Part shown: piece by piece, positions 1-64,000 of the stretch | Layout: every line of letters starts with the position of its first letter | Numbering within the stretch: the first letter of the stretch is position 1 | Source of the DNA: Bryoerythrophyllum caledonicum | Lineage: Eukaryota; Streptophyta; Bryopsida; Pottiales; Pottiaceae | Direction: 5' to 3' | Assembly (NCBI GenBank): GCA_963971425.1 | Contig: OZ020526.1 | Span: forward strand, 3,748,180-3,812,179 | DNA: 64,000 nucleotides | Program-made: the position numbers and the translations under genes | The notes under the pieces: model-generated | Database searches by the model: none | Seen by the model: only the letters and a program-made list of their open reading frames with translations | Told to the model about the DNA's origin: nothing

Positions 1-481
1 CACGGCCGAGAGGTGTTTACTTTGGAGAGAGTTACTACAGAAGTTACCTCGCGAGAATAGATGGATTCTAACAGGGGACTGGAATTTCATCGAAAAAAAG
101 AAAGACTAATTAAACCGGTGTAAATCGTACAGATCCATAGAAGAGAAGTACTTATTCCAAGAAGTGAAGAATGCTCTCGCTGTAGAAGACATGTTCCCTA
201 GAAAAAACAGAATTTGGTTATCTTGGGATAGTAGAAGAAGAGATGGGAGCCGAGTCTTGGCAAGAGTGGATTGCACATACACGTTCTTGGGAGCACGTCC
301 ACAAGCCTCGTGTGACTCATATCATATCCTCGAGGACACCCCTTTGTGAGATCATCTTCCGGTGGTGAGGAAGATACAACTAGAACCTCTCCAACAGCGA
401 GCGTCATCTTACGTGATGAATGTCACACTGCTGAACCATCCCGAAGAATAGCAGGGTATTCGACATATTTGGACGCACTAC

Positions 482-1855
482 ATGCACTTGTCTTTCTTTG
501 GGAAACTTAGTAGAGTAGTACGTTTTTATAAACAATTTTGCATCATCCAAGCAAAGGAGAGTAAGAAGGAGGAGTCAAAAGCAAGGAAAGACCTGGAAGA
601 GGCTCACAGGGATCTCCAGGTAGAACGAGATGTCCAATCGGCCCAAGATCAACTCAAAGCACTCTCTTCACGATTACAAGAAATAGAGAAAAAGAAGGTG
701 AAAGGGTCGCGGTTAAGAAGCAGACTTAAATGGCTGGAAGTAGGTGACAAATGCTCACGGGAATTCTTTGCTTCGCACAAAACCAGATCATTAGCGTTGC
801 AAATCACGGAGCTAATAGATGAGGTGGGACGGGTGGTGTCCTCTCGGTCAGGGGTGGAGAATATTTGTCAGAGTTTCTACCAACGATTGTATGCGGGGAG
901 TTTGTCTTTACCGGCTACAGAGGAAGCAGTAGATCTAACCCTTACCTACCTGAATAACAAACTTGACGAACGCATGAAAAGAGCCTTGTGCAAACCAGTC
1001 AACGAAGAGGAACTGAAGGTTGCCTTGGGAGACATGCGTCGTGGAAAATCTCCAGGCCCTGACGGACTGGGTGTAGAATTCTACACCACATTCTGGGATC
1101 TCATTGGCGCCAAGTTCGCCACCATGATTCAATCCAGCATCAACAACGGGAAGCTGCCATCAGGAATGTCGCACGGAGTACTGGCACTACTACATAAAGG
1201 AGGGGAGCGCAAGTCCTTGGCGAATTGGAGACCGATCTCACTACTGAACATAGCATACAAGATTTTTGCCAAAACTCTACAAAGATGTATGCAACCGATC
1301 CTGATGGACATAATTAGCCCAGAACAATCCGCTTTTCTGCCTCTCCATTTTATCCTTGACAACTTACTACTCACACATGAAACCATGGCATGGGCCAAAC
1401 AATCAAACCAACCTCTTCTCTTCCTGAAGTTGGACTTCACTAGGGCCTACGACATGGTGGACTGGGACTGTTTATACAAGATCATGTCAGCCTTCGGCTT
1501 CCTTGAGGAATTCATGGTGATGATCAAAATTCTTCTCCAAGACGCCACATCGGCGGTTAAAGTGAATGGAAAACCAGGGCCAACGTTCAAAATTGAGAGA
1601 GGCGTGCGGCAAGGATGCCCACTTGTACCGTATTTATTCATTATTGCCGTGGAGGCCCTGAACACAATGGTTAAAAATGAGGCGCATAACGGATGTGTGG
1701 TAGGCATCAAGCTCCTGAGAGGAGGACAACAACAGATTCTGGCCCAATATGCAGACAACACTTCATTCACTCTACTCGGGATAGAAGAACCAGTGTGTTA
1801 TTTGATACAGATTCTTAACAAATTCTGCCTGGCTATAGGCTTGATTATCAACTGA
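482..1855 (+). pseudogene. LINE reverse transcriptase domain (broken)
   Basis: A 457-codon open stretch carries the L1-type RT fingers and palm. Visible motifs are GKSPGPDGLGVEFY, NWRPISLLN, LDFTRAYDMVDW and RGVRQGCPL. The catalytic box reads YADN instead of YADD, so the second catalytic aspartate of the palm is lost. The frame stops at 1855, where thumb sequence should continue. A basic coiled-coil linker lies between residues about 25 and 85. The active-site change plus the early stop make it inactive. Family assignment to plant LINE RT is firm; the clade was not tested. Confidence 0.9.
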
Positions 1856-3049
1856 AGTAACTCATGTGGCTATTGGCAAGACTGGGGAGGCCTAGGCAGA
1901 CCAACATGGACAAATCAACTTGATATTTCCTGGGCTGAGCTTGACGGCGTGAGTAAGCTATTGGGCTCTCCGTTTGGAATAACGTTGGCCACGAGCTCTG
2001 TCGACAATTTCTTGTACAAACGCATCGCCAAGAAGCTTGTCTATTAGAGCTCAACTGAACTCAACCCTACAGGGCGCAGTGTGATAGCCAATCGCGTTAT
2101 CTTATCAGCACCGTTATTCTTCCTATCAATCTGGGGAGGTACAAAAAAGGGGATCAAGCGAGTCAAAGGGCTCATTGCATGAGGTTCGACAAGGCAATCT
2201 CGTGCTCGTGTCAGTTGGAGCCAGTATTGTCACACTAAAGCGCGCGGAGGGCTCAACCTGATTAACATCGAAGATGCATCAACCGTGCTCATGACGAAGT
2301 GGGTGATAAAAGCCATGGAACCGGGAGAGTCCAACTTGCACTCCTTCCTGAGATTCCGCCTTGCAACTTCTCAGCCCTTCGCCAACGACAGATGGAAAAC
2401 AACCTTGAGAACTTTACGTTACTTTAACACCAATCGAAAAGAGGATCCATCCTTTGGAATAGAGTGACATCAGCCTGGAAGACAATTCTACCTACACTGA
2501 AGTATTGTCCGCCTTCCACTTTCGAAGAACTCATGAGTTGTAGCCTGTGGTTTTGACTTGTTGATCAGGCCATCGGCCCAGGGTTTGCTCGCTCTCGGGC
2601 TTTGGAACTTCACAAGCAAGGCATTCGCCAGTATAGGGATATCTGGAAAGGAGACCGCTTCTTCAACTTCGAGGAACTGCGGGATGCTCACATCCTCGTG
2701 GACTCCAAAGAGGTGCATGGAATGCGCTCAGCCAAAGGTTGTGGGGCACCTGGAGCCAACTGATCCACATGAATAGTTTACACTCGACGCCCGGAGAATG
2801 GATTGGAATCTTCGACGCCAAAGAGGCGCTTCTCCCTGGACTTGTATTTCAAACATGAGAAATATTCACGCCCACTTTGAGGTGGCAGCGAGTAGAGATC
2901 CCCTCCCACAGAGAAGTATACGTGGTCAGACGAGCCTTGAACTGCCTGCAGTCCATCAAGTGGCAGGAGCGACTCACTGTCGCGACGAGACAACCCAGGT
3001 GGAGCCTCCATGCTGATGACTGGATCTCCACTCATTTTGGCATGGTTCG

Positions 3050-3560
3050 CCGTATCCGGATTGCAAAAGTTACCCGTGGTACTAAAAAGACCATCATGCA
3101 TTTATTCCATGGAAGGCGTGACATGCTTACGTGGGACCCTGATCGTTTTAAGTGGGAGGGTGAAAATCCTTTCATAGAATTTTCTGTCAAACTTGGTCGC
3201 ATGCTTCTGCAATGTAGGTGTCAAGAACCTTCTGTGGTTACGAATAAATTGAGCGGGATTCTTCCGACGTCATACAAGCTCAAATGGCTCAATGTTTGGG
3301 ATTCGGAGAGGGCGCAAAAAGAAGTTGGCCTCATCTGGGCTATTTGGCATAAGGCCATCGCTGTCAATGTTTTGGAGAGGTAGGATCCATGCTTCAATTG
3401 ATTAAAACTGCCCTGTCTGCGATTGGGGTACCCCTGAGACTATCCTGCACAAGTTCTGGGAATGTAAATCAGCACAAGAGACGTGGACTTGGGGGTCTAG
3501 TTTGCTGCTGTAGTTGTTGCCTCGGCGGCCGGACAACTAGATCGCTCACATGGGCAGAAA
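3050..3560 (+). pseudogene. LINE zf-RVT zinc-binding C-terminal segment
   Basis: Across two frames the plus strand encodes the region C-terminal to plant LINE RTs. It includes LKWLNVWDSERAQKEVGL (about 3271-3330) and then a zinc-binding signature with CPVC, a histidine and a cysteine (about 3407-3470), followed by TWTWG. This zf-RVT motif is typical for plant non-LTR elements. Frames change near 3385, so it is broken. It belongs to the same LINE as the RT upstream. Confidence 0.7.
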
Positions 3561-3766
3561 CAATATCAGCATGGATGTGATGAGAAGTCGGATGTGGCGT
3601 CAAAGGAAGGGCGTGCTGAAAAGGGGCTCAAATCACCAGCAACTCGCCAGGCAGGAAGCTCTTTTGTCCCCTTGGCACCCGCGCGAAGAGGCCGATAGGG
3701 AGAGCAGTGACATTGACGCGGATAGTGACCAGAGAGACGAAGACATCCACATGGATACTCCGCATA

Positions 3767-4225
3767 CAGTCCACCCTCTTTAAATGTTACCTCCATAAGT
3801 GTTATTCCTCAATAAATGTTATGAAAAATCTCGCTCCCGAAAAATTAACACTACTAAGTGTTATATGTTAAGTGTTATGACATTATCCGCTCCCTCCTTT
3901 GTTAATTTCACCTCTATAAATGTTAAAGTTAGTAAAATCGGAGAAAGTATGGGGCAATAAAAAGGAGCATGGCTAGTAAAATGTAATGCAGGGTAGTAAA
4001 ATTGGCCAAGTAAGATGCAAATTAGGGTTTATGGTGATTCTTTAGGATGAAAATGTCTTAATGGATGAAAAAAATGAATGTAAAATATATTGGTGGATGA
4101 AAAATTGATGAAAAATGAATGGAAAATGGCTTAAAAATTAGGTCAAAACTCGATATGTGTTATACCTCGATAAGTGTTATGCTTTTGACCGCTCCCGAGG
4201 AGTATCATTTAAAGAGGGTAGACTG
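3767..4225. mobile_element. Pogo-like non-autonomous element (TA target duplication)
   Basis: Inverted ends start CAGTC(C/T)ACCCTCTTTAAATG at 3767 and, in reverse complement, at 4225. They are flanked by TA at 3765-3766 and 4226-4227. Subterminal copies of a TAAGTGTTAT-like motif occur at both ends. The CAGT start, CCTC-rich ends and TA duplication resemble pogo/Tigger-Lemi1 members of the Tc1/mariner superfamily. At 459 bp with no transposase it is a MITE. It sits inside the older LINE, so it inserted later. Confidence 0.75.
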
Positions 4226-4760
4226 TACTTACGAGTTCAACCCTGTGTGGAAACACGAGATTTTTGGACACCGGATCCCGAAATGCTTCACGACGGTTAG
4301 CAGGATTTGGCTGCTTATGAGAGGTATTATTCTCTGGCAGCTTTGGTGCGAAAGAAATGACACCATGTTTAACGACACCAAGTGGACCAAGCAGAAACTC
4401 AGAGCTAAAGTTTGGCTTGGGTTGGTGGACTATGGACGTGTTGCGTGGTCCAAAGCTCAGTACAGGTGTACGTAGGCCCCGAAGAAGAGCGTGAAGTTTG
4501 CGAAGCGTTTCAAAGAGCTTTGGTGTTGCAACGACGTGCTAGCTTCTTGGGTGGATGAGAAACCTCATTGGCACCTTTCCCCTAGCTCTCTTAGGACTAA
4601 CCCTAGATTTAACCCTCATATTAATGTTTAGGTCCGGCCTAGGTGTTAGGTTTTCCTCGCTAGCCCTGGTGGGGTTTTCCTTGGGCCTCTTGTTTTTCTC
4701 CCCTGTCCCTTTGCAGTAAAGGCTCTCTTTGCTTGTGCCCAAAAAAAAGGGAAAAAAAAA

Positions 4761-5887
4761 TTGTTTTTTGGCGGGCTTGCTTCTGGCGCGGGACGCTGGC
4801 AGGCCAACTGACGGCTCGTTGTTTGCTATTTTTTAAAATTTATTTTAATAACTCTTTTAATAATTTTTAATGCTTTTTCTACTTGAACTTTGTGCATAGA
4901 AGTCTGGATTCCTTTCCTCGCCCTTTCTGTCCCAAAATTTTGCCCCTTTTTTCTCCTCAAATTGCATTGGTTGACATGGCTGCCCCTGTAGACCAGACTC
5001 CCCATTTTGACATGCCCAAAATCCAAAACGTATGCCCCAAGTACACTTGGGTTCTTGGGGGTTAATGACCTTTTGCGTCGCCCACCGCTGCTTGGTGGCA
5101 GCTGAGCCACACCGGGTAAATCCGCTCAAATAGAACTACACACAAGAAGCGGCGCTCTACAACACCCACAAAGCAACGCTAAAAAATTACCGAAATATGG
5201 TAAAAAATTACCATAAATCCGCTGCAGTGAATGTAATTTGCAAGCGTATGTAGTGAAATATGCCATTTAGACGCATCAATGAGGTCAATTCTGCCCAGTC
5301 GCAGAAGGCCGGGCTTGCAGCTCCGCCCGTTGCGCTCCCACTAGCGGAGTGCACGGAGACCGGCTGGGAGGTCACCCGGCGACGCCGCTTGGTGAAGACT
5401 GCGGCGCGGTGGGGCGTTACTAGGAACCTCCGCCCCGACATCAACCGGTGCTGGCTACGGGTGGCGATGCTCTGAGTACAAGATAATGAGTACACGGGTG
5501 CATCTCTTTTCTTAAAGTACAAACTTTTTTTTTTAAAGTACAAACAAATTAGAAAAAATTAGCAAGACATACACCTTTGGATTGAAGATTCTTCAACTAA
5601 CATCTTTCACTTGGAGGTCATTTCAATATCTCAACCTTATCATGCTTAAATATGACACCATAGGTGTAGAATACATGACCATTTTGCAACTTCTCGAGCA
5701 TGTAGTAGGTGTAATAATGATCTAAATAAAAAATTTAATGTGTCATTCGATCGGGCTCAACATGAAAACAGACTTTTGTAACTCTTGTATACATCAATTC
5801 TTACACCTTGTATGTCAAACACACAAAAAACATCATGCTATAATCCAATCTAGTGATTTAGTAGCTATTAACAATGAGGAAAGTGTA
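4761..5887. other. Intergenic, no gene recognised
   Basis: A GC-richer island at 5260-5480 is open on both strands, but no encoded sequence resembles a known domain. No splice-consistent gene could be built. A T-run lies at 5526-5542. The rest is AT-rich. Confidence 0.4.
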
Positions 5888-6892
5888 CACTAAAGTTGAT
5901 ATTTAGTGTTGTGTGACCATTAGTGTTGTTACCTCTACTACCTTAGTTTCACTAATTTTCAATTTGTTGACAATTAGTGTACAAATTGTTGCCGAGTTTA
6001 ACACGTATACAACGGCTCATTCTCTGGGTTTGTTGCAAACTTGGATTGTTGCTGCTTTAAGTGAGATCTGTTGCGGAGATGCTGGAGGATGGAAGTTGTT
6101 GCATTTTTGTTTTGTTGAGTTCCACCTTCGTACTTGCAACAAACCAAGTTTTTTTTATCCCATTCAGATATACACGAACATCACCAAACCTCACTCTCAA
6201 CTCTACATCCTCTTAACTTGTATGCTTCACAGGCGCGCCAAATTCATGAGAGATACGTCCCTCTCAGCTCACTCTCCTCTATTACAAACCATAACATTCT
6301 TACATATACTTGAAGAAGAAATTTGAAGCAACCAGACACTCTTTGCTTATGATTGACCAAATGTGTAAAATAAAATCTCTCAATTTAAAAAACAATAAAA
6401 CCTGAGAAATAGAACCTGAAAAGAGAAGCACGTCTTCCTAGAATTCTTAGATATGGGATTTTTTGAAGATAGAAAAATTGAGGTTGGATATTTGAGGGTT
6501 TTTTTGGTGCAATCTTACTCTCATTTGGATTGGAATCTAAATTGAGGTAGGGTTTCCTGTTTGATGCATTGCGCTCGTTTTAGGTTTTGATTGCGTCCTA
6601 TGTGTGTGAGATCTAAGTATGTGTGTGTGATCTAAGTATGCTTGTGTGTGTGTAATCTAAGTATGCTTGTGTGTGTTTGTAATCTAAGAATGCATGTGTG
6701 TATAATCTAAGTGTGTGTGTGAAATGTAACACTAAATTTCAACATGTAAAAATGTAACAACTACCAAAACTTATTGTTATTGACAATTGGTGTTCAAATT
6801 GACATTTAATGTTTGTTACATTAGTAGGGTTACTGACATTTAGTGTTTGATTTTGTAATTAGTCTTGCAAATACTAAATATCAACTTTAGTG
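5888..6892. mobile_element. TIR element starting CACTAAAG, TA-flanked
   Basis: The motif CACTAAAGTTGATATTTAGTG begins at 5888 and its inverse ends at 6892, each flanked by TA (5886-5887 and 6893-6894). Length is 1005 bp with no transposase. The CACTA start hints at CMC/EnSpm, but a 3-bp duplication is not seen and TA flanks fit Tc1/mariner-type ends better. An open stretch at 5913-6326 has no recognisable domain. Related short palindromes occur near 63255-63290. Confidence 0.5.
6598..6722. repeat. TG-rich tandem repeat with ATCTAAGTATG core
   Basis: About five imperfect units of roughly 25-30 bp combine ATCTAAGTATG (or close variants) with TGTGTGTG runs. It lies inside the TA-flanked 1-kb element. 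Confidence 0.75.
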
Positions 6893-9800
6893 TAATGTTA
6901 AGATAAGAAGGAATCTATATTATTGAAATTTTGGGTGGCTTTAGATTCCAATTGAGGGATTGAGTTAACTAGTCATTTAAGAATTGAGTTACATCAATTT
7001 CAATACCTTAGAGTGTACTTCAACTCTCAAGTACTATGTTGACCTTTTAACTTAGTAAAAACAATCCACGAGAATATATAAATCATAGTATATACCAAGT
7101 CTAATAGAATTTTGAAGAAATTATGATTTTTCCCTATTATAGCACTCTTTGAAATAATAAAGGATATGATTATACTTAGCCATGCATTGGAATTTTCTAT
7201 TATTTAAAAATTTAAATTTTTTGGTATACTATGTTGAATGCATTTTGCCATTGTAAAATACCTTATGTGCAGGTCAATTTTGTACATAATTAATTCAATA
7301 TGAAATATTTTTGGAAAACTCAAGAGATATTCCAAGGTGATTCCCACGAAATATCAAGGTGATACTTATGTAATGCCTAGGTGGTATTTTTTGTGTTTGA
7401 ATGCTTGCAAAAGCTTAAAAAATAATAATTTTGGCAGCTAGGTGCTGAAAGTGACTTGAACGTATGGTATCATACAATCTTGAACTTGTTACCACTAAAT
7501 TAATCATAACCTGACAAGGTTAAGATTCAAGTCACTTTCAAAACAACTTTATCATAGGATCTTATCAAATAACAACTAATTTTACTTAGGAAAGAAAGAG
7601 ATCAAGTTGGAAAAATAATTTGAATATAAAACTTCAAAGCTAGATACACATGGAACCTTACCATAGTCTTTACTTGGTGGTATTTGAATATGTTTTATGA
7701 ATTAAAAATTAAATCAAAGATAGATTGCTTAGACCATGTAGATTGCCATATTAGTTATACTAGTCAATCTCAATTAGTAAACTTGGGCGTTAGACTACTT
7801 AGATACAAGAACATGAAGCATGAAAATTGTTCACAAATCACTATATTTTCCATTGGTAAAAAAAATTAGGGATTTATCAAAGTCACATAATATGACATTA
7901 TAGCCTCAATATCTACAGGCACTTAAGTACTTGAATGCTTAAGAATGAAACAAAGAGATTGTAGAAATTTGACTATGAGTTGCAATTATAAGGTGCATTT
8001 GAAGCTATTGTAAATGAATAATATGCTTAGAACATTGTGTGTTCTTACCATGTGGGGACAATCAACTATTATTTAATGCAAAAAAATAGAAAACAAAAGT
8101 CCTAGCTACTTTTGAGGTAATTCTATTGGTAGGTATCATGTGGATAATTGTTATGTGTCAATTGGAGCTCTGGAAGTACTTCAAAGATAATTTTGTGGAA
8201 AATAAGTCTAAGAGGATTATATTTAGAGAAGTCTATATGGAATTAAGTTCAAAATGCATTGAGGTCTATTATATTTTGTTTGGTGTATAAATTGAATAAA
8301 TTTGATTGTGCAACATGGTCTTGAATGATGTCCAATATGCATACATGACATCATTATAGTACTAAGTCAAATTGATATGTTGGTCCAAAAAATAAAAGCT
8401 GAAGATTGAGTGCCTACAATCTACTTAAATTAAGATTAAGAGAAGTTGGATATTGTATTGGAAAAATTGAAATATACAAAACTTGATATAACTTAGCACT
8501 CAATTTGATAAAACACAATTGTCAATGTAGCCTATTAGATTGTGAATTTGGGAGAACCATGCATGGTGATACATTAGATAAGTAAATGAAATCCATTTCA
8601 TTAGCATACATGAAAGCAATGCATGAGGAACATAAAATAGATTATATTAATGCAAATTTATGAACTATGGATGAAAAATGGTGATCATAGTAATAGAATA
8701 ATATTGCATTAGTTCTTAAATAGTACAAGTTCTCATTGGCTATTGTAGCTACCTAGTCTACATAAAAGATATAATAAAAGCCTTACGTAATAAAGTTAAT
8801 CTTAAGTAGATGATATATACAATAATATTTAGAAAAAGAGTGAATCATGAATCAAGTGTATAAATGATGCTTTACATGATAAATAAATATATTTTAAAAC
8901 AAAATGATTCATCCTTAGAAGATTGATTTAAGGCTTGACAAAGACAAGAATAAATATTAAAGTGATAAATGGACATTGTCGTTTTGGTGAACTACCTAAG
9001 TAAACTTTCATAAGTCTATAAATGGTAGAAACAACTAGTTAATGAATGTTATAAGAAAAAAAAAGATAATAGAAATTTAGTAAAAGCAAAGACGGGGTAA
9101 AGATGGAAACTAAGGATAGAAAATGAGATTCTTTGAGATAAGAAAATCTATCCTCATCATAGCTTCAACATCATTCATGACATATTAGTAGTGATTTTTT
9201 CCAATAAATAAATAAAGAATAACTAATGAACTTGCATATCACAAAATGGATACGTCTATTTGAGAATGGCAACATATATATTGAGAGAATATTTAAGCAA
9301 TAAGAGTGAAAATTGGTTTCTTGTCAAATTATTACCATATTCTTTTTAATGGAAAATTGACAACCTCCCAATATAACCTTTGCAATGTGTTTGAGGCTAA
9401 TCATTGTATGTGTTGTTGGGTGTGTAAACTTTGAAGGGCCTTTTCTATTGAATTTTGTCCATTAAATTGTCAAGTATGAAAATTTTCTCAATTCAAAATT
9501 TATTAGTATATACATATGTTATATAACAACTATTTTGTATCTTATCAACTTCAAAAATCACAAATATTTCCATTATAAGAAAATGACGTTAATTGAACAA
9601 AACACTAGCTATACAAACTGTGGACAAAACTTGGGAAAGAGTGGAATACCTTGGAGAGATAAATTCCTAGAGTTATTCTTCAAGAGAGTTACTTGGTAAC
9701 ATTAATAATTAAAGTATCATTCTTAAAACCTAGAATTCACATTTAGTTTCTTATAATTGCTAAACAAAAATACCTTTCCTTGCGACCCATTTTTATGGAA

Positions 9801-10105
9801 TTGCTCGGAAATTATTGAACTTTACTTTTCTAGAATTATTGACAATTTCACAAATATTGTGTTGAGAGCATCTTCATTGCAACATGCCAAACATGGATTG
9901 ATTTTGTTTCAAAAGCCTCTTCAAACTTAGAGCAACCCATGGGTCACTTTTCAAACATAGACCTTCATGTCTCTAAATTCAAGTGAAAAATAGTTGCATC
10001 TTTTGTTTAGAGGGAAGAAGGAAAAGACGTGTTGTACCACAAGTCGTAGCTATTTGTTTCCGCTGTGATGGAATTACAAAAATTTAGAGTTGTGTAGGGC
10101 CAATT
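6893..10105. other. AT-rich gene desert
   Basis: No open frame above about 60 codons resembles a protein. Stops are dense in all frames. It may contain very old retrotransposon remains, but no motif survives to say which. Confidence 0.5.
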
Positions 10106-10109
10106 TTAA

Positions 10110-11097
10110 CCCTCAAAGGACAAAATGTCCCAAAATGTTCCAAAGTGGGCTTCATGTGGTGTCAATTTATAAAATTCCTCTTTGAAATTGTTATCATAGA
10201 TGGACATTACTAAAAACTTTGCAGAATTAATTAATTTTTCCTAAATCCGACGTAGGATCTCATTCAACACTTAATAAATAACATACTCACAAAATTGCAT
10301 CCACTTTGAGCACACAAACCGAAAGATTATAGTGTTTGAAGTGCATAAAATGGTTCATTTTCATCCTTGCGTTGAGTAGATCAACAGAATTTGACTTCAC
10401 TTGGTGTCAAAGTTTTGCACAACACAAGGTCTAAGTTTTATATCATCATGTTGATCATGATGTGAACTTCTTGTACACCAATTTTTAGAGGTAGAGAAGG
10501 GGTGTAACATATTCAAAAAATTGTGCAAGGAGTGGAGGTTCAAAAATTGTCAATTCATGTTTTAAATTTTTGGGAACAAAATGTGTTTTAGATTAATAAT
10601 CCAAACGGTCAATAAGAAGATTTGCACCACCTTTTGTAATGAGAAAACTTTAAAAGTGAAAAATATGAAGATCTCAAAGTTTTATGTGGAAATGAAGAAG
10701 TTTTTTTGGTTCCTTGCCTGACAATGTGTGGCAATGTGGGAAAATCTTTGACTTGGGATAAAATGCATCTTTTTTTTTACTAAAGACAAGATTTTTTTTT
10801 GACAATATGAGTGGAAATAATTTGAATCGCTAGAATGGAAAATCTCACATTTACTAGAGTGTCCTAGCAAAAGTTTTTTGAGTTGCATGACATGCCCGCA
10901 CTCAACTATTTCTTCTTTAAGATGGCATATATATTTTTTCTATAAGTCCAATGAGAATAAAAATTATACTCCCATGTACGTCTTATCTTCTTGCATCTTT
11001 GGACAAAATTTCAAGAATTGCAAATGTAAATTGCAACCATGGGAATGTGCCTGAGATTTGCAAAAGCCCACCTCCGGGCTTTTTTCATTCAGGGATT
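10110..11097 (+). mobile_element. TTAA-flanked dispersed element, copy A
   Basis: One of at least six related segments of about 0.6-1 kb. The left end is TTAA-CCCTCAAAGGAC (TTAA at 10106-10109) and the right end is degenerate, AGGGA-TTTTAAG near 11097. The body shares long stretches with copies near 12.8, 26.4, 37.2, 53.3 and 54.6 kb, for example 'attgaaagattatagtgttt' and 'gacttcacttggtgtca'. There is no transposase. TTAA duplication plus ends starting CCC is the piggyBac signature; the assignment is inference. Confidence 0.6.
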
Positions 11098-12825
11098 TTA
11101 AGAATTTTACATTTGTTTCAAACAAAAAACTTTCCACCAAAAAAAGGCATGATAAGATTTCTACCATCGTTTGGATTTTAGATCCAACAACTATTTTTTG
11201 TTAAGAGAATAAAATTACTCTCCTATGTATTGGCTACTTTCTATACCCCTTGTCATTGCAAGTCCATTTCTCTTATCCTAAACACCTCCATTACTTGTGA
11301 TCAATGACCTAACACTAGGTAGGACATAGATCCATAAAATTTATGCAATGTGTAGTGGAAAAAAATGGGCCCCACTATCTTGAGACAAAGTACGTTGACC
11401 CTATCCACGCAAGGGAGGGAGAATCCATTTTGCACTCTCCAAATGCATTTACTTTACAATCCGTGCGGTCAAAGTTTACAAAAGTTTTGAGTACCTCCAT
11501 GTCGTAATTAACGTGGAGATCCTACAATTGAAAATAAGTATAAAAACTATTTCAATTAGTCATGCAACGTCTCATCTTACAAAGTCCAATTTTGGGGGTG
11601 CTTTTTGTTGAAACATAGGCTCCATCCTTGAGGGGTTAATACTAGGAAAAAATAAGGGAGGAGGTAAAATTTCATGGTATCTTTTCCTGACGTTCCAAAC
11701 AACTCTAATATGTGCACTTTTTAACACCATGATCAGTGTTGTATTCCCACAGTCCAAAGTGTACCCTCTGCAAAGCATTTCTGGATGACTCAAGAGCATG
11801 ATACTCTCAAGCTTTCCAAAGCATCAACACATGCCTGCAGCTATCATACGGTGCAGGACTCCTGAACATCTTTATCCCAAACGTCAATAAATGCACAACA
11901 TTCACTCCACACCTGGAGGCAAAAGCAGAAAATTTGCATGCTCAGAAAATGGAATTAGTGCTTGTTCTGTGATTCAACCCCACTCCGAATTCTGCATGGG
12001 CTTTCTACACTTTTGCACAGACATGTTTGATTGTGAATTCCCCTCTTTTGCAGAACGGTACACATGGTACTCACAGCGTCCCGCTGACAGAAACTCCCTC
12101 ATAATAATCTCTACTTGGACTTAATTGCACTTTCAATTTGCCTTTTTCCAGAGCCCAACGTGCTGTTCCAACATTCTGCCAGGTTTTTCCATCTTTTTCT
12201 GAAGATTTTTTAATACTCGTGTTGCATGCCTGCCTAGATGCAACTTTATCTAGAAACTAAATAAAAAGCCTGAGAGAAGCAATTCCTCTGGTCTATCTCA
12301 TGATGCGCTAGCTGCAGCAAACATGGTTTTTTACCAATCAGTTTCTACTCTCATGGTTTTTGGCAGGATGCTTATCATGGTAATTTAACTCTTATGAAAT
12401 TGTTTATCGCTGGCCAGTGTGAATCACGCCAATTTATCACGGTTATCTTCTTCAGATGATAACTGGTTCAATTGTCTGGATACACTAGTACAAATTATTT
12501 GAACTTCAACCACGAGAACTTCAAGTTGTGAACTTGATCTACGAGAAAGTGACATTCGACTACGTAGAAAGTGAACTTCAGCTACGAGTACTTCAAGTTG
12601 TAGATTTTTTCAGACTGATTGAGCGGGGTTCATTTTCCAATTGCATTGGTTTTATTCACATTGACAGTTGTATGCGCTTTCCTCGTGCCCAACTTGTGAG
12701 CATAATACAACGCATGTTGAAAGAAGCGGTTGCCATGGAATTAACTCGACACTAGCACTATCACCAACTTCGACAAACCTAGGATGTGAAAGAATCTAAC
12801 TAGGTGTTCACAGATTTCTACCTGA
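11098..12825. other. Intergenic, AT-rich, with a short degenerate tandem repeat
   Basis: No gene recognised. Around 12494-12606 a motif close to GAACTTCA(A/G)CTACGAGA recurs several times with short spacing. Confidence 0.4.
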
Positions 12826-13572
12826 ACTTAGGCATTTTCACACCAAAAACACTTCAAAATTGCTCGTATTAGTGAAATGTGTGAGGGAAAACAAAACTTT
12901 AATTTCTACATCGGACCATAGGATCTCGATTAAGACTTATTATATAATGTCCTCACAAAATTTCATAAACTTTGACTGCTCGTATTGAAATATTATAATG
13001 TTTGAAGACTTAGATGAAACAATTCATTTCTTCCTTGCGTTGAATGGATCAGTAGACTTTGACTTCAATTAGTGTCAAGTTTTTGCACTACACAAGGTCT
13101 AAACTCATTAACATCATGCTAATTATGATGTCATTTCCTAGAACACCAATTTTTAAAGGTAGATAAGGGGTGTAGCATATTCAAAACAACTCTGTAAGGA
13201 TTGGAGGCTCAAAAATTGCCAATTCACATTTTATTTTTTTGTGGTCTTAATATGTTTGAGAATGAGAATTCAAATAGTCAAAAAGAAGGTTTACACATCA
13301 TCTTGTCGTAGAAACAACAAAATGTAAAAAAATGAAAATCTCTAAATTTTATGTAGAGAAGAAGTGTTTTTTGGTGTCTTGCCCGACAAAGTGTGACAAT
13401 GTATGAAAATGTTTGAATTGGGTCAATGTGCTATTTTTCACTAAAGACAAGATTTTTTTGATGGTATGAAAGAAATTAATATTACTTGCTATCAATGAAA
13501 ATCTCACATTGATAGTGTTCTAACAAAAGCTTTTGGAGTTGCCGAACGTGCCTGCTCTCCCCATTTGAAATT
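12826..13572 (+). mobile_element. TTAA-family element, truncated copy abutting the MYB gene
   Basis: The body matches copies A and C (for example 'gacttcaattagtgtcaagt' and 'ttgcccgacaaagtgtgaca'). Similarity to copy C runs through 'ccccatttgaaattc' at about 13572 and stops where MYB coding sequence starts. The outer roughly 170 bp seen in the complete copy C are missing on this side, so no TIR remains. Its last stretch supplies the 3' end of the MYB coding frame. Confidence 0.7.
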
Positions 13573-14869
13573 CTGATAAGTTGTAAAAACTGTGACACGA
13601 ATCATCCCGTGGCCCATACGCGGTCTCCAGCAACGTCGTCGGAGCTTGATGGTGATAACGTTGGGATGTTGTTGTTGTTATTGCCTCCGGGATTTGCGCC
13701 ACCAACAGATGCATCTGGGCTTGCCAAAAACTAGCCGCCTCGTGGTTGCTATCCCATAACACATCATGGTTAACGTGCAGCGTCGGGTCGGAGAGAATGG
13801 ACGTGGGCAACATGGGGTTCAGCTTGGCTTGGGAGGTGGTGGAGTCACCGGGGCTATGGCGGCAGGGGTAATCAGGATGATCCTGGCTTCCAGATGTGGA
13901 GCTTGACTCTGCGTTCCAAAGTGGCACAGATTGCTGATGAAACACGTGACTGACTTCTGAGAACTCAAGTCCTGGTGCGGAACCTGGGGCCGGCGACTGT
14001 GCTTGGCTAGCATCGGCGACTTCAGCTGCTTTCCATGAGCTCATGAAGGCTTCGGCGTCTGATCTGCGTTCGTAGCTGCTGGCTGAAGGCCGCGGCGAGT
14101 GAGCGGAGTTGGAACAGAGCCTGGCCTCGGTCTCCAGGCGCACTCTGTCCCACTGCGACATGTGGCTTTGAGTTGGTGACACCAAGGAAGAACTGAATTT
14201 GTTCATCTCCAGTGCAAGAGCAGCTGGTGAGCAGCTCGTAGCCTCTACCTCTACCGTGTCGAGATCGTGTGTGCTGCTGTTGCTGTTGGTGCAGCTGCTG
14301 CTGCAGGGCTTGTGCGTCACGGGATCGATGCCCAGTTGCAGCAGCCGCTTCTTCAGGTGCGTGTTCCAGTAATTCTTTATTTCGTTGTCGGTCCGCCCGG
14401 GCAGATGCGCTGCTATGGTCGACCATCTGGAACGACGTCATCACAGTAGAGCCGATTGAGTTTCAGAGTCTGGAACCCTACAGGGTCACAAGCAAAGAAA
14501 CTGCGACCTTTCAGTACTACTTCGTACCTGTTTCCGAGGATGGCGTGCAGGTGTACAATCATGTGATCCTCCGCTTCCGAGAATCGACCGCGCTTGATGT
14601 CAGGCCGAAGGTAGTTCGTCCATCTCAATCGACAGCTCTTCCCACAACGCTGTAGACCTGCATAGAACACAAAGTTGCAGTCAGCAACGGTCACCGAGAG
14701 GTACAGATCACTCGATCAACAAAAATCGAAGACCAGGACCTGCATTCTTCGGCAGAGCACGCCAGCTCCCGTGCCCATGCTGCTCGAGGTACGCCACCAG
14801 CTTCCGATCCTCATCCGGCGTCCACGGCCCTCGCCTGAGCGCGTCCTCACCACACGGCGCCCTCACCAT
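13520..14869 (-). CDS. R2R3-MYB transcription factor, three exons
   Basis: Exons 14869-14740, 14657-14528 and 14426-13520 join by GT-AG introns in frame to 388 residues. R2 spans [10 protein letters not shown] to YLRPDI with all three spaced tryptophans. R3 spans RGRFSEAED to NTHLKKR, with F replacing the first W as usual. The [12 protein letters not shown] end and the two canonical intron positions are those of plant R2R3-MYBs, which bind MYB core sites in nuclear DNA. The start chosen gives the usual MVRAPC N-terminus; a Met ten codons upstream is possible. The tail is Ser/Gln/His-rich with no clear repression motif. The last roughly 17 codons are encoded by a transposon remnant, so the native C-terminus was altered. 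The subgroup and target genes cannot be told. Confidence 0.9.
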
Positions 14870-15689
14870 CTCCACAACCCGCCCAGCTCTCACGCGCACC
14901 GATCACTAAATTCCCCCAACGCAACCGCAACATCATCTGTAACTCCTACAATCCAACTTGATCACGCCCCTGTCAGAGGTGGCCCTCACATGCAGGCTTA
15001 TGTAAGCGGACATGATGCTCGCGGCAGGCGTTGGCTGCAGCGAAAACGACCGCAGATGCTATTCCAGGGATCGACCAGTGAGAACGGGGGCGGGCGGTTA
15101 GTGAGGCTGATACTGTGATGGATCACGTGTCAGAGGCGTTGAGGGTGATAAATGCGGGGCAAAAATAAGGGGCGAAAAGCTGGGCGGAGGCGCCGGGAAG
15201 GGGAGCGCGAAGTGCCCAGGAAGGGCGGCCATGTGGGGACGCCATGAGATTGGCAATACCGGCGCCGAATTCCTCGTCCACTCATCACTAGCGCCATCAC
15301 GACGCCGCGACAAGCTCTATTTTCCCCTCGCTGTCCTTGCTGTGCTATGGGCGCTCTCTTCTGTTGGCTACTTGCTAAGATATTGGAAATTTGATAATGT
15401 GTGGAAAGAAGAGGAGAGATTTTGACAACACAGCGTGTGACTCCTCACTCCTTCCATGCCAAGTCACCTCTTCCTATGACAGTAGACTTGGGAGAGTAGT
15501 TACTAGATAGATGCACATGGAGCTTCATCTCCCAGATATGGTCCCTAAAAGTCCGGGTTGGGCTCTTCATGCCCACACCAGTTTCATGGTAAAATCTGAT
15601 GTGGTTCCTAATCCAACCATTGGGTTATCCTCTTTTAATTTATCTTTTTGACCATATTAGTAGTTCATTCATGACTCATTGTTCACATA
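14870..15689. other. Upstream region of the MYB gene
   Basis: GC-richer than the surroundings up to about 15330, consistent with 5' UTR and promoter. No second gene could be supported on the plus strand. No clear TATA box could be fixed. Confidence 0.35.
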
Positions 15690-15912
15690 GAGTTCCAAAT
15701 GAGTTCTACAGTGTTCCCATCTCATTCCCACTTCGTTCATAGGGCATTCCCATAGAATTCCGAGCCCGTTCTCAATGAAGTTCCCTACGTGTTCCTGAAT
15801 ATTACCACAACGTTCCCAATGGATTTCCATGTTGTTTCCCAGAGTTCCCCATCGCTCCTCATTAGTTCCAACGCATTCCCCCCGTTCCGGAAGAGTTCCC
15901 AACACGTTTACA
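15690..15912. repeat. Degenerate 11-bp periodic repeat (TTCCCA...)
   Basis: The motif TTCC(C/G)A recurs about every 11 bp (occasionally 21-22) some 17 to 20 times, with variable bases between. Only the phase and the TTCC core are kept. Confidence 0.7.
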
Positions 15913-16213
15913 TTGGGAACCAATTTATACTTTTAAAATTACATCCGAAATTACTTTTTGGTTTGTGGAATCCACCACAAATCGTTGGAGCCTCACGCAG
16001 GCCCATCCGCACACATGTGCGTAAGCCTACTATTTGGTCTGCGGCATTTACCCGGGGTTGCCTATTGTTATCACAATTGCATGATCTGTAGAAGCAATAT
16101 TTAAGACTTTTGAAGGCCAAAACAATAATGTTAATTGCAATGTGATTGTGGTCTTTACTGCGCACTAAGCCAAACAAGCTTTCAATCTCCATGTTCCCTG
16201 TTCTACTGCTATA

Positions 16214-16780
16214 GGATTTTGTTGTCTAAAGAAAGATCGATAATCACAACAGATTGAGAATCCTAACCAACATCAAATAAATGAAAACATACAGTAAAAC
16301 AAGTATACGTAGTGCACTCTCAAGGAAAGAGATGCAAATCACACGTAGTCAAGCGTCTCGCACGCCACGAAGGAATAATTAACAAGTGCAAGATAGTGGA
16401 AAAGTATATAAGAGCCTTTACTAATGACTATACCATCACCTACAAGCAAGAACTCAAAATCTCTATTCTCCATCCTAACTCACAAAGCTTGACTTGACAA
16501 AGACGTCAAGTCAAAGATGCGTGCGGCGCTATATGCATACACACAACCATAAGTGGATGGAAAACATTTCACAAATGAATGTCGTGCGCCCCCGTACGTC
16601 CCTAAACCCATAGATTAGTTAAACACTACGAAGTAGAGAGGCCCTCGACGCCACGTCCCGTGATAGCTGTTGTGTAAAGAAAGATTGATATCCAGAACAG
16701 ATCGAGAGTCCTAACCAACATCAAATAACTCAAAACATACACTCAAACAAGTATAAGTAGTAAACCCTCAAGTGCCCTCT
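16214..16780. repeat. Direct 110-bp duplication flanking the left LTR
   Basis: About 16220-16317 and 16669-16779 are near-copies (sharing 'aacatcaaataa', 'caagtata' and 'taaagaaagat'). They lie immediately on either side of the left LTR. The right LTR lacks this sequence on both sides. Confidence 0.65.
16318..16666 (-). repeat. Left (3') LTR of the Gypsy element
   Basis: Aligns over its whole length with 25467-25854, including the runs 'gatgcaaatcacacgtagtc' and 'gagaggccctc'. It lacks a block of about 40 bp present in the right copy. The ends have decayed from TGTCAAG...GTGACA to TCTCAAG...GTGATAG. Divergence of the two LTRs shows the insertion is old. Confidence 0.75.
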
Positions 16781-17087
16781 CCTAGCGGATAAAAAGACCT
16801 CTATCTAGCTACGATCAAACAATACTAACAAGACTAAACGCCATGATGATGTCACTGCAACAACTCTACGCATCTAGTCAAAGCTATCGTCCGTCGCCAA
16901 ATCAATAAGCATATGAAAAGTAACAAAGAGAGGGTAGTTCGGGTGCAATGTAAGCCCCATCTTTAATCGCCTTGGGCAACTTTGTTGCCAATTCCTTAGT
17001 CAATCTTCACGTTGTCTATCCTTGAATCAAATCCACGAACTGCAACTAGATAGCAACGCACCACACAGTGACAAGTCCCCGAGGAAT

Positions 17088-17340
17088 TCAAGTTGTTTCA
17101 TCTAGTAAAACGTGGATTGAAGACCTCCGACAACAAGGGCAAGTCCAATCTCCAGATGGTAGAGTAGAAAGAGGCGGCGTCAAGCAAGCCATATGCCAAC
17201 GACGCTGGCAGTAATCACAAAGCAACATGGCAGCCGCACCCTCCTTCTTGCCACAGACAAAACACAAAAGACCGTTTGGCAGACCAGCCAACTCCGGAGA
17301 AACGCAGTCATCAATGAGTAAATCGCAGGGAGCACAATTC
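17088..17340 (-). pseudogene. PHD finger at the C-terminal end of Gypsy pol
   Basis: The minus strand encodes a PHD zinc finger. CFVC is followed by the LLCDYCQRRWHMACLTPPL core and WTCPCC, giving the C4-H-C3 ligand set. It is preceded by a short Cys-containing stretch (CAPC) and ends 67 codons after a Met, near 17088. PHD fingers read histone H3 tails, so in a retrotransposon it could guide integration or bind chromatin, taking the place chromodomains have in chromoviruses; that role is inference. The segment is in line with the integrase C-terminal region but separated by a stop near 17364. No host gene context is seen. Confidence 0.8.
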
Positions 17341-17559
17341 TTAGAGTGCTCCTGATACTCTCAGCCATCCTTGCCTTTGAGCAACGAGATACCACTGAGC
17401 AGCACATCCTTCACGCGATGAATAGTACGGCCTGCCTTGACATCCAACGTTGTAGGGCCCAACACTGTAGAAAACCGTAATCCTTGTAGAAAAACGTCAC
17501 AGCTGAGGTCGGTAGGCACCGCTACGAATACAAGCGTACCGTAAGGTGTCACCATGTTG

Positions 17560-18420
17560 AGCGATGGGAAAATTCTCCATGGCCATGGATATAGTCCGCT
17601 TGAAGAACTCCGCTCAATTCCGTAGACACTGGGCCCACACCTCCGGATCGTCCAAAGTCCAAATCCACAACCGGAGCCAATTTTTTCAGAACGGAACTCG
17701 GTAAAATTGGCTCCCGCCCGTACAACAATTGATATGGAGTGAAAGCAGCCAGTGAAGCCTGCCGGCTAAACTAGTACCCCATGGCGATCCATAATATCAT
17801 CAGATGCCAATTAGAGTGGCCACCCTAAAGTAATCCAAACTTCCGTAGGCCTCGCTTCACGGTCTGAACCACACGCTCCGCCAAACTGTCCGCTTCTGGG
17901 TGATCTCGAGAAGCCGTATGATGGTCAATCAAAGCCTTGGTACACAAGCTCTAAAAGCCCCAAGGAACTCACACCCTTGGTCTGTCAAAACCTCAGCTGG
18001 GGCTCAAAAACGAGCCAACACCCGGTCGAGGAATGCCATGGCCGCCAACTCTAAAGAGTTCTGCGGAAGAGCCACGAGTTCAATCCACTCGCTAAAATGC
18101 TCCACCATCACCAAGACATACATGGCTCCGCGTGGAGTCACGACAAGTGGACCAACAGAATCCAAAAACCACTGGTATACTAGCCCCATAATAGGCAAAG
18201 GCTACAACTGGGTTGACAAGGTGTTGAAGCTCGATCTAACTTGATCACATATTTCACATCGAAAAACATACGTGGCGACCTGTTGATACATGCCGGTCCA
18301 CCAATATTGGTTGCGCAACATCAAATGAGTTCGTTGCACATCAAAATATCCTAGGTCTTTGTGTACTTGCCGTACCAACGAAGCCCTGTGATTTGGCCTT
18401 GGAACTATGCGCCTAGTCCC
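17560..18420 (-). pseudogene. Gypsy integrase (HHCC zinc finger and DDE core), broken
   Basis: An HHCC zinc finger is readable (VHKDLGYF...H, then CEIC) at about 18370-18250. The catalytic core follows, with DSVGPL near 18160, VMVEHFSEWIEL near 18110 and TDQGCEF near 17990. The second aspartate is present. The region with the catalytic glutamate is disrupted by stops and shifts. It would join the cDNA to the target. A C-terminal extension continues to about 17361 before the PHD finger. Confidence 0.8.
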
Positions 18421-18699
18421 ATTTGGCTACACTCAAAACAGAAGGCCGTTCTTCCAACGGAACCTGGTTATTTGGTGCCCAATTCTATTACGCTCCATAG
18501 CAGAAAGAACTGGAAGAAGTGTCCTATGTTATAGCTTGTGCAAAACTAGACCGTATTCCTAAACATCGCTAACAACTTGGGCCCTATCTGGTTCTTCATT
18601 CATTGCCAAATCACGCAACGTTGATGCGGAGCCAGACATCAACGTGAAGGAAGCCGCTACATGCCACCCCAGAACTGACTCTCCGGAAATGACTCCCTC

Positions 18700-20235
18700 T
18701 CACAATCTCCATGCCACTTGACACGAGTCAGATCCTCTTCCGAAGAACTTGGATTGCAAGATAGACAATCTGCATCCAAGTTCGTGAAGCCCGCCAAATA
18801 TACAACCTCAAAGTCATACCCCTAAAGCAACAAAGTCCACCCGACGAGCTTGCCAGTAACCTTGTTAGACTCCATGAGCCACTTCAAAGGCTCATGGTCG
18901 GTCACCAACGTAAAACGTTGCCCATACAAATAGGGCCTACAATGGACTATGGCCCAAACCGCGGCCAAAGCCTCCTCCTCATATGACGAATAGTTGGACT
19001 CCGCGTTGTTGTTGCTCCTAGAAGCAAACCCCACAATGTAATCACGTCCTCCATCACCCTTCTAAGTCAACACTACCCCCAATCCCACAACACTCCAGTT
19101 TGTGTGCAACTGAAAGGGTCGTGTAGCATCTAGACGCCGCAGCATAGGCGCTAAATTGAGTTTCAGCTTCAAAGTAGCAAATGCATGTTGCTGCTCCTGT
19201 CCCCATGTCCATGGCTGATCCCTCCCTGTGAGAATAGTCAACGGTTTAGCAATTAAACTAAAGTTCTTGACAAACCACTGATAGTAATTTGCCAAGCCAA
19301 AAAATGCTCAAAGCCGTGACACGTCGATTGGGGCAACAATCTTCTACAACGCATCCACCTTGGCTTGCTGCACGCCAAGATCCCCTAGAACAATCATATG
19401 TCCCGAATATGGAAACCGGTCATGAAAGAACTTGCACTTCCCATGGTGCAAGCGCAATCCCCACTGCCGTCACCTCTTGAGTACCGCCTGAAGATGCCTC
19501 ACATGCTCTTGTGGACGGCTACTAAAAATGATAACATCATCATGTAGCATCGGGTAAATGGTAAACTGGTCAACACCCGGTCCATCACCCTCTGAAACTC
19601 AGCGGGTGCATTTTAGAGGCCAAATAGAAGAAACTTCCAATGATAGAGGTGATTTCTCCCATCCTGATCAACTCTTTAGAATGCAGTCATCACCCGGTCA
19701 TCCACCATCAATGGTAACTGGTGATAACCAGATTGCAAATCTAGAGTACTAAATACTCTAGCGTGGCCAACCACATCAAATAACTCCTCCGGCGTGGACA
19801 TGGAATATTTATCAGACTTGGTCTTGCGGTTGACTGGCCCATAAGCCCCACATATCTGCTTCTCTATCTAGTTGCCAGAGATATCCTACTTCGATGGCAT
19901 AGCCGTAGCACAAGCGTACTCACTGTTAGAAAGCTCAATCAAGCTGGCGGCCAACAACTCGTAACAACGAGTCTAAACTCTAACTTTCTTTGAAAGATTG
20001 AGCTTGTACGGTTGTTCAATAATAAGGTGGTTGTCCTCCAACTGAACGTGAATGGGCTTGCCTCTATAGCCCTCCAAATCATGGAGACTGAAGGCAAAAC
20101 AACTACGATACAAATGCATAAACACTCGTACCCTTCGTGCCTCGGCACCGGTAAGATGTGGCCCCAAATCCAAAGGCCAGTCATCAAACTCCATGGTCTC
20201 CTCTCCACCCTAGAAGACTTAACGCGTATCGGCAC
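18700..20235 (-). pseudogene. Gypsy reverse transcriptase and RNase H, broken
   Basis: RT remains include the start of the palm and the catalytic box, read as HDDVIIFS near 19530 in place of the usual YxDD. The connection segment ANYYQWFVKNFSLIAKPL lies near 19290 and RNase H (SNNNAESNYSSYEEEALAA, TDHEPLKWLM) at 19034-18840. Numerous in-frame stops (for example near 19061, 19296 and 19960) break the frame. Order and motifs are those of Ty3/Gypsy pol. Confidence 0.85.
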
Positions 20236-20526
20236 GGGCGGTGATTGCTACTTAGTAGCAAAGACGGCATTCATGCCCCTAGACTCCTCACTCACGGAAT
20301 CCATAGAGAATCCCGTGTCATGATGATAAGACCGGAAAAGATATCGCAGGCATCCTCTCAACCAAAGTCCTTGGCCAAGGCTGCAAAGACACGCTGAGCA
20401 CAAAGCTCCTCAGCTCCATGCCTCTTCAAATGGAAAAACAACTTTGCTTCCTCCATCTCTATGAGATGTGGCATCGTTGCCTTATGACCATTAGAGTCTG
20501 TTCCTAGCACGCGCGGATGGTCACGC

Positions 20527-21520
20527 TTACACCGTTGACAACAAAACAAAGGCCACAAATTCAAACAAGAGTGTTGAGGTCATGGCTTGACCCAACAAAT
20601 AACAACGCAAGACCTCAGAATGATCTAGTGCGGCGATGGTGCAAAAGCCCAACGCTTGGTCCCTCTCATTGGCGAAAGGCTCCTTGTAAGTTTGGGAAGT
20701 AGAATCCCAAACCATGCCCGAACCGTGTATCCTAAAGGCAAACAACCCCCGGTGAAACGAGTGTGGTTAACCACGGACAATGGTGAGTTATCATCATTGG
20801 TAGCCTCTGTGGAAACATGGTGATCATCCAAGATGTCATTAATTTGACAACAAGTGGGCCGCTCCACGTGAGCCAATGCATAATAGAGAGTCGTCAAAGG
20901 AGCCAGATTGGTCCAAATTCAACGTAGCCGATGGGCATATGGGCCCAACACTGCGGCATCGACAAAAATGGGAGGACGAAGAAGGTAATGAATGTATGCA
21001 CCATCCTCACGCACCTTCGTCCGAGTGTCCCCAAATGGGAGTGGATTCTCAAAAATGTACCCCGGTGGCGTCGATTGGTGGGTAATCCACCAGTGGATGA
21101 GCCTGAGCCAATCCGCAAAGAGACCCGACGGTTGATCATCTAAGTTGCGGCCACTGCTCGTCCGTGAATGGCCTTGGTAGGGCCATCCGACAATTGCCAA
21201 GTCCACATGACCGGCGTAGATCATCTCTACTGATCAACATCACATCACGTGGCAAATTGCTAAAATACCCAGAGATAGCAGAAGGCTGTAACTGCTCAGA
21301 TACAAGGCCAAAAGACGTTGAATGTGATGGTGATCGACATGGTTGGCTGCAAAGTCACTATCCACATCGATGTATTGGCGTACCTTGAGCCCGGTTTCCA
21401 ACACGGCCGTGAGCCCAGTATTGATATTGGCGAAAAGCTCCACGAGGATAATACCCTCATCCGGTCGTCGCCACTGAATAGTGGAAGCCAACAACAGAGT
21501 GGAAGAGTCCAGTGAAAGAT
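20527..21520 (-). pseudogene. DNA (cytosine-5) methyltransferase domain inside Gypsy pol
   Basis: Roughly 310 codons show the ordered C5-MTase motifs: motif I as VELFANINTGLTAVLE (canonical FAGxG, here altered) near 21480-21430; motif IV as GWPYQGHSR near 21190-21165, where the catalytic PCQ cysteine is Tyr (TGC to TAC); motif VI as YIFENP near 21050; motif VIII region as AHRLR-stop-IWTNLAP near 20930; and motif IX/X as NERDQALGF...LLGQAM near 20680-20580. Stops and shifts occur, so this copy cannot work. An active enzyme would methylate cytosine in DNA, possibly the element's own cDNA. DNMT-bearing retrotransposons are reported from charophytes and dinoflagellates, so the architecture has precedent. 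Confidence 0.85.
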
Positions 21521-22170
21521 GTGGAGCATCTAGAGCATCCATGATCTTTTGGCTACGACGAGTGGGCTCCATTTGAATCTCCCGTGGAGGAAGTGGATTC
21601 CTAAAATGACGTGTAGGGATCTCCACTGATCTGTCCTCAAGTGATTCTAGTCTCGACATAAAAGCATGTGTCTCCTCCAAAAGCGTAGAACTGCATGGCA
21701 AATCGGATGCCAAGACATTGCATCCAAACATAACATTTGTCGTGGAAGTCACAATGCTAGCTGCGAAGACAACCGGAATGAACTTCTTTCTCCCATCATT
21801 GGTAGACCACCCAAACCTAATCCAAGCCTCCTCCGTCTAGTTATCCATTCCAAAATCGAGTGGATAAGGTGCCTGCTGACCCTCCAGAATGTTGTAGTTG
21901 GTGGCACCAGTGACAATGCACTAGAGAGATACGTGAGAGAACAAGAGACCAAAGTCCAGCCGAACATCAAGTACAACGGATGTCGGATGTACCCCCTGGC
22001 CTTCTCCGTGCCCCCAACCGATGAAAGAATCGTAAATGGGCAAGGCTAGAGCTCCAAAGCATTTAGATCCAAATTGTGGGCTAGCTACTTCCCAATCATC
22101 ACTAGTAGGGTCCCCGAGTCCAACATAATACTTAGGGCAGTAGCTTGAGTGGAGTTGCCGTCCGTATCGC
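21521..22170 (-). pseudogene. Gypsy aspartic protease and linker to the methyltransferase
   Basis: The minus strand reads SIMLDSGTLLVMIGK at about 22135-22090. The D-S/T-G triad and the following hydrophobic strand fit a retroviral-type aspartic protease. The rest of the fold runs through about 21880 in shifting frames. A linker of about 120 residues, rich in Ser, Leu and Arg, follows in one frame and leads straight into methyltransferase motif I. This ties the methyltransferase to the polyprotein. Confidence 0.65.
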
Positions 22171-22799
22171 GAACCACTATGATTCCGTTGTCATTCACCA
22201 AACGTACCACCCCTGGGCGTACACTACGTCACTCCCGTGCTGACCGAGCCACAACATCAGACAAATAAGCCACTCCAAAGATCAATGACTGATCTCCACA
22301 AGACTGCTTTGTAGGTGTGGAAGTAGCATTGGCCTCAAACGCGGAAATAGCCTCCGCCACCAACTTGGCTCACATTGCCACCAAATCTTTCTCAGTGGGT
22401 GGAGTCATCAGTGCCTGCAACACCTCCAATCATGGCATGGGTACCTTGCCCTCTAGCATGCTATCCGTCAAATCAAATACACGGATGGTTGAAAATCCGG
22501 TGTCAGAAAGTTTATACTGGCAAACATCGGCAACTGCAACACCTTATATGCCAAGGTGTATACGGCATCTACACCAGTGGAAGAAATTGGTGGAATGGGA
22601 GTCGGAGTAAGAGCAGCAGAAGAAATAGCCGTATCTACAATATTGAACAAAAGAGCCAGTCGGGTTTGGCCAATATGGTCTGACAAACCCGTGTGACGTA
22701 GACGGCCAGTACTACCCAACACGGTGGAAAAAGGTGCCTTCGCCTGTGTGGTAGTCTGAGCACGAGTGGCAACCACTGCCACAATCTTATCTGGAGCAC

Positions 22800-24245
22800 C
22801 AAACAAGTAGCAATCTAGGGCTAAAGATGAGCCATGACCCCTCACCGGAGGCCGTGTGTCCCCTAAGAGGCCATCGCACTCATCTGCTTCTTGAGTTCCG
22901 CGAGTTGGGCGTGAAGTGTCTTTACCACATTTGATCCAGCTGCTGAAGACCCTGGGCGCTTCTCCGGTGAAGAGCAAAGCATTTCTCGTCACTGTGGCCA
23001 CTCTTGCCACAATGGGAAAATATCACGGTCTTCTTTTCCTTGCCCCCAGCCTTCTCTACAGGCTTGGCCGCCTCAATCTTGAACTTGACCTTTTCTGCCC
23101 CACCCCTTCTTCTTTGAGCAATTGGAGTCCCCCTAGGTATGCCCGGCCTGTCAACAAGCTCAACAATATACAACCTTTTCAGGTTGTGACTCCACCAAGC
23201 TAACAATAGATGTAGCTGGCTTCTTGGGCTTCAGAGCCTCTAATACTGACGTGACCAAATCCGTGGCCTCGCTCATGCCCAACGTTCTATCGAGGGCTTC
23301 CACCTCGGCGAATGTCTGTGCCAAAATGGCGTTTCCCTGATACCGGAAAATAAGATGCGGTGCAATCAACTCCACCATCCGCCTATCTAGTTTAGAGATG
23401 AAGATCTTCACCAGCTGACGCTTAGTGAACACATTATCGACCTCCGCTAACAACTGTGCCAACCAGGTTTACATAGTGCGTAGGATATCATCTTTCTCCC
23501 GACGGAAATTCTGGATGCGTTGCATCTGATCACGCATCATCTGATCACGCATGAACCCTCTATAGTCCACCTCCACATGCACCATAATCTACGCCAAAGG
23601 ATCTAAGGCTGACAAATTGCCAACCGCCACCAATGTCGGACGTGTGGCTATGGCCAAATGCGACATGGCTTCCATGCCAGCCCGTTCACCCACAATGGCA
23701 ATATCCTTGTCTCTGGAGTCTTTACCGAGGAAACTCTCTTCCACCTTAGGCTCTTCAATGGAAATCGAGAGTTTGGCAATTGCACTCTCCTTGAGCACAG
23801 TTACCAACTTCACACGTTGGCGCCAGTTCTCCTCAACGGAACGCAACGCTGCATTGTCTTAGGTGGTCCACCTCTCATATGACTAAAGGGCCTCCAACTT
23901 CAAATGTTGCGGCAAGAGCTCGAACGCATACCAATCGTTAAACAATGGCGTCCCTTGGCGCTTCTCTTTCATCCAGGTCTGGAATTGGAGCTGCCAATTA
24001 GGCCAGGAGATGCTCCGAGTCTGTCCCAAGAACTTCTCCAGCACAAAATGATGGAGATCGTCCTCTATGTTGTCAAATGTGCTTACGCCCCAAGCCCAAA
24101 GCCTACGGTCAGTATCAAACGCCGAAACAAACTCAAAAGCCTCGTCGGTATCCGACCCTTGCCCAAAGTCTGCCGTGGAAGCACTCTCCAAATGATTTGG
24201 TGAGGGGGAATGGGAATACCGACTCCACGTATTCACTGTAAACAA
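22800..24245 (-). pseudogene. Gypsy gag with degenerate zinc knuckle
   Basis: A capsid-like retrotransposon gag region spans about 24245-23160 (for example LGQTRSISWPNWQLQFQTWM and FISKLDRRMVELIAPHL). It is followed by a CCHC knuckle near 23010-22970. In that knuckle the first Cys is Phe (TTT for TGT): FSHCGKSGHSDEKC. Gag would form the particle and bind RNA. Stops break the frame near 23880, 23590 and 23470. Confidence 0.75.
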
Positions 24246-25466
24246 AAACCACCTTGAGATCTATCTAAGGGTACAATCTAAAGGGTAAAGGTACAAATCA
24301 GCAACCTCCACCTACAAAACCACCAAACTTTATGGATCACTGGTCATCACCTCCGACGAGCACATCTCCAACCACAACCCCCCACATAAAAAATTTTGCT
24401 GGCCAAGAACCCGTCTTTAGCTCTGCAGTACCTTATCACAATCTGGGACAACAAGAAAATAGGGCCACCGGAAAACACCGGCAACAAGCCCGTATCACGA
24501 GGGAGGTATCGCACAATAATCCAGAAATCAAAACCGGATCCTCCCTCCAACAACATAAAAGCAGAATGGACAAGATCAGAGCCACTAGCACACGCCTATT
24601 GTGGATGATCCCAAGTCGCAATACCTGCAATGCAAAGAGAAACACTCGCAAGTGTTCCCTCTAATGTCTAAAACTAAGAAGTAATGGAACGTTGACCGCG
24701 GTGTTTAGAAACACAAATTCCTTTAATGCAATTGAGACAATGGATGATTTGACACGTCAATAAGCCTATTCAATACTAAAATTGGATTAAATGGCAAAAT
24801 ACTTAACCAAAGGCGCAAATTTCACTCACATCCGAGTCAAATTGCCCACGCAAACTACCTCCAAAGTTTAGACACTAATTTTTTTTAAAGCTACATAAAA
24901 ATGTGGGCTTTTCAAAATCCTACAAACTTCAATTTTTCTACTTTCCGAGACTAACACTATTATTAAGAGTCCAAAACCGCACTTGAATTGAAAAATAATG
25001 ATATTTGCAAAACTTAGCATTTGCAAAATTCAATTTCAACAACTTTGACACCAAAACTGGCAGTTTAAGGTTCTCGGCACGGTTTAGGGTCCCAACGGAA
25101 TAACGTACCCAATTTGCAATTGGGTCCCTACTAGTGTGAACACGGCTAATAAGAAACCGATTCACACAATAGTCCAAAGCGTTTGCCCGACGCAGTGTAA
25201 ATGGGTTAACAAAAAAACTAGTTCTGATAAAGTCCCAAATCACTTATAGTGTGGACGCGCTAATGCAGAAATTAGCTCCAGTAACTCCTCTTCCTCCTCC
25301 AATTCTTCCATCAGTCATGATTTCCTCAAAATTTGTCAAACTCGCGAAGTTTTTGTTGCGATCTCCTCCTTTATACTCGCCCTATGATATAGTTTTGAGT
25401 ACCCAATTTTTTTAGCTCACCCAAGCTTAAATTCAAGAACTAAAGAGAGGAACGTGGGAAGGTCTT
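24246..25466. other. Gypsy 5' untranslated region, no gene
   Basis: Between gag and the right LTR no coding sequence is recognised. AT-rich with short purine runs. It presumably holds the leader and packaging sequence. Confidence 0.4.
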
Positions 25467-25854
25467 TGTCAAGTGAAAGGGATGCAAATCACACGTAGTC
25501 AAGCGTCTCGTACGCCACGAAGGAAGAATCAACAAGTGCAAGATAGTCAAAAAGTATGTAGGAGCCTTTACTAATGACTACGCCATCACTTACAACCAAG
25601 AACTTACAATCTCTACTCTCCATCCTAATTCACAAAGCTTGACTTTACAAGGACGTCAAGTCAAGGACGTGTGCAGCGCTATAGGCACACACACACAACC
25701 CTAAGTTGATGGAAATCATCCACGGGTGAATGCGGTGCGCTGTCGTACGTCCCTATACCAGTAGATTGGTAACAAACTTCGCGAGTTAGTAATTAGTAAT
25801 CTACTCTAAAAACACTACGATGTGGAGAGGCCCTCAACACCACGTCTGGTGACA
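25467..25854 (-). repeat. Right (5') LTR of the Gypsy element
   Basis: 388 bp with TG...CA-type ends (TGTCAAG...GGTGACA) matching the left LTR. It carries an additional block of about 40 bp near 25770-25812. Confidence 0.75.
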
Positions 25855-25898
25855 ATTCATTTATTTGTGCTACAATATCTCAGAGCATCTTTCTTTAA

Positions 25899-26021
25899 CC
25901 CTTTAATGTTGAGTAGGCTATGGCACAACCATCATCTAGGAGTGTGATAGATTTTGAAATGTAACATCTACTACACTCGTAGATGAATGGTCGCACCACT
26001 ACCAGCCCGGCGTTAAAGGGT
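25899..26021. mobile_element. Short TTAA-flanked MITE (123 bp)
   Basis: Ends TTAA-CCCTTTAATG and CGTTAAAGGG-TTAA, inverted. Flanking TTAA at 25895-25898 and 26022-26025. Confidence 0.65.
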
Positions 26022-26339
26022 TAAATGCAATGAAATCGTCCAACCCCTTCACTTTCCATTTTCAACTACAAATACTCCTGCAAAAGCTTGACACTTCCTT
26101 TGACTTGGAAGTTGCTTCAAAGTCTTTGACCATGCTCCAATCCCAATGGGTCTTATAGTAGTAATCCTTGTGTTGCAGTCAAACTTCACAGATCCCCTTT
26201 TTATTGTCCATGTAGAATCATGTATGGTGTAGGAATATTATGTTGACCAATAAATCGGGACTAGTGAGTATGTAAACAATTATATATGATTTCCAATTCA
26301 TGCATTTCATTGCACAGATGAAGTATAATAAGGCTTTAA

Positions 26340-26903
26340 TCCCTAAAGGACCATCGCCTTGTGGAAGGGGGCGTTTTCTATTTTGGGAAAGTTCCGATGG
26401 TCACAATTTTGATAATGAATTTCCAATTTTCTAATAAAGATGCGGCATAGTAGTAGCTTTGTGGGAATATAGTTTTTTCACACTAGACTTTTAAAAAGAA
26501 AGTTATGCTATTCTAAGTGCAAAACTTAGGACTCCGGATAGCTCCACAATTTTGTTAGAAGTTTTCATTGACATTATGATTTTTCATACATACAAAGAAT
26601 ATCACCTTCTTTGAAAATGTTAAAAAAAGTGTTGTCTTTAGTGTAAAAAGTCATTTTAATCCAAACTAAACATTACCCGGCAAGGAAAAAAAAACCTTTT
26701 TCTTGCATTTCAAATACTATAATCTTCAAATCAATGCGGAGGATTGCAACCAAAAAAATGTGGAAATTATATATAGAATTCTATTATAAGATCTTACAAT
26801 TAAAAGTCCAAAACTTTACTCTATTATGTGATCTTTGTGCCTCTTTTGACAGTAGTAGTTTTGGACTTGTATTGGAGCAAAATCGGCCGTGGTCCTGTAG
26901 GGA
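26340..26903 (-). mobile_element. TTAA-family element, copy B, internally deleted
   Basis: Left end TTAA-TCCCTAAAGGACCATCG (TTAA 26336-26339) and right end CGTGGTCCTGTAGGGA-TTTA. The body matches copy D in the same orientation but lacks about 350 bp in the middle. Confidence 0.65.
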
Positions 26904-28570
26904 TTTAGTTGCAAATTCTTCTATCTACAAATTTATTGATACCCTAAAAAAAAATTGCATTAAATCCCTCATCTCCCACACACTCTTCCTACTAAAAATG
27001 AAAAAAATAACTACCTAAAAACACTATTAAAAACTTCTTGCTTGACCCCACACCACTTGAACAAATGTAGTTGCATGAAGCTATAAACCTCACCAAACTC
27101 AACCAACATGTATCTTTGAAACTACTACAACTCTTCTTGTTAAACATTACTACCTTAATACAAATTATTGTTTCAAATGGAACTCACTAAATGAATGACA
27201 ACAAGTTTAATATATCACTTCATATCATTCAAATTTATCTAAACTGCACTAAAATATTGCCAAACTATTTTTCTAGTCAATGGATATACACACTTACATG
27301 TATCAACCCTTGCCCTATACATCTACAAGAATACATGTTAAAAGACCTCTATACCACAGGAGAAAATGACATCCACCCAAGACACATTGTCCCACTCCAT
27401 CCACCTAATCCACCACACACATATGTATCACCTCCTTACACACATACTTAAATACCCATCCAATTTCTCCATAAATACCATACCTTATCATAAAAATAGA
27501 CACCACATAGACTCAAACAAAATCACTAAAAATGACACATTGTACTTTTACCAATGGAAAATCGACAATCATACTTACAACAAATAACAGCCATAGAGAA
27601 ACCCCTTCCGATGACAGAACCAACACACTCCCTTACACAACATCTCTTGCCTAACACAATATAATAAAAAAATTCAAAACAAATATCATCTAGACTTCAT
27701 CGACGTACACCACCAATACTGTGAGCCAAATAAACCCCCCCTAGTGGGCAGCTTATCTTGAACACAAGACCCTACTTCAGGGATTCAACCCCTTATACAA
27801 CCAACAATCAAGACCATTCATGCACACCACACGCTAGGGTATAGTGGATTGTGGTGTGGCTAAGTGGAATTTGGTTATCACAAGTGAATTTAGGAGTGAA
27901 TTTTGCCTTACCTTATGACCGTACTTTGAACATACATAACTTTTGCCTTATGGCTTTGTTTTCAATGTTTTCTGGCTTAAAAGGGTTTAGCATGTCCTTG
28001 TTAACTTGATTAGACCATTTAGGACCAAATTTGGGCCGGGATACGACCCCACATTAGTCGACAGCAGACAAACACCTTCCAAGACTCCAGAACTTTGTTC
28101 CATTTATCTCCTCACGTTTAACTCCGATTTTAACGTTTTTTTTCCTTTAGCCCTTACTAGTTTTTTGTGCTTAACACAATGGAATCACCCAATCAATCAT
28201 CCAACTTAAACATGGACTCATAGGCATGCGACTAGCAATACAATTACTCAAGACAACCACTCACATGGATCATGACCCACACAATCGCATAAACACATTA
28301 ACCGATATACTCATACATGACCTTGTTACTCATGGACAATTGTCATGCAAGCATCTTCACCGTGTTGTTAAGTTCTTGGTTTTTATTTGAAACGATTTTA
28401 GATTAGAAAACCCTAATTCTGTCCTAAATTTAGCAGCGCTTCCGCACGATTGTTGAAGACAGTAAATAAATTATTGCTTCCGTACGGCATGCACAAGTGC
28501 AACACGATCACATATCAATTAGGAGAATAAACAAGTTGAGGAAGGGGCTCCCTGGTCCAAAATTTCAATT
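26904..28570 (+). mobile_element. Fragment of the Dualen-like LINE family (about 27050-27760) in AT-rich DNA
   Basis: Plus-strand frames around 27190-27600 encode Pro/His/Tyr-rich text (HPPNPPHTY; YFYQWKIDNHTYNK). It parallels the segment after RT in the main LINE (PNLPHPYHLHPPTY; YLCQWQHNDNTYNKW). It is therefore a decayed, opposite-oriented fragment of the same family. No gene is seen in the remainder to 28570. Confidence 0.55.
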
Positions 28571-28573
28571 CAC

Positions 28574-29100
28574 CCTCTGTCCTTCGTGTTGGTATTCGTC
28601 TCGTCTCAACAATAGCTCCCCTTTGCGGTGCTCGTCTCCTCTCAGCAGCAACTCGTGATCTTCGTGTTTGTGTCTTTGTGATCTTCTCTTCTCTTCTTGC
28701 AGTAGCTCATGATCTTCGTGTTCGTCTCGTCTCAGTTGCAGCTCCCCTTCGCGGTGTTCTTCTCCTCTCAGTAGCAGCTCGTGGTCTTCGTGTTCGTCTC
28801 GTCTTAGCAGCAACTCGTGATCTTTGTGTTCGTGTCTTCGTGATCTTCTCTTCTCGCAGTAGCTCGTGATCTTCGTGTTTGCCTCGTCTCAGCAGCAGCT
28901 CCCCTTTGCGGTGTTCTTCTCCTCTCGGCAGCAGCTCGTGGTCTTCGTGTTTGTCTCGTCTCAGCAGCAGCTCATGATCTTCGTGTTTGTGTCTTCGTGA
29001 TCTTCTCTTCTCTTCTCGCAGCAGCTCGTGATCTTTGTCTTCATCTCGTCTCAGTAGCAACTCCCCTTCGTTGTGCTCTTCTTCCCCGCTCTGCTCTCGG
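28574..29100. repeat. Higher-order minisatellite (AGCAGCTCGTGATCTTCGTGTT-like)
   Basis: Three full higher-order units (starting about 28582, 28711 and 28871; lengths about 129, 160 and 164 bp) and a partial fourth. Each is built from shorter, roughly 25-35-bp related blocks. On the minus strand it reads as an Arg/Glu/His/Leu-rich repeat peptide (RRDEHEDHELL), most likely fortuitous. Confidence 0.8.
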
Positions 29101-30000
29101 GTCTAACCTAATTGCCTCTCCTACCAGCCAGGGCTTCCGGCTCCTTCCTCACTCTCTCTACCTTGGTCCAGTCCTCTCTCTCCGAATCCCAGTCCTTTCG
29201 CTTCGAATGAGAGCCTCCCAGGGAGTCCCTTCTCCAGAGTCATTTACTCCCAATGGCTCCTCGTGTTCCCTCGTCGTTTCCTTGTCATTCACATCCACCA
29301 TTTTTGTTGCCACAATGATGGCCATACTAAAAAAAATAGTAATTAATCCCTAGCCACCCTTGCAACAACAAGGGAGGTGCCTCCACTAGCCTAAGAATAC
29401 TTCCACTAATAATTTTAACCCCATGTCACATGATGTGCACATGGTCAACAATAATGGAGGCCCTTTAACTAATTCAAGGGTTCTAATTCCACCTAACCTA
29501 CCTAACCTTGAACCGCCCTTACATGGGACTATGTTTAATTAATTAGTGATTGGTGGAGGGTTTTGCCTCAAGCCATTTTGGTTGTTCTTGACTAATTTTT
29601 AATAGGCTTTTTAAGTCTCATTCTTGGTTCTTCCCCCTCACCATAATTCTTCATTTTCCTTCTCATCTTACCCCTTTTTAATTGTGGTTAAAACACCGGG
29701 CTACTCGTGGTCTCCAAATTAGTAGGAGGTCATTCCTTCTTCCATTCTTTTCCTTTTTTATGGTTTCCATTGTTTTTATTTTTACCTTTATTTTTTCCAC
29801 TCTATTTTTTTTTGGTTAACCATATAAAAATATTGATTGCCATACTATGGCTTCTAAATTGAGAATTGGTAGGCTAAAAGGCCAATTGGCCATTCTAGCA
29901 AAAAAATCATGAGTTAATTTGATGGTTTAACCCAATTTACTACTTCCTAACCCCAATATGTGAGTTGTGTGACCCCTTTGTCACCGTGAGCCTATTTTGG
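29101..30000. other. Intergenic, no gene recognised
   Basis: The first 200 bp is C/T-rich. The rest is AT-rich with T-runs. Nothing codes. Confidence 0.4.
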
Positions 30001-30185
30001 GGCTCACAAATACAAACAATCATGTGACACATGGTTTGCCACGCCCCCAATAATTGTCCTTTTTCTTAACATCTCTACACACGAATACAACCCAAAGGAT
30101 GACATCAACACATCAAAAGACACCATACAAATACAACAAGATACAACATACATACATGAAAATAACGGCAAAGAAGAAGAAGAAC

Positions 30186-30208
30186 GCCGGTTCCCGAAGG
30201 GGACCGGC
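30186..30208. other. Hairpin in the LINE 3' untranslated region
   Basis: GCCGGTTCCC-GAA-GGGGACCGGC-like inverted repeat, 10-bp stem with one mismatch or wobble. It lies in the LINE 3' UTR beside sequence (catgaata..gtgtct.ttcgttcca) also found at 60014-60040. Confidence 0.55.
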
Positions 30209-30702
30209 ATGAATAAAGTGTCTGTTCGTTCCACTACTAAGACCATGCCCACCGGACATGGAATTAGTAAGCTGGAACTACTTCCCCCTTTCAAAGGTAG
30301 ACAATATGTGACAAGTAGCCAAAACCAACCAAGCAAATAACCATCTAACGAACCAACCAGCAAATCCAGCAAGTAGCCAAAAACCACTAACCCAACCAAT
30401 CAAGAAAAATCAAGGCGGGGGGAGTATTTAAGGGGGTCTTGTGTATCAGGAAGGGGTTGGTTGTTTTCAATTTTGCGTTTATGCAGTAAAATGGACATGG
30501 CATATTGAATAGCGATGGTGTTAATGTTTTAAAAGGTGGTTTTAATTGTTTCAATGGGTATCTTGAAGGTATCTTCCAGAGTTTTTATAGATGGGATAAA
30601 GGTGGTGGCACGAGCGCCCGATGTGATTACAATAAGGGGGTCCACATTCCATCCACGGGCAATGATGTCGTCAATGAGGGGTTGATATTTATCTATTTTG
30701 TT

Positions 30703-31305
30703 TTAAATTATTTCCAGAGAGAATCTATTGTTGCAATATGTAAATTCAATGAATTGAATGGTGTAGTCTTGGTTAATGTGATCGGGTGGTGGATCATTAT
30801 ATGGTAAACCTCTAACACAAAGGATGTCCGGTTTGAGCCTAGCATTGCAATGGCACCTTTGAGTCTTACATGAGCATGGGAGTAGCCCAGGAGGGACTGT
30901 ATTTTCTTGTGGATTATTATTGAAGGTGCCGGCGTTCATTAATATAAAACATCTTGATTTGTTGTAGGAGGTGATTAGTTTTCGGACTTCCCATACCGCT
31001 TTATTATGTCTTTTAACAATTAGGGAGTGTATGTGGTGGTTTTGGCATTTGAGTGGAACATGAAGCCATGTGTCGGGGTCCGTTGAAGGGCATATGGGGC
31101 ATGTTATGGATGGGAATCTTTCTATTCCAAAGAAGAGTTGTTTACGGGCATTCCCCATATACTGACCAGTGCGGAATTTGATGAGGCATGTTATTTGTGA
31201 GTCTGAAATGATGGGATTTTTCCAAAAATTTGTGGGGGGTATCTTCTTTGGAAGGCCAATCTTCTTTTTGGAAGTAGTATGGGGTAGCATGGGCATGTTC
31301 GTGTG
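30703..31305 (-). pseudogene. LINE C-terminus: CCHC finger and restriction-like endonuclease
   Basis: An almost uninterrupted frame of about 200 codons starts right at the insertion duplication and ends at 30703. CPICPSTDPDTWLHV...C gives a C-x2-C-x8-H-x4-C-type finger. Later KPDILCVRG followed by IQFIEFTYC gives the KPD...E spacing of PD-(D/E)xK nucleases as in R2-type elements. This nuclease would nick the target for reverse transcription. The catalytic-type residues are intact. It is cut off from the rest of the LINE by the 9.8-kb element. Confidence 0.7.
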
Positions 31306-31315
31306 GGTCTTTGGC

Positions 31316-31375
31316 GGGGAATGCTATTTTGTGAGCGGTGAGCGGTGAGCGGTGAGCAGTGAGCAGAAATAAAAT
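31316..31375. repeat. Left TIR with tandem GGTGAGC repeats
   Basis: GGGGAATGCTATTTTGTGAGC is followed by four more (G/A)GTGAGC units and a GAGCAGAAA motif. Confidence 0.85.
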
Positions 31376-31450
31376 GGGTTTGAGCAGAAAAAAATGAGTT
31401 TAGGGTTAAGTTTACGTGGTTAAGAAATAGTTTTTAGCTTGGAAGAGGAT

Positions 31451-31547
31451 CTATGGCCGTGGATTATTTTACACTGTAATTGAAATTTTGGTTTAAAACA
31501 AAAGGGTGAATCATTATAGTTTTATGAAATGCCCTATGGCCGTGGAT
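31451..31547. repeat. Subterminal repeats CTATGGCCGTGGAT (left)
   Basis: Two exact 14-bp copies at 31451-31464 and 31534-31547. Near-inverse copies lie at 40846-40858 and 40911-40922 at the other end. Confidence 0.7.
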
Positions 31548-34500
31548 GAAATCTAGTGTATTTTTTAATAGGAAAATCCAGAGTTTGATGTGTTAGCATG
31601 ATCTATACTGTATTTGAACGTTGATTTAGAAACTTAGAATTTTGGGTTTAGGGTTTAGGATTTATAAAATCAAGATTGTATCTATATTGTACAATTATTA
31701 CAATACTCTCCAAAAACTACCTCTTCTTGGTTTTCTATACATTTTTTATATTGATATTTTGTATTAAAAAAATCATGTATTTATTTGCTCATCATAAAAT
31801 AATTCATTTATTTTCTTTGAATGTATTTTTGTATGTACGGTTTAGGGTCCTAGCAATATAGCGTGCGTCATACATTGTACATTCTATCATCCACCCTTGC
31901 CTTCTATGTGGTACTAAATTCATATTCATTACTCGATGACAAAGTAAAATAACAACCAAAACTTGAGTTTTTAACAACTGCCATTGCAGCTTATGTGTAG
32001 CCTTGTAGTGCATACTTAGCTTGAACAGTGGAATACGTATCTATCTGACAAATATGTACGCAGTTACAAATTCAAATAAGTTGAAAGTTTTGATTCAAGT
32101 GGTGCATTTTTTCGTGTCCAAATACTGAATAAGATGGAAACAAAATAAAGGGCATGTTTCAATATAAACTTGTTCTGGAACAATTAAAATCATATCAAGA
32201 ACAATATCCAATTTGGGTTGATCCTAGTTGGACTAGCAAATAAGATCTTACTGAATCAAAAATTAAAATTAATACACCAAAGGTACATCAATTAATACAA
32301 CTATTCCGGATCATCTGGACTACCCTCGCTTCCATTACCAACCTCTGCCTCTGCATCCATATAGTGGATAACATCTTTGTGATACCTCTGCCGTTGACGT
32401 GTCGGAGGTGGAGATTTTATAGTTGATTGTATCTCCGCAATTCTTTGAGTCCAGATGGGAAGAGAAAACGAAGAATCTAGAGATAACAGTAGCGGCATAG
32501 CTCTGCAAAGGAACAGAGAAATAATGAGGTTTAAGGTTCAAATAAAAACCGTACACATATTTTAACAACAACGAAGAAAACAAAAGAATGTGTTGAACTT
32601 ACGTACAAGAAGGAATATGACTATTTTTTTGCTTCTTCTGTGGTGGTTCTCTTTGAGTACGTCGCACATTCTTCCTATTCTCCATTACCAATTTCGCGTT
32701 TGCCTTTGGAATTAGCGGTGCAAGCAATGCTTGGAAAATCTCCGAGTTTTCTTCGAAGGCCAATATGTGTCGGCCCATTGATTGAGACACCCAAATAGTT
32801 GGTCCTAAAAGATACATAGCAATAAAAAAGTTAAAATTTAAGTGAGGAAAATGGAAAAGTTAAGTATACGATAATATTAAACAAATGCTTACCCGTAGAG
32901 GCATTCCAATCTAAAACAATATCCCCAACTTCTGTGAGGGATTCAAGAATTGTCTTCATGAGATCAACTGCTTTCTCCCGAGCCCCCCGCCATGGTGAGC
33001 CGCCATGCATGAGCTGTAATGCAACGTTCACGGGATTGAACAAGATGTCGAGCTTTCAAAGTAGAGAGCGAACAGAGAATTTCGAGACGACGGGAGCGTC
33101 ACAAACAAATAGCTTAATACAGAAACGCGTCCCCTGAGAAAAAAATAATAAAGAAAATTATGGATTAGATAGACGAAGGGGATGTTCAAGACTATAGCTC
33201 AGAATTATAAAGACATTTTGTATAGAGCTTACTTTCGCAGAAGGATCTCGAGACAAAACTAGAGGAAGCTCGTTCAAAGCCCACTAATCAATGAGGAGTT
33301 TGAAGTCGTATGTGGAAGCACAACCATCAATCTCAAGTTGTAACTTCCTATCATTCGGATGAAGCAGAAGCAACGTAACGTTGTCATGAAGATAATTGTT
33401 AACGAACTCAAAAATTGTATCAATATAACTCTCCGGCCTCGAATTCCATAAAGGAACGGCATCAATGGATTGAGAGATATCAGAAACTGGCAAATTCTAA
33501 GGAATGTGAGCCACTACAAGATCCGATCCGGTGTGTTTGCAATTTTCGTTTGAAACTGATCGCGTTCTACCTACACCAACCTACAAGAAAAAAAACCAAT
33601 GATTCTAAAATAACTGTGTAAGTGTGATTCAGCAGAAATTAAAATCAAATTAGGGTAACATAGTCTAACCTTTGAAATAAACTGATGGAGCTGCTCCCAA
33701 AGCTGCGGTGGACCTCCTATCTCTGAAAGAGACTGCATGATAGAAAACAGTGATGTATTTTTGATGAAACACTCCGATGAGACAGTTGGCACTGGAGCAA
33801 CAAATGACTCAAAAAATTGAAGTTGGCGTTGCTTGCGGTGTTGCACTTCCATCCTTATAACTTCAACATGGCTCGATCCTGCGGCTTGAGAGGACGCCAT
33901 TACTGGAGGAGAGTTCCATGCGTGGACCTCGTTCCTAGGCATATCTGTTGGATCATGCATTAAAGAAAGATTCAATATATCCCTCTCAGCAAGGGCGGTT
34001 GCAACTGCTGCATCTATCTCAGTCCATTTTGCAACCTCTACATCTTTGATGAGCTTTTCATTCTCAACCTTCAAAAGTCGCTTCTTTTTTCCCGACGTCT
34101 TCTCTTGGACTAGAACTGGTGGGGATGATGACTGCTCCACAATTTCAACCTCCGGCTCCTCTAATGCTGTTGACGTGGGAAGTTCTGAAACATCTACATG
34201 ACTTTTTAAAGAGGTCTTTCTCTGCATCTGGAACAAATTGGCAGAGCATTCCAATTACCATCCACCACCGTGTAAAACTTGAGTGGAATATTTCTTCTTT
34301 TGAAGCTCGGTAAAGATGCACAAGTCTGATAAAGGTTGAATCCACATTGATAGAAATGAAGGGCTCAGAGGTTGCTGAAGAACATTCTTAGGTATCAGCT
34401 CTCTCACAATCTACCTCAAGAGAAGAAATCTGACTTAAATAAGTGACTTCAAAGAATAATATATTAGAACTACAATAAAATAAGAGTCACAAGAGACATA

Positions 34501-34867
34501 TCTGTATAGATGTCGTTTGATGGCGAGGTCAGCTCCAGGCAACACACAAATTTTGTCAAAATGGACAATAAATTTGTCCTCTAACTGAAATCATGAATTT
34601 GAAAAGTCAGAAGTCATACTTAATGATTAAGATGCAAAAACTCTCACTAAAGTCATTATAAACCGATAATAAGTTTCAATACCTGTGCCCAAAAGGTTGC
34701 ACGATTGAGAAAGGAATCAAGAGCGCCATCTTTGAAATGCATAGCTGGAAAGCTATCCATAGTCAGAAACACCACACCGTCCAAATGAGACAAGGATATT
34801 AACTTATAGTAACACATCAAGCATACAATCAACTTGTGTATAAAAATAATTTCACCATCAATACAAT

Positions 34868-36570
34868 CCTCGTATACGAGGCTTGTACAGATTATTAAAT
34901 CTGGATGATTCAATTGGCAATAACATGAAAAATGAGTAGGCTAATGTCAACAGCAGATAGAGTCCTCGTATACGAGCTATGCCAATATGAGGTGATTAAG
35001 CTAATTATTTGAGCTCTATTATTATTACTTTCTACGCTCCAAATCATACAATGTGGAGAAATTAATTAAACTCTTAACTTTTTATAATATCAACTTTGTC
35101 ATCTTTAAGAAAGGCCTCGTATACGAGGCCTATTCAATGCTAGATCAACTAGATATATAACATTGCTATATTACAGGAGAAAATTAATTAACTTGGCAGT
35201 GCCACTCTTATCAAGCCACAATGAAAGAATTTGAGAAGCCTCGTATACGAGGTCACTTGTAATCTGATTGTTGCAGCTGCTTATGATAGTTTAAAAAAAA
35301 CTCTAAATTAAACCATGAATATTTAACTATGACAGAATAGAGCATGAAAATACCAATCATTCTAGAATTACAGGGCTTAGAATTCACCTCATCACTCGGT
35401 GTAGTAGTCACCAATGGTGGACTTTCCAACATGTGGTCCCGAAGATCTCCGCCTCCTTCGCCAAGATCAGCCTGCCGTGCCTACAATAATTAGCAAACAT
35501 ATCATAGAGAATAGGGCCTCGTATAGGAGGCTGTAGTGCTTGGCAACTCTAGAACTCTCTGGCACTGAATTTTTGGACTTTGGATTGCTCCCTGGTGACG
35601 AAGACCATGGTGAGCTAAGAAACCGTGTTTGTCTTGCAATAATTTGGTAGTTGACCATGTTGTTAAACCAGGAACACTTAATGCAAAAAATAAGCCCTCG
35701 CCTACGAGGCTTCAGTCCTTCAACAATATTGACCTCCTCGTTATAAAAATAAACCCTTTCTGGATATATGGAATGCAAAAAAACTGCCTCGAACGGCCCA
35801 GCTTAATATTCCTATTGTTGGTGGGAATGAATAACCTCTTGCACATTTGCTTCACTAAATGAGCTCTTGCAACATGGCACACGTAGATATACCAAATTCT
35901 TCAAACCAGTGCGTCACCAACTATATACTGAAATTAATTGAATGATGGCTCGAGCGCAGATGATAATCATATAAGCAAATTCATGAGAACCTAACTATAA
36001 GGCCTCGTGTACGAGGCATGGGGACGTACGGCTGCACGAGCTACAACATGATTCGAAATCAAGGAATTTTATTCCCCATATTGTTTTGTCGAATTCCTTC
36101 CCAACTGAAAAATAATTTTAGGACGTTCAAGACGACATAATTCCTGAACTACTTCTAAACCTGCACCTTGATAAAATTCTACCTTATTCCTTCTAACCAG
36201 CTTCCAAAGCTTCATCAAGGTCTGGAGAGGTGATCAAGGCATGATGTTGATCAACGCAGTTGCATGATGCAGTTCGTCGACTTGAAGATCAGTTTGTGTT
36301 CAAGACGATCATAGCAATTCGTGAACTTGAAGATCAAAGCAGTTTCTGAACTTGAACGTCAAAGCAATTCGTCAAGATGAAGATCAAAGTTGTTCGTCAC
36401 CTTCAATCTAAGATGTCTATTGACTTTAACGAAGGACGACTCGTACACGAGGTCTCCATCCTACCGGCTACTGGACATGCCAGGGCAGAGTGATCGGGAC
36501 AGTGGTCTAGGTCGTCGGAACAACCGAAGAGGTAGTCGGGACAGTGCAGTAGGAGGCCTCGTACACGAGG
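34868..36570. repeat. Nine dispersed copies of the palindrome CCTCGTATACGAGG
   Basis: Copies start at 34868, 34964, 35115 (extended to an 18-bp perfect palindrome), 35239, 35517, 35696, 36003, 36439 and 36557. Variants are CCTCGTGTACGAGG and CCTCGTACACGAGG. Spacing is 96 to 436 bp. They lie between exons of the methylase-like gene. Confidence 0.9.
36250..36405. repeat. Roughly 27-bp repeat (GAACTTGAAGATCAAAGCAATTCGT)
   Basis: Four imperfect units sharing CTTGAAGATCA and AATTCGT. Confidence 0.65.
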
Positions 36571-36764
36571 TCTCCTTCCGACCTTCTTCCAGACATGTCG
36601 GGCCTGAATGTTCGGGACAGTGGAAAAGGTCGTCGACACGTAAGCAAGGTAGTGGGGACAGGAGGAGAAGAAGTCGGAACAGACTACGAGGTAATCGGGA
36701 CAGTGCAATAAGGATAGGGACAGTGGGAGCGGGACAGTGGGATCAGGACAGTGCAGTAAGGATC
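36480..36764. repeat. CGGGACAGTG short interspersed repeats
   Basis: GGGACAGTG or GGGACAG recurs about ten times with irregular spacing between palindrome copies. Confidence 0.7.
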
Positions 36765-36876
36765 GTGACTGTGGGGTCTATCGTGTGCTGCAGAAATTAA
36801 ATGCCGGTGACTGTGGGGTCTATCGTGTGCTGCAAAGATTAAATGCCGGTGACTGTGGAGTCTATTGTGTGCGTAT
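36765..36876. repeat. 42-bp tandem repeat
   Basis: Units starting GTGACTGTGG at 36765, 36807 and 36849. The first two are nearly identical; the third is partial. Confidence 0.85.
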
Positions 36877-37184
36877 GCCAGTAACTGCCGAGGTCTATCG
36901 TGTGCACAATCACAGTGACCTTCAGTGCAATCAATGATGGTGACAATTCCTTGTTCGGTATGTGAGTTCAAGAGACGAAGAGAACAGGTTCATGAGCAAA
37001 CGAAGTAGAGATGTGGCTTTGGCGTGGACAGGCTTTTTCAAACCGATCTATCATCGTCGATAATAATCATCCATCCGCATTCGTTCACACGAAGAAGTCA
37101 ACGAGTAAACGGTGATCAGTGATCCAATTCAAGCGGGAATATGTACAGCCCAACATGTAGATCCAGCCGTCCAACATAACTTAA

Positions 37185-38125
37185 CCCCTAAGGTACCGTG
37201 ACAGTTTTACACCAAAATCACTCCAAAATGAATGGATTCTAGTGCAATGAATAAAGAAGTTAACAAAAACTTTGATTTTCAGTTCTGACCGTAGGATATC
37301 AATAAAGGCTTATTAAGTGATACATGTACAAAATTTCATAAACTTTGACCGCACGGATTGAAAGATTATAGTGTTTGAAGTCAAGCAAATGGTTCATTTT
37401 CTTCCCTGCGTTAGTGGATCAGCAGACTTTGACTTCAGTTAGTGTCAAAAATTTTCACTACACAAGGTCTAAATCTATTACCATCTTGTTAAGCATGATG
37501 TTAGCTCCTAACACACCAATTCTTAGAGGTAGAGACGGGGTGTAGCATATTCAAAACAAGTGTGCAAGGAGTGGAGGCTCAAAATTTGTTAATTCACACT
37601 TTAATTTTTTTTGAACTTAATATGTATTCGATTGATAATCCGAATGGTTAATAAGAAGGTTTACATTACATATTGTTGTGGAAAAAATAAAAAGTGAAAA
37701 ATATAAAGATACCTAGGTTTAATGTGGAAAAGAAGAAGTTTTTTGGTACCTTGCCCGACAATGAGTGACAATGTGTGAAAATGTTTGACTTGGGTTGGTA
37801 TGCTATTTTCACTAAAGACAAGAACTTTTTTTTGACAATATGAATGGAAATAATATTACTTGCAAGTACTGAAAATCTCACTTTCAATAGAGTGTCCTAT
37901 CAAAAGTTTTTGGAGGTGCCCGAGGTGCCCGCCCTCCCCATTTAAAATTCAAAACCCAATAACTTTTTCATCAAATGTCCAATTAGGAAAAAATTGTTTT
38001 CCCACTAAGGTCTTGGTAATGTCTTTCAATAGTAAAAATTTCAAAGAAGAATGTTGGAAATTGACACCATAGGAACCTGACCAAACTTTCAAAAAGCCCA
38101 TTTTTGACACTTGGTACCTTAGGGG
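37185..38125 (+). mobile_element. TTAA-family element, copy C (complete)
   Basis: 941 bp with ends CCCCTAAGGTACC...GGTACCTTAGGGG and flanking TTAA at 37181-37184 and 38126-38129. Best-preserved copy of the family. It lies inside the 9.8-kb TIR element, so it inserted later. No transposase. Confidence 0.8.
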
Positions 38126-39266
38126 TTAAGAAGCCTAAAAATTTTGTGTACAATGCCTACTGCCACATAATTTCTTGTACCTAGCCTCAAAATTTCGCCA
38201 TAACATGATGCATGAAATAGATGTTTTTTTGCCTAAATACTACATATTGGTTTGAAAATCAGTTATGCAAAGAGAAGCCTTAATCATGAACAAATACGCT
38301 CATGAAATGCAAGTACAAGGATTTGAAATTCTTTTTTATAACAAATACGACTTTATTTAATTTTTTGTGAAGATGGCATTAAATGGGACCTTGATAGAGT
38401 AAGGACTTTTCACGTTCCTAAATCAAACACACACTTCCTTCACTGTGAAAGGTCAACCTAAATTTGTGATCCATGTATTTGATGCAGATGAGTTTCTATG
38501 ATCAATACTTTTTCATTTACGTATTTCAGGTGATCGGTGTAGTGAGATTAGGGCCGTGCTATATTAGTTATGAATGTGAATTGAAAATACATCTAACTTA
38601 ACTATGAATAGTGAAAGCTAACCTCTTCTCTCGAAGGCCTTGTTTGTGGAGATGATATACTACCCGATATGTTGTGGCACTGTGCTTCGCTTCCTCCCGC
38701 AACTTTTGCCTGACAAACCCACGAGAAAGAAGTTCAATAGAGAGGCTTAAAGAACTTCAATATCACAGAGTACACACTTACATTGCATGGAATAACATTT
38801 GAGAAGAAATTCAAAGACAACTTTGGGGCTAGCATGTAACCGACCCTTCATACAAATATTTTCAACAACGCTATTCCCATCCTAGATCTCTGCAACTCCT
38901 TCCGACTTGAAAACAAAATACCTTGCTTTCTTCATCTCCTCTTCTTCTCACATGATGGAACAAGAGATTGGTAGCTAAATCCTAGTCATTTGAGATATGC
39001 CAGATTTTCCATCTCTCTCAACTTATCAAATTCGACAATTTGTGATTTGAAGATGATGCTCATGGAAATCAACAGAAATCCAATGTCACCACTACACTTT
39101 TTATTTCTATATTCAATAGTGTAAATTTAGCCAAAGCTTATCATAGCTATATAGCTGTCACCCGTTGTCATTTATCATTATTCATAATTAGAAGCAGAAG
39201 GTAGATATTCCTATAGGATCAGAGTTTGACTCACATCGCCCTGAAAAAATTAGCGTCTCTCGACCC

Positions 39267-40311
39267 ATGAAGAGAACACGCTACGGTGGTCACGCCACCA
39301 TTGTTGATCTTACTTCAGAAGAGGTGCCTTCCCTTGCCGTACAACTTAATCCACTTGAAGTGCAGCGTAGTCCACATGAAGAGGCAACAACAACTGTCCG
39401 AATTCCATATGATACAAAGGCAGTCCTTGAGTTGTCTTGTAATGAGAAGGAGTGGCATATAGCGCGGCTTCCGAAGACCTCAGTGAAAGCATGTTTTGCA
39501 CAACACGCTATCACAAAAAGAAAATGCGTGGCGAAAATAGTTCAGTACTACAAAGCTATTGCTGCTCCTACTTACAGAGGTATGATGACGTCATACAATA
39601 AAAACAAGGTAGAGCAAATGCAATTTTTCTTTTGCAATGATGATATTGAGCATTGTGTGAAGGGCACTAGGCGCAAGTGGGTTGTTGCAAAACCGCATGT
39701 GCCAGAGATTTGGCTCGTAAAGCTTGGTACTAATCTTACACAAGAAGAAGTGTTTGCTCTCGAACATGCTGGATTTCGCTTGGCTGAACGACCGGCCTTT
39801 GCACTACATCAGTTGTTCTGTGATTTCAATGGTCTCATCAATTTTGATGACTTCCCGGCACCAAGTTCTCCAGACGAGTATCCAAAGCGCAGATTTGGGA
39901 AGAACATTCGACGAAACTCCAAGGCACCAACAATAAAACATTACAACAGCTACGCATCAGCGCTTTCAATAAACGGTAAAATTCTGAAAGCCACTCTACT
40001 TCCTTCTCCAACACTAGGTTCAATTGTATCATTTAAGTCTTGTCAAGGATCGAAATCATCCCAGTATCTCATCACTATTGGTCAATTTCCAAGTTGTGAT
40101 TGTCCTTTCTTCAAGGATATGGCAGCAAAGTCATTTAGGTAAGCGTGGTCAATGGGTAAATTGCAAACATATGTATTATGTTTTTACTAGGCTTTGTAAT
40201 CTGCTTCCTAAAGTAGATCAGTTTATCCATGCACCTAGTTTCAGCTACAACAAGATCAAACGCGTGTTAGAAAACTTACAACCACAGTGTCACACTATAA
40301 GAACAGTGTGA
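39267..40311 (+). pseudogene. SWIM zinc-finger protein of the TIR element, one frameshift
   Basis: A 291-codon frame begins at 39267 and shifts by one base near 40133 into a second frame that ends at 40311, together about 345 residues. The SWIM signature is CDC (near 40097) followed by NCKH (near 40163): CxC...CxH, split by the frameshift. Upstream are a conserved-looking FFFCNDDIEHCVKGTRRKWV segment and a hydrophobic stretch. SWIM domains bind DNA or protein and occur after the DDE core in MuDR transposases, but no DDE core is visible here. It is transcribed away from the methylase-like gene and could share a promoter with it. It might be an accessory transposition protein; that is inference. 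Confidence 0.7.
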
Positions 40312-40845
40312 CAAATAGTTCTACTGTACTTCTTATTCCTTTTCTAACAGAAATGGCAGTGAGACTAAAAGGGCCACCGTGTAATATTGTCGTACATGCG
40401 TCTCCCCTACTGTATTATTATCATCACTGATATTCTCTTACAAAGTATCATCCTTCAACTAAAAAAACCAAAAATGATGCATGAATTAATTTCAAACCTA
40501 ATTAGACAAATAGTTCTTCTAAATCCACCATTGATTTCTTTCTATATGTTTCCAAATTCTAGTCTGCACTTTTAATACTTTCGAGGTAAGGGAGAATTAG
40601 GTTGTAAACAAAAATTTAAGTTCATCATATATGCAATCTTCTCCGCATCGCATATTTCTGTTTTGTGAGAGGGAACAACATGGCTAAACATCAACTTAAT
40701 ATTGATACAATTATGTTTTTGATGGTACATTGTTAAAAAAGAAAGTCTTTAAGTATTTAAAACATGCATGATTTAAGGATATTCTAACAGAATATATAAT
40801 TTCTTTCATTCTTTATATCTGTAACTAATTAAAAATATATTCATT

Positions 40846-41102
40846 TCCACGGTTATAGGCTCATATATTCTTCCACAACATGAGGCCAAAGTTTTAACCA
40901 ATCTCCTTTTTCACGGTTATAGGTTCATTCATTTTCCACGATACTGACCAAATTATGATCCCAAAATAGTCAAACTTCTTATTTTAATGTACATCAGCAA
41001 ATTTTGAAACTAATGTCCATGTATTTTAAGAAAAATCCTGCCAAAGACCCTAATTTTTCTGCTCACGGCTCACCGCTTTCTGCTCACAAAATAGCTTCGC
41101 TC
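40846..41102. repeat. Right subterminal repeats and TIR of the 9.8-kb element
   Basis: TCCACGGTTATAG at 40846 and TCACGGTTATAG at 40911. Then TCTGCTCACGGCTCACCGCTTTCTGCTCACAAAATAGC at the end, inverse of the left TIR. Confidence 0.8.
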
Positions 41103-41112
41103 GGTCTTTGGC

Positions 41113-41530
41113 CTTTTTGTGTGTTTTTTCTCGGCCTTCTTTTGCTAGTTTATCTGCTTGTTCGTTGCCATCAATATTGGCATGGGCTCTCACTTTGTGG
41201 AGGGTTGTGATTTGTATTCGGATTTGTAACATTTGGACCATTGACATTAATATGGTTTGGTCGGGGTGGCTATTGTGAAGAGTAGGGTGTGTTATTTGAG
41301 TGTTTAGTAGGTAAAGTGCATTTATACAATCGGTGAATATATGTGCGGGCTCATTATTGTATTTTGTCCGGGGCTGATTTGTTCTGGTGGTTTAAAGGAG
41401 CCAGCAGTATAGTAGCTATGTGCGGGGTTAAATTTTGGTGTGGTATGAGTTGGATAGTTTTGGAGAGAGGGTGGTGTGATGGAGTAGTTTAGTGTGTTGT
41501 TGACATAGTTTAGTTTTGACCTGTTTTTGC
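41113..41530 (-). pseudogene. LINE RNase H domain
   Basis: The minus strand reads IFTDCINALYLLNTQI near 41365 and HANIDGNEQADKLAKEG near 41190-41140, the RNase H D...GN..AD core. It ends at the insertion site of the 9.8-kb element. Stops lie upstream. Confidence 0.65.
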
Positions 41531-41531
41531 T

Positions 41532-42983
41532 TTAGTTTACGGGGGTTTGTGTAGGTGTCGGTGGGGTTCGTTTTGTATATAGTCTGTGTATGCTTAAATT
41601 TTCTGTTATGGAGGTAAGTTCGGCAAGTTGTTCTAGGGTGCCAAGGGTTTGATTTTGATGATGGACACATAGTATTTGTAATGTAGATGGCTCTATTCGG
41701 GGTTTTCTTAACTCGGGTGGAATAGTTGGTTCTTCGTATGGTATTGAGTCTGCCTCAAATAATGCGATGATATGGGAGTCTGGAAATGGGTTTGAGTGTT
41801 GGTTGTTGTTTTGGTACCACTTGTTGTTTGGTGTGATGATGATTGTATTCGTGTTGTTAGGATCATGTTTGGCGGCAAGTCGAGCCCAGTGTATTGCTTG
41901 TTCCATTTCTTCTTCGTTGTGGGGGTGGGCTATACCGTTACCGATCCATTTGTAGTCGAAGGCCTTTCCCAAGGATCCGAACATTTTGTCTCTTTCATAG
42001 GGTGAGTAGAATTTTTTTAGCTTGGTAGAACATGTGACCGGGGAAGAAAAGTATGATTGTTCAATGTTAAAGGATGAGATTAGTGAGTCTAAGATGGTTG
42101 TGGGTATTGTGTATTGCACATTTTTGAGGGGGTCATTTTTTGGTATCTGGTATTTGTACCTTTGGTATAGCCAAATTAATTCGGTTTCAAAGGGTTGGGT
42201 TGTTGGTTCGATGTTTGTAGGAGTTTGTAGTTTTGTATTGTATTGATTCCATAGCCATTGGAGTAGAGTAACGGGGATAGTGTGCAAATGTCGGCCATTT
42301 TTTTCATATAAGTGTGCTTGATTGTTATCTATTTTAATTGTGTTTGAGAGTGTAAGGATATCATTTTCGGGATTGCATTCTGTTCTATAGATGTTTAAGA
42401 GTGGAATAATTATGGGTGGTGTAACGGACCTTGGATCTGAGAATTGTTCTTGGGGGTGGTGGGCTAGGATGATATCCGAGTAACTTTTGTTTTGGATCTT
42501 TTGGTAGTATTGTTTTAATTTTACAATGATATGTGTGGAGGTATTGGTGTCGTGTCGTGGGAAGAGATCTCTTTGGGGGAGCCATTTATTGTATGTATTA
42601 TCATTGTGTTGCCATTGGCATAGATATTTTGTGTAGGTATTTTGTATGTTATTTGTGTCTTTGTGTTGGATATATTTATGGTGTATGATGTTATTAATGG
42701 GATATGTGGTAGGGCTTTTGGGGATGTATGTTGGGGGATGGAGATGGTATGGATGTGGAAGGTTAGGGGGATTGGTTGGTGGGGGGATATTTCTTGGGAT
42801 GATGCTATTGTTGAGGGTGGCGAATGAATCTTTAAATATATAGGAGTATGAGTCTATGTTACAAGGAATATGACATGTAGTGGAGCATGTTGGGATGCAA
42901 AAAAGTTGTTTAGCAACATTTAGAGCACTTTTTATTAATTTGGATGGGGTGAAGTGGTAGGTTTTGAAGTCTTCATTTTCCAT
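41532..42983 (-). CDS. LINE polyprotein segment with an unassigned domain (483 codons open)
   Basis: The longest intact frame in the window outside host genes. The first roughly 270 residues are Pro/Asn/Thr-rich. From about residue 290 an ordered block follows: LGKAFDYKWIGNGIAHPHNEEE, AIHWARLAAKHDP, NTIIITPNNKWYQ, FPDSHIIALFEADSIPY. The pattern (HPH/NPP-like box, helix, ITPN strand, W, strand) is reminiscent of adenine-methyltransferase-like folds, but no clear catalytic motif is present. It lies between RT and RNase H in the LINE. I do not recognise it with certainty. Confidence 0.5.
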   Translation of the reverse strand: MENEDFKTYHFTPSKLIKSALNVAKQLFCIPTCSTTCHIPCNIDSYSYIFKDSFATLNNSIIPRNIPPPTNPPNLPHPYHLHPPTYIPKSPTTYPINNIIHHKYIQHKDTNNIQNTYTKYLCQWQHNDNTYNKWLPQRDLFPRHDTNTSTHIIVKLKQYYQKIQNKSYSDIILAHHPQEQFSDPRSVTPPIIIPLLNIYRTECNPENDILTLSNTIKIDNNQAHLYEKNGRHLHTIPVTLLQWLWNQYNTKLQTPTNIEPTTQPFETELIWLYQRYKYQIPKNDPLKNVQYTIPTTILDSLISSFNIEQSYFSSPVTCSTKLKKFYSPYERDKMFGSLGKAFDYKWIGNGIAHPHNEEEMEQAIHWARLAAKHDPNNTNTIIITPNNKWYQNNNQHSNPFPDSHIIALFEADSIPYEEPTIPPELRKPRIEPSTLQILCVHHQNQTLGTLEQLAELTSITENLSIHRLYTKRTPPTPTQTPVN

Positions 42984-43286
42984 GATGTGTGTGCCATTAG
43001 GTAAGGTAATTTGGTTTAGTTCAAAAATATTTTTAGAAAGGAGTTTTTGTAGAAGTTTTTGGGAGAGTTGGGCATTGAGTGTATTGTGGTTTGTTGTTTC
43101 TTGGCGCCATATTATTTCTAGTGGTGTAGGATTAATGAGGAAGTTTGGAAGCGTACTTTTAAGGTGGACTTTAGCTATGTGTTTTAATAAGAAGAAAGTT
43201 CGTGTTATTGGTGATCTTATGCAATCACTTTTTTAAATTATGGGTATGTTTTCGGCACCACCGTATTGGGTAAGGACATAATGAGT

Positions 43287-43565
43287 TTATCCATTGTATA
43301 TTTTTCCAAGTCTACCCTTATCGTTTAAAACATTTTGTAGTTGTTCACCTATACATCGGAGATATGCATTTTTGAGGGAAAAAGCTCCAAGCCCAAATAG
43401 GTTATGTGGGAGTTGGGTTATTGCACTTGACATACATTTTGGTAATCCACATATAGTTTTTTGTATGGCTATTATTTTTTGATCAAGTTTTTTGATAGCT
43501 GGCATAGAGTAAGGTACACTGTAGAAACTATATGCCACACCGTGGCGTAGTACGGTATCAACCAT
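43287..43565 (-). pseudogene. LINE RT C-terminal region (thumb side)
   Basis: VLRHGVAYSFYSVPYSMPAI and CGLPKCMSSAITQLPHNLFGLGAFSL read as the conserved segment following RT in Dualen-like and related LINEs. Separated from RT by a frameshift near 43600. Confidence 0.55.
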
Positions 43566-43600
43566 TTTTATTTTTTGTTTTATGGTGGCCGGTTATGTTG

Positions 43601-44872
43601 TTAGTTCTTTGCATTGTTTGATAAGTTTTGTGGTTGTAGTGAGGGAACAAGATTTGTACCTAAATATATGTATGGTTCATTTTGGTGTAGTATAGGAATC
43701 GGTTGATTATGGTTATTGATATTAGAGGTTTGCATTAGGGCTTTGAAAGTGGTGGGGTTCAGTTTGGATTTGTTTGGGCATCCAGTAGCGGCGCATTTTA
43801 GGACACCTACGTCCATACCGGTCCATTTGCAATATCTATCAATTTTATTTAGTTGTATTTGGATAGATTTAATTTTGTTAGTTATGGCGGCGAGGTCATA
43901 TGCGTATGCGGCAGAGTTTATTGTGACTTGTGATGTACCAAACGTGTACCCATTGTTACCTCGTTCTAGCCATCTGAGTAGTGGTTCTAAGAAAATACTG
44001 AATAGGTATGGACCAAGGGTGTCCCCTTGTATAGTTCCTCTTTGAATGGGTATAGGCTTTGTTCTCCCAAAGTATTCCCCAATATAACAAGTGGTTGATT
44101 GGGAGTATATGTTTCCAACAAGTATAGTTGCATCTTTTGGGTAACCAAGATCCATCATTATTGCTAGTAGTCGAGCATGGTCTATTGAGCCAAAGGCATT
44201 TTTAAAGTCAACGTATAATATGTATGTATCTTGGTTAGTGAATTTTGTGTCTTCTAGTGCGGCTATTATAGTTTGTATTTGTCTAGTGGAACTTCTTTCT
44301 GCTCTAAATCCTTCTTGACTATCATGTAGAATTTTGAATTTTTCACCGTATGAGGATAGTATAGAGGTGAGTGTACTGGTGTATAGTTTATATATTGTGT
44401 TAGTGAGTGCAATTGGCCTATGGTTGGGTAGTATAGATGGGTTGCCTTTTTTGTATAATAAAATTGTTGTACTTGATTTCCATGAGGTCGGTATTTGTTT
44501 TTGTTTATAGCAGTGATAGAAGAATAGGAATAGTAACATATGAAATCTTGGGGGCATGTTTTTGAGTATTGAGTTTGATATGCGATCAGGGCGTGGGGCT
44601 TTGTTGTTACCAAGATTTCGAAGGCATGTGTCGTATGTGGCTCTGTTGAAGTATGTATGTAGTAGGATTTTTGGTTCGCCTCGTTTGTCAAGGGTAAATT
44701 CGTCAAGTTCATGCCAAGGATATTGGCGTACTGCACATGTACATTCAGTTGGATGTTGTGGTTGGTAATTACATGTTGGTATTGTTGGTCTATTGATTTT
44801 TGTTTGTTGGTTGAATATTTCATTTGCAATGTCTTCGGGGCTAGTTAGAATATTGTTATGTTGATTTGTCAT
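43601..44872 (-). pseudogene. LINE reverse transcriptase (Dualen-like element)
   Basis: 423 codons with NNKAPRPDRISNSILK, NHRPIALTNTIYKLYT, DSQEGFRAERS, LYVDFKNAFGSIDH and RGTIQGDTLGPYLF. The catalytic box reads AYAYDLAA where YADDL is expected, so the active site is altered. The order of fingers and palm motifs is that of non-LTR RT. The frame is otherwise long, which suggests moderate age. It follows the APE region and precedes the unassigned domain. Confidence 0.85.
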
Positions 44873-45589
44873 ACAGTCTATTGGCGGAGATTCTAGGTTT
44901 TTGAAGACTTTTCTATTAATTTTTTTATAGCTAATTTCGTATAGTTGTCTGTATTTTGAGATGATTTTTTTAATGTTGTCTTTGGTGTATTTTGAGGTTA
45001 CTTTCCGGGCTTGTATGTTGGCGTTTTTTGCAATTAGTGCGATATCTTTTATCCATGTGTCGTGGGGTAGATCTAGAGGCGGTAGGGTAGGGATTTGGGT
45101 GTTTTGTAGAGTTAGGAGTTCGTTGCATATGGGGTGGTTACGCCATTGGTGGTTGTTTTTTATTATTTTGATGGCTTTCCGTATAACATGGTATGTAGTT
45201 AGGTGTTGTTTCCAAGTTTTAGAGAGTTTGCGGGGTAGATATCCGCCTTGTTGAGAAGTTTTGTTTGTTAGTTGAGGTATTGGGTGGGCTCTACAAATTT
45301 CTTCTAGTGCGTTAGTGATTTCATTGATAAGTTTGTCTAGGGTTTGGCATGCTTCTTGCCATTGTATTTGTTATAGTTGACTATTATTTTTAAGAGTGTT
45401 TATGAGGGAGTCTATTTGTGTGGAGTTTTTTTCAAAGAATTTTGTGTAGAATTTTTCTATATTATCTTTTGGAATGGGGTTGAATATGCGTATAGTGTCG
45501 TTGCTTTGGATTGTAGGAGTTCTATTTATTAATGTGTTGTTTGGGATGTGCAGTTGTATAGGTGAGTGGTCCGAGTTGAGAATAATATC

Positions 45590-46340
45590 CTTGTTTATTG
45601 TAGAGGTGCATTATGTATTGTTGTTTGTATTTATATAGAATCCATCTATTAGACTCCAATCACTATAATTATAGCCACCTTGTCTAGAGAATTGTGTATC
45701 AGTATTGATGTAGGTAAAGTTTAAGTTTTCTGTGAAGCGGCGCCAATGGTAATCAATGGGTTGAGTAGGGTGTTATGATTTCCATTTTGGCGGCCAATTA
45801 GTGTTATGTCTCTGTTAAAGTCTCCACGTAATAAGTATGTGTGGTTGGGATTATTATTAATTTGAGATGTAATGATGTTTTGTATGTTTGTGATAAATCT
45901 AGTATCTTCAGGATGAGATGGCATATACATGTGAAAGATTAACCATGGTTGTAGTGGGTGACTAGTAATTTTGATTATTTGAATGTAAGGTGATATGTGC
46001 ATTGTGGTAGATATTTTGTTGATGTTGCCCGGGAAGGCATATTTTTTGTGTATTAGCGTAAGGTGGCCACCACGGCCCGGTGTGTATGGTCTCCGTTGTT
46101 GAATGCATCTTGTAAGTGCATGTGTATTGTTGAAGATGAGTTTATAGTCTTGGAATATATTTTGTATATATTTTGTAGATTTTGTGGCGGATAATATTAT
46201 TTCTTGTATAACTATGAGGGCTGGTGGTATGTCTGTGTTCGTAACCAGAGTTTGTAAACTGGGAAGGGCAGTGTTTAGAGAGGAGGCATTCCATGTGATT
46301 ATGTATGTGTTTTCTTGATTTGATCTAATGTTTTGATTTC
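45590..46340 (-). pseudogene. LINE APE-type endonuclease
   Basis: TWNASSLNTALPSL near 46310 is the N-terminal APE strand. VIQEII near 46230 holds the catalytic glutamate, GGHLTLIHKKY lies near 46070 and LLRGDFNRDI near 45835-45810 is the GDFN catalytic loop. The frame has stops near 46003 and 45720. It would nick DNA for target priming. Confidence 0.75.
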
Positions 46341-46383
46341 ATGGAGGGATGTGGTGCGGTAGTAGAGGTGGGTGGATGTATTC

Positions 46384-47169
46384 TCATATAGGATCTAAGC
46401 ATTTTAGTGATTCGTTTATGAGATTGTTAGGGAGGTAGGAGAATTTTTGTTTTATTGTTTCGTTTGAGGGAGGTGTGGTTTGATTATGTAAAAAGTTATA
46501 TAGTTCCTCATGTATTGAGTTGTCATGGTCTATAATACTTTGGTTGTCTTCAAGGAACTTTATGTATGGGTGTGGAATGTGAATGTATCGTTCTGGTGGG
46601 TTTTTTAAGTTTAGTAGAGTTTGTAGGAGTGTATTGGTCCATGTGATTATGTTCAGATTTTGTGGGTTTAGGAGATGGTTACATTTATCTATTTGTGGGT
46701 GAGTAGTGACTATTAGGGCATATAGAATGTGGGGTGGTGGATGCGTATTTTTTTGTTGTATGTATTGGGCAATGTTCGGGTGTGTAGTGTTATGTGTGTG
46801 GTGTAATGTATGTGTGTTTTTTAAGAAAGGTGTGAAGGATTTTGCAATGTGTCCATATTCTGGTTGTAGTTTTATGGTGTTAGGTATGAAGTATATTTTG
46901 GCATTTTTCTTATGTAATGTAGGGTGTCTTTTTAGTATATTAGGCATGGGCCCCGGGTTGGTTTCTATGTCTCCTCCTAGAAGTAGTAGGAGTTTGTGGT
47001 ATATATGTTTAGTGATGTGTTTTAGAGTTTTTGTTTGTTGTATAGTTATTTGAGGCTCTGTTATGGTTTCAAAGTCTTGTTTGTTTGGGGGGTGGGTGTT
47101 TGTTTTTTGTATGTGGTTAGTGATTTTTTCGTTATTCATTTTCAAAGTGGGTGTATTTGTATTTGTCAT
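46384..47169 (-). CDS. LINE first-ORF protein with 2A-like motif
   Basis: A 261-codon frame. After about 70 N-terminal residues a Leu-rich run leads into GDIETNPGP at 46948-46974, immediately followed by Met. This matches the D(V/I)ExNPGP consensus of 2A/CHYSEL peptides exactly, which make the ribosome skip a peptide bond between G and P. The remainder is A/C-rich coding for His, Thr, Pro and Asn, with no known domain. 2A-like motifs are known near the N-termini of some non-LTR elements. The frame ends at a stop at 46384, just before the APE region. Confidence 0.7.
   Translation of the reverse strand: MTNTNTPTLKMNNEKITNHIQKTNTHPPNKQDFETITEPQITIQQTKTLKHITKHIYHKLLLLLGGDIETNPGPMPNILKRHPTLHKKNAKIYFIPNTIKLQPEYGHIAKSFTPFLKNTHTLHHTHNTTHPNIAQYIQQKNTHPPPHILYALIVTTHPQIDKCNHLLNPQNLNIITWTNTLLQTLLNLKNPPERYIHIPHPYIKFLEDNQSIIDHDNSIHEELYNFLHNQTTPPSNETIKQKFSYLPNNLINESLKCLDPI
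46948..46974 (-). other. 2A-like ribosome-skipping motif GDIETNPGP
   Basis: Nine codons matching the 2A consensus, preceded by LLLLLG. Confidence 0.85.
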
Positions 47170-47367
47170 TAACTTTTTTTGTGTCCATGTGTTTATTTGT
47201 GTAGTTGTTTTTGTTTTACTAGAGGTATTTAGGAATGTGTATGTTTGTTTGTGTATTTTTTTGGTTGTGTTTGGCCACGTGTGTATGTGATTATTATGTA
47301 TGAGGATATTTGTATATGGATTTATGTTAGTATTTGAAGGGGTGTTGATGTGTCTTTTAGGGAGATT

Positions 47368-47740
47368 CTATAAGTTGGCCTGGGTATTTAGCATTGTGTT
47401 GGTCCATTGAGTGGTTTTTAGTTTTTTAGGGTCTGGCAGGCGGTTACAGTCCTTTATGTTAGGGTGTATAGTGTTTATTAGGGCATATAGGGTATGTGAT
47501 GGAGGTTTTGAGTTATGTTGATGGATGGGTCGGGCAACGTGTGGATATATGATTTTTTGTATGTGGTGTTGAGTATGTGTATTGTGAAGGGGAGGTGAGA
47601 GTTTTTGGGTAATGTGTTTGTATTCTGGGCATATTTTAGTGGAGTTTGATATGAGGTGTGTTTTGGCATTTTCTGTGTGTTGTGGGGAGTTTTTCAGTAT
47701 TTTTGGCATGTGTCCGGGGTTGGTTTTTATGTCTCTGCTT
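47368..47740 (-). pseudogene. Upstream partial duplicate of the LINE 2A region
   Basis: Encodes a diverged copy of the segment after the 2A motif (MPKILKNSPQHTENAK versus MPNILKRHPTLHKKNAK; TLYALINTIHP versus ILYALIVTTHP). It is preceded by RDIKTNPGH at 47710-47736, a mutated 2A motif. So the 5' module is present twice in tandem, about 760 bp apart. Confidence 0.75.
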
Positions 47741-48185
47741 TGTAGTAATTTCTTTTTGTAGTGTGTTAGTATTTTAGTGTGTAGTATTTGGTTTGTCGGT
47801 CCATGTGGGCATTTTTGTTCTTTGATTTTTTTTTGTTTTTTTGTTTTTTCGCGTTCGTCATTTTTCTTTTGTTTATGTGTTTAAAAGAGTTTTTATTTGT
47901 TTTGTCATGAGTATTTTTGTTTTTTATTGTTTTTGTTGTATTTGTCTCTGTTATTTTTTTTTTCTGTCTGTTTTGTGTGTATAAGCTTTAATTCTATTGT
48001 GTTTGTATGGAGTCTTGTACATGTGTTTTTGTATAGATGTGTGTATGTTTATGTTGTTGTGTGTGTTTGTATTTGTGTGTTTTGTGTGTGTATTTGTATG
48101 TGTATGGGTGCTTACGTGTGTGTTTTTGTAGGTATATGTGGTTTTGGAGTGATTTTTTATATTAGTATGTGTGGAGGGGTAAATA
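47741..48185. repeat. TG/T-rich low-complexity tract
   Basis: Long runs of TGTGTTTGTATTTGTG-like sequence. The open frames here are compositional. Confidence 0.7.
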
Positions 48186-48420
48186 ACGGCAAACATTTAA
48201 TCACCATACCAATTACAAGACTTCAATGCCTTTGGAACCAATACCACTTCTCAATACCTTTGGAACCAATACCACTTCTCAATACACACATCAATTTACA
48301 TAGAGCCAAAAATTCAATCAATTGCAACCGAAATAGTATGGATCTATTGACAAAACAAATATTGTACACCTAAAAATGATCCTAAAAAAAAATTGAATTA
48401 TATTACAAGTTCATTTTTTT
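48186..48420 (+). mobile_element. Inverted fragment of the Dualen-like LINE
   Basis: The plus strand reads GKHLITIPITRLQCLWNQY, parallel to GRHLHTIPVTLLQWLWNQY of the main LINE on the other strand. A 28-bp stretch (TTTGGAACCAATACCACTTC...) is duplicated in tandem at about 48230-48285. Confidence 0.65.
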
Positions 48421-48510
48421 CTAACAAAAATATTAATTGGCCACCATACACCATTGGTACTATTGGTGTTAATTCAAATATACATTGAAAATAATATTTT
48501 GCACTATAAT

Positions 48511-48648
48511 TTAATCAATGCAAATAAATTAAGCATTTTCAACTTCTAAGTATCATTTAATTAATGTAAATAAATTAAGCAGTTTTGACATGCAAGTATC
48601 CTTTAATTAATGTAAATAAATTAAGCATTTTTAACATGTAAGTTTACT
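48511..48648. repeat. 46-bp tandem repeat, three units
   Basis: TTAATYAATGYAAATAAATTAAGCA units start at 48511, 48557 and 48603. Confidence 0.85.
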
Positions 48649-48714
48649 TTTGAACTAATTGTAATATTAGAATTATTATTAGAATTATTATTTAAAAATG
48701 ATGTAGAAGATTAA

Positions 48715-48885
48715 CCCCTGAAGGTCTTTTGAAAATGCAATCGTAGGATCTTTTTCTAAACTTATATAAGATAATGTGGTAAAAAACTTGTGAATTTTGA
48801 CTGTACCAATTGAAAGATGATTGTAGTCAAAGTGAAAATTTGTCCTTTGAGGGGACACTTGGTCCTTTATGGGTCAAACATGTTC
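48715..48885. mobile_element. TTAA-type MITE, diverged right end
   Basis: Left end TTAA-CCCCTGAAGG; right end near GGTCCTTTATGGG. Body related to 62450-62600 ('gaattttgac...gaagtcaaagtgaa'). Confidence 0.45.
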
Positions 48886-49330
48886 AAATAACTCTTTAAT
48901 AACACTTCAAATAATTGAAAAGGTTTGATATCTTGAGAAGTCATTGTATACTAAACTTTATTTCCAAAGAAGAAGAAAATATTTTGAAAGTCAATTTAAA
49001 AGCATAATTTCACTCCAAGTTATTGTAGTGAAGTACCTTTGATTCAAAACTAAACATAAGATACAAAAGAGTTATTTGTACAGTGAGGCAAAGATACAAA
49101 GAGTTTTAACCTCTTTTCTCATTTTAAAACTTCAAAATCAACCCAAAATCTATATTCATATTCGACATAACCTCTCATTCCTTCTCTTCAACGAAAACTA
49201 CTTCCAACTTAAGTTTAGGGAACACCAACCACGTCCATAATCATAAGGATTCTAGTTGAGACACCACCAAGCTCATCCATTCATCTAACCACCAAGAGTG
49301 ACCTGATCACAATGTCAAAAAGAGGGACAT

Positions 49331-49490
49331 ATGTTCCAGGGTGATGCTAAACTACATGGGTGATGGTGGGAGATGCACAAAGAATGAAGTGGTTCTGGGT
49401 TCAATCCTTCCCAGTGAAATCTTCTTCTACCTGACAAGATGGCCGCAGTTGCCAATATAGCGACTCGTGTGTGCCAAAAAAATTAAAAAT
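49331..49490 (+). mobile_element. SINE-like insertion with pol III B box and A-rich tail
   Basis: 160 bp. A B-box-like GGGTTCAATCC is at 49398-49408, a weak A-box region lies before it and an AAAAAAATTAAAAAT tail follows. Flanking duplication AGAGGGACAT / AGAGGGGCAT (49321-49330 and 49491-49500, 9 of 10). A related segment near 50270-50320 continues without the insertion, acting as an empty site. Confidence 0.65.
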
Positions 49491-49594
49491 AGAGGGGCAT
49501 CTTATTGAAACTTTGGGTCAAGCTTACAATTAACTCAAATATTATGTGGCAAAAAGGTGGTATGATGGGATCATTCAAAGAGAGCTTGGCAATA

Positions 49595-52360
49595 CTACAT
49601 CCAACAACCACAATGTAGAGCCAAGAGACCATTCATGAGCTTTTGCCGGCTCTTCCTGAATTTACTAAGCAACACCTCTTGAGCTTCGAGAGACTCGAGC
49701 AACAAGGCTCCTTCACAAAACCTGTGTAAAACATTCTGAAACGTCCCCTCTGACGCTGCTTCATTAGAAGCTGTTTCATAACCAAAATGACCAACTGAAA
49801 GATGCCGTAACCAGTCCAACCAGGCTAACCCTTCCTTCTGAAAATTCTTGACTACAGCATGATAATCAGCCGATTCATGAACTTGTTGGAGCATGAGACG
49901 AAACATCATGTGATCTGGATTTTTTTGTCTCAAGCTGATACATGCTTTGCGAAAGAGATGAGAGCTGGTACCTGCATTCCTGATGGCCACATGGAGAAGT
50001 GGTTCACAATTCATCTCGTCCGTGTTGCAATTGTTGTAGGACCATAGTCGAAGTGCAATATGCAATAAGCCTTCCCACCTACAAGCCCCACCAGAACATC
50101 AGCAAAATTAGTAACAGCTAAAGCAGACAAATGTCTACATTGATATGGTTTATCAAGGTAGACTCAAGGCGGCGGGAACTTTTTCTAAATTGAGTTTAGA
50201 GATTACCAAGCTCTTCTCTACATAAATAGGATTCTAGTTGAGACACCACGAAGCACTTCATTTATCTATTAAAAGAGAGGAAGGGAAGTCAATTGATGAG
50301 AAGAGCGGCATCTTATTGAGTGACTTTGGGAGACTTTACAAATAACTGAAATCAGTCTACAGAATTCAATGATGTAGTTTACCAATGTAACAGAAGACAG
50401 AGAAGGCTTCCCCTTACGTTGAAATGACAAGCATCCTGTCAAGATGAGGCAGTGACTTACTCAAATGCAGGTTCAACCTCCACACCGAATGAAAGGTGAA
50501 GGGAAGCTCCGTGCCACTCTGAGATGTTGTTGCTTTTGGGAGCAGCTTTCACGTTTCCAGCTTCTGTCCGAGCCTCATGTAAGAATCCTCGTGGAACATA
50601 CAGGACGTCCCCTTCCTGGAGGTCATAGCGGGTAGCACAGTCTTTGTTTACCAAATCTGAGGAGATTTTTGTGAAGGAGTACAAGCGAGGGAGCAGCTCA
50701 AGAGGGGGATACACGTCCCATCTCTTGTGGCCCCTGAGCTGACAAACAAACACACAGTGGTCGTCAAAGTGAACGCCGAGGCCCTGCGCTCCAGGCGGAG
50801 TCAAATAAAAATTGGCTCCCACTGTCACTTGCCCCAGCTCCACCCCCAGAGCCATGGCAACTGCAGCGATTTCAGGCCACCGGAACTGCAACCCTCGAAT
50901 TACAACAGTGTTTCCCGAGGTGTAAGCATTCACGCAATCCCCGGAGGTGACAGATGATCCAGCTACCGGGTAAAGAATCTCTGACCCCGACTTGCACTGC
51001 AAGAGAAGGATGTCCTGGTTAAACACAGGCAACAGACCGAGCTCCTGCTCCATGTCTCCGTACAGAACCGACATGTCAAATTCATCTGCAGAGGCAGGAG
51101 GACAGGCCACCATTCCATCCACCAGAAGCTCCAGCATCCGAGTTGGACTGCTACTTCCAGCAATTTTCTCTAAGAATCCAGACAGCAGCCCATGCGCGGT
51201 GGTGGTCACTGGAGAGAGCTCCCAATGCTTCTGGAAGAAGTTTTTCTCATCCTCTCCGAAGATTCGCCTTGCATCCACAGGATTATATGCATCTACCTCT
51301 ACACTAGTTTGCATGGCCAATCTCATGATCAGCTTCGCAAGATGGTTCCTCCTGTTCTGAGTCCACAAAAACTCTCCATCAACGATTCGCCAGAGGCTTT
51401 GTAAGGTGGGAAGCACGTCGACAGACTTCACATCATGAAATAAGGTGTTCACTGCAGCTAAAGCTAGATCGAAGAGATCGGTCGCTTCGTCCAGAGAAAT
51501 GTTCACAAGGAAGGTGAGGTCATGGTCACCTATAGTGTCTGAAACCTTGGTAAGCCTATTCTTCAGCATTTCAGCAAGGAGAGAGACGATCCGCCTGTCA
51601 AGGTCGGAAACAACACAAGCAAGAGCTCAGAAAACATGTGTAAAAGAATCACGTCCGCTTATTGTTTTCTGTTAGAAGATGCCAATGCACGAACCCTAAA
51701 TGCAAAATTCTCACTGATGGCTAATCATCACGAAAATTAATTCCTCACTCACTTGCATTTCAGAAGAGATGGTGGTCCTTACATGAGCTGATGTTCCAGG
51801 CCGGCGACTCCTCGCAGAGCATCGCAACCAGATCCGCTAGTTGCTACATTCAGAATAGAATGAATGGCGATCGGAAGAACATCGAACTGTGATGTTCTGT
51901 ACAGCAATCGAGCCAATGCGGTCAAGATCTCCTTCTCCTTCGCCAGACGGCAGCTGACCTCGTACGAGGAAATCGCCAACACACCCGCGACTTGAGCGCT
52001 CTTCTTGGCAACTTTGGACGACCTGCGAGAGAAGGACTCGATCAGAACACCGAATTGGTTGCAGAAAGCGGGAGAGGGTGGGACTTACGAGTGCGACAGG
52101 AGCGGAGGCAGGAGCTGGAGGAAGCCTGCGTCGCAGAGAGCAGAAGAGGAAGGCGGCAGCAGCAGCAGGCGTCGAAGATGCGTGAGAAGGAACGAGACGG
52201 AGGATTGTTGCGCTTCGAGTGCTTGGCGGATCGCTGCAACAGTAGTCACTCCAGGTTCGCAATCTATGGCAATCTGTTTCCTCGACTTCTTCAGAGGAGG
52301 AGAAGAAGAAGAAGAAGACGACGAGGAAGACGAGGTCAATAAGGAAGAGTCCGACTCCAT
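49595..52360 (-). CDS. JmjC/cupin ribosomal-oxygenase-like protein (NO66/MINA53 type), four exons
   Basis: Exons 52360-52089, 52022-51783, 51594-50461 and 50078-49595 join by GT-AG introns in frame to 709 residues plus stop. Residues 6-20 are a serine run followed by basic PPLKKSRK, a possible nuclear signal. The N-terminal half is helical. The JmjC core is in exon 3: HFDDH gives the Fe(II) HxD, QLRGHKRWDVY follows, and EGDVLYVPRGFLHEA gives the distal His. HLSFGVE and a winged-helix-like tail in exon 4 match NO66/MINA53, 2-oxoglutarate oxygenases that hydroxylate ribosomal proteins in the nucleolus. All three iron ligands are present. Longer at the N-terminus than typical NO66; plant members share such extensions. 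Transcript evidence would fix the first exon. Confidence 0.85.
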
Positions 52361-52364
52361 GGAA

Positions 52365-52612
52365 TCAAACCTAGGGTTTAGGGTTTTTGGTTGGAGATGC
52401 TTTCAAGTGACATGAAGAGGGAGACGAGGACGAAGAGGGAGACGAGGACGAAGAGCGAGATCAAACCTAGGGTTTAGGGTTTAGGGTTTAGGGTTAAAAG
52501 ATGCTGTCAAAGTGCATAATTCTCACATGAAAAGAGGTCGAGGAGGAAGAGTGCAATTCCATGGAATCCAAATCAGGGTTTAGGGTTTAGGGTTTAGGGT
52601 TTAGGGTTTGAC
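52365..52612. promoter_or_regulatory. Telo-box-like TTTAGGG runs upstream of the oxygenase gene
   Basis: TTTAGGG runs (AAACCCTAAA on the gene strand) occur at 52372-52387, 52466-52496 and 52577-52610. The first begins just 5' of the start codon. Telo-boxes are known promoter elements of plant ribosomal-protein and translation genes. Confidence 0.55.
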
Positions 52613-52619
52613 AGAGGAC

Positions 52620-53286
52620 AGAGAGTTGAGCGAGTCTGTTGGGATTTACTACAATGACAAGCATTACACAAAAGTCCAACTCACAAAAGTCCATGTTTCA
52701 TATTGGTAATAGCTTCATATAGATATTGGTAATAGCTTCATATAAATTATAAGTTAAACCCCTATAATCGACAAGTTAAGCAATGTGCATATCTAGAGGG
52801 AGGAAAGAATTATGGATTTTTTTTTTATTGAGAGTTAAATTTAACCCAAGTGGTTTCATAATTTTATGATAAATGTAAATTAGTTATGAATTTTCAAAGT
52901 GTATTGCTATGTTTTAGCTAGTGGTTAGTCAATAGGCACCTTCTGAAAGCGGCAACCGAAAGTAAGGGGTCCCAACTGATAGCAGACCTCCATTTGGAGT
53001 TAATGGGTGGTGATGGATGGAAGTGGGTTGGATACACCCAAATTTTATAGCTAACAATTACCAAAATTGGTTGGTTATGGGTTACCCTAAATTGTAATAC
53101 ATAGTAGATCTAGTGGTTTACATTTTAGTTGCAAAAAAGAATTCTTTGCACATTAGTACGGTATATACAAGAGAATTACACTCAAGTCATGAAGGACCAT
53201 AACTATGTTTTACCAAAACCACTCCAAAATTGCCCCTTTAAGATGACATATTATTTTACTAACTTGAACTTTTTTTTTGGTTATCT
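52620..53286. other. Intergenic, AT-rich
   Basis: No coding sequence recognised. A 26-bp direct duplication (TATTGGTAATAGCTTCATATA) is at about 52698-52745. Confidence 0.5.
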
Positions 53287-53290
53287 TTAA

Positions 53291-54214
53291 CCCCTATTGG
53301 ACCAAATCTCCTTCCAGGGGATTTCTTATTTTGGGCACGTTCCTAAAATTCGGAAAAAATCCTTTTTCTCTGAAATTCTAACTCTAGATTGCCTCTGATA
53401 AGAGCTTCGTGGACATATTTTTATTTTATTTTTTGGATTTGTGGGTTGAAAGTTAGTACCACTTAAAGCCAAAAGTGGGGACACCGGGCACCTCCAAATT
53501 TTTTGACAAAAGTTTCTATTGACATTGAGATTTTTCACACATATAAAGAATATTTCCTTCTTTGGAAATTTTCAAAAAAAATCCTTGTCTTTAGTGTAAA
53601 AAGGCATTTTATTCCAAGTCAAACATTTTCACACATTGTCGGGCAACGAGGGAAAAAAAATTCATCTTTTCTACATAAAACCTAGAGATCTTCATATTTT
53701 TCACTTTTTATTTTTTCAACAACAATATGTGGTGAAAACCTTCTTAATGACCATTTGGATTATCATTTGAATACATATGTAGTTCACAAAAAAATATAAC
53801 GTGAAATGGCAATTTTTGAACCTCTACTCCTTGCACACTTGTTTTGAATATGCTACACCCCTTTTTTACCTCTAAAAATTGGTGTGTTGGGAAATAACAT
53901 CATGCTTAAGACAATGGTAAAAGATTTAGACCTTGTACAATGCAAAAATTTGATACAAAGTGAAGTCAAAGTCTGTTGATCTACTCAACGCAGGGAAGAG
54001 AATGAACCATTGTTTTGACTTTAAACACTAAAATCTATCAATCCGTGCAGTGGATTGCAACCAAAAGCTGCTGGCATGTTTATATAGAAGTCTATTTTAA
54101 GATATTATGGTTGAAAATCCAAAATTCACTTTAAAATGTGATATTTATGTCTCTTTTTGGCAGTGGCAGTTTTAGATTGGTTTTAGAGCGAAAGTGGTCG
54201 TGGTCCTTTAGGGG
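53291..54214 (-). mobile_element. TTAA-family element, copy D
   Basis: 924 bp, ends CCCCTATTGGACCA...TGGTCCTTTAGGGG, flanking TTAA at 53287-53290 and 54215-54218. Inverse orientation relative to copies A and C. Confidence 0.75.
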
Positions 54215-54396
54215 TTAAACAAAGGATCTTGAATTTTAGTACTACAAGGAGGTACTTGATAAAAGTTGTAATTTTGACCGCATAGATTGTATTTGAAGAG
54301 TGCAATATTGTTTTTTTCTTCCTTGCACATACAAGGATAGTGTCCTCTAGCTCTGAAAAATGGCATAGTTTTCCACTATGCATTGCATAATTTTAA

Positions 54397-54490
54397 CCCT
54401 TTAAGGACGATGGTTGTTTTTGGTTGTTGACGGAATGTACTAGGGTCGTAGATTTTGTGAGCGACCAAAACGACCATCATCCTTAAAGGT
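54397..54490. mobile_element. Short TTAA-flanked MITE (94 bp)
   Basis: Ends CCCTTTAAGGACGATGG and CATCATCCTTAAAGGTT-type inverse, TTAA on both sides. Nearly a complete hairpin. Confidence 0.65.
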
Positions 54491-54589
54491 TTAATGGAGG
54501 GGTGCTAATTTATCTTAGGTCATTGCACGCCAAAAATCACAATAATGGAGGGTTTTAGGATAAGAAGTAAGGTCTTGCAATGACTAGAG

Positions 54590-55531
54590 GTATAGAACGC
54601 GATCATTTCCTTAACATTACAATCTTATTTTCTAATCGAATGAATAATATTTGGATCTAAAATACAAAACGGAATATGAAATTATCATGGCTTTTTTCTT
54701 TTAAAAAGAAAAAAATATGAAAAAAATGAAATGCTAAAGTCTACACCACTAAAACCACATGCTCACGAATTTTTATAATTTTTAATCGCATAGATTGAAA
54801 GACTGCAGAGTTCTAAGTGATTTTTTTTTAACGCCTTCTTCCATGCGTTTAAAGGATCAACAAACTTGGACTTCACTTGGTGTTGAACTTTTGCCTTACA
54901 CAAGTTGTAGGGTTTATACCATTACAATGTATGTGATGTTAGTTCTTTGTACTCCAATTTTTAAAGGTATCAAAGAAGTGGAGGAGACTAAAGAAATTAA
55001 AGAGTGAATTAAGGTTCAAAAATCACCAAACCTCATTTTGATTTTTAATTTATTCATTAGGTGTAAATTGAAAATCCAACTAGTCAAATGTAAGGTTCAA
55101 GCTTCTTCTTCAAACGGTAATAACAAAATGAGAAAAATATGAAGATCTCTAAATTTTATGAAGAATTGAATGTTTTTTGTGCACCTTGCTCAAATAGGTG
55201 AAAAACTTTGACTCGTCCTGGAATGAAAGTTTTTCACTATGGAATGTGATTTTTACAAGTTCAAAGAAAATAAGTTACTTACTTGTATTGATGAATCTCA
55301 TATTTGATGAATGATTGTAGTATACGTTTTTTGAAGTTGCCCAAACAACCCACCTTTAACAATGTTTCGTATAAAATGGCAAAACTTTCTTCCTGTAGGT
55401 CCAATGATAATGAAAATTGTGTTCCGCCGTAGCTCTTACCTTCTAGCTTCTTCGTACAAAACCCAAAAATTGAAAATAACAATACCAATCATGGGATTAT
55501 GCCTCACCTTCGGACTTTTGGTCTTTAGGGG
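54590..55531 (+). mobile_element. TTAA-family element, copy E
   Basis: The right end GGTCTTTAGGGG-TTAA (55532-55535) is clear; the left end is decayed. The body matches copies A and C. Confidence 0.6.
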
Positions 55532-55535
55532 TTAA

Positions 55536-56152
55536 GTAGAAAGTCTTTAGATTTTCTAAAAAACTAAAACTAAGAAGGTTGGATCAATGGACGACCTTGG
55601 CGGTCTTTCAATTTAGAACTACACTAAAATTGAGATTTGGTGTTAATCACAGTAAATGTACCACTGATCTTAGCCTCGTTCTTTCCTCTTTAAGCTAATT
55701 ATAAAAACTTAAAACTAATGATATTTAATTTTTAATGATGAAAAAAAGAGAAAAAGGCCATTCTTCATATCTTTATTCTGACTTCACAAATAACGCTATT
55801 ACTTTACTTGGTCTTCAAACTAAAGTAGGGGGTGTACAAGACTAGAAGTGTCAGAACCTAACTTACTAGGTGAACGACACCACAATGAAATTTTCATAAT
55901 GAGAAGTATGTGAGGATATTCAAATTTATGAATATTCCATAACACCTAGCTCAGTGAACAGAGGTTCACAAGAATGAGAGCAGAACAACGGCAACTATAC
56001 ATCTTAATTCAGACTGTCTGATGAGAACAAAAGACAAATCACCTAGGCTCTCTACCCAAAAGGAAAACAATCTGTTGCTTTGGCAACTTACCGGTTGGAA
56101 CTACAAAACTACATGGCATCTCTACAATGAGCATGAGGATAATGAAGCCAGC
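55536..56152. other. Intergenic, 3' flank of the coiled-coil gene
   Basis: AT-rich, no coding sequence. Probably includes the 3' UTR of the gene to the right. Confidence 0.4.
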
Positions 56153-59100
56153 CTACTTGTTGCGCAGATTCCTGTTCTCTTGTTGAAGCTCATCCCTTTC
56201 AGCGACAATTTCAACGAATTTGATCTGGAAATCCGTGAAGCTCTGCTTCACCTCCTTGTTCTCAGTCTCCAGCAGCAACATCTGTTCGCCTAACTTGCTG
56301 GCTTGCACAGAAAGACGCTTCTTGTCCTCCAGCAACGCAGCTGTGCTGGCCTCCAGCTCCTCGCGCGCCTCAACCAGATCTAGGATCTTCACCTTTTGGT
56401 CCTGGCCAATTCTGCTGGCCGATTCCATCTCCATCGTCACGCGCTCCATCTCCGCCTTGGCCTTGCTGAGGTCCAGATTGAGCCCCCTGATCTCCCTCTC
56501 CAGCCTCCTCTTGGCCATCACCTCCCCCTTCGCCCCTTTGAGCTCAGCATCCTTCTCTTCAATGATGCCTTCCAGTTTCCCAACCAACGTGTCGAAACTG
56601 TCATACTCGTTCTCAAATTTCAGTTTCTCCTTCTCCAACAACTCCACTCTGATCGAGAGCTCCGAGATCTGCTCTGCCATCTGCGCTCTCTCTTCCTCGA
56701 GCGCATTCAGCTTCGCTTCCAGCGCCGTCTTCTCTTCCCCTAACGACTCCATCCCCTTGGCCTTCGTCTCCAGCTCCTGCTTCTGCTCCAAATCCTCGTT
56801 CAGCACCTTCAGCATCTCCTCTGTCGCGTGCAGGAGACGCTCCGTCTCGGTGATCTTGGTGTCGGACTGCAACACCTGCGTCTCCAGGCCGCTCTTGGCT
56901 GAAGCCAGAGATTTGACCTCCTCCTCCAGTTGCTCAACCTTCGACCTGCACATACAGCCCAATGTTAATGGAGAACTATCAGATCAATAGAAGAGCTTGG
57001 TGGTTGCTAAACTCTAGGCGGAGTAGTTTTAGCCTTCTATGAGAGTGAAGAAAGAGTAACCATGGAAATGAACCCCGTTTGAGCTCATTCTAGATACTGA
57101 AAACTATTTAGAGGTGATTCTGGTTCAATTCATACAATGAAAAAGAGGGGTGTCTTGTTCAAGATTTGGCTGACTTGTAAAGAACCCTATGGTTCTGAGA
57201 GAAAAAACCAGAGTGATTCGGGCAATGACATACCTATATTCAGCTTGAGCTGTTTCGTTATCCTCGGCCTCTCTATTCATAGTCTCCTGGACAATTACAA
57301 GCTCCTCCTCGAGCTCAGTCTTGGCTTGCGTAGCCTCGTTGAGCGACATCTCCAGCTTGGAGATCCGTCCCAACGCCTCTCGCTTTTCGTCCTCCACCTG
57401 AGCCACCTTCTGCTCCAGCATCTTCTTCTCCGACACGAGCTCGGAGGCCAACTTCTCGGTATCAGATTTGCCCACCTTGTGATTGTCCAGCTCGAACCTC
57501 AGCCTCTGAAGCTCGTCCGTAGCTGACTTGCTCTCTCCAGCGAGCTGCTTTTCTAAAGTATCACGCGCATGTTCGGCCTCTTCCAGCTTCTCCTGCAACT
57601 GTGCGATTTGGTCTTTCGCTTTCTTCTCCAGCCCCATCACTAGGTCAATCTGAGAATTCAACGTCGGCAATTCCTCGTTCTCCATGGACTCTATCCGCAA
57701 CCTGTCACATTTAAAAGAAAGGTAACGTCAGCAAAAATCAATAAATAGCGCCTAAATTAGTCAGTGTTTTATGAGAATGCTCACCTTCTTTTCTCACACA
57801 AATCGTGAGCGTGCTCCAGCTCGTCTTCCAAATCATCGATTCTTCTGACCAGCTTCTCTCTTTCTGCAGCAGCGGCGTTCTTTGCGGCCACGATTCCATC
57901 AGAGCTTCCATTCAACTGGTCCTCCAGCCGATGCTTCTCTTCTTCCAGGTGCTGGATAGTAGCAAGAGCGTTCTCTTTGTCATCAACCATCTGCGTGATC
58001 TCATCCAAGAGCTTGTTGGTCTCGTCCCTGAGCTTCATAAGCTCCGCCTCCTGCTTGTTGGACTCGTCCCGCAACCTCACCACCTCTGTGTCGTACTTTC
58101 TGGCCTCTTCCTTGAGCTTCCGCAGCTCCGCCTCCTGAGCACTGTTGCTCTCCAGCAAGAACGCGCGCCCGGAGTCGGCATCCAGCTGCAGCTTGTTGAA
58201 GCGGGCGAGAATCGCAGCGCTCTCCTGCTCCGCCTTGGAGAGACGATCCGCCCAATCGCGCTCCTTCACTTCAGCCTCGTTCTGAGCTCCGGTGAGGACC
58301 TCCTGCTCCTTCGCTGACATCCTCTGCTGCCATTCGGCTTCCTTCTCACCTTGCTGCCTTCGTGCGCCATCGACCTCCTGCTCCTTCGCTGACATCCTCT
58401 GCTGCCATTCGGCTTCCTTCTCACCTTGCTGCCTTCGTGCGCCATCGACCTCCTTCTTCAGCTGCTCAATCCGGGCTTCCTTCTCCTTGACCTCCTTGGT
58501 ACTCGACTCTCGCGAATTCTTCAGCTGCAAGGTCAGGTTCTTGTTCGTCTCCTTCAACTCCTTGATTATCTTCTGAGCCTCATCCACAGAGAATCTGTAA
58601 ACAAAAACAACAACGTTACACACGAACTTGATGAACCTGGGAATCAACAACATTCCATGTGATCTAATTCACCCTTGATTCCTCACCTGACACTCTCCTT
58701 CTCATCACGTTTGGGCACGGAGTGAGTGGAGTGAACCGGACGCTCGTCCTGGGGAGGGTAACTGGGGGGCGCCCACGAAGTCTCAGCGGGCGGTTGCAAA
58801 TTTGAGTACGGGGGCGCGCTCGACGTGGAAGGGTAGAAGGAGGAGTCGGCAGTGGGCGGGTAGTGATGCGAGGCGGTGTGCGAGAGACCCGCGCCGGACT
58901 GCCCTGCGTGGGGCGGGTAATGGTGAGATCCCGTGTGCGAGACCGGTGCAGCGGGATTCGCAGGGTAGTAGCTCGGCTGCTGCGCCTGCGGACCTTGTCC
59001 TTGAGATCCGTACGGCTGTGCTCCAAACTGCGCATCATAGGAGTTGTTGGCGCCCTGGTAGTACTGGTCCTGGTAGGACGGGTAACCTGGCGGATCCGTC

Positions 59101-59222
59101 GAGCCAAACAATCCGCTCGGCCGCGACGGCTGCGGCATCCCCTGCGGCACTCCCGTCGCGTAGTGCTCCGGCTGCGGGTCATTGTAGGGCTGGAAACCAA
59201 ACGGATCATAGGGTTGATACAT
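56153..59222 (-). CDS. Coiled-coil protein with Pro/Gln/Tyr-rich N-terminus, four exons
   Basis: Exons 59222-58687, 58594-57785, 57701-57234 and 56945-56153 join by GT-AG introns to 868 residues. All three introns are in phase 2, so the inner exons are symmetric. Residues 1 to about 175 are disordered and rich in P, Q, Y, G and S (for example MYQPYDPFGFQPYNDPQPEH). From about 180 to the end the sequence is almost continuous heptad coiled coil. Exon 2 contains two identical 25-residue units. No enzyme or motor domain is seen. It could be a filament-like, myosin-tail-like or tethering protein; I do not recognise the family. The start at 59222 was chosen for the low-complexity N-terminus; an upstream Met at 59303 is in frame but probably 5' UTR. 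Confidence 0.8.
58298..58447 (-). repeat. Exact 75-bp tandem duplication in the coiled-coil exon
   Basis: Two identical units (58298-58372 and 58373-58447) encode 25 residues each (EVDGARRQQGEKEAEW...). The frame is kept; the lack of differences implies a recent event or conversion. Confidence 0.9.
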
Positions 59223-60031
59223 TGCGCCCGCCGCAATCCAATCCCGAGGAACTTCAAAATTCCGCAACCTCAAAAGAATTTCAAGTAATTCACAGATCTG
59301 CAAAACCCAAACACGTTTAACACCTCAAACCCTCTCTCTCCTCAGCGAATATTGTTTTCAGACTATGACACACATAACAACCTCTCATTCCGTAAACCCT
59401 TTCCAACCCCAAACTCTAGATCTACAAAACCAAAAACCATCACAGATCTCGCGCGATCTATCCGGAACCGGAACCTACCCAAGTCTAGAAATCGTTCGAT
59501 TCAACCGGCTTCCTCACAATACTTGTACTTGATGGCTTCAAACGCGAAAACCCCACAAAACTTGGATCGAGCAGGCACACCAGGAAGGTGTTAAGAGAGC
59601 GCGGAGCTGACAAACCCCACCACTGACCGCGGCAGCCGTTGCGGTCGTCGGCAAAGAAGGTTCCCCGGGGTGCGCCGCGAAGATGCCGGCCAACGCGCCT
59701 CCCTCCTGGTTCGTCACCGTCGTCACGTCACCGTCGTCACGCCACCCGCATTCACTACCAATGCGAGTCTCTCCCACTCACTTCTTCTTTTTCACCTCCA
59801 AGTCGTCTTTAACGTAGACTTGGTCTGTTCTCGAGCACTATCGCAAAGCCTTATTTTATCCACAAACAGTCGGTATCCGCATTTGTCGAAAAGTCGGACC
59901 GGCAACTTATTCTTTTACGGTACTCATTCTTTTTCTTCTATGGACCTGGCATTTCACTTTTTACTTTTTTCCATTACTTTTTTTGTGAACTCCAGTCTCC
60001 AGTGGAGGCCGCCATGAATAGTGTCTATTCG
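59223..60031. other. 5' flank of the coiled-coil gene
   Basis: C-rich pyrimidine tract 59300-59480, probably 5' UTR or promoter. GC-rich 59600-59760 with open frames but no known domain. Confidence 0.4.
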
Positions 60032-60040
60032 TTCCACCAC

Positions 60041-60554
60041 TAAGGGCCTCTTTATGCTGCAAGTCAAGTTGAGGCAAAATCTCCAAAAGCCTAATGAAGG
60101 TCCCTTGCTTCAAATCCAAAGGATGGCCTCTAATAGCCATGGCCTTTGGAAGTAGTATAAAGTGAGAAGAGGCCATCAAGTGGACCAAATCATTTTTTAA
60201 CATAAATTTAAACATGGCAGCCCGTATCTTCATCTTATAGACTTAAAAATATATATATCTTATTTTTTCATAGCTATTTCCAAACGGCTTCTCGCATTTT
60301 CCGTCAGGTCCACCTCAAAGAAGTGGGTCGGAAGGGAAATTTGTGGGGACACAAAATTGAGGCACTTTTCCTGCCATGTAAGGAAAAAAGTGCTCGCCAC
60401 ATCATTTTCTCATCCCTCCTCCTTTCAAGCTGATTTTTTTAGCATCAAGCCAAATTTGAGGGACTTCTCAATTTTGACCAATCACAACGTTCGAGAATGC
60501 TTCAACTTGCAGCTTCTTGCCTTTGGATTTGCAATGTAAAGAGGCCCTTAGTCA
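60041..60554. mobile_element. MITE with TAAGGGCCTCTTTA ends and 9-bp duplication
   Basis: The inverted ends share GGGCCTCTTTA..(T)TGCAA. TTCCACCAC flanks at 60032-60040 and 60555-60563. The left flank resembles the LINE 3' UTR sequence at 30208-30235, so it may sit in a LINE tail. No coding capacity. Confidence 0.6.
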
Positions 60555-60809
60555 TTCCACCACCTAACAAATGAGTGGTATAGTGACTCCAAAAACTGAG
60601 TCTATGTAAGAAAACACACAACTTCAAATAACAATGCCACAAACACGGATGATCAAAATCAAAAGCAGTAGAAAACAAAATTGTAGAGAATAAAGTTCTA
60701 TACAACACCATGATGGAAAAAATATGGTTTCAATTACAACAAATTAAAGAAAGATCTTGAATCAAAGTATGTAAATAGACTCGATTTTTGCACTACACCT
60801 AAAAAGTCA

Positions 60810-61745
60810 CTTAAAAATTTGTCCACCACCCTCTTGCAGCCAAAACAACTGCAATTTGATCAGGCATGCTAGCATACAATCTCTTACGCTCTTCTACACT
60901 AGTAGAAAAGAAAACTTCTTGCACTTGCTTCCATAATTGAAGAATACCATAAGGAGGAGTAGGATAGGAATTCAATTGCCGTTTGAGTGAAGCTCATACA
61001 TTTTCGATCGGATTTAGGGTAGGGGACTATGGAGGCTACTCTAAGACACAAAATGATTGCCTTCCAAACCAATATGAAATAATTTTTGTTGAATGAACAC
61101 TAGCATTGTCCTCTTGGAAAATAACTTCCTCAACATTGAATTCGTGTATTGTGCAATGCCCCTAATCCTTTAGAAGTCAAACAACTCCAAAGCATAATGC
61201 CGCCTCCACCATGTTTGACAGCACGTACATAAATGTTTTCTTTGTCTTCAATACAACACCAAGCTCTTCCATCTAAGCTAAAACGACACATTTTGGTTTC
61301 ATCACTAAATACCACCCGCTCCCAATCACTCACTGTCCAATCTTTGTGATTTTGAGCATATTGAAACCTTGCTTTGATGTTCTTCTCAATTGAGAAAGGC
61401 TTCTCAATTTTTCTAGAATAAGGCAATCCTTGTTCTTTCAACGCATTCCTCAAGGTATTATCATACATTTCTATACTTGTCTCTCTTTTCAACACTTTTG
61501 CAACCTCTGTTGCAGTTTCTAAACCTCCAACAATTACTAAACGTAAAACCGCTTCTCCCACTTTGTAAGGAATTTAGGACGACCTCCTTTAGACAAGTCT
61601 AAGTTGTGAGATTGATGCTTAATATCACTCTATTAACTGTAGATTGTAATAGACCCAAGCTTCTTGCAATCTTTCTACTGCTATTTCCTTTTTCTACCAA
61701 AGCTACAATATTTTCTTCTTTGTCTGTAGAAAGATTGCCTCATCC
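60810..61745 (-). pseudogene. Tc1-type DD34E transposase, broken
   Basis: The minus strand reads an N-terminal helix-turn-helix (IVALVEKGNSSRKIAR near 61700), a GRPK hook near 61585, first catalytic Asp in VVFSDETK near 61310, second Asp in FQEDNASVHS near 61115 and Glu in NPIENV near 61010. The spacing between the last two is 34 residues, giving DD34E. Two in-frame stops and a shift with a deletion of about 40 codons near 61140 inactivate it. Tc1 proteins cut and paste DNA at TA sites. Terminal inverted repeats were not established. DD34E Tc1 elements are unusual in plants. Confidence 0.8.
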
Positions 61746-62166
61746 TTCATTACAACTTCTACAAATCACAAGAACTGTACAAGACAATCTAGAACAAACC
61801 CTGGAAAAAAATTATCAAATTTCATAAAGAAACAAGAACAAACAAGTTACCAAAGAAGGTAGCAAGAAAGGCCTCAAAAACTGAGTCTGTGCACTCTCAA
61901 AGCTTTCCCGTTTGTCACTCAAACCTTTTGGAAGATGATGATGTGACTGTAGTACTTCTCCCTCTCGAGGATAGACACTATGATTTTTTTTCAAAAATAA
62001 AACAGTTTCATCTGTGATGAATATATTAATATAAATATTATACTTTTTCATAATCCTTTACCTTTTTGGGCCTATGAGTAGATTTGGTACAATTTCTTTG
62101 TTTTTAAGGTAAGTTATACTCACGTTGGTCTCCTTTAGTCCCTTTTAGCTCCAAAAAGAAATTTAA
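61746..62166. other. Intergenic, Tc1 flank
   Basis: Holds a motif (CTCAAAAACTGAGTCTGTG near 61873) that also occurs in direct orientation near 60585, on the other side of the Tc1 remnant. No gene. Confidence 0.35.
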
Positions 62167-62397
62167 CCTTGAAAAGAGCAAGTGTGGGTTTCGGGGACAA
62201 ATTTTTTTCACTTTGAGTGCAATTATCCCTCAATCCGTATGGTCAAAATTCAATTTTTTTTCCTTGCAACTTATCTCATGTAAGTTTAGAAGAAGATCCT
62301 ACCATTACATTCTCAAAAAGTTCATCTTGGGAGTTTTTGATCAATGCAATAGAACTTGCTATAAAATTGGGTGTGGTTCTTTAGGGGTTAATAAATT
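62167..62397. mobile_element. Possible TTAA-type MITE
   Basis: Left TTAA-CCTTGAAAAGA and right GGTTCTTTAGGGG-TTAA. The right end matches the TTAA family, the left end only weakly. Confidence 0.4.
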
Positions 62398-62875
62398 CAT
62401 TAGAAGAATTATTACTCCATTAATTTTACATCTTCCAAGATAGACTTTTTGAGGATGTAATCATAGGATCTTCTTCTAAATTTATATGAGATGGTATGGT
62501 TCAAATTTTGTGAATTTTGACCATACAAATTGGAAGATAATCGAAGTCAAAGTGAAGTTTTTTGTCCTCCGTACAAACCCTTGGTTCTTTTCAGGGTTAG
62601 AGACCAGAGCTCATCTTTCTTTAGATTTTTTTGATGCAATGGGCATTTTGAAGGAGATTGGTGGAATGGGTTCTATTGTGGTGTATATTTTTGAACTAAA
62701 ATCTCACCATGACAGTATTGAGAATAGGAGACTAGGGTACCTACTACACTAAATTTTATGTTTAGGGTAGGCACACTATATGATTTATAAATGCTATGAG
62801 TTTTTACTCTCAATGAATATTTTCACCAACCATGTTGACAATGATCACCCTCTTTAAGTAGAATAGATAAGGCCA

Positions 62876-63164
62876 GACCCCCTCATTGGGAGGTTAGTGG
62901 ATAGATAGAGGTGGACAAGGTCATCCCCTCCCCGTTCCCACAGCCCCGTTCTCGTACTCGTTCCCCTAGCTTCATTCAAACCCTGAACCCTAAACACCAC
63001 CTATAAACCCTAAACTCTACAGGGTGAACCTTAACCCCTAAACCCTGAACCCTAAAACCCTCCCAAGGGTTCTCTAAACCCTAAAACTAGGTTATAGGAG
63101 GAACAAGGAGGGGAATGGTCCTCGTCCACCTCCGTCCATCCACTGATCCTCCAATGAGGGGGTC
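62876..63164. mobile_element. MITE with long TIRs containing interstitial telomeric repeats
   Basis: Inverted ends of about 60 bp start GACCCCCTCATTGG on both sides and include AGGTGGAC(A/G)AGG. The centre (62985-63100) holds degenerate CCCTAAA repeats. No clear target duplication. Confidence 0.65.
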
Positions 63165-63359
63165 AATTTGCACTGGCTGTATAGATAATTGTACTCCCAG
63201 TAAAAAAAACTTCGTCAAAAGTAAAAAGTTGTGGCACTTTCAAATCATAAAGTACCACTACACTAAAAGTTTCATTTAGTGTAATGGCACAAATAGTGTA
63301 ATTACCTTAGTACACTAATTGCGAACAAGTTGACAAATAGTGTACTAATTGCAAACAAG

Positions 63360-63970
63360 TGTACTTTCTCAAAAGATTATTCGATCAAAATTTACTTTAT
63401 CAAAGATTACTTTATCGGAGTACACTTTATGGAAAATTAATTTTTTTAAAGCTTACTTTTTCAAGAGATTACTTTTTCAAATTTTACTTCTTAAAAAGTT
63501 TACTTTTTCAAAATTTACTTTTCCAAACATTAACTTTTTCAAAACTTTACTTTTTCAAAACTTTACTCTTTCAAAAATTTACTTTTTTCCAAGTTTACTT
63601 TTGAAAAAGTTCACATTTTCAAAAGTTTAATTTTTCAAAAGTTTACTTTTGAAAAGGTTTACTTTTGAAAAAGTTTACTTTTCAAACGTTTACTTTTTCA
63701 AATCTTTACTTTTTCAAATGTTTACATTTGGAAAAGCTTATTTTTACAAAAGTTTACCTTTTCAAAAGGTAAGTTGTCTTTTTTCCCGAATTGATGTTTT
63801 TCCCTAGTTCTTGTTTTTTTCAAAAATGTTGTTTTTTCCTTAATTATTTTTTCCTAATTGTTGTTTTTGCAAAAATGTTGTGTTTTCCTATTTGTTGTTT
63901 TCCCAAATTGTTGTTTTTTCCTAATTGTTGTTTTTTCCCAATTGTTGTTTTTTCCAATTTTTTCTTTGAG
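63360..63970. repeat. T/A-rich minisatellite, two related arrays
   Basis: About 63360-63780: 17-19-bp units around TTTACTTTTTCAAAA, over 20 copies. About 63790-63970: units around TTGTTGTTTTTTCCCAA. Frames through the first array are compositional. Confidence 0.85.
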
Positions 63971-64000
63971 AGTTTTATTTTTTCTCTTCTTCACCTTTTT

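Follow-up and report, generated by a model that had tools for sequence, protein, structure and literature searches.

An internally deleted transposon copy inside a moss LINE and its large, putatively Mutator-like family with a ParB-like and methylase-like gene

What kind of element is the 9.8-kb insert that interrupts a LINE in the moss Bryoerythrophyllum caledonicum, given that it has terminal inverted repeats (TIRs) and two coding regions, one methylase-like and one SWIM-like, neither of which was initially recognized as a transposase? The whole stretch of 64,000 nucleotides analyzed here is referred to as the window. We consider it very probable that the copy in the window has lost internal parts and stems from a large family of Mutator-like TIR elements, the full members of which are about 15.5 kb and encode a DDE transposase together with a ParB-like and methylase-like gene, here called gene 1.

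The element (31316-41102) is a genuine insertion into a LINE, as the initial annotation had claimed. Target-site duplications of GGTCTTTGGC at 31306-31315 and 41103-41112 are identical at 10 of 10 positions, and inside them lie the 5' TIR with GGTGAGC subterminal repeats (31316-31401) and the 3' TIR with its own subterminal repeats (41052-41102). The paired TIR segments (31323-31359 and 41059-41095) are 37 nt long with 89% complementarity, in addition to the GGTGAGC-type repeats. When the flanks are joined with one duplication kept, a minus-strand LINE frame runs through the junction without a stop over 150 aa. A different LINE frame takes over beyond these 150 aa (both frames were assigned to the LINE by eye), and therefore this LINE copy seems to hold a later frameshift of its own. 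The 3' part of the interrupted LINE lies at 30703-31315 and the 5' part at 41113-46338, both on the minus strand, the latter comprising an RNase H-like region (by eye), PCIF1_WW, RVT_1 and an endonuclease-like ORF with a PF14529 score below the cut-off. An Rfam scan at the gathering threshold and a tRNA scan of the window found none.

The insert is an internally deleted, non-autonomous copy of a larger element, and both of its genes are broken. Two divergent coding regions are indeed present, namely spliced exons on the minus strand and an ORF on the plus strand (39192-40142), but the supposed SWIM cargo gene is the C-terminus of a transposase rather than a separate gene. This SWIM-like stub (39192-40308, plus strand) is frameshifted near 40135, which splits the CxC...CxH motif of the ORF, and a deletion with its junction at 39192/39193 has taken away the first transposase exon and the beginning of the second. 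On the minus strand, the 3' half of gene 1 (32300-34414), with the methylase-like domain, consists of exons at about 34414-33670, 33580-33233, 33133-32893, 32804-32603 and 32502 to about 32300, and these methylase exons contain three in-frame stops. Further upstream on that strand are partly deleted middle exons (34499-34751, of which 34545-34751 matches positions 3581-3787 of copy E10), a stretch (34919-35522) that adjoins the deletion of the ParB-like exon and includes an upstream exon at about 35388-35471, and an AG/GT-bounded segment picked by eye (38620-38740) that may be a 5' exon. Aligned to the open copy L028, the window gene shows six stops and 13 frame-disrupting gaps, some of which may be artefacts of aligning across deletions. 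Copy L009, at a different site, is 98.8% identical to the window copy, with the same deletions and three methylase-region stops in common. Because L009 shares these deletions and stops yet is flanked at another site by a 10-bp duplication of its own, the derivative moved when both genes were already broken and was therefore, we infer, mobilized in trans.

The proposal of a class II TIR family with Mutator-like traits is supported by many further copies in the genome. The 5' 135 bp of the element has at least 41 matches in the 437-Mb genome, itself included, at 40 places, with two neighboring matches at C10:2.0195 Mb; this is a lower bound, as 40 of 793 candidates were scored. TIR and cargo are shared between copies: of the other copies of the 5' end, the 20 with the highest scores were taken, and 19 of them carry the methylase-like gene, the sole exception being a 983-bp deletion derivative. 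The duplications of 9-10 bp anticipated at other copies were found to be 10 bp long in all six copies with both ends read, window included (10/10 identical in the window, L009, E16 and L013; 9/10 in E10 and E23). The initial picture of two genes without a known DDE transposase was incomplete: the family encodes a transposase of 1199 aa in two exons that is deleted from the window copy. It is stop-free in three of the four copies extended, which are complete at 15.5-16.5 kb with the same ends as the window copy, and its pairwise dN/dS among full copies is 0.24-0.26. The fourth (E12) has no transposase and no 3' end within 20 kb, and a retrotransposon is located there. Neither a relative of the transposase half nor a copy of a TIR pattern was found in viral contigs.

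Gene 1 lies on the strand opposite the transposase and spans at least 1102 codons; its start codon was not found. It appears to combine a ParB-like region with a degenerate N4/N6 DNA-methylase-like domain. The methylase-like label of the initial annotation agrees with the PF01555 profile, which matches at 28.7-32.6 bits against a cut-off of 26.7 (28.7 for the window exons), and with the DpnA structures, which a profile comparison matched at E 0.0026. When the upstream exon (193 aa) of an open copy served as query, 9 of 34 candidates matched. The ParB-like label comes from the motif WDGNHR..AW, which is invariant in 9/9 homologues. Searches of Pfam, NCBIfam and PDB sequences returned no ParB match for gene 1. 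AlphaFold predictions were of low quality (mean pLDDT 43 and 53), and a PDB fold search with a poor model returned nothing below E 0.81, the sole ParB-named entry ranking 48 at E 7.4. A protein search with the broken methylase gene of the window gave 0 of 7325 candidates, in a length range (247-787 aa) that misses exon-sized predictions. Gene 1 is free of stops and frameshifts in 3 of 19 copies (L028, L010, and L023), with the exons of all copies judged against those of L028 only; L013, which has no gene, and L022, in which it is displaced by an insertion, were dropped from the openness and selection counts.

The function of gene 1 may be that of an accessory for self-recognition or anti-silencing that binds element DNA, possibly at palindromes in mid-element, with the methylase-like fold marking or shielding that DNA. 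One reading is that gene 1 encodes a catalytically active methylase (N6-adenine or N4-cytosine) and that this enzyme marks the DNA of the element, as would be expected from a PF01555 score above cut-off and the DpnA match, and as has been put forward for algal relatives (PMC12477816). We regard this as possible but doubtful. The catalytic DPPY-type motif IV is absent and DIPE stands in its place in 15/19 copies and in L041 (DILE in two copies, HIP-stop in two), motif I reads DWNASTG in 19/19 (both registers by eye), and the PF01555 and DpnA matches span just the C-terminal part of the domain. Catalysis is in doubt because the conserved DIPE replaces DPPY. An alternative placement of motif IV at IPSW/VPLW was dropped, as DIPE is the better fit to DLIxxDPPYN and is also conserved in L041.

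A narrower version of the self-recognition reading, which we hold to be rather improbable as a whole, is that the ParB-like region binds palindromic 14-mers while the methylase-like fold, with its altered catalytic motif, is non-catalytic or re-purposed and guards against host silencing. Nine such 14-mers, CCTCGTATACGAGG and variants with up to 2 mismatches, form an array in mid-element (34868-36570), where 0.04 would be expected in the whole window. Under this reading each subfamily would have a palindrome of its own, CCTCGTATACGAGG in that of the window copy and GCCGATATCGGC in L040. No repeated palindrome was seen in the L041 stretch.

The initial annotation inferred an undescribed family with a methylase-like protein, but this kind of accessory gene is already known, since ParB-methylase genes have been published for algal transposons (PMC12477816). 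There, Sola1-1_Ec32 of Ectocarpus is a giant 21.5-kb transposon with a 1104-aa ParB-like and N4/N6 DNA-methyltransferase protein on the strand opposite the transposase, an arrangement also seen in the moss family. The likeness is one of description; Sola1-1_Ec32 is filed under Sola and not Mutator, whereas the moss family has 10-bp duplications, a SWIM-like transposase and another host. In VANDAL elements of Arabidopsis, the transposon protein VANC binds repeats in the non-coding DNA of the element and removes silencing marks (PMC10398659), an anti-silencing parallel by description, although the gene 1 product is methylase-like. Retrotransposons carrying cytosine methyltransferases have also been described (PMC5890265); these too have a DNA methyltransferase gene aboard, but the enzymes are of the C5 type and the carriers are retrotransposons. 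The moss data place an accessory gene of the ParB-methylase type in a putatively Mutator-like family of which a large assembled genome holds open copies, and the question of whether DNA transposons use bacterial-type proteins to recognize or mark their own DNA can now be tested.

Target duplication and motifs suggest that the family is Mutator-like, and its transposase would bind the GGTGAGC end repeats and insert the element with 10-bp staggered cuts. The transposase reads D, D, CxxH, E (D/D/CLFHW/NLAE, by eye) with a SWIM-like finger at the C-terminus, and has a cysteine-rich finger at the N-terminus, presumably one of the WRKY-GCM1-like label. CKH is present in all 18 aligned relatives and CxC...CKH in most. 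Mutator-like elements (MULEs) have TIRs, 8-11-bp duplications, DDE plus zinc finger and, in many clades, SWIM; several have extra ORFs, some antisense, with SET in 14 members of one oomycete clade (PMC6446971). The moss family has TIRs, duplication length and extra ORFs in common with MULEs, including MuDR with mudrB, and finger-like motifs that may correspond to theirs; the term "methyl" has 0 occurrences in that MULE text (PMC6446971). Unlike MULEs, the moss transposase is not matched by PF10551 at E 10, a profile with 138 matches in the same genome and none at the three full copies. It could instead be a member of a DDE superfamily of its own, as yet undescribed and close to MULE/hAT/P, in which 10-bp duplications and a SWIM-like finger arose by convergence. 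Weak profile alignments would fit this: hhalign against two MULEs of this genome found the D and CxxH register weakly (E 0.034, probability 1.5%), 56 and 61 of 500 shuffles scoring equally high, and a shallower comparison including the strongest MULE of the genome gave no sensible alignment (E 0.52, 0.26). SWIM PF04434 likewise reached 2/10 relatives below cut-off (12.0 and 15.9 bits vs 19.6) and had no match for the window stub or E10. Nonetheless, a separate superfamily seems unlikely to us, with a duplication inside the 8-11 bp range given for MULEs (PMC6446971), the order D, D, CxxH, E with a SWIM-like C-terminus read by eye, and one alignment with a plausible D/CxxH register. A Mutator-like assignment is preferred.

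Selection and pairing with the transposase show that gene 1 belongs to the element. Over 17 copies (L013, L022, the window copy, and L009 left out) its dN/dS is 0.25, with 0.15 in the ParB-like exon, little constraint in exon 12 (0.61) and none in the first two exons (0.96). Three pairs of open copies gave 0.55, 0.15, and 0.16, and many exon windows show a third-position excess. Gene 1 occupies the same divergent place in both subfamilies examined, at 57% and 59% transposase identity. A ParB-like exon lies within 20 kb of 38 of 88 transposase hits among the matches listed, and all 38 are opposite and upstream of the transposase, with about 1.2 expected. Chance capture of a host gene, in the manner of a Pack-MULE and of no use to the element, would agree with the extra ORFs acquired by several MULEs (PMC6446971) and with a gene 1 broken in 16/19 copies, but is highly improbable against purifying selection, presence in two subfamilies below 60% transposase identity and an identical arrangement in 38/38 of the pairs listed. 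Conversely, 37 of 150 ParB-like hits have a transposase partner among the matches listed. The other 50 of the 88 listed transposase hits are without a listed gene 1 partner, and L040, which is among those 50, does carry gene 1.

The element (31316-41102) inserts with a 10-bp duplication: it is flanked on either side by GGTCTTTGGC, identical at 10/10 positions, its termini form a 37-nt inverted repeat (89%) with GGTGAGC-type repeats next inward, and the rejoined LINE flanks leave one frame open for 150 aa over the insertion site. Such 10-bp duplications surround all six copies with both ends read, perfect in the window copy and three others from the same genome (L009, E16, and L013) and 9/10 in two more (E10 and E23). 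In the host assembly G000 (437 Mb, 894 contigs), the 135-bp 5' end has at least 41 matches at 40 places, window copy included. Other copies share this end together with the methylase-like cargo, as the initial annotation had required of a transposon family; the gene is present in 19 of the 20 best-scoring others, the single exception, L013, being a 983-bp deletion derivative.

Four copies were lengthened to 20 kb, and three are complete (E10, 15,564 bp; E23, 15,513 bp; E16, 16,518 bp), supplying the transposase that the initial annotation suggested seeking, with two exons and 1199 stop-free aa. In E12, the fourth, transposase and 3' end were not found within 20 kb, and a retrotransposon comes next. 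Retrotransposon-like ORFs were also seen by eye in the stretches of copies L014 and L032, the latter with a 1170-aa gag-pol-like ORF. The transposase has a cysteine-rich finger near residues 285-375, putative catalytic aspartates in MMFDHVK (527) and MADSAQ (594), CLFHW at 625, a putative catalytic glutamate in CNLAET (723), and CDCPF...NCKH at 1129-1153; these catalytic residues and the labels DDE, WRKY-GCM1, and SWIM (the last for CDCPF...NCKH) are presumptive, assigned by eye or from recall. The window copy has lost exon 1 and the beginning of exon 2 by deletion, leaving a plus-strand ORF (39192-40142) that resumes in a different frame at 40135-40308. It is 98.8% identical to L009 over 9.8 kb and has three stop codons of the methylase region in common with it, and the two lie at separate sites with non-identical duplications; the derivative therefore transposed after its genes broke, presumably with transposase supplied by another copy.

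The C-terminal half of the transposase has 146 relatives in a protein search (labelled jgi, ena, lgn, or ncbi by source), and Pfam does not recognize the catalytic region. A MULE profile has no match at the three full copies, despite matching 138 other places in G000. Aligned with three of the genome's MULEs, the transposase gave nothing sensible in a first comparison; with a deeper profile and two of these MULEs, the D/CxxH residues fell into the expected register, though with weak statistics. Owing to these weak or absent alignments and the lack of Pfam recognition, we call the family Mutator-like rather than a proven member. A related transposase subfamily occurs at C1:8968159 of G000 and seven further places, all scoring exactly 684.7 bits among the matches listed, suggesting very recent amplification.

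Gene 1, which in the window lies on the minus strand with GT-AG introns and matches PF01555, reaches 31.9 bits in the family for this profile (cut-off 26.7), and a four-copy profile matches the adenine methyltransferase DpnA (E 0.0026); the methylase-like alignment covers the C-terminal part of the domain only. The catalytic DPPY position, assigned by eye, reads DIPE in 15/19 copies and DILE in two; in the remaining two, the window copy and L009, the motif has decayed. The diverged subfamily at L041 also has DIPE. The ParB-like exon has nine homologues in other collections (45-79% identity) with WDGNHR..AW in common; this putative name rests on the motif and a published analogue, and none of the tools applied confirmed it. 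In copy L028, twelve exons give 1102 codons open to the final stop, counted without a defined start as no start codon was found. Exons are free of stops and frameshifts in 3/19 copies examined.

Both genes are under selection. Transposase dN/dS is 0.24-0.26 (three pairs among E10, E23, and E16), and that of gene 1 is 0.25 (17 copies): 0.96 in the first two exons, 0.15 in the ParB-like exon, 0.19 in exons 4-7, 0.21 in exon 8, 0.27 in the methylase part, and 0.61 in exon 12. Pairwise values among the three open copies are 0.15, 0.16, and 0.55.

There is evidence of long co-inheritance of gene 1 with the element. In two subfamilies with transposase identities of 57 and 59%, it holds the same divergent position at 25-54% identity (the stretch fetched for one, L040, ends before the methylase part). 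The ParB-like exon has at least 150 genomic matches (150 scored of 1755 candidates) and lies within 20 kb of at least 38 of 88 scored transposase matches (4225 candidates), vs about 1.2 pairs expected by chance; all 38 are on the opposite strand and upstream, 7.1-13.7 kb off. Among the matches listed, at least 37/150 ParB-like exons have a transposase partner and 50/88 transposases have none; these 50 include L040, which carries gene 1, so the pairing figures are lower bounds.

The Ectocarpus Sola1 transposon is described with an antisense 1104-aa protein with ParB-like and N4/N6 methyltransferase regions, and similar proteins are mentioned for green and red algae (2025; PMC12477816). The accessory gene is of the same kind, making the moss family a variant of a described type. 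What sets this variant apart is such an accessory gene in a Mutator-like element, its altered motif IV, and the evidence of long co-inheritance. The transposase would cut and paste the element at its TIRs. The gene 1 product may be an accessory protein that binds the element's DNA and so marks or shields it; that this product methylates DNA seems less likely than not.

A 14-bp palindrome occurs nine times in the window, always within the element (0.04 expected). Allowing up to three mismatches, E10 contains it 10 times, E23 11 times, and E16 9 times, and it is absent from the remainder of their 20-kb stretches. L040 has a repeated palindrome of its own and L041 has none.

Elsewhere in the window, the interrupted LINE (41532-43232, minus strand) has a PCIF1_WW domain that exceeds the cut-off (2.3e-13) and a chromo domain match that falls short of it, to our knowledge an unusual combination in a LINE. 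An ORF at 46384-47367 (minus strand) contains LLLLLGGDIETNPGP, which we take to resemble a 2A-type skipping motif. A JmjC_2 protein gene (50457-51626, minus strand) is probably a host gene, and an HTH_Tnp_Tc3_2 fragment of a Tc1-like transposase lies at 61130-61573 (minus strand). Short chromosome-internal arrays of TAGGGTT/AGGGTTT (52468-52609) are, we presume, like plant telomere repeats.
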